Shown here: in pieces, positions 1 to 27,580 of the stretch | How positions within the stretch are numbered: the first letter of the stretch is position 1 | Layout: the number at the start of each line of letters is the position of its first letter | DNA from: a virus | DNA length: 27,580 bases | Virus record (IMG/VR): IMGVR_UViG_3300042544_002837 | Coordinates: 1-27,580 of that record | Direction: 5' to 3' (one strand) | The notes under the pieces: generated by a model | Seen by the model: only the letters and a program-made list of their open reading frames with translations | What the model was told of the DNA's origin: nothing | Databases searched by the model: none | Program-made: the position numbers and the translations under genes

Positions 1-3000
1 ACACTAACCGATTCTTTTAATTGATCAAAAGCAAAGTAAGGGTTTGCCTCATAACCACTATTATAACAAACCCATTTTTTTAAATCAGGCCTATCTGGAT
101 AGATATTTTTTGCAGATATTTCAAATAAATTATTATTTAAAACTTGAATCAATTCATTATCAACAAGATTAGTTCCTCTTGTTATTGCTATTGTGAATAT
201 TAAAGTTTTTAAAGATCTATCTAATGTTACGTTATCATTTATTAATACTTTTAAATCCTCAAACGTCATGGTTCCTCTTCTTATATCTTCTTCTGGTAAA
301 TTTTTGTATTTATCAGCAATAAATAATTGACATTGTTCGTTATCGTTTGGTTGTAGATTTTCTATTTCCGCAGCCCTTTCAGGATCTAATACCGTTGGAT
401 TTGTTTCTTCAATAACCGTGGAGCTACCGGCCTTTAAAATTTCTGATTTAAAGTTTTCTAAATAATTTATTTTAATAAATGTTGCTAAATTATCCGCCTG
501 AGGTAGTGCGTATTTTGGCATTCTTGAACCATCAAATGTTGTTGTAAATTTTCCCTGAGCTATACTATGTTTAACTTTGAAAATATAATATGGTCCGTAA
601 AATAGTGGAACATGTCTTAAATTAAAATACATCATTGGTTGGATCATAACATTACCAAGAGATGTGACTGTACAAGCATAACTCATCGACTTGTATAAAC
701 TATATAGTGATGTAGTCTGTTGAGCAATTTTGTCGGCATTCACCCCATTTGCCAATTGGTCGTTAACTAAAAATGTTGCGTTTGTTGGTTTTTTGTCGTT
801 CATACTAACATTTATACTTTCAAATATATTTTGGTTTCTTATACCAAAATCGACGTTAAACGCAACTACTTTATTTGACTTAGATAAATTTTGTTTATCC
901 GGTTCAATTCTAACAGGAACCGTTGTTGGATTTCTAAAATCAAAACTATCATTCGCATATAAAACAAAATCATTATCTTTACTTTCAGGTCTTTCAGATT
1001 CTTTACCGGCATACACACAAAGAAACTTAGGTCTAGAATCAATATAATTGACGTTTGTCCATGTCCCAAAAAGTGAGTTTGGTACATCAATGTTTATCGG
1101 ATTTGGTTTTTTTGTTGGGTTATTAACACCATAAAAATTTATGTAAGCTGGCATTGAAAAAAATAAAAGGTCTCCTGCGACTTTTAATATTGATCCAATA
1201 ATTAACAGAATGTCAGTTGCCGGGTCTGAGGTTTTAAGTATTTCTTTAACCGCAAATATATCAACCTGCAACTCATCACCTATATCATGATTTGCCGCGT
1301 CGTGAAACAAAAAGTCTTCAAAAATTGTCCTTGTTGTTAAATCACTTCCGGCAATCCATTTATCGTTGAAAGCTTGAAATGTGTTATATAAACTTAATTT
1401 ACTAATGTTACCATCTAAGGTTGATTTAGTATTTTTATTATTAATAGTTACGGTTGGTAAATTTTTATTTAAGTACGTAAAGACTTCAACAATACTGTCG
1501 TCTAATATTTTATTTTTTTCTAATAAGAAGTTTTCTAAGTCACTTATAAACTCCGTATTACCATATGTTTCATTATTAATTCGTTTTTTATTTTTTTGTG
1601 TTGAATATATTTTTATTAGTTTAGAATAAACTTCAACATTACTTTTATTGAATTCAATGTTATTATCTATAAAAAAGTCAAATATTGTTGACCCACTATC
1701 CTTATACTCCGAATAGTTTAATCCGGGGTTACTAGAGATTTCAAAAAATGAACCCACATTTAAATATAACGAGGTCCACGCCTCAGCGTTTTGCGTACTT
1801 AGTGTTTTACTTTGTAAAATTGACACATTAGATCCATCGCCAGGTAATGTTCCTTTTATATATCCAGCACCTGTTGGTAGTATTGGGTCTAATGGTTTTA
1901 ATATTGGGTTATTAGCCAAACTACCAAAAAGTCTTCTATCAAAATCTCCTGAATTTGCAATTTTTAATATCAAACTATAATCACAAAATGTTTTAATTTT
2001 TTGAGTTAAATTATATATTTGTTTTTGTGCTAATAATTCACCATCATTATTTTGTTGGTTTGTAAGAGTTAGTTCGCTCTCAGTTATAGTGAATAAATCT
2101 TTTAATACAAATTTTAATTGTTTTAAACCTGAATACCTTACTTTTTCAACAGTATTTTCATTTTGAATTAATGACTTTGTATTGGTAGTAGGATTTGGGT
2201 TACAAAATTCTAAAAATAAAGTCTCAAAATCATCTAATATTGATTTTTTAAATGGTGAATATATTCCACTTATTTTTTCATCCTCAAACCAACGGAAATA
2301 ATTAAGTTCTTCATTAATATCAGGTTTTGTTAGAGCACTATTATCAAAATACCCAAACTGTGAACATCCCCAAAAACTTCTAACCGTTCCGTTATAAACC
2401 GATGGGTTTTCTTTTATCTCTTGATTTAATTTTTTATCAACAGTAAAACATTCATAATTTGTTTGGTTAATAGGAATACCACCAGAAGACGGGATTACCA
2501 TATAGACTTTATTTGCAGGATCTATCAATGGGTCTTTATCAAAGATAAGGTATTCATAATATGAACTATTGATTATTGATCTGTTTAAGTTGTTAATATC
2601 TCCACTTTGAGCCATTATAAAATTAGCATTAGTGTTTGTACCTATTTTAATTTTATTATTATCAAATGGTTTTTTAACTTCTTGTTCTGTATAGTCATTA
2701 AATAGATCTTTTTTTGTAAAAAAGTATTGAAAGTCGTTAATTAATTTAGGGTAAAATCCATAATTAAAAATATCAAGTTCCTTATTGTTTGGTTGTATTT
2801 CGTTTCTATATGCCTTAAAAGTACTATCGTTTCCGTCGTAATTTTTAATTTCATACTGTTTGGTCAGATCATTGTTTATTGGGTCATAATATTTTTTGTA
2901 ATCAAAATCTTTCCAACAATTATCTAATATGTCAACACCTGTTGTGTGATATGTTTTGTATCTATGCCAAAAAGCTCCCATTTTTAATAAAAAAGAATAT

Positions 3001-6000
3001 GGAGCTTGGTGTATTGCTGAAAATTTTCTTATTGTCTCGTAAAAATTACCAACACTTTTTTCTTTATCATAATCCCATAATACCGGATATCTTAAATCTT
3101 CTATTGGTAAAGAATTAATAAAAAGATACCCAGTAGCAACGTAAGGGTTTGTTTCGTTATTTTTCTCTTTATCAACTCCATTTAAAATTGAATTAATAAA
3201 ATATGGGGTATTTAAATAACTTGTGGTTTGGTCCGCCCCTACATTTCCTAAGTATGTTGAACTATTATAGTATGTACTTACTTCAGTTACATATCTTTTT
3301 TTAACTTCATCATCATAAAATTTTTGTAAAGTTGTTAAATCTAAAATTTTATCAGTATTATTTCTTGTTAGTATTTTTAAATTTTGATTTGCAAATTGGG
3401 GTTTTTTACTAATGTCAAGTAATGTTATGTTTTTTATAGTTTCGGACTCATTTAATCTAGCTAATGTTTTTTTTTCGTCTAAAAAAATAAAAGTTTTTTC
3501 CGATAAGGAAAAATCATAACTATAATTAAATGTATCTAAAAAATTTAATACATTGTGTTCGGAACTTTTTAAATATTTGTTAAATTCTCCAATTAATGGG
3601 CTTGAGTTTTCTAATGATATTGATCTTCCGTCTATTTCTGATAAAGCATATATTCCATAATCTTTTTTTATTGAGTTATTAACATAATCAGTAACATATA
3701 AATCTCTTTCTTCTGAAGCCCAACTAGTTTTATCTATGTTTTTTAAAAAATCTTCAAACTGTTGTAGATTGAATTTAAAGTTTTTCATTTTTTCTTTTAA
3801 TGAAAAACTATCTTCGGAACCATATATAATATTTTTTGCCTCTAAATCTGCTAAAAATTTATCAACTTGGTTTGTCTTGTAGTTTCCTCTATAAAGATTT
3901 GTATAGTTCACTAAAGCATATAATCTTTCATATATTTCATAAAAGAAAGTCACTTCCGAAACATCTTCGTAAGGTAACGTTTCAAAAGGAAAATCTAAAG
4001 TATTACATGACCCAAATGGTGATTCGTTTTTATTATTTCTATATGATTGTCTTTTTACTGACTGAGCCCTTTTTGTTTGAGCGTTTATGTAATCTTCTAA
4101 AAATGCAACTTCAGGCCATGTGGTATAATCATAACCATTTGTTGAATCAATATATTTTGGGTCTCCTACATAATTAAGCATATATTTTTCTCTTCCGCTA
4201 GTATCATTAGGGTCTCTTTCCTTAGTGAAAAAAGTTGGCCAAGGGTAAACAATATTAACATCCGTTAAATTCCCATTAACAACGTTTTTAGAATCAATAC
4301 CAAAATTTTTGTCAGGTGGTATAATTGAAAAAAGTCTTTTTGGGTTTGTTCTTTGATTCCAAGCTTGGGTATGTGTTTTATCCATTAACCTATAAAAGGT
4401 GTCAACACCTGATAATAAAATTGCAAAAATATTTCTAATTGTTGGTTTAAACCCTAAACCCCCATCTTCAGAAATTATTTTATTTGCTAATAGGTTTGTA
4501 AAATCCTGCTCTATTTTTTCTTCTCTTGATTTTAGTTTTTTTAACCCATTATCTATATCATCTAAAAAACTATTAGCCAAATACTTACTCGTACTAAATT
4601 CAGTTTCACCAAATTTAAAATAAGTGGGTGTATCATCAACTAAATCTCCTGTTGCGTCGTCTATTTTTTTACTGAATATTTCAACATCTTGCAATGTATC
4701 CACTTTAAATTTAGCGACTTCTTGTTGTGTTGGTGTTCTACCTAATCTTTTTGCTAACGTATTTTCAAAGTCAGTATCGTTAAAAGCACTTATTGGTATT
4801 TGTTCAATAACATCTTTTGAATCTAATTTAACCACAATACTTTCCTTATATGTTGTTCCAGCAACTACGTATTCCGCATTATCACCAAAAGATTTATTCG
4901 CCTTTAAATTATTATTAGCATCATTTATTTCAGTTTCTATACCTGAAACAAGTTCCTTTCTTTTTGTATAATCAACCGTGTTTTTAAAAGTGTAAATTAT
5001 TTCACCTCTATAAAAAAAATAATTATTAAGATCTAAAAATTTGTTTTTAGGTATCGAATATACTTTTGATTTTATGTCAAGTAAAACTTCTCTGAATTTA
5101 GCAACGTCACTCAATACGGCAAAATCTCCTTTTTTTATTAGGTCTTGCATATTGGTTACAAACGTATCGGCCTTTTCAATAAAACCATCAATAGTTAACT
5201 CAGGAAAATCTTTATCAATTAAACCTTTTGCCTTATATGACTTGTAAACTTCTTTTAATGTTTGTTCACCAATAGATGAATCGATAATTTCTAAATTTGA
5301 ATTTTGTTGACCAGGAGCACTACTAACTGTTGATTGTTGTTGTAAAGTGGTTGGTGTCATTTTTGGTGCCGTCTTTGCATATGTCAATAAAGTGTCGGTC
5401 AATAATCCTGAATTTCTTCCAATAAAAGAAAGTGATATTTCGTAGTCACCTGTTCTTGCATTAAATGATGCATTAAACTTTGTTAAATTCAAAGCATATC
5501 TTATCGCCTTTCCATAATAACCTTTAAGTGTTAAATAAAATAAAGGGTAAGGTAAATTAAAAAACACCGAGTAGATTGATTTTTCTCCTTGTTCAAATAA
5601 TGTCCTACCTTGAATGTCTATTAAATTTATATTTACTTTCGTTGCGTTTATACCTGAAATATCAACTGTTATGTCTTTTATTCCTAACAACTGAGTGTCA
5701 TTATAATTAGTAACGTCTCTGTTAAAAATTATTTTTCCGTCTCTGTTTTGTTTTGTCTCTTTAGTTTGATTAAAACCGTTACCTTGTCTCGCACCGCTAC
5801 CAGTTAACTGGTCTGACCAACTAGTATCAAAAAAACGTTTTGTACCACTTAAACTATTTTCATTCGTATCTATTGGTTGTAAAAAATTAATTTTGGCTCC
5901 GTCTGATCTTCCGTTCAAAGAGGCTATTGATGAATTAATAACCGGACTATCAAATGATCCTCCAGTCGCTAATTTTGTTCTAGGTATTACTTTTGTTTCT

Positions 6001-6146
6001 AAATTCGCATAAAAAACTAAGTCTTCATGATCGACTAATCTATCTTTAACTTCATTATTAACAACAATCTTGTTAGGATCTATTAAGATAATGTTGTCAT
6101 AATCTGTTTCAACATATATTGATTTTTGGTTTAAACTATCTGCCAT
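1..6146 (-). CDS. giant baseplate hub-like protein (C-terminus outside window)
   Basis: An uninterrupted frame runs from an ATG at 6146-6144 to the left edge, about 2048 codons with no stop, so the true C-terminus is missing. The start (MADSLNQ) overlaps the stop of the upstream gene by 11 bases, which implies translational coupling. Near residues 155-260 lies a beta-rich section (LLGIKDITVDISG, then YPLFYLTLKGYYGKA) of a kind seen in large baseplate proteins. Near residues 1848-1876 (about 518-600) the text YYIFKVKHSIAQGKFTTTF resembles the C-terminal part of gp27/gpD-type baseplate hub proteins. The last ~110 visible residues include NNLFEISA and PYFAFDQLKESV, weakly like glucosaminidase/lysozyme-type domains, which could be a tail-associated cell-wall enzyme. 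The first gene in transcription order after the gp53-like gene fits a baseplate role. The hub assignment is inferred from short motifs and position; the size is far beyond T4 hub proteins. Confidence 0.6.
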   Translation of the reverse strand, partial: MADSLNQKSIYVETDYDNIILIDPNKIVVNNEVKDRLVDHEDLVFYANLETKVIPRTKLATGGSFDSPVINSSIASLNGRSDGAKINFLQPIDTNENSLSGTKRFFDTSWSDQLTGSGARQGNGFNQTKETKQNRDGKIIFNRDVTNYNDTQLLGIKDITVDISGINATKVNINLIDIQGRTLFEQGEKSIYSVFFNLPYPLFYLTLKGYYGKAIRYALNLTKFNASFNARTGDYEISLSFIGRNSGLLTDTLLTYAKTAPKMTPTTLQQQSTVSSAPGQQNSNLEIIDSSIGEQTLKEVYKSYKAKGLIDKDFPELTIDGFIEKADTFVTNMQDLIKKGDFAVLSDVAKFREVLLDIKSKVYSIPKNKFLDLNNYFFYRGEIIYTFKNTVDYTKRKELVSGIETEINDANNNLKANKSFGDNAEYVVAGTTYKESIVVKLDSKDVIEQIPISAFNDTDFENTLAKRLGRTPTQQEVAKFKVDTLQDVEIFSKKIDDATGDLVDDTPTYFKFGETEFSTSKYLANSFLDDIDNGLKKLKSREEKIEQDFTNLLANKIISEDGGLGFKPTIRNIFAILLSGVDTFYRLMDKTHTQAWNQRTNPKRLFSIIPPDKNFGIDSKNVVNGNLTDVNIVYPWPTFFTKERDPNDTSGREKYMLNYVGDPKYIDSTNGYDYTTWPEVAFLEDYINAQTKRAQSVKRQSYRNNKNESPFGSCNTLDFPFETLPYEDVSEVTFFYEIYERLYALVNYTNLYRGNYKTNQVDKFLADLEAKNIIYGSEDSFSLKEKMKNFKFNLQQFEDFLKNIDKTSWASEERDLYVTDYVNNSIKKDYGIYALSEIDGRSISLENSSPLIGEFNKYLKSSEHNVLNFLDTFNYSYDFSLSEKTFIFLDEKKTLARLNESETIKNITLLDISKKPQFANQNLKILTRNNTDKILDLTTLQKFYDDEVKKRYVTEVSTYYNSSTYLGNVGADQTTSYLNTPYFINSILNGVDKEKNNETNPYVATGYLFINSLPIEDLRYPVLWDYDKEKSVGNFYETIRKFSAIHQAPYSFLLKMGAFWHRYKTYHTTGVDILDNCWKDFDYKKYYDPINNDLTKQYEIKNYDGNDSTFKAYRNEIQPNNKELDIFNYGFYPKLINDFQYFFTKKDLFNDYTEQEVKKPFDNNKIKIGTNTNANFIMAQSGDINNLNRSIINSSYYEYLIFDKDPLIDPANKVYMVIPSSGGIPINQTNYECFTVDKKLNQEIKENPSVYNGTVRSFWGCSQFGYFDNSALTKPDINEELNYFRWFEDEKISGIYSPFKKSILDDFETLFLEFCNPNPTTNTKSLIQNENTVEKVRYSGLKQLKFVLKDLFTITESELTLTNQQNNDGELLAQKQIYNLTQKIKTFCDYSLILKIANSGDFDRRLFGSLANNPILKPLDPILPTGAGYIKGTLPGDGSNVSILQSKTLSTQNAEAWTSLYLNVGSFFEISSNPGLNYSEYKDSGSTIFDFFIDNNIEFNKSNVEVYSKLIKIYSTQKNKKRINNETYGNTEFISDLENFLLEKNKILDDSIVEVFTYLNKNLPTVTINNKNTKSTLDGNISKLSLYNTFQAFNDKWIAGSDLTTRTIFEDFLFHDAANHDIGDELQVDIFAVKEILKTSDPATDILLIIGSILKVAGDLLFFSMPAYINFYGVNNPTKKPNPINIDVPNSLFGTWTNVNYIDSRPKFLCVYAGKESERPESKDNDFVLYANDSFDFRNPTTVPVRIEPDKQNLSKSNKVVAFNVDFGIRNQNIFESINVSMNDKKPTNATFLVNDQLANGVNADKIAQQTTSLYSLYKSMSYACTVTSLGNVMIQPMMYFNLRHVPLFYGPYYIFKVKHSIAQGKFTTTFDGSRMPKYALPQADNLATFIKINYLENFKSEILKAGSSTVIEETNPTVLDPERAAEIENLQPNDNEQCQLFIADKYKNLPEEDIRRGTMTFEDLKVLINDNVTLDRSLKTLIFTIAITRGTNLVDNELIQVLNNNLFEISAKNIYPDRPDLKKWVCYNSGYEANPYFAFDQLKESVS

Positions 6147-6453
6147 AATAAAAAATATGTGTATCTACAGCATTTTTGTAGTCTTGTAATGCACTAATTA
6201 ACGGATAAGGTATTATTAATATGGTGCCATCAGGTATATTTGACTCCAATCCACCATAAATTGGGTTCGCTAATTGGATTAACCAACCAAAAAATGGTGA
6301 CTCATATTTTTCATAACTAATTTTATCTAACCTACTTTGACCGGCTCTGTACACATATTTTTGGTCCGACGGTCTTGAACCAATATTAACATAAGGCACA
6401 ACCGTTTGTGTTCCATTTATTAAAAATTTACCATATCTTCTGTAGTATTCCAT
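6136..6453 (-). CDS. gp53/LysM-like baseplate wedge protein
   Basis: This 105-residue protein has the pattern of the gp53/LysM-like baseplate family: an aromatic start (EYYRRYGKF), then YVYRAGQSRLDKISYEKY (about residues 34-51), FFGWLIQLANPIYGG (54-68), and a final DGTILIIPYPL (75-85). The series 'low-complexity start, R.D.IS..Y, W.I..AN, G..I.IP' is the LysM-type fold used by gp53 and by tail protein X to bind the baseplate ring or peptidoglycan. T4 gp53 is about 196 residues, so this is a short version holding mainly that core. It sits 1 base after the stop of the 1935-residue baseplate gene and overlaps the next gene by 11 bases, so all three are probably translated from one message. The family is inferred from motif pattern only. 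Confidence 0.6.
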   Translation of the reverse strand: MEYYRRYGKFLINGTQTVVPYVNIGSRPSDQKYVYRAGQSRLDKISYEKYESPFFGWLIQLANPIYGGLESNIPDGTILIIPYPLISALQDYKNAVDTHIFYYGR

Positions 6454-6454
6454 A

Positions 6455-9400
6455 TTAGTTCATTTTTTTCTTTAAATTATATTTATTCGTATTTGAATCA
6501 ACCGTTGACCAAACATTTTTCAAATTATCACTATCTGTTTGATTTGTTGTTAATTGTTTAGAATAATCTAAAACTCTGGTTTTATCTTTAGAGAAAGGGT
6601 CATAAATTTCATTAGGAAGTAAATCATTTAAATAATCATTCTTAAAATCCTCAAACTTTTTGTTTAGAGTATCTTTAGATCTTTTGAAGTCCTTTACAAG
6701 ACCACCTAATGGTTTTTGTGTATAACCGTTTACCGTTTTATAAAAACCTAAATTATTATATATAAAGTCTTTCCAAAGATTATAATCGGAAGAAAGTAAA
6801 TTCCCGTCAGTGGCGGCAGACGCAAGTGCATCAACAAAGGTATCTGGATTCAAAATGATTTGTGTTCCAAATAACATAAAAAATACATTCGTTGCTGGCG
6901 GCACTTCTTCTTCTAAATCTTCTTTTAAATATAATTGCATTTTAAAATCATCATTATACGTTAAAGTATCTCCGGTAGGAACAATTCCATACTCATTTAA
7001 TTTTTGTACAAATCTATTTAGATCATTACCAACTTTAAATAGGTCTGTTTTTAATTCATCATATGTATTTGTAGCCCCTTCTGTTTTACCTGATAAATCA
7101 TATATAATAGAAGACCCCCTTTTTGTTTCATAACCATCTCTTTTATTTATAACAAAATTAAGTTGGTCTGACAAAGCAATATATTTTAATTCTTCTTGAA
7201 TAATGTTTGTTTGTGCACTATCTAAAAAACTAATATATGGGTCCTTCTTTTCGTTAATCAATTCTTTAAGTTTTCTTTTAACTCTCCTCTTTTGGTTTGC
7301 ATTAAAGTTTTTTTCATCAACTTGAGCTAAAGGTGGTGTTAATAAATCATCAACATCTTGTTTTGCCCTTCGTATTAAATCATCTACTTTATTTTGATAT
7401 GATTCCGGTTTTCCTATAATTTTTGTTAAAAGACTATTAGTGTCTCCGCTCAAATAATCAAATAAACCTTCTTGATATTTTCTGTCTTTAGTGTACACTA
7501 ACAATCCTCCCATATTAAGGTATTCTCTTAGTATGTTTAAATTAGAATATACAGAATTAAAGTATGCCCCAGTTGATGCGACAAACTCATTCATTTTTGT
7601 TTGGTACTCAACAGTTCCTGTTATCGCACTTGTTTGAATATCTAGATTAGATGATTTTATATTACCAATAGTATTACCTTTACCTGAACCTTGTGGTTTA
7701 TCTTGTGGATCAATTAATCCAACATCATTTTTAATGATATCAAGAACTTCAGAATCAAACTGAGATAATATAGGGTCTGTTACTGTTGCCCTTTCATCAT
7801 ACATTTCAGTATTTGCATAATAATTAAATGAAAGTGCGTTTTGTAACTCAGCAACGGGATTTGACATTCCATGTCCTCCTATAAAACTAAACCCAATACT
7901 TACAGTTGCAAACATCGGTTGGACTCCAATACCTTCAGGGTTTAAATCAAACTTACCTTCATCATATTTTAAAGTTAATGTTTCCGGAATTATTTTTGTG
8001 TGATAGAAGTCACCAACCCTTAAAACTAAAACAGGTGGTGTACCAAAAGCACTATTGAAAACGTCGTTATATTGGAATTGTGTTTGTCCTCCACTTTCAA
8101 CCGCCGTAGGGATTGTATCTCCCGGTCTAAAACATTGATTTAAAAATGTTAATCTTGCATTTAAACCTTCGGGTGTTATTGAATGAAATGCCGGTTGGAA
8201 GTTTTTAATTTTACTTTTGATTCCATCATATATCATAGGATTAGTTTCCTTGATCATTTCAAAGTAATTACATTCGGTCAAAAGTTTTCTTAAAAGTCTT
8301 TTGGTTAAATCTTTTCTTTTATTCAAAGTAGTGTCTTTAACAGTTGTTTGAGTAATTTCTTTTACGGTAACCGCTTGTGATTGTGTGTTTGTTGTGTTAT
8401 TATTTTCTGCCGCGTTTGTTTGTGCTGGTTGTCCTTCAATTTCTTTTCTTTTTTCCTCTTCTGTTTTTTTCTTTTTTTCTTCTTTTACTGGTGTAATTTT
8501 AACTTTAGTGACAGTAACTCTTCTACACAACATCGCCTGCATAGATCCCTTACCGTCTCTATTACTATTTAAGAAGTCTTTTGAACAATCAATACTAGAG
8601 TACTTATCCGTTTTTAATTTTGATTCTTTTCCTTCTGTTTTTTTATTTATTTTTAATTTTTTATCAATAAAATCTGAAAGTTTATTTTCATTATCACCAA
8701 ATTCCAAAATTTGTTTATAAACAGAATCAATTCTTCTATCTGACAATTTTTTGTTATAGGATACTCCACCATTAGCATTTGCTGATGCAATTAAAGAAAA
8801 CTCAACTTCAGATCCACTTTTTAAAACTTTTAATATTTTTTCTAAAAACTCTTGAAAATCAGAATACTCTTGTTGTAGTTCTTGTATGATTTCATTAGCC
8901 ACTGATGGTTTTGCAATAATCCATTTATCGGCAAGTTCTTTGATGGGTGGTGAATCAGGTAGTGTAACCTTAATATTGTTTTTATTTGCATAATTTATGT
9001 AAAAACCATCAGATGTGTTTGAATATGTTACACTATTTGGATATTCACTACTATTAGTAAGTAATTCATTATAATAAGTTTCATAAATACTATCACTTTC
9101 AGATGTTTCGCCTAAAGGTATTGATTGAGGAAACAATAAAATCATTTCTTCAAATTTAGAATCTTTTTCTTTACTATTTAATTCTTTTACTATTTCTTCA
9201 GTTTCACTATTTGTATCTTCTTCTTTTGTTTCTATCTTAGCATTTGTTGATACTTTTACTTCACCTTGTATTTGTGTTGGTGGTAAAAATTTTGTGTACT
9301 CTCTAACCTCATCTACCGTTCTAAATGATTCAACAACCTCATAAATATCGGAGTAACTAAACATTGGGTATTTTTTAAGGAGGTCTACCAAATCATATTT

Positions 9401-12262
9401 TAAACATCCGGCAAACAAAGAGTCAATAACCTTAGTGGCTAAAGATTCTTCAGTTTTTTCTAATTCTTTATTTACGACAACATTCAATACCGATGGGTGG
9501 TCTACAAGAATTTTAAAACTAATATTACCTTTTCTAGTTGTTTTAGTATAAGTCCAAACAGGTTCCGTCCTACCAAGGAAAGTGGTGTCATTCCAATTGG
9601 CAGTGGACGAATCATCAAAAGAAAGGTCATACGGAGGAAACCACATTATTCTTCCACCATTAGGTCCTATCTCACACGCAGGTAAGTCTTCAACTCTATA
9701 TCCATTTCTACTTGATGTTCTCCACGCTAAGTTTTCGATAGAAAACATATATTTTTTAACTCTACCTGCAATTATGTTAGAAGAGTCCTCACCATGCATT
9801 GGTGCAATATTTAAATTATAGGTGTTAGTTAGTACCGAACTAGTGTTACCATATCCTCTAATATTACCGTCAGTTTTTTGTAGTTCGTTGTATGAATAAT
9901 AAGGTCTATCTTTTGTAAACAATCTACAATATTCATAACCAACAACATCTTTAACTTCACCACCTGAACTTTGACCCGCAGCGGTTGGTGTTAAAAATCT
10001 TCTGGCTCTTGATCCTTTGGTAATTTCTTGATACCCATCAAAAAATACTTTTGATACTTGGTTAATTGCATTTCCAACGTGTTCTAATTTACTTGCAGAT
10101 CCCACACTACCAGCATCGATTAGTCTTTGTGTGACATCCAAAATTGAACCTGGAGTTAGTTTTACATCTGAAGATTTTGTTTGATTAAAAGTGGATTCAA
10201 AACCTGAACCAAACACACTATCGATTGAAAAGTTTTGTAGGTTTCCTGTCTTTGCATTTTTAGGTCCAACTAATCGACCCGGATCTATGTAGTTCTTTTT
10301 AGCAATCCAAGTGAAACCTCCTTGTATACCGACCTTATCATAAAAGGCACGAGCATTTAAACCGAAAAGTTTTTGATTTATTAATTTACCTTCATAGTCT
10401 TGACCAATTCTACCATAACTATAAACAGGACCAACTACGGGATTTCCTTTATTATCTTTAGGTAAATCGGTTTTTGGACTAACTAAATCTCTAATATAAT
10501 TTTTACTTTTTCCAATATAAAAATTCCCATTTGGGGCACTTAGATTTGGACTGGCGGCAGAACTTAATTTGTATTGTGGTCTATATTCATTATACCACAA
10601 CATATCAAATAGTATGCTTTTTGTTGCGTTTGAGGTATTTAACAATAATGTTTCTGAACCGGTATCAATATTTGGTGTTAGGATTTTTGTTGCTAAGTTT
10701 GTTGCTAAGTTTGCCAATCCACCAATAGGGTTTGATATTGCTTGAGATAATATGTTTTTTTGTGGATAATCAAAATATTCGCCAGGTATAAGTGAATAAG
10801 GAGAATAAAGTCCAGCCAATCTTGCAGTAAAACTAACCGCCGATCCAATTATTCCACCAACCGAAGTTATTTTAAAGTCTCTTTGTATTAATGGTACGTT
10901 ATTAGTTAAAACACCTAACGCATCAAAAGGGTCAGGTTTTAATTCAGTTGAGACTCCGCCTGAGTTAGGATCAACAGTTGTTTGTGATGGTATTGTCCTT
11001 CCTATTGTTTGTTGTAATAATTCAAAAGCAACTCTTGCCTTAAATTCTTTTTGTAGTTGTTTGGCTCCTAATTTTGCCAAATCCGAATCTTGACTTAATG
11101 AACCTTCAGACCCTCTAACATTATTTAAATCATCTTGTGATAAAATGTTTATTGGGCTATAGTCTGAAGGAATAAAAATAAATGTCGTATCACTATTATA
11201 ATAAGGGTCGTTTAAATTTTCAAACGAATAATCTTCAACCGTTAAAGCATCAAAAGAACCCTCACCACTGTTATATTTATTTTTTGCATAAAAAAATGTT
11301 TGTGACTGAGATGTTGTTAAATTTGGTGAAGATGATTCATATTCAAATTCTCCTTGATTCGCTTTAGTTTGAAAGTTTAAATTGGGGTCGATAAATATAC
11401 CATAGCCGTTTGGAATATCTTCAGGTCCATAAACGTTAGAAAGATACGCAATTTTTTGAGATTGTTCTGTTGTTCTATTTGGTGATGACGCCAAATATAA
11501 AAAGGGACCTGAATTAGGTTTTGTTTGTTTGTTTACGTTTGGTTCAACCTCAAAACCAAAACCACCTCTTGGTCCAAAGAAATTTGCAATATATGCATTA
11601 GTTCTAGATTGTTCTGTTGAAATTTCAGGTCCGTTAGACACATAAGTATATTCGCCTAATCTTATACCAATACTTTCTAAATCAAAAGTTACAACATCAC
11701 CAAAACCATTTGCGGTTTTAGTTGGTCCATATTTGTTTAATACTCTTAAAAACTTTTCAAGTTCGTTACCTTTTTTTTCTAAATCACTATTAATACTATC
11801 AGGATATCCATAATTCCCTTCATTCGCCTTTGTTTGTTTATTAACATTAGGGTTTACCGTATTTTGGTTTTCTCCGTTGTCTTTAGAATATTGATTTTTA
11901 ACCAGTTGTTCTTTTTCGGTTCGTTTACCAAAAATTTCTAAAGGGGAACTAACACTTTGCGTAAATGAATAATTACCAAAGTTTGTTTGTGTTCCTAAAT
12001 TTTTATTTATATTAATTATATTACCAAAGTCACCATCCAAAGGGGTGTACTTATTTAAACCAATTAATCTTGGCTCTTGTATATTGGATTCTAACTCAAT
12101 AGAAGGTGAGTCAATAACCGAATAATCGATAATCGAAACTTCTGTATTTTTTTTAGAGTCGTTTCCTTGATAAAACCCTTCAACACCATACGGTCTAAGG
12201 TTTCTAAGAAGTAACTTCTTTCTAAAGTTTTCTGACGAATTGAATGATAATGGGCTTTCCAT
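6455..12262 (-). CDS. giant multidomain baseplate protein with N-terminal repeats and OmpA-like insert
   Basis: A 1935-residue virion protein, probably baseplate, lying between the tape measure and the gp53-like gene. Residues ~86-332 hold about five diverged ~50-residue repeats built on N.N.QTK.N.G, then SSPN.TTEQSQ..AY..N.YGP. Residues ~820-925 form a structural core (WFPPYDLSFDD, then W..TTFLGRTEPVWTY). Residues ~1085-1258 resemble an OmpA-like peptidoglycan-binding fold: a beta strand (EFSLIASANANGG), then YNKKLSDRRIDSVYKQI and a closing strand RRVTVTKV. A Lys/Glu/Gln/Asn-rich linker follows (1260-1305). Residues ~1376-1480 (PPVLVLRVGDFYHTKIIPE, then FSFIGGHGMSNP) look like a gp48/gp54-type or tube-initiator-like beta domain. 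The C-terminal ~400 residues are charged and helical. The start at 12262 lies 28 bases after the tape-measure stop and 13 bases after a TATTTATA box. Exact baseplate equivalence is unknown. Confidence 0.65.
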   Translation of the reverse strand: MESPLSFNSSENFRKKLLLRNLRPYGVEGFYQGNDSKKNTEVSIIDYSVIDSPSIELESNIQEPRLIGLNKYTPLDGDFGNIININKNLGTQTNFGNYSFTQSVSSPLEIFGKRTEKEQLVKNQYSKDNGENQNTVNPNVNKQTKANEGNYGYPDSINSDLEKKGNELEKFLRVLNKYGPTKTANGFGDVVTFDLESIGIRLGEYTYVSNGPEISTEQSRTNAYIANFFGPRGGFGFEVEPNVNKQTKPNSGPFLYLASSPNRTTEQSQKIAYLSNVYGPEDIPNGYGIFIDPNLNFQTKANQGEFEYESSSPNLTTSQSQTFFYAKNKYNSGEGSFDALTVEDYSFENLNDPYYNSDTTFIFIPSDYSPINILSQDDLNNVRGSEGSLSQDSDLAKLGAKQLQKEFKARVAFELLQQTIGRTIPSQTTVDPNSGGVSTELKPDPFDALGVLTNNVPLIQRDFKITSVGGIIGSAVSFTARLAGLYSPYSLIPGEYFDYPQKNILSQAISNPIGGLANLATNLATKILTPNIDTGSETLLLNTSNATKSILFDMLWYNEYRPQYKLSSAASPNLSAPNGNFYIGKSKNYIRDLVSPKTDLPKDNKGNPVVGPVYSYGRIGQDYEGKLINQKLFGLNARAFYDKVGIQGGFTWIAKKNYIDPGRLVGPKNAKTGNLQNFSIDSVFGSGFESTFNQTKSSDVKLTPGSILDVTQRLIDAGSVGSASKLEHVGNAINQVSKVFFDGYQEITKGSRARRFLTPTAAGQSSGGEVKDVVGYEYCRLFTKDRPYYSYNELQKTDGNIRGYGNTSSVLTNTYNLNIAPMHGEDSSNIIAGRVKKYMFSIENLAWRTSSRNGYRVEDLPACEIGPNGGRIMWFPPYDLSFDDSSTANWNDTTFLGRTEPVWTYTKTTRKGNISFKILVDHPSVLNVVVNKELEKTEESLATKVIDSLFAGCLKYDLVDLLKKYPMFSYSDIYEVVESFRTVDEVREYTKFLPPTQIQGEVKVSTNAKIETKEEDTNSETEEIVKELNSKEKDSKFEEMILLFPQSIPLGETSESDSIYETYYNELLTNSSEYPNSVTYSNTSDGFYINYANKNNIKVTLPDSPPIKELADKWIIAKPSVANEIIQELQQEYSDFQEFLEKILKVLKSGSEVEFSLIASANANGGVSYNKKLSDRRIDSVYKQILEFGDNENKLSDFIDKKLKINKKTEGKESKLKTDKYSSIDCSKDFLNSNRDGKGSMQAMLCRRVTVTKVKITPVKEEKKKKTEEEKRKEIEGQPAQTNAAENNNTTNTQSQAVTVKEITQTTVKDTTLNKRKDLTKRLLRKLLTECNYFEMIKETNPMIYDGIKSKIKNFQPAFHSITPEGLNARLTFLNQCFRPGDTIPTAVESGGQTQFQYNDVFNSAFGTPPVLVLRVGDFYHTKIIPETLTLKYDEGKFDLNPEGIGVQPMFATVSIGFSFIGGHGMSNPVAELQNALSFNYYANTEMYDERATVTDPILSQFDSEVLDIIKNDVGLIDPQDKPQGSGKGNTIGNIKSSNLDIQTSAITGTVEYQTKMNEFVASTGAYFNSVYSNLNILREYLNMGGLLVYTKDRKYQEGLFDYLSGDTNSLLTKIIGKPESYQNKVDDLIRRAKQDVDDLLTPPLAQVDEKNFNANQKRRVKRKLKELINEKKDPYISFLDSAQTNIIQEELKYIALSDQLNFVINKRDGYETKRGSSIIYDLSGKTEGATNTYDELKTDLFKVGNDLNRFVQKLNEYGIVPTGDTLTYNDDFKMQLYLKEDLEEEVPPATNVFFMLFGTQIILNPDTFVDALASAATDGNLLSSDYNLWKDFIYNNLGFYKTVNGYTQKPLGGLVKDFKRSKDTLNKKFEDFKNDYLNDLLPNEIYDPFSKDKTRVLDYSKQLTTNQTDSDNLKNVWSTVDSNTNKYNLKKKMN
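11267..12007 (-). repeat. tandem protein repeats (about five units of ~50 residues)
   Basis: Within the 1935-residue protein, residues ~86-332 repeat a unit whose best copies begin at residues 139 (NVNKQTKANEG), 242 (NVNKQTKPNSG) and 294 (NLNFQTKANQG), each followed by an aromatic stretch, SSPN.TTEQSQ and a terminal N.YGP. Two weaker copies precede or interleave (about residues 86-127 and 199-231). The repetition is visible at protein level and is diverged at DNA level. Confidence 0.7.
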
Positions 12263-12275
12263 TTATTACTTTTAG

Positions 12276-12283
12276 TATAAATA
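12276..12283 (-). promoter_or_regulatory. TATTTATA box upstream of the 1935-residue baseplate gene
   Basis: In gene orientation TATTTATA lies in the 28-base gap after the tape-measure stop, 13 bases before the ATG. It is one of eleven such boxes in the window. No -35-like element is obvious. Confidence 0.45.
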
Positions 12284-12290
12284 GATTTTA

Positions 12291-14243
12291 TCATGGTTTT
12301 TGAACCATTAATAAGTCTTTGTTTTTCATTGTGTTTAATATTTCTGTTTCTAAATCGTTTTTAAATCTTCTATCTGACATCAATGAACTTGCTAAATCAC
12401 CGCTACTTGAAATATTAACATTTATATTTATTGTTCCGCTTCCTTCTATTTTTTGAACAGTTTCTTTTTTTGTTTCTCCTTGAGTTTTTTCAGAAAATCT
12501 CGCCGCCAGTTTTTCAAACATAGAAAAATCCGGTAATTTCATCTCGGGCATTTTAAACCCTTCAGTCTTAACGGCCATTTCGGTTTGTAAAACAGGTGAA
12601 AGTTTTTTCATTTGTAAATATGAGTCCTTTAATGTTGTTAGTTTTTCATCTAAATTTGGAGCGAATATCCCTTGATCTTCATCAATAAATTCAAATATTT
12701 GTCCTTTACCTAATGTAAGTGTCTTATTTCCTTCACCAAAAAAAGCATCATCAGTTTTATATGTTGGACCTTTAATAGTTCTGTTAGCTCTTTTTGCTCT
12801 CATTTCATCTGAATCTTCCCTATTGGCATCTATATTTTGAAACTCTCTATCATAAAATTGTTTTAAAACCTCAATACCTTCTACCGCAGAACCTGAAGTC
12901 GTTTTAATGGTTCCTGATTCTTTTTTTTGTAAAGATTCAGATAAAGCAATCATATCTTTTCTACCTTCTTCACCGATAATACTACTCCTTATTAATGTTT
13001 CTCTAATAACTCTTAGATCTATTGTTTGTTGTTCTTGTGTGCTTAAACTTTTTGTTGCGATATCTTTTTCTGACTGATTGGCGGCATCTTGATATGTTTT
13101 TAAAGCTTCTTTGATTCTATCAGGGTTACCGGTTAGTGCATCTTGTAAATTATCAATTTGATCAAAACCTGGTATTTTTAAACTTATTTTTCCATCTTTT
13201 ACTTCACTTAGTGATGCAATTAATCTTTGGTCTTCTTCAGTAAAAGTTCCTCCTTCTGCAGCAAATAATTCACCAAGACCACTTTTATTGATATCTGCAA
13301 TAATTTTAGCCTGTTTTGCCGCTTCTCTACCTAAATTAATAAACTTTTCATATTCATTACCTTTTCCTAAAGCCGTCAATTGTTCTTTTAATCTTTGTTG
13401 TGCGACAAAGTTTGTTTCAACTTCACCTGTAGTTTCATTGACTTTATAAGCCGATGCCGATAAATCAATTAAACTTTCTTGTAGTTTCTCAACATTATTT
13501 GCCCCCATGTTCATTAACTGAAATGGATTCATAAGGTTAGACATCGATCCCCCTAACATAGACATTCCGGCAGCCGCCTCTATTGCTTTTTCGGGATCCC
13601 AAAATGTTTGACCCATTTGTACTGCACCTATTTCCTCAACAGTAGTTCTTAGTTGTTGTGCTTGAACGGCCATTTTTGCTAATCCGTCAATACCGTTTTT
13701 AAATCCATATGCACTAACTTTGTCTAGATTTTTTTGTACTGACTCCAAAGTGGCTTTAACATTAACACCACCCCTTCTGGCTAAGTCAGTAATTTTTTCA
13801 ATTGCATCTGCACTTTTTTCTTGTGAAAAAGTTAAATTCATGAAATCACTAACCATTTTTCCTAATGACTCTGAAGCGACACCGGTTGCTTTTGAGAGGA
13901 ATACCATTCTTGTTGTGACATCTTCTGACGGTTCAACCATTCTACCTAAACCCGTATATAACCCTGATATTAAATCCGTTACGTCTTTAAATGTTGCTCC
14001 TACTTTTGATGTTTCAATATAAACACTTGTTATTTTTTCTCTAAATGCTTCAGTATTATTAACAATACCACTACCAATTATTTTTTGTATAGATAAAGCC
14101 TTTGCTTCCATAGAAGTAAGGACTTCCATTTGCTTCATAAAATTTACACCCTCTAATCCCGCCTTTCCTAAAGCCTCAGCACCTTTGATTGGATCGTACC
14201 CTCCGGTCGCAAATTCATCTACATCTTGAAAAAATAACCACAT
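12291..14243 (-). CDS. tail tape measure protein
   Basis: A 650-residue, mostly helical, Ala/Lys/Glu-rich protein without obvious membrane segments. It has the character of phage tape measures, which set tail length and occupy the tube lumen: an N-terminal helical part (GAEALGKAGLEGVNFMKQM), a central segment with MSMLGGSMSNLMNPFQLMN (about residues 228-246), and a C-terminal beta tail (SGTININVNISSSGD) followed by a short helix, a common tape-measure ending. Length is close to T4 gp29 (590 residues), suggesting a tail of similar length. The start is fixed by an in-frame TAG just upstream of the ATG. It follows the tube and chaperone genes, the canonical position for a tape measure. The call rests on composition, C-terminal pattern and gene order. 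Confidence 0.75.
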   Translation of the reverse strand: MWLFFQDVDEFATGGYDPIKGAEALGKAGLEGVNFMKQMEVLTSMEAKALSIQKIIGSGIVNNTEAFREKITSVYIETSKVGATFKDVTDLISGLYTGLGRMVEPSEDVTTRMVFLSKATGVASESLGKMVSDFMNLTFSQEKSADAIEKITDLARRGGVNVKATLESVQKNLDKVSAYGFKNGIDGLAKMAVQAQQLRTTVEEIGAVQMGQTFWDPEKAIEAAAGMSMLGGSMSNLMNPFQLMNMGANNVEKLQESLIDLSASAYKVNETTGEVETNFVAQQRLKEQLTALGKGNEYEKFINLGREAAKQAKIIADINKSGLGELFAAEGGTFTEEDQRLIASLSEVKDGKISLKIPGFDQIDNLQDALTGNPDRIKEALKTYQDAANQSEKDIATKSLSTQEQQTIDLRVIRETLIRSSIIGEEGRKDMIALSESLQKKESGTIKTTSGSAVEGIEVLKQFYDREFQNIDANREDSDEMRAKRANRTIKGPTYKTDDAFFGEGNKTLTLGKGQIFEFIDEDQGIFAPNLDEKLTTLKDSYLQMKKLSPVLQTEMAVKTEGFKMPEMKLPDFSMFEKLAARFSEKTQGETKKETVQKIEGSGTININVNISSSGDLASSLMSDRRFKNDLETEILNTMKNKDLLMVQKP

Positions 14244-14260
14244 ACTCTAATAGTTTAATT

Positions 14261-14268
14261 AATAAATA
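14261..14268 (-). promoter_or_regulatory. TATTTATT box upstream of the tape measure gene
   Basis: The one-mismatch form of the recurrent box lies between the end of the frameshift extension and the tape-measure start, 17 bases before the ATG. Confidence 0.35.
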
Positions 14269-14273
14269 GAGTA

Positions 14274-14399
14274 TCAGTCTGTTTTATCATACTCAGAAAT
14301 TAGCTTATCCATATAATACCTTCTTTCAAAAGTTGGCATCATAATTAAGTCTTGATAAGAAAAATTAACATATTTAGACAAATAATAAAATTCATCCAT
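14274..14399 (-). CDS. tail chaperone C-terminal extension frame (41 residues from its own ATG)
   Basis: A 41-residue frame starting MDEFYYLSKYVNFSYQDL and ending with MMPTFERRYYMDKLISEYDK. The 'MP..ER.Y.I/M..L' pattern resembles the short second frame of tail assembly chaperones (the T part of G/GT systems). Its ATG lies 10 bases after the stop of the upstream gene. The same frame stays open upstream across that stop (adding GLSSHYKNNL), so it is best read as the C-terminal extension made by a +1 frameshift, giving a 297-residue fusion. Independent initiation by re-entry after the TAA at 14412-14410 is the alternative. Confidence 0.6.
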   Translation of the reverse strand: MDEFYYLSKYVNFSYQDLIMMPTFERRYYMDKLISEYDKTD

Positions 14400-14409
14400 T
14401 AAATTATTT

Positions 14410-15168
14410 TTATAGTGAGAAGAAAGGCCGAAAAAATTCAACCCCAAAGTTCACATTCAATGTGACCTCTTCTCCTGACGGGGCTATAATTTTTTTAGAC
14501 AAATCTAGTTTAGGTTCACATTCCATAATAAACTTCCTAAGACTTTTGGAGTCCATTATTGGCATTTGGTTGATGAACGTAGCAATATTACCTTTATCGG
14601 TATTACCATCTAATTCAACAATTTGTTTTTCTAAACGTTTTGTAATCACGGGGGCAATCATACCTTTTGGGTATTTCTCTATAATTTTATCAATTTCATT
14701 ATCGTCTGACAAGTTTAAAATTTTAATCTTAACTTTTTTTTGTGTTTTTGGTAAAACATACTCAAAAAGACCTTCACTGTTTGGTGTATGTGTTGGTTCA
14801 GAGTAATTTATTTCATCAATAATCACAGTAGTCTCAAAATCAATACCTGTTTTTGGGTCCTTTATTATGTATTCAAATTCAGATCCGAAAGCAGTATTTC
14901 TTAAAAATAATAATACGGCCTGAACATCAACATTAATCATTTGGTTAATATCGAATCCAGGTTCATAAATTTTACTTCTTAATAACGTCTTTACTATACC
15001 CTCTTTACTATTATTTGGTGATAGTAGTACGTTTTCATCAGCAGCAGTTAAATACCCCACTTTTAATGATTCTTTTTTTGGTGTGTAGAACATACCTTTA
15101 GATGGTAATTTAACCACGTCGTGTGGTAAATTAAAATGTTGTTGTCCGTAATCCATAGCATTATCCAT
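14410..15168 (-). CDS. tail assembly chaperone / gp26-like baseplate assembly protein
   Basis: A 252-residue protein with VKLPSKGMFYTPKKESLKVG at about residues 19-38, then TAADENVLLSPNN and a segment VQAVLLFLRNTAFGSEFEY (about 83-101). This 'LPS.G..Y....V.....TA.DE..L' layout is seen in T4-like phage proteins often labelled baseplate hub assembly (gp26/gp51-like) or tail chaperone. It lies between the tube gene and the tape measure, the position of gpG-type chaperones. The last codons read GAA TTT TTT CGG and the frame ends six residues after the second TTT. A +1 slip there fuses residues 1-246 to a 51-residue extension ending at 14274. The gene follows a terminator and a palindrome and has a weak TATTTACA variant of the box. 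Chaperone function is inferred from order plus the frameshift. Confidence 0.65.
   Translation of the reverse strand: MDNAMDYGQQHFNLPHDVVKLPSKGMFYTPKKESLKVGYLTAADENVLLSPNNSKEGIVKTLLRSKIYEPGFDINQMINVDVQAVLLFLRNTAFGSEFEYIIKDPKTGIDFETTVIIDEINYSEPTHTPNSEGLFEYVLPKTQKKVKIKILNLSDDNEIDKIIEKYPKGMIAPVITKRLEKQIVELDGNTDKGNIATFINQMPIMDSKSLRKFIMECEPKLDLSKKIIAPSGEEVTLNVNFGVEFFRPFFSL
14428..14439 (-). promoter_or_regulatory. candidate programmed +1 ribosomal frameshift site
   Basis: In gene orientation the codons are GAA TTT TTT CGG. Phe-tRNA on the second TTT can re-pair +1 on TTC while the likely rare Arg codon CGG waits in the A site; reading then continues GGC CTT TCT into the extension frame. The +1 frame has a stop (TGA) about eight codons upstream and the zero frame stops at 14410, so any shift must occur in this short overlap. 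A second possible slip is GGG G, six codons upstream of CGG. Confidence 0.6.
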
Positions 15169-15195
15169 AACTTTTTTTATTTTAAAAATAACTTG

Positions 15196-15209
15196 ACATT
15201 ACTTAATGT
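15196..15209. repeat. 14-base inverted repeat
   Basis: ACATTA-CT-TAATGT is a perfect inverted repeat with 6-base arms, 27 bases upstream of the chaperone start and just past the terminator of the tube gene. It could be an operator or a short hairpin; in AT-rich DNA chance is also possible. Confidence 0.3.
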
Positions 15210-15210
15210 A

Positions 15211-15240
15211 AATAAAAAACCCCACTTTATTGGTGAGGTT
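15211..15240 (-). terminator. rho-independent terminator after the tail tube gene
   Basis: On the minus-strand transcript AACCTCAC pairs with GTGGGGTT (8 base pairs, one G-U) around a 7-base loop, followed by a run of six U and further U-rich sequence. It lies 28 bases after the tube stop codon, so tube transcription can be partly separated from the chaperone and tape measure. Confidence 0.8.
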
Positions 15241-15267
15241 CTTTAAAATTTTTATGTGATTTTTTAA

Positions 15268-15756
15268 TTAGTAAACTAATATACATCTATCAGGTTGTAA
15301 TGTCATATCGACTTTCATAATATCAGCATTAGTGTAGTTAACCTCATTAAATTTAGCGTCAGTTATACTACATCCTTGTAAAATCCATTTTTCAACTACA
15401 ACACCTGTTGGGTCTAACATTTCTAAATCAACGTCTTTTTTATACCCAGCAGCATATCCCATACGACCGGTTACTGATTCTGCATGTAAACGAACCCATT
15501 CCATAACTGCTTGAGCGGCTGAAGGTCCGATTGGGTCTCTTAATGAAACTGAAATAGAATCCCAATTAAAGAATCCTGCAACGTATGTTTGAGTATTCAA
15601 AAATTTAATTTCTTTTGTATCAATTTTAATACTTGGTCTTGATGCTTTTTCAACATACCAAGAGTTAATCCCCAAAGAAGAAGGGAAACTCAATATAAAC
15701 CTATTTGACTTTTTAGGTTCGTACTGAAAGGGCATTTTCATTAATAAATCAGCCAT
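15268..15756 (-). CDS. 19: tail tube protein (gp19 family)
   Basis: A 162-residue protein matching T4 gp19 (163 residues) in length and pattern. Near the N-terminus are RFILSFPSSLG and the loop SRPSIKIDTKEIKFLN; the middle has NWDSISVSLRDPIGPSAAQA and EWVRLH; then TGRMGYAAGYKKDVDLEM, LDPTG, VEKWILQGCSI, and a C-terminal strand MKVDMTLQPDR. The alternating strands build the hexameric ring that stacks into the inner tail tube. It has its own upstream TATTTATA box with a 31-base A-rich leader without a Shine-Dalgarno sequence, and its own downstream terminator, which fits a high-copy structural protein expressed as a separate unit. Confidence 0.93.
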   Translation of the reverse strand: MADLLMKMPFQYEPKKSNRFILSFPSSLGINSWYVEKASRPSIKIDTKEIKFLNTQTYVAGFFNWDSISVSLRDPIGPSAAQAVMEWVRLHAESVTGRMGYAAGYKKDVDLEMLDPTGVVVEKWILQGCSITDAKFNEVNYTNADIMKVDMTLQPDRCILVY

Positions 15757-15787
15757 GTTATTTTGTTTTTTTTGTTTTTATTTTTAT

Positions 15788-15795
15788 TATAAATA
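15788..15795 (-). promoter_or_regulatory. TATTTATA box upstream of the tail tube gene
   Basis: In gene orientation the box lies 31 bases before the ATG; the leader between them is almost entirely A and T/C-poor. The box lies in the gap after the HAD-like gene (15757-15860), which otherwise shows only A/T-rich sequence. Confidence 0.5.
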
Positions 15796-15860
15796 TCTTG
15801 TTATAATTTTTTTTCTATTTACTTTCAGATATTTTTAAAATATATATTATATATAATAGC

Positions 15861-16760
15861 TTATATCTCTTCTTTTTCTCCTCCTTTAGTTAAATATACT
15901 CTTACTGGATTTTCTTCTGGATATTCTTTTTCTAAAAAACCTTTCATTGCTTCAATATTTTTTGCATCATCATCTGAAAAACCAATAAAAGGAATCACTT
16001 CATCATTTGCAATATCATTTTTAAAAATCGCCTTTGACGAGTCTCCTGTCATTCTTGCAACCTCCGAAGCCATTTGTCGACAATAAGATATAAATTCTCT
16101 CATCGCTTTAATTTTACCCTCTTCAGGGTTCGCAGCACTTCCTTCACCAAATGTCACCGGATGAAACTTACATAAATCCAAATACTCGTTTATTAGATCT
16201 TTATCTTGATATTCTAATTCTTTTACATTTTCATATATGTCTTGTGATTCTAAATTTCTATATTTTTTTAAATTTTCAACTAAAATTTTAGAATTAATGC
16301 CGTTGTGGTTTGATAAAATATAATTTAAACAAGATTCTTTTAAAGTTTCAGGATTGTGACCTCTAGCGGTTATAATTGCAAAAATTGACCCTCCATTGAT
16401 ACACTCCACAAAATCATTCCATGATGGACCAGGACTGGCCATCATTGAGTCAATAATAAAGTTTTTGTCTCCTTCTGTTCTAAAATTTCTAAATGGATTG
16501 GGTGCGTAACCAACAATTGTTGTTCCTTTAAAACTAAAAGGTTGTACCCCAATCTCATGTCTGTGTTCAGCAAACTCCTCTGTTGACATCGGAACTTCTT
16601 CTTCGTTTTCACTCATTAACATAATTTTTGTTGGCATAAAAACAATGTTGTCGTCCCAATCAAATGCATAATATTTTAAATCGGGTCTTCCTTCTTCAGT
16701 AATACCCTCTACTAATCTTTTTTTGTTTACGTAATCGTATATGTATTTTGTGTACTTCAT
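15861..16760 (-). CDS. HAD-superfamily hydrolase (phosphatase-like)
   Basis: A 299-residue protein with all four HAD motifs: motif I YAFDWDDNIV (nucleophile Asp34, acid Asp36), motif II AIITARGH (Thr131), a motif III lysine in PEEGKIKAM (Lys216 or 218), and motif IV FIGFSDDDAKN (Asp263-265). HAD enzymes of this type remove phosphate from nucleotides, nucleic-acid ends, proteins or small molecules; the substrate cannot be told from sequence. A ~60-residue insertion between motifs I and II could be a cap. The N-terminus before motif I (about 28 residues) contains KRLVEG, a possible [L/I]-x-E prohead-protease type site. Its ATG overlaps the stop of the 46-residue ORF upstream (ATGA), so the two are coupled. 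It lies between the sheath and the tube genes, unlike in T4. Confidence 0.82.
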   Translation of the reverse strand: MKYTKYIYDYVNKKRLVEGITEEGRPDLKYYAFDWDDNIVFMPTKIMLMSENEEEVPMSTEEFAEHRHEIGVQPFSFKGTTIVGYAPNPFRNFRTEGDKNFIIDSMMASPGPSWNDFVECINGGSIFAIITARGHNPETLKESCLNYILSNHNGINSKILVENLKKYRNLESQDIYENVKELEYQDKDLINEYLDLCKFHPVTFGEGSAANPEEGKIKAMREFISYCRQMASEVARMTGDSSKAIFKNDIANDEVIPFIGFSDDDAKNIEAMKGFLEKEYPEENPVRVYLTKGGEKEEI

Positions 16761-16897
16761 TTTTTATTAATGATAAATAATAACTTTTCTAATTGATTTT
16801 CAGTTAAAACAATGTTTTGTTTTTTACCTGAATAAGTGATCGGTTCAATTTTTTTTGATCCAACACTTTCTTTAATAAGTTTTTTTTCAATTTTCAT
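16757..16897 (-). CDS. small 46-residue protein coupled to the HAD-like gene
   Basis: I place the start at the ATG at 16897 (MKIEKKLIKES), 11 bases after a TATTTATA box. A longer in-frame start at 16945 would place the coding region inside the sheath terminator hairpin and the box, so it is unlikely. The protein is basic (pI high by eye: many Lys). Its C-terminal half IVLTENQLEKLLFIINKK resembles the 'LTE..L...I' helix found at the N-terminus of other small proteins of this phage (see 22110-22469). Its stop TGA overlaps the ATG of the HAD-like gene, giving translational coupling. Function unknown; it may be a leader peptide or small partner for the hydrolase. Confidence 0.55.
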   Translation of the reverse strand: MKIEKKLIKESVGSKKIEPITYSGKKQNIVLTENQLEKLLFIINKK

Positions 16898-16908
16898 AAC
16901 TTTTTTCT

Positions 16909-16916
16909 TATAAATA
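16909..16916 (-). promoter_or_regulatory. TATTTATA box upstream of the 46-residue ORF and HAD-like gene
   Basis: In gene orientation it directly follows the sheath terminator and precedes the ATG at 16897 by 11 bases, exactly where a promoter for the next unit is expected. Confidence 0.5.
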
Positions 16917-16920
16917 TACA

Positions 16921-16946
16921 AATGGGGAATATTTCTACTCCCCATT
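16921..16946. terminator. hairpin terminator after the sheath gene
   Basis: AATGGGGA and TCCCCATT form a perfect 8-base-pair stem with a 10-base loop, 21 bases after the sheath stop. On the minus-strand transcript it is followed by U-rich UUGUAUAUUUAU, a weaker U tract than the other two terminators; in the plus direction a T-rich run follows, so it could act both ways. Confidence 0.65.
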
Positions 16947-16967
16947 GTTTTATTTTTTGTGTTTTAA

Positions 16968-19900
16968 TTATACATCATCAAAAGACGCACCTGTTGGTGT
17001 GATAACAAACTCAATATCAATATATTCTAATGCTCTTGTTGGTTTTAAGAATATTTTTCCTGTTAAAGTGTTTGAATCTAAATCTTCAGGTGTGTTAGAA
17101 ACCGTTACCCTAAAGTCAATTAAACCTCTGTCTCTTCTAATTGAATCCAAGATTGGGTTAACTGAGTCTAAGAAGTCTTGTCTAACTTTGTCGTCATTTT
17201 GTTCAAATAATAATCTTACCGCTACCGCTGAAATTAATTTTCTTGCTTGTAGTAACAATCTTCTTACGTTGATTCTATCAAGTGCAGATTCCTTAACTTG
17301 TAAAGTTTTATTACCCCAAATTACTGTACCAACATCAGAGAAGGTTGCAATTGGGTTAACTCTTCCTTTATAAAGTGTGTCTCTATCTTCTTGAGTTAAT
17401 TTTTTACGAGCTCTAATTGCACTTACCAAACCTCTTGTGTAACCTGCCGATGCGAACCAAGGGAATGCAATATTATCGGTTAACGCTAAGTTTTTAGTTA
17501 CTTCCGCTGTTGGTGGTATGTAGATTTGAGTGTTATTAACAGTATCTCTCGTCAATACCCATGGGTAGTAAGTTGCGGTATAGTTTGAATCAATTCCAGT
17601 ATCTTCTAATCTATCAACAATTTCTTGAGGATAAACCAAACCTTCTTCAATATCATTATAAGATGGTAACAATAAGTTAAAGTCAGCCGTCGTACAAATG
17701 TATACTGAATCCGCTCTATCTGTTTCAACCATATCAATTGCATCTTCAACCAAATTTGAATTATAATAATAATCAATCCCTGGTGTTGCAAATACGTTAA
17801 TATTTACCGATTCAGGATTTGCAAAACTATCTTGACCCCATTTGTAAGCGTAATAGTCAGTATTTTCCCATGTCTCTTGATTAGGTCCTGAAATATGTTT
17901 AAACGCTCCCCATCCTGTTGCAGTTGGGAATGTTACTGAAGGTGCTGATCCGTTTTTGAAACCTGATTGACCAAGAGCAAACGCATCTCCGTTTGTTCTG
18001 TATTCTCTGTAAATGTCCCATCCGTCAAAACCACCATAAGCATAAACAGTATATTTACGGGTGTTCAATCTGTAGTATGGATTATCAGTATCTTGTGGTT
18101 CACTTCTAAAGTTACCAGCTCCAACTTCAAACGCTTGTGTGTATGCCGATGTAAGTACGTTATACATAGTTACAACAGTTGCTCCACTATCCATGTGGAA
18201 TCCTTTTGTTTTATAACCCCATTCAGGTCCTGTTGTATCTGTTGCAAGATTAGCAGGTAATTGTTTTCCTTTATATTCAAAGAAATCATAATCAATACCC
18301 GTAATATTAGATATACCTAAATAAGCCCTTCTTGGGTTTTCTCCATTTGAAATAACCGGATTGTCTCCACCTGATGATGATCCAAAAGGAGGGTTGTATA
18401 TAACATCACCTGGTTGTAAGTATCTTGTTTTATATACCACAAATGGTGGTGTTGCAGTTGCGTACTCTCTTGAGATATATCCTTCAAATCCACAAGGTAA
18501 TGCGTCTGTTGGTGCTTCATCACTAACCTCTAACATTACGTATTTTGATTTTACTGCATATTCACCGTTAGCCGTACCTATTTTATTTGCAACATAGTTA
18601 TTTTGGTTTGGATCCATTGAACAGTTAGTGAAACTTTCAACTACTCTCACATTTTGGTCGTTATCATAAAAATCTCTAATGAATACATCAAACGTTCCAT
18701 TCGCAAATGAAATGTTTCCGATTGACATTTTAACAAGTCTATTGGCCGCATTACCATCAGAAATTAATTTAAACTTAAATAGTTTAAAAACTTTATTACC
18801 TCTTAATTCAGAAACCATATATGGTGTTTCTGGTGTTTGGTATTGTTCTAAATAAAAACCTAATGAGTCATTATAATCAAAATTGGTTGTATCTGTAACT
18901 CCAGGTAAACCTACTAAATCACAATATAGACCTCTAATTTTACCATCTCTATAACCTGTTTGTAATAAACTTGAATAAACTTCCTCAACAAATAAAGGAA
19001 CTTCAGTTCTATCTTTTCCAAAGTTACTTCTACCAAATACTTTTGAAATGTATTGAGTGTCTGTTGATGATAATGAAGTTTCAAAACTAAACGTGTCGTT
19101 ATCTTTTGTTATACCAGAAATAACAAATGTTTCGTATGGGTTTTTAGTTACTCCTGAATAATTCCCTGAACAATCCATAATAACATCTGATGTTCCCGAA
19201 ACTTGGAATAAAGGTCCATGTTGTGTACTTGAAAAATTTGTAATACCTCTAGACCTTAAAGTTGCAACAATTAAATCATCATATTCTGTATAAGGAGACC
19301 CTGAGTATGTTGTTAAGAAAACTGCCATCGAACCTGAATATCCTGAAGTTATTGCTGAAATTGATGACAATGATGAACCAAAACCGTACCCTGTATAGTA
19401 ATTAACATCATTAGATCCTTGTCCGTAGTCAAATGTTGCATAATACCAAGGGTCGTTAGATGATGCCGATAAATTGGTTAAGGCTAAATTAATGTTTCCA
19501 ACACCAAACGTTTCTGTTGTTGCCGTCGTATTGTAAGGTGCCCCTGTTACTGAGTTTAAAGTAGATGAACTAACAGAACCCCAAAAGTAAGAAGTTTTTC
19601 CTGACAATGCAGAACCCGTAGAATACAAATTAATTTGATCCGAAATGTAAGATTGAAAATCATTTGCAATTGTTGAAATCCCTCCATTGAATGTTGTGTA
19701 AGTGTTGTAAAAATCACTTTGTAAAACCGTAGGTAAATTTGATGTACTTGTTATTGATACACTTGAGCTGTTACCCGTTGTACCAGTAAAGAATAAATAA
19801 GTTGCTGAAGTGGTTCCTGTAGCACCAATTGTAGATGGATCTACATTACCTGCAGTAACAATAGACCAAGATGGTCCTGCGTCGTAACCCGATAAACCTA

Positions 19901-20189
19901 ATACCCTTGTTACGAAAAGTTGATTAGATTGTTGTAAGTAAGATTTAGAAATATATGCTAATTCATATTTTGGGATTTGTGTGTTAACAAATTTTTCCGG
20001 ACTTGTACCTCCGAAATAAACTTGGAACTCATCAAAATTTGTTATAAAAATAGGTTCGAAAGCTGGACCTTGTAAAGTCTCACCAACTAAACCTAAAGTA
20101 GTTACACCAACACTTTGTGCAACGAAAGTTAAGTCCCTTTCTGAGGTATAAACTCCTGGAGAAACGAATACTTTTGTACTAGATGCCAT
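16968..20189 (-). CDS. 18: tail sheath protein (gp18 family)
   Basis: A 1073-residue sheath protein, far longer than T4 gp18 (659). The N-terminus FVSPGVYTSERDLTFVAQS and GLVGETLQGPAFEP is the typical sheath opening that links neighbouring subunits. The C-terminal ~280 residues hold the conserved core: NVFATPGIDY (about 793-802), TATYYPWVLTRD, IPPTAEVTKNLALTDN, PWFASAGYTRG, NPIATFSDVGTVIWGNKTL, INVRRLLLQARKLI and a final IEFVITP. The centre (~110-780) is Ser/Thr/Gly/Tyr-rich and probably forms surface domains on the sheath exterior. It has its own box (TATTTATA, 30 bases upstream) and terminator, fitting a high-copy structural protein. No Shine-Dalgarno: the leader reads AAACAAAAAA before the ATG. 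Confidence 0.94.
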   Translation of the reverse strand: MASSTKVFVSPGVYTSERDLTFVAQSVGVTTLGLVGETLQGPAFEPIFITNFDEFQVYFGGTSPEKFVNTQIPKYELAYISKSYLQQSNQLFVTRVLGLSGYDAGPSWSIVTAGNVDPSTIGATGTTSATYLFFTGTTGNSSSVSITSTSNLPTVLQSDFYNTYTTFNGGISTIANDFQSYISDQINLYSTGSALSGKTSYFWGSVSSSTLNSVTGAPYNTTATTETFGVGNINLALTNLSASSNDPWYYATFDYGQGSNDVNYYTGYGFGSSLSSISAITSGYSGSMAVFLTTYSGSPYTEYDDLIVATLRSRGITNFSSTQHGPLFQVSGTSDVIMDCSGNYSGVTKNPYETFVISGITKDNDTFSFETSLSSTDTQYISKVFGRSNFGKDRTEVPLFVEEVYSSLLQTGYRDGKIRGLYCDLVGLPGVTDTTNFDYNDSLGFYLEQYQTPETPYMVSELRGNKVFKLFKFKLISDGNAANRLVKMSIGNISFANGTFDVFIRDFYDNDQNVRVVESFTNCSMDPNQNNYVANKIGTANGEYAVKSKYVMLEVSDEAPTDALPCGFEGYISREYATATPPFVVYKTRYLQPGDVIYNPPFGSSSGGDNPVISNGENPRRAYLGISNITGIDYDFFEYKGKQLPANLATDTTGPEWGYKTKGFHMDSGATVVTMYNVLTSAYTQAFEVGAGNFRSEPQDTDNPYYRLNTRKYTVYAYGGFDGWDIYREYRTNGDAFALGQSGFKNGSAPSVTFPTATGWGAFKHISGPNQETWENTDYYAYKWGQDSFANPESVNINVFATPGIDYYYNSNLVEDAIDMVETDRADSVYICTTADFNLLLPSYNDIEEGLVYPQEIVDRLEDTGIDSNYTATYYPWVLTRDTVNNTQIYIPPTAEVTKNLALTDNIAFPWFASAGYTRGLVSAIRARKKLTQEDRDTLYKGRVNPIATFSDVGTVIWGNKTLQVKESALDRINVRRLLLQARKLISAVAVRLLFEQNDDKVRQDFLDSVNPILDSIRRDRGLIDFRVTVSNTPEDLDSNTLTGKIFLKPTRALEYIDIEFVITPTGASFDDV

Positions 20190-20219
20190 TTTTTTGTTTA
20201 ATTAAAGATTTATTTTATA

Positions 20220-20227
20220 TATAAATA
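20220..20227 (-). promoter_or_regulatory. TATTTATA box upstream of the sheath gene
   Basis: In gene orientation the box ends 30 bases before the sheath ATG. A second, variant copy TATTTATT lies about 42 bases further upstream (20262-20269). The 135-base stretch 20190-20324 holds nothing else that I can recognise beyond these and the box for the opposing small gene. Confidence 0.5.
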
Positions 20228-20313
20228 CATTAATTCGTAGCAAAAAACTGACCCTAAGAATAATAAATAGATAGTAGTATGAAAAAATTCTACCTTTTTT
20301 CTGCCTATTAAAA

Positions 20314-20321
20314 TATTTATT
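20314..20321 (+). promoter_or_regulatory. TATTTATT box upstream of the ribbon-helix-helix-like gene
   Basis: The box ends only 3 bases before the ATG at 20325. If it is a promoter the mRNA would be leaderless or nearly so; otherwise the box may act in translation. Confidence 0.35.
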
Positions 20322-20324
20322 ATT

Positions 20325-20474
20325 ATGAAAAAAATAAAAAATATAAAGATTTCAGAAGAAACCCATCAGTTGTTAAAAACATACTGTGATGATAAAGGTT
20401 TGAAACTTTATAAATTTTTAGAAAATTTAATTATTAAAACTTGTACAAAAGAAAAAGATATATACGGTGAATAG
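20325..20474 (+). CDS. small ribbon-helix-helix-like protein
   Basis: A 49-residue basic protein, MKKIKNIKISEETHQLLKTY and onward, with a beta-strand-like start (IKNIKIS), helix 1 (EETHQLLKTYCDDKG) and helix 2 (LYKFLENLIIKTC). This strand-helix-helix layout matches Arc/CopG/MetJ-type DNA-binding proteins, which act as dimers and often repress neighbouring promoters. It is encoded on the plus strand, opposite to all neighbours, in the gap between the sheath gene and the tail-terminator gene; its TAG ends at the base directly next to the stop codon of the convergent gene. No Shine-Dalgarno; the ATG follows an A/T-rich stretch with the TATTTATT box. The fold is inferred from pattern; the target is unknown, with the sheath promoter region next door as a candidate. 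Confidence 0.65.
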   Translation: MKKIKNIKISEETHQLLKTYCDDKGLKLYKFLENLIIKTCTKEKDIYGE

Positions 20475-21521
20475 TTACACTAAAACCGCATTTGTTTTAA
20501 TAGTCGCTTCTTTTGTGTTATCTATTTTTACCACATTAACAACTAAGGTATCCCCATCAGTTATTTGTATCTTTGTTAAATCATCACCAACATAATTTGA
20601 ATTTATAAAAACAGAGTAAGAGTTAACGTTAGATGTAATACCCACAATTAAATCCACAGTGTACCTAAAAACTTCATTTAATTGGGTGTTACCTGATACA
20701 AAGTTAAAATCCAAATCAAATGATTTTGGTCTTGGTGGTTCTATTTTAACTCGTTTAGATTTTTTTGATGTTTCAAATTCAAATAATGAAACCTGTCTTG
20801 AGATTGCCGGAGAAACTTGAAATTCTTTTTCATCAATTAAAAACCCATTAAGAGTAAACTCATAACTCATGATGTAATACTTTCTTTTTTCAATCTCTTT
20901 AGGTGAATCATCTGTTGGGTCCGCACATACAATTGGCATATAGTGACCATTTATTTGGGTATATGCCTGCTTAGAAGTGAATTTTTGTAATATTAATTTA
21001 TTAAATTCATTAATTTCCCTCATTCTATTACAAAATATTTTAACGTTATATACAATATCAATAGGGATTGGTTGTGGTATTTTGTAAACATCAGCACCCT
21101 TTCTTTGACCATCCCAATTTGGAACGGTATAATAGAAAAATCTCATTCTTTCAGGTATATTTTGAAATACATTTGACCCTCCCAATTTTCCGTATTTAAC
21201 TTCTGGCTTACGAATAGTTATTATAAATGGTAAAGAAACGTTTTTATCTAAGTCTTGAAACTCCCACGTTTCAGTAAATTGAGACCAACTTTGTGTTGTT
21301 ATGATTTTATCGACAGTAGGTACCGTTTTACCGTCAACAACTAATTTAAGATCGTTTTTTACAAAATCTAACACCCCTCTATCCATGTCGGCATGTAAAA
21401 CACCTTTTGGTAAATAAGTACCATTGTCAGTGATGTCATCTAACATTTGTTGTCTTCTCTCGTTACCAACTTTTTCAGGTATAAGAGGTAAATAGTTTTT
21501 TACTTTTTTAGGTAGTGCCAT
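20475..21521 (-). CDS. 15: tail terminator / sheath stabiliser (gp15-like)
   Basis: A 348-residue protein whose middle part follows the T4 gp15 pattern: a strand PIPIDIVYNVKIFCNRMREI (about residues 151-170), then a helix EFNKLILQKF, a polar loop ending in INGHYMPIVCAD (190-201), and KRKYYIMSYEFTLNGFLID (212-230). In gp15 this fold forms the hexameric ring that caps the tube and locks the sheath at the head-proximal end. T4 gp15 is 272 residues; here the extra ~90 N-terminal residues and a C-terminal beta domain (about 270-348, with YSVFINSNYVGDD) are additions. It starts 1 base after the stop of the gp14-like gene, so the two are coupled, and it ends exactly next to the convergent small gene. 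Confidence 0.7.
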   Translation of the reverse strand: MALPKKVKNYLPLIPEKVGNERRQQMLDDITDNGTYLPKGVLHADMDRGVLDFVKNDLKLVVDGKTVPTVDKIITTQSWSQFTETWEFQDLDKNVSLPFIITIRKPEVKYGKLGGSNVFQNIPERMRFFYYTVPNWDGQRKGADVYKIPQPIPIDIVYNVKIFCNRMREINEFNKLILQKFTSKQAYTQINGHYMPIVCADPTDDSPKEIEKRKYYIMSYEFTLNGFLIDEKEFQVSPAISRQVSLFEFETSKKSKRVKIEPPRPKSFDLDFNFVSGNTQLNEVFRYTVDLIVGITSNVNSYSVFINSNYVGDDLTKIQITDGDTLVVNVVKIDNTKEATIKTNAVLV

Positions 21522-21522
21522 T

Positions 21523-22038
21523 TTATAAACCGTTAAATTCGTTGTTAGTTACAGGTGATGCAATTATTGTTCTATAATATTTTTTATAACCACCATAAGT
21601 ATGTTTCATATCTGATGTTACTCTTCCGTCATTTACAACTGAATAATATCTTACCCTATCCTCAGTTTCATAATATGCAAGATAATCACCCAAAGATATT
21701 TCAATAGCCAATTGATCTAAATGTGATTGATAAACACTAAAGGTCATATTGCCTGGCTCTAATTGTGAAAGTTTAGATGAACCATAATCTGAATTAGCAG
21801 GGGCATCAATTTTAACTAAACCTTTCACTTCTATTGGTGCTAAAAATTGAATCCCGTCACTCAAAGCCTCCCCATAAACATCATCATTATTTGTTCTTTG
21901 TCTATCTACCCTATATAATACTACGGTAAAATTCATATCCCCCATTTGCCACTCCATACCCATCTCAATTTCTAAATTGAAATCTTCTTCAGAGAAAAAC
22001 TTATTTAACCTTGTAATTGGGACTTTATTCTGTGACAT
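21523..22038 (-). CDS. neck protein (gp14-like)
   Basis: A 171-residue protein, probably at the head-tail joint. Visible features: FTVVLYRVDRQRTNNDDVYG (about residues 37-56), APIEVKGLVKIDAP, LEPGNMTFSVYQSHLDQLAI (93-112), and ISLGDYLAYYETEDRVRYYS (114-133). The 'VY.R......D..YGE' and 'GN..F.....L......GDYL.Y' blocks recall T4 gp14, which is longer (256 residues). It is directly followed, after 1 base, by the gp15-like gene, matching the T4 gene order 14-15. Its start follows a terminator and a TATTTATT box 4 bases before the ATG. The gp14 match is by pattern and neighbourhood only; another connector or adaptor protein is possible. Confidence 0.5.
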   Translation of the reverse strand: MSQNKVPITRLNKFFSEEDFNLEIEMGMEWQMGDMNFTVVLYRVDRQRTNNDDVYGEALSDGIQFLAPIEVKGLVKIDAPANSDYGSSKLSQLEPGNMTFSVYQSHLDQLAIEISLGDYLAYYETEDRVRYYSVVNDGRVTSDMKHTYGGYKKYYRTIIASPVTNNEFNGL

Positions 22039-22042
22039 ATAA

Positions 22043-22050
22043 AATAAATA
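22043..22050 (-). promoter_or_regulatory. TATTTATT box upstream of the gp14-like gene
   Basis: In gene orientation the box follows the terminator of the acidic protein gene by 14 bases and ends 4 bases before the ATG. Confidence 0.4.
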
Positions 22051-22060
22051 TCAATAAACA

Positions 22061-22087
22061 AAAAAACCCCACACAAAAGGCAGGGTT
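22061..22087 (-). terminator. rho-independent terminator after the acidic protein gene
   Basis: On the minus-strand transcript AACCCTGC pairs with GTGGGGTT (8 pairs, including two G-U) around a 7-base loop, followed by U-rich sequence. It shares the flank GGTTCTTTAAAATTT (22084-22098 on the plus strand) and the 3' arm with the terminator at 15211-15240. Confidence 0.78.
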
Positions 22088-22109
22088 CTTTAAAATTTAT
22101 TTATTATAC

Positions 22110-22469
22110 TTAAATACCAAATGGGTTTGACTCTACTCCTTCAACAAAAACAGTTAATGAGTCACAAGCTTTTTCAATGTCACCAACCTTCATAGAAAGT
22201 AAGTCAAAAATATCTTCACTATTTTCCATTGATTTTAAATCATCCAATAAAGATTCTAACATATCTACTAAGTCTCTACACTCTTCTTGCTTATCTTCAA
22301 TTTCATCTTCAGTATATTTTGCAACATCTTCGTCATCAATATCTTCGTCATCAACACCAACCATATCTTCGTCATCCTCGATATCTTTTTCACCTTTATC
22401 TTGTTCATACAAAACACGGTTAACAATTCTATAAAAATCCGATTCTGAAAGGCCTATTTTTCTTTTCAT
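22110..22469 (-). CDS. small acidic protein with an LTE-type N-terminal helix
   Basis: A 119-residue strongly acidic protein. The basic N-terminus KRKIGLSESDFYRIVNRVLYEQ (shown here in part as LSESDFYRIVNRV) resembles the 'LTESDL.RIV.RV' helix that starts many small proteins of marine T4-like phages, and ends in LYE-Q, which fits the [L/I]-x-E cleavage pattern of T4-type prohead proteases. Residues ~28-60 are almost all Asp/Glu, and the C-terminal half forms amphipathic helices (LVDMLESLLDDLKSMEN). It could be a scaffold-like or internal head protein, or a DNA mimic, but no function can be assigned. It is divergently arranged with the helicase gene, 95 bases apart, and has its own box (28 bases upstream) and terminator. 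Confidence 0.7.
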   Translation of the reverse strand: MKRKIGLSESDFYRIVNRVLYEQDKGEKDIEDDEDMVGVDDEDIDDEDVAKYTEDEIEDKQEECRDLVDMLESLLDDLKSMENSEDIFDLLSMKVGDIEKACDSLTVFVEGVESNPFGI

Positions 22470-22497
22470 AATATTTTTTTTAAAGTTTAATTTATTT

Positions 22498-22505
22498 AAT
22501 AAATA
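22498..22505 (-). promoter_or_regulatory. TATTTATT box upstream of the acidic protein gene
   Basis: In gene orientation it lies 28 bases before the ATG at 22469, inside the 95-base divergent region 22470-22564, which otherwise holds only A/T-rich sequence. Confidence 0.4.
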
Positions 22506-22551
22506 TAATAATTAAACAAAAAGTTGTTTTTTTTATATTATTTACTATTTT

Positions 22552-22559
22552 TATTTATA
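22552..22559 (+). promoter_or_regulatory. TATTTATA box upstream of the helicase gene
   Basis: The box ends 5 bases before the ATG at 22565 and faces away from the box of the acidic protein gene, giving a divergent pair. Confidence 0.4.
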
Positions 22560-22564
22560 ATATA

Positions 22565-24328
22565 ATGGAAGAATTAATTTCAAAAACACCTGAAACAAGG
22601 GCCCTTCAAATGTTAGATGATTATGTTGGGTCAAATAACTATATCTTGTCATTAAAAAACAAAAAACAAAATAGTAAGTCTTTTACACCAACAAGATCTC
22701 AAGCCGAATACATAATTAACTTTCACGGACGAACACCAAAGGTGGCAAAAAAATGGGTCAAGTTAGATTCATATTTTGGAAAAAAAATGATGGAAGATAA
22801 GATGTACACAAAAGAACCAACGGAAATATATGTTGAAAAACTTTTGGTAGAAAAAGACAAATCATATCATATATGGGGTAAGATATTTAGTGGTGAAACT
22901 ATACATGATTTTTGGATTCCAAAAACTGCACTTATTAAAGATAATGAGGTAAAAAATGTTGTTATTGAATATTCAAAATATGATCACAGGGCTCCAATGG
23001 ATCATCAAAAAGAGGCGATTGAAAAACTTGTTAGAAACAAAAAGTTTATTTTAGCCGATGACATGGGACTTGGTAAAACAACCTCAACAATTATTTCGGC
23101 ATTAGAAACGGGAGCAAAAAAAATATTAATTGTTTGTCCAGCATCTTTAAAAATAAATTGGCAACGTGAAATTGAAAATTATTCAGATAGAACTGTTTAT
23201 ATTGCAGAAGGTAAAAAATTTTCAACTGAATCTGATTTTGTTATAATAAATTATGACATATTAAAAAACTTTCATGACCCAAAAAAGAAAGATGAATCAA
23301 TAATTTTAAATTCTAATTTTGATTTGGTTATTATGGACGAAGCCCACATGATATCAAACCCACAAGCACAAAGAACAAAAATTGTAAATGATTTATGTGG
23401 TAAAGTTGAAAGAGTTTGGTTATTAACAGGAACCCCGATGACTTCAAGACCAATGAATTATTATAATCTTTTAAGTTTAGTTGAAAGTCCAGTGGCTGCA
23501 AATTGGATGGCGTATGCTAAAAGATACTGTAATGGATTTCAATTTAGTGTCGGTAAAAGAAAGATATGGAATGTAACAGGGGCATCTAATTTAGATGAGT
23601 TAAGAGAAAGAACACAAACCCACATTTTAAGAAGATTAAAAGAAGACGTATTAGATTTACCCGATAAAATTATTACTCCTGTTTATTTAAGATTAAAATC
23701 AAAAGACTACGAAGAATTAATGGGTGAATACTTTAATTGGTATGACAACAACTCAGAAGAGTCGTCATCTTTAACCATTCAGTTTGGAAAACTGATGAAA
23801 GTTAGAAAGGTGATTGCTGAAGAAAAAGTTAAAAATACAATTGAATTGGCTGAAAATATTATCGAACAAGGAAAAAAAGTTATAATATTTACAAATTTTA
23901 CAGACACCTTACGTACAATTTATGATCATTTTGGAAAACAAGCGGTTTATTTAGATGGGTCTTGTTCAAAACCTCATCGACAAAAAGCGGTAGACGACTT
24001 TCAAGAAAATGATAAAATTAAAGTCTTTGTTGGTAATTTAAAGGCTGCTGGTGTCGGTATTACTTTAACTTCTGCAGAAGCCGTTATCATGAATGATTTA
24101 TCTTTTGTTCCTGCAGAACACGCACAAGCAGAAGATAGATCACATAGAATAGGTCAAAAAAATTCCACATCAGTTTATTACCCACTATTTGAAAATACAA
24201 TCGAAGGTGCCATATATGATATTCTAAATAGAAAGAAAAAAATCATATCGACTGTTATGGGTGATGACATGATGGAAGATGCTTCAGCAATTGAAGAAAT
24301 GTTAAATTTAATTTCTTCTAAAAGGTGA
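22565..24328 (+). CDS. SNF2-family (SMARCAL1-like) DNA helicase/translocase
   Basis: A 587-residue superfamily 2 enzyme. Walker A DDMGLGKTT is at residues 165-173, DEAH at 258-261, motif III LLTGTPM at 286-292, the SNF2-typical RRLKEDV at 356-362, motif V AAGVGITLT at 494-502 and motif VI AEDRSHRIGQ at 522-531. The DEAH box with 'HRIGQ' and the short form without large insertions point to the SMARCAL1/HARP-like group, which remodels forks and anneals strands; T4 UvsW has a related role. Residues 1-135 form an extra beta-rich N-terminal region that may contact DNA. It is an early- or middle-type function in the midst of late structural genes, first in a plus-strand unit with the SOD fusion and neck gene. 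No Shine-Dalgarno precedes the ATG. Confidence 0.9.
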   Translation: MEELISKTPETRALQMLDDYVGSNNYILSLKNKKQNSKSFTPTRSQAEYIINFHGRTPKVAKKWVKLDSYFGKKMMEDKMYTKEPTEIYVEKLLVEKDKSYHIWGKIFSGETIHDFWIPKTALIKDNEVKNVVIEYSKYDHRAPMDHQKEAIEKLVRNKKFILADDMGLGKTTSTIISALETGAKKILIVCPASLKINWQREIENYSDRTVYIAEGKKFSTESDFVIINYDILKNFHDPKKKDESIILNSNFDLVIMDEAHMISNPQAQRTKIVNDLCGKVERVWLLTGTPMTSRPMNYYNLLSLVESPVAANWMAYAKRYCNGFQFSVGKRKIWNVTGASNLDELRERTQTHILRRLKEDVLDLPDKIITPVYLRLKSKDYEELMGEYFNWYDNNSEESSSLTIQFGKLMKVRKVIAEEKVKNTIELAENIIEQGKKVIIFTNFTDTLRTIYDHFGKQAVYLDGSCSKPHRQKAVDDFQENDKIKVFVGNLKAAGVGITLTSAEAVIMNDLSFVPAEHAQAEDRSHRIGQKNSTSVYYPLFENTIEGAIYDILNRKKKIISTVMGDDMMEDASAIEEMLNLISSKR

Positions 24329-24336
24329 TATTTATA
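24329..24336 (+). promoter_or_regulatory. TATTTATA box upstream of the peptidase-SOD fusion gene
   Basis: The box lies in the 12-base gap between the helicase stop and the ATG at 24341, ending 4 bases before the ATG. Confidence 0.4.
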
Positions 24337-24340
24337 TATC

Positions 24341-25429
24341 ATGGATACAGAAATAATATACCCTGACGGAATTTCAAAAGAACAAAAAAAATTAGTTGAA
24401 AAATTTATAGATTTTTTAAAAAAAGAATATCCTTTAAAGGATGACTTGAAAGTTGATTTCTTGACAAAAAGAACCGGCACAATGACAACAGGTAGTAGGA
24501 CCGACAATCATAGATTAAAAATATTAGTAAAAGATAGATTAAATCGAGACATACTAAGAACATTAGCTCATGAATGGGCACATGAGTATCAAAGAAGAGT
24601 GTTAAAAAGAAAAAAAGGCCATAATATTGGTGGTAAAAATGAAGATGAGGCAAACGCAATTGCGGGTGAAATAATGAAAAAATTTGAAAAAAGTAATAAG
24701 TCTTCAATACCTAGAATATATAAAATGTTCACCGAACAAATTAATAATTTAGAATTATTACTACAAGTAGAATCTTTTAATAGTAAACAAATTATTTCTG
24801 AAATAAAAAAAGTATCAATAGAAAAATTGCCATACGAATTTGATGATTTAGAAGACTTTATTGATAGTGAAACAATGAAAACTCACTACACAAAACACTA
24901 CAAAGGTTACGTTGAAAAGTTAAACAAAGAGTTAGAAAAAATTAAAGGGAAAGATTTAGATTTAGAAGAAATAGTATCGGGAATATCTAAATTCAACACA
25001 AAAGTAAGAAACAACGGTGGTGGGGCATTTAATCACGCATTATTTTGGAAAATGTTATCACCAAAAAAAACTAAGTTAGAAAATCCTTTACTATATAAGT
25101 TAGAGTCATCTTTTGGATCATTTGAAAAATTTAAAGAGAAATTTGAAGAGGAAGCAAAATCAAGATTTGGATCAGGATGGGTTTGGTTAGTGTTGACAAA
25201 AGCGAATAGATTAAAAATAGTAACAACACCAAATCAAGATAATCCTTTAATGATGTCAGGAAAAAACAAATCATATCCATTGTTGGGGTTAGATTTATGG
25301 GAACACGCATATTATTTAAAATATAAAAACGAAAGAGATAGGTATATCCATAATTTTTGGAAAGTAGTTAATTGGGATTTTGTCTCCGATTTATATACAA
25401 CTCAAGTAGAAAGAAATAAAGCAACATAG
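24341..25429 (+). CDS. HExxH metallopeptidase-like domain fused to Fe/Mn superoxide dismutase
   Basis: A 362-residue two-domain protein. Residues ~1-118 carry LAHEWAHEYQRR, a zinc-peptidase HExxH (His77, Glu78, His81), with a possible third ligand in the helix NEDEANAIAGE (Glu101, 103 or 110), as in ImmA/IrrE- or SprT-like folds. A linker (~119-160) follows. Residues ~163-358 are a full superoxide dismutase: LPYEFDDLEDFID, THYTKHYKGYV (ligand His182; His186 and gateway Tyr190), AFNHALFW (His232), FGSGWVWLV, PNQD (Gln299) and LDLWEHAYYLKY (Asp318, His322). All four metal ligands are present. Gln in NQD and the GGG before the second ligand favour manganese-type chemistry. The SOD would detoxify superoxide in the infected cell; the peptidase substrate is unknown. 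An internal ATG (residue 129) could give a SOD-only product. It sits between helicase and neck genes. Domain calls are strong; the joint role is inference. Confidence 0.92.
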   Translation: MDTEIIYPDGISKEQKKLVEKFIDFLKKEYPLKDDLKVDFLTKRTGTMTTGSRTDNHRLKILVKDRLNRDILRTLAHEWAHEYQRRVLKRKKGHNIGGKNEDEANAIAGEIMKKFEKSNKSSIPRIYKMFTEQINNLELLLQVESFNSKQIISEIKKVSIEKLPYEFDDLEDFIDSETMKTHYTKHYKGYVEKLNKELEKIKGKDLDLEEIVSGISKFNTKVRNNGGGAFNHALFWKMLSPKKTKLENPLLYKLESSFGSFEKFKEKFEEEAKSRFGSGWVWLVLTKANRLKIVTTPNQDNPLMMSGKNKSYPLLGLDLWEHAYYLKYKNERDRYIHNFWKVVNWDFVSDLYTTQVERNKAT

Positions 25430-25434
25430 TAAGA

Positions 25435-25442
25435 TATTTATA
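25435..25442 (+). promoter_or_regulatory. TATTTATA box upstream of the gp13-like gene
   Basis: The box lies in the 27-base gap after the SOD fusion gene, ending 14 bases before the ATG at 25457. Confidence 0.5.
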
Positions 25443-25456
25443 TAAAAAATATTCTT

Positions 25457-26575
25457 ATGTCAACATCTATAATTACAGAACCTCATAGAAGTAAACTTTA
25501 TAAGAGAATTAGAAATCTTTTGGGTGCACCTTTAAGAGGTGTTGAGTTAGAAGATGAAATGATGGATTCTCTTTTAGAGTTATCAATTCAGGATTATTCA
25601 CAACACGTTAATGATTGGTTAATAGAAACACAATGGTCATCACTTTATGGATTGAATCTTGATGAGCAATCTTTAACTAAAGCATTTACAACAAGGAGTT
25701 TAGATTGGGAAACTCAATACACTTATGCATATTCTAAAATTGTTGGTTTACAAGCCGGTGGAGATTATGTTTTAGAAAAAGATTATATTGAATTAGTACC
25801 AAATCAACAAATATATGAAATACCTGCAGGTAGAGAGGTAAACGAATTATTATGGTTTGCTCGTTCTGAATTGGATGCTGCCTACTTCGATCCATTCATG
25901 GGTGGATTTGGTGGATTTGGTGGTATTGGTCTTGGTGGTGGTGCTGGATTTTCTCAGATGGGAACAACAGGTAACTATTTTATTACACCTGCATTTGATA
26001 TTTTATTAAGAATGCAAGACATTCAAATGAAAAGAAGAATCATTACTGGTGACTTAACATACAGAATAACCGCACTTCCTGAAGGAAAAAAAGCAATTCA
26101 TTTGTACAACGTTCCTGGCGGTAAGTTTGATTTTGGTAATATGAAAAGAAACGATTATAAAGTTTGGTATTGGTATTACAATACGTTTGATAGAGATGAT
26201 TGTTTAGCAAAAAATCCTGATGTAGTTAGGTTACCTTCAGATATTCCAATCGATGAAACAAGATGGGATGAATTAAATTCACCGGCACAAACTTGGGTTA
26301 GAAGATGGTTTACTGCATATTGTAAAGAAACATTAGCAAAAGTAAGAGGTAAATATAGTGGCAATTTAAAGACACCTGATAGCGAATTAACCCTTGAATG
26401 GCAATCTCTAAATACTGAAGCAAAAGACGAAAAAAGTATATTGTGGGAAGAATTAAAAACAAGACTTGAAAGGTTAAGACCTGAAAAACAGTGGGAAATA
26501 AAAGGGGCTATGGCTGAAAATATGAATAAAGCATTAAAATACAGACCATTTACAAGCCCATATAATGTTATATAA
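25457..26575 (+). CDS. 13: neck protein (gp13-like head completion)
   Basis: A 372-residue protein matching T4 gp13-type head-completion/neck proteins (T4 gp13 is 309 residues). The N-terminal helical part has LYKRIRNLLGAPLRGVELED (about residues 14-33) and SIQDYSQHVNDWLIE; the conserved C-terminal part has FTAYCKETLAKVRGKYSG (285-302) and a following LTLEWQSLNTEAKDE. gp13 binds the portal after DNA packaging and makes the joining surface for the tail with gp14. A glycine/phenylalanine-rich loop at residues 148-168 (MGGFGGFGGIGLGGGAG) interrupts the middle and is unlike T4. The gene is on the plus strand, whereas its usual partners gp14 and gp15 are on the minus strand more than 3 kb away, with the helicase, SOD fusion and acidic protein genes between. 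The frame ends just before the 26582 gene. Confidence 0.85.
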   Translation: MSTSIITEPHRSKLYKRIRNLLGAPLRGVELEDEMMDSLLELSIQDYSQHVNDWLIETQWSSLYGLNLDEQSLTKAFTTRSLDWETQYTYAYSKIVGLQAGGDYVLEKDYIELVPNQQIYEIPAGREVNELLWFARSELDAAYFDPFMGGFGGFGGIGLGGGAGFSQMGTTGNYFITPAFDILLRMQDIQMKRRIITGDLTYRITALPEGKKAIHLYNVPGGKFDFGNMKRNDYKVWYWYYNTFDRDDCLAKNPDVVRLPSDIPIDETRWDELNSPAQTWVRRWFTAYCKETLAKVRGKYSGNLKTPDSELTLEWQSLNTEAKDEKSILWEELKTRLERLRPEKQWEIKGAMAENMNKALKYRPFTSPYNVI

Positions 26576-26581
26576 TTTTTT

Positions 26582-26914
26582 ATGGCAATATTTAGATCTA
26601 TTTCATCAAAAAGAATAATAAATGGAAATGTTGTAGAAACTTCTGACTCCGCAATTATAACCAATCAATCTTATACCACTAATGGTGAGTACACTTTAGT
26701 TACAAAAGGTATTGTAAACTGCGAAATAATATTAGATGAAAAAACTACAGACCACATAGTAATAAAGTCACTAACCAATACAATAGTAAAATCGACAAAA
26801 CTAATTGATGAAGAATTTAATGAAGTAGAATTAGGTAAAGGGTCTTGTGTTGAATTTAAATTTGTTGGCGATTCTTGGTACATACTTTCTTCAGACGGGT
26901 TAAAGAACTCTTAG
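26582..26914 (+). CDS. small beta-rich protein, probably virion-associated
   Basis: A 110-residue protein of alternating short strands: SDSAIITNQSYTTN, EYTLVTKGIVNCEIILDE, HIVIKSLTNTIVKST, then NEVELGKGSCVEFKFVGDSW and YILSSDG. The closing 'ELGKG..V.F.F....WY' pattern recurs at the ends of beta domains in phage fibre and other surface proteins. It starts 6 bases after the gp13-like stop, so it is likely co-translated, and could be a neck fibre, head decoration or short tail appendage. No TATTTATA box or Shine-Dalgarno precedes it. Its TAG overlaps the stop codon of the convergent gene by 4 bases. I do not recognise a specific family. Confidence 0.55.
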   Translation: MAIFRSISSKRIINGNVVETSDSAIITNQSYTTNGEYTLVTKGIVNCEIILDEKTTDHIVIKSLTNTIVKSTKLIDEEFNEVELGKGSCVEFKFVGDSWYILSSDGLKNS

Positions 26915-27580
26915 TCAAAAACTAAGGACATTAAATCTCCATCCTCATCAAATTCATAAAGGTCATCATCATCAACCGATTTTTTTACTTTATTCTCTAA
27001 CATTAATTTTCTATTGTTGTCGACTCTACTTTTATCAACAAGATCCAAAGTATTGTCAATATACATATAGTACGGATCAATACCTACTGTTTGCCAAAAT
27101 ACAATCTCCATATCGGATAAAGTTAAAACCTCATCTAAATTATCTTGATCCTTTTCTTTCATCGGATACCCCCTACCTAACTCTGTTTGTGACTTGGTAA
27201 AAATTGGTTGGTCTTTAGGGTCTTCAATTAAAATATCTTTTCTAATGTTAGGACTATATACAACAAGTAATGGTTCAATTTTTTTATTAAATGCTGCTAA
27301 GGCTCTCAATACATTATAATCACCTAATAAATCAGGATTATTCTCAATTTCTTTTTCGTCAATTAAATAACAATTTAAAATAACTTCACTTTTTGATAAC
27401 ATTTCAGGAGGAACTGCTCCGTGAATTTTTGTATATTCTTCTATTTGTTTTTTAGTCATTTTAGTTGTTTTTTTCTGAACATCACCGTGTGATTTTTTTA
27501 CACCATTATTAACATAATAAATTGTATCACCTAAACCTGGATTTTTTCCTGCATTTATTAAAAGTTCCATATGTGCTTGA
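26911..27580 (-). CDS. C-terminal part of a possible family B DNA polymerase (start outside window)
   Basis: The frame is open to the right edge; before the ATG at 27570 the codons read Q-A-H in frame, so the true N-terminus lies outside. The visible 222 residues show GDTIYYVNNGVKKSHGDVQ (about 17 residues after the first Met), VILNCYLIDEKEIENNPDL, GDYNVLRALAAFNKKIEPLL, a run ending in IRKDILIEDPKDQPIFT, and ending in an acidic tail DDDDLYEFDEDGD. The 'P..GD.I.YV..G' and 'YNV....AFNK+IEPLLVV' pieces are, to my reading, like the thumb region of family B DNA polymerases of some large marine phages, but I could not test this. The strand and position, convergent with the neck unit, fit the start of a replication block. 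It is not a structural protein by pattern. Confidence 0.5.
   Translation of the reverse strand, partial: QAHMELLINAGKNPGLGDTIYYVNNGVKKSHGDVQKKTTKMTKKQIEEYTKIHGAVPPEMLSKSEVILNCYLIDEKEIENNPDLLGDYNVLRALAAFNKKIEPLLVVYSPNIRKDILIEDPKDQPIFTKSQTELGRGYPMKEKDQDNLDEVLTLSDMEIVFWQTVGIDPYYMYIDNTLDLVDKSRVDNNRKLMLENKVKKSVDDDDLYEFDEDGDLMSLVFD

Follow-up and report, generated by a model that had tools for sequence, protein, structure and literature searches.

The open reading frame (ORF) described here lies on the plus strand at positions 24341–25429 of a 27,580-nucleotide stretch of viral DNA (IMG/VR record IMGVR_UViG_3300042544_002837; hereafter the window), and all coordinates within it given below refer to this strand. 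It encodes a protein of 362 amino acids, in which Pfam matches and a family alignment distinguish an HExxH domain, a linker and a Mn/Fe superoxide dismutase (SOD). A preliminary description made from the window sequence had these coordinates exactly right. It also placed the gene inside a phage structural cluster, whereas the gene is at the edge of that cluster, between an SNF2/UvsW-like helicase gene (phrog_62; 22565–24328, plus strand) upstream and a neck protein gene (25457–26575, plus strand) downstream, whose product has a C-terminal match to the head-tail adaptor phrog_211. The motif TATTTATA (24329–24336), a putative late promoter common to most window genes, stands directly 5' of the start codon. 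The minus strand of the window carries two very large ORFs at 3–6146 (at least 2048 amino acids) and 6455–12262 (1935 amino acids). In several relatives, the helicase gene upstream of this slot is interrupted by in-frame, stop-free insertions of 1.04–1.13 kb (L003 5688–6737, L006 5904–6941, L033 1374–2504 and L064 5534–6664), located in Walker A (GLGK/TT, the slash marking the insertion point) in L003, L033 and L064 and after LIADE in L006. These insertions had no match in Rfam and look like inteins.

The N-terminal domain (residues 1–118; 24341–24694) contains the motif HEWAH (residues 77–81; 24569–24583). In the alignment of 33 family sequences, H77, E78, W79, H81 and E101 were invariant; the earlier description had named HEWAH and a conserved acidic helix here. 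E101 (24641–24643), within NEDEAN, is the probable third metal ligand, judging from HExxH...E peptidases. No Pfam family matched residues 1–118 above threshold; DUF6055 and SprT-like (PF10263, 13.8 bits against a cut-off of 25.6) appeared below it. Peptidase M78 (ImmA/IrrE, PF06114) did not match the window protein and scored 15–21 bits with relatives (cut-off 22), and MPTase-PolyVal (PF18818) likewise did not match the window protein and reached 14.4 bits with one relative (cut-off 27.5). Searching the sequences of solved structures with this domain gave nothing significant. Predicted alone with AF2, the domain had a pLDDT of 91 (90.9 before rounding), and its model matched zincin folds with Z of about 10–11, among them ERAP2 (Z 10.8), a YbeY homologue (metallohydrolase, 10.3), M30 lugdulysin (9.9) and Wss1 (9.8). 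The ERAP2-type matches are M1 aminopeptidase catalytic domains, and the viral matches include proteins named IrrE-like. Structure prediction could have contradicted the proposed peptidase fold and instead returned it. With an HExxH helix, a downstream Glu and a zincin fold in the model, we classify this part as a zincin (gluzincin-like) domain.

In the C-terminal part, Sod_Fe_N (PF00081) matched residues 160–240 (E 2.5e-23, 82.8 bits, cut-off 27) and Sod_Fe_C (PF02777) residues 249–349 (E 1.7e-40, 137.6 bits, cut-off 20.9), both above the curated Pfam cut-offs and in the expected order. The four metal ligands named in the preliminary description, H182 (24884–24886), H232 (25034–25036), D318 and H322 (the last two within LDLWEHAYY, ligand span 25292–25306), were in place and invariant across the 33 sequences, as were the gateway Y190 and the Mn-type Q299. 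The ligands aligned with those of S. aureus SodA, and comparison of the domain with solved Mn-SODs gave Z 26.5. The SOD ligands thereby withstood the refutation that the preliminary description had set for them. Judged by these residues and matches, this part is a complete Mn-type SOD domain. Both domains were under purifying selection and the linker was relaxed in most pairs, many of the dS values being near saturation.

The peptidase-like domain and SOD were found in one ORF in 75 of the best 80 IMG/VR relatives, which came from many samples, and the fused gene occupied the same slot between the helicase and neck genes; the family thus comprises at least 75 IMG/VR contigs with the two-domain order. 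Among the 80 loci encoding the HExxH domain, 79 also encoded SOD, and the remaining locus is incomplete, ending at the contig end. The idea that two separate genes were merged by an error of assembly (a case that the preliminary description had raised itself) or of gene calling is scarcely conceivable and is already refuted, since these contigs carry the fusion in a single frame with the same neighbours. The isolated phages searched had either SOD or the HExxH part by itself and never the fusion, and our scan of cellular genomes likewise returned SODs only, the best of them mostly from Bacteroidota with 43–51% identity. A cellular origin of the whole fusion was rejected because no cellular genome scanned carries it. 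Phage records whose SOD matches resembled bacterial sequence (e.g. OR850395 and AGRM01000004) were left out. The open-access literature searched does not describe the fusion. The preliminary description knew of no parallel in T4-like phages; the fusion is real and recurrent, and it is shared by a widespread lineage, a large family of freshwater T4-like phages, that includes relatives with further fused modules. The hosts are probably freshwater Bacteroidota.

The two domains are connected by a helical linker of low predicted confidence (residues 119–154, 24695–24802; pLDDT below 50 at 140–149), which is a candidate capsid-targeting and processing segment. Residues 117–157 drift among relatives, yet E154 and K156 are unchanging, and position 152 is always I, L or V next to a free position 153 ([ILV]-x-E154; 33 of 33 aligned sequences, 49 of 49 distinct linkers). 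The ISE site noticed earlier (I152-S153-E154, 24794–24802) is real and turned out to be the most informative feature. The internal ATG at residue 129, also suggested as a means of making a separate SOD, encodes a Met that is kept in only 3 of 33 relatives, and an internal start at this position was dropped. In T4, cleavage by the prohead protease gp21 occurs behind the motif L/I-x-E (PMC9026906); the linker site fits this motif, and a cut after E154 is predicted. Since the window, a 27.6-kb fragment, has neither a gp21-type protease nor gp23, evidence for the protease was taken from relatives: a gp21-type protease (PF03420) was present in 6 and gp23 (PF07068) in 7 of 15 related contigs. The gp23 precursors of these contigs read ...SFLINE/ATSET... 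or ...SHLINE/AASTD... (here and below, the slash follows the glutamate), where LINE/A is the predicted maturation site by analogy with the cut in T4 gp23, which lies some 65 residues in. The same LINE letters precede the SOD as LINE/IKK in L043, L060 and L061. The gene beside gp23 (L184 9383, L185 3440, L186 12249, L187 4158, L188 4144) encodes a protein whose divergent N-terminal peptide terminates in [LI]xE, with a conserved start of the TSTxTGSRGSY type after it; this is likely a further processed head protein.

The density of [LIV]xE was 6.2 per 100 amino acids in linkers, 0.9 in the N-domain and 1.2 in the SOD, i.e. 5–7 times higher in linkers than in the domains. The linkers contained 136 such motifs, compared with 85.6 ± 7.4 in shuffled linkers, counts that overstate independence because the sequences are related; the linkers are also rich in L, I and E. 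In the same genomes, the scaffold protein gp22 had a density of about 3–4 and a gp68-like core protein 4.6–7.4, and most other large structural proteins had about 1. In the linker of the window protein itself, one consensus site is present. The predicted cut after E154 would yield a mature SOD of residues 155–362 (24803–25426) with 8 residues ahead of LPY, as in free cellular SODs, which typically have 6–8; several cellular SODs have leader peptides ahead of LPY, and a site of the [LIV]xE type ahead of the SOD was found in 0 of 38 cellular SODs. Five relatives (L043, L051, L058, L060 and L061) are SOD-only forms of 238–239 amino acids with a short N-terminal extension; the HExxH domain was not found in their available sequence, and all five retain the linker as their N-terminus. 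Compared with shuffles, the resemblance of the fusion linker to this N-terminus had z of about 3–7 in most pairs and below 2 in several pairs with L060. Taken together, the conservation of the linker, its site, the position of the SOD start and the likeness to the SOD-only forms suggest that this segment is a targeting and processing leader of the SOD and not a mere spacer.

The window ORF itself begins with MDTEIIYPDGISKEQ and not with a short N-terminal capsid-targeting sequence, so that its candidate segment is internal; in the SOD-only relatives the corresponding segment is N-terminal. We know of no experimental precedent for an internal capsid-targeting sequence. Several small proteins (L186 5508–6086, L186 13668–14147) start with KK.[IV].[LV]TE.DL.RI[IV]K[RS]V[LM][NK]E, and the lineage may thus possess capsid-targeting leaders of a second kind. 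When a further signature resembling a capsid-targeting sequence was looked for as a DNA pattern, it occurred at 3 sites in 15 contigs, which is too few to use.

In many of the more distant relatives (from L044 on), the chain continues past the SOD: NDLF..KKK is followed by [LI]xE/S and then by an additional module. At least three mutually unrelated C-terminal modules occur behind this additional [LI]xE; those of L046 and L071, for example, belong to proteins that share sequence up to KKKL[NS]ES, where the similarity ends. One module type was seen in this fusion only (18 of 18 loci). No reliable match to the modules was found in Pfam or PHROGs. In the module of L064, a GQD...QVK pattern is reminiscent of PD-(D/E)xK nucleases, which we regard as a lead only.

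The sequence TATTTAT was present within 50 nucleotides upstream of 10 of the 15 window genes (0.86 expected; none of 500 shuffles reached 10) and in 53 of 54 distinct regions upstream of the slot gene. On the coding strand of the window, TATTTAT(A) occurs for example at 15788–15795, 20220–20227, 24329–24336 and 25435–25442. The genes that it precedes in relatives include those for sheath, scaffold, protease and neck proteins, and it was not found ahead of the DNA polymerase genes examined there. The T4 late promoter TATAAATA was considered and rejected, as it was not enriched over chance and coding strands bear TATTTAT instead. We infer that TATTTAT is probably a late promoter element distinct from the T4 TATAAATA.

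Relatives of the HExxH domain that stand alone or are fused differently include gp332 of cyanophage B23, starting MNYKQFLRE/S..., and many IMG/VR proteins. Their N-termini often have a T4-like appearance (MKFKEFLTE/S, MRFREFLNE, MLKFKQYLKE, MLTFKQYIAE/Q, MISFKDFIKE/E); for comparison, T4 IPII and IPIII start with MKTYQEFIAE/A. A strict capsid-targeting pattern matched 14 of 59 HExxH relatives versus 28 of 605 other ORFs, or 18 of 63 versus 24 of 601 after four mis-sorted ORFs had been moved; several of the pattern-positive other ORFs are scaffold proteins or carriers of such leaders. The HExxH relative of S-SRM01 lacks a leader. Thus, a leader resembling a capsid-targeting sequence appears to be common, not universal, on HExxH relatives. 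In L279, L282 and L283, the HExxH domain lies behind a nucleotidyltransferase-like domain (YPGKFKPPHAGHF) in proteins that start with a leader of this kind and have N-termini such as MNIGREIVQELIE, possibly another packaged two-enzyme chain. Pseudomonas phage Callisto (PA5oct-like; L342 735–1283) has a SOD that starts with MNDSIKKYISIAEAASS, similar to a T4 capsid-targeting sequence, and that might also be packaged.

We consider it likely that the protein is a late internal-head (ejection) precursor that is split by a gp21-like protease and delivers SOD and peptidase together with the DNA. It would be synthesized late, alongside the structural proteins, and drawn into the prohead core with the linker helix as the targeting element. 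The gp21-like prohead protease of the phage would then cut after E154, freeing the HExxH zinc-peptidase (residues 1–154) and a Mn-type SOD with a normal N-terminus (residues 155–362). Both products would share the head with the DNA and reach the host cell when infection begins, where the SOD would remove superoxide at time zero, ahead of any phage gene expression. The peptidase would probably cut a host defence or regulatory protein, as we guess from where domains of this kind occur. Packaging, cleavage, injection, the enzyme activities and the biological roles are proposed on the basis of features read from sequences: two domains with intact active-site residues, an invariant site, its identity with the predicted capsid-protein site, module exchange at such sites and a shared upstream motif.

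Among the nearest parallels are the T4 internal head proteins IPI–III and Alt, a variable cargo, which are targeted to the head, cut after L/I-x-E and ejected with the DNA (PMC9026906), and enzymes fused behind T4 IPIII or its targeting sequence were packaged and delivered (PMC9026906). In T4, the targeting peptides are N-terminal and 10–19 residues long and none of the internal proteins is a SOD, whereas the site in the present protein separates one enzyme domain from the other. Long N-terminal parts of gp50, gp53 and gp54, ejection proteins of the giant phage SPN3US, are also removed by its prohead protease (PMC5694885), although these propeptides are not known as enzymes and the cleavage motif is A-x-E. 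A precedent for a SOD in a virus particle is the Cu/Zn SOD A245R of chlorovirus PBCV-1, the product of a late gene, which is packaged in the virion and thought to lower superoxide during infection (PMC7019647); that enzyme is a single-domain protein of an algal virus, whereas the present one is of the Mn/Fe type, has an unrelated fold and belongs to a tailed phage. The stand-alone SODs of PA5oct-like Wroclawvirus and Vibrio phage 2.275.O share the Fe/Mn SOD fold but are only 25–26% identical and have a single domain and no peptidase.

The preliminary description had offered two explanations for the fusion, detoxification linked to proteolysis and the delivery of an enzyme to the virion or to the cell. 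Delivery is favoured because of the invariant protease-type site, the late-type motif, the linker N-termini of the SOD-only forms and the leaders of the HExxH relatives; a link between detoxification and proteolysis is less likely, given that the protein seems to be designed for cutting between its domains. An ordinary intracellular bifunctional SOD-peptidase that lowers oxidative stress late in infection, with the linker as a spacer and [LI]xE as incidental, would fit the occurrence of single auxiliary SOD genes in other phages and the Bacteroidota SODs as likely donors. We regard it as unlikely, since it leaves unexplained why E154 is invariant beside a free residue, why the site matches that of the capsid protein and is absent from cellular SODs (0/38), why SOD-only forms keep the linker and why modules are exchanged at such sites.

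The HExxH domain might instead cut the linker itself, before or after injection, in a chain resembling the polyvalent proteins. In these proteins, a zincin-like MPTase is fused to other enzyme domains, as in the present chain, the whole is thought to be injected, and autoprocessing has been proposed for the zincin, their commonest domain; superoxide dismutase is not mentioned among their domains (PMC5512222). The N-terminal position of the HExxH domain in the two- and three-domain chains found here agrees with such self-cleavage. Nevertheless, SOD-only relatives without HExxH retain the conserved site, which indicates recognition by an outside protease, and relatives possess a protease of the gp21 type; separation is apparently a task of the prohead protease, and we judge autoproteolysis to be improbable. 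The present chain also differs from polyvalent proteins in that its domain scores below the PF18818 threshold. The fixed place beside the neck gene and the shared late-type motif would also be expected of a structural or neck/tail-associated virion component that is neither cleaved nor injected, but both active sites are conserved and SOD-only and extended forms freely replace each other at the slot, so that such a role seems very improbable.

Returning to the internal-head precursor, we see roughly even chances for a broader scheme, in which the prohead protease processes a modular multi-enzyme precursor (peptidase and SOD, with one of several additional modules in relatives) into co-packaged, injected enzymes, the slot serves as an exchange site for takeover or anti-defence cargo, and superoxide removal is among the first acts of infection. 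If this is true, head-protease sites would serve to link several enzymes in a single chain and to set them free, and their sequence rule ([LI]xE junctions and capsid-targeting N-termini) could be used to find injected proteins of uncultured T4-like phages. A SOD that enters the cell ahead of any gene expression would point to superoxide as an immediate threat in infection.
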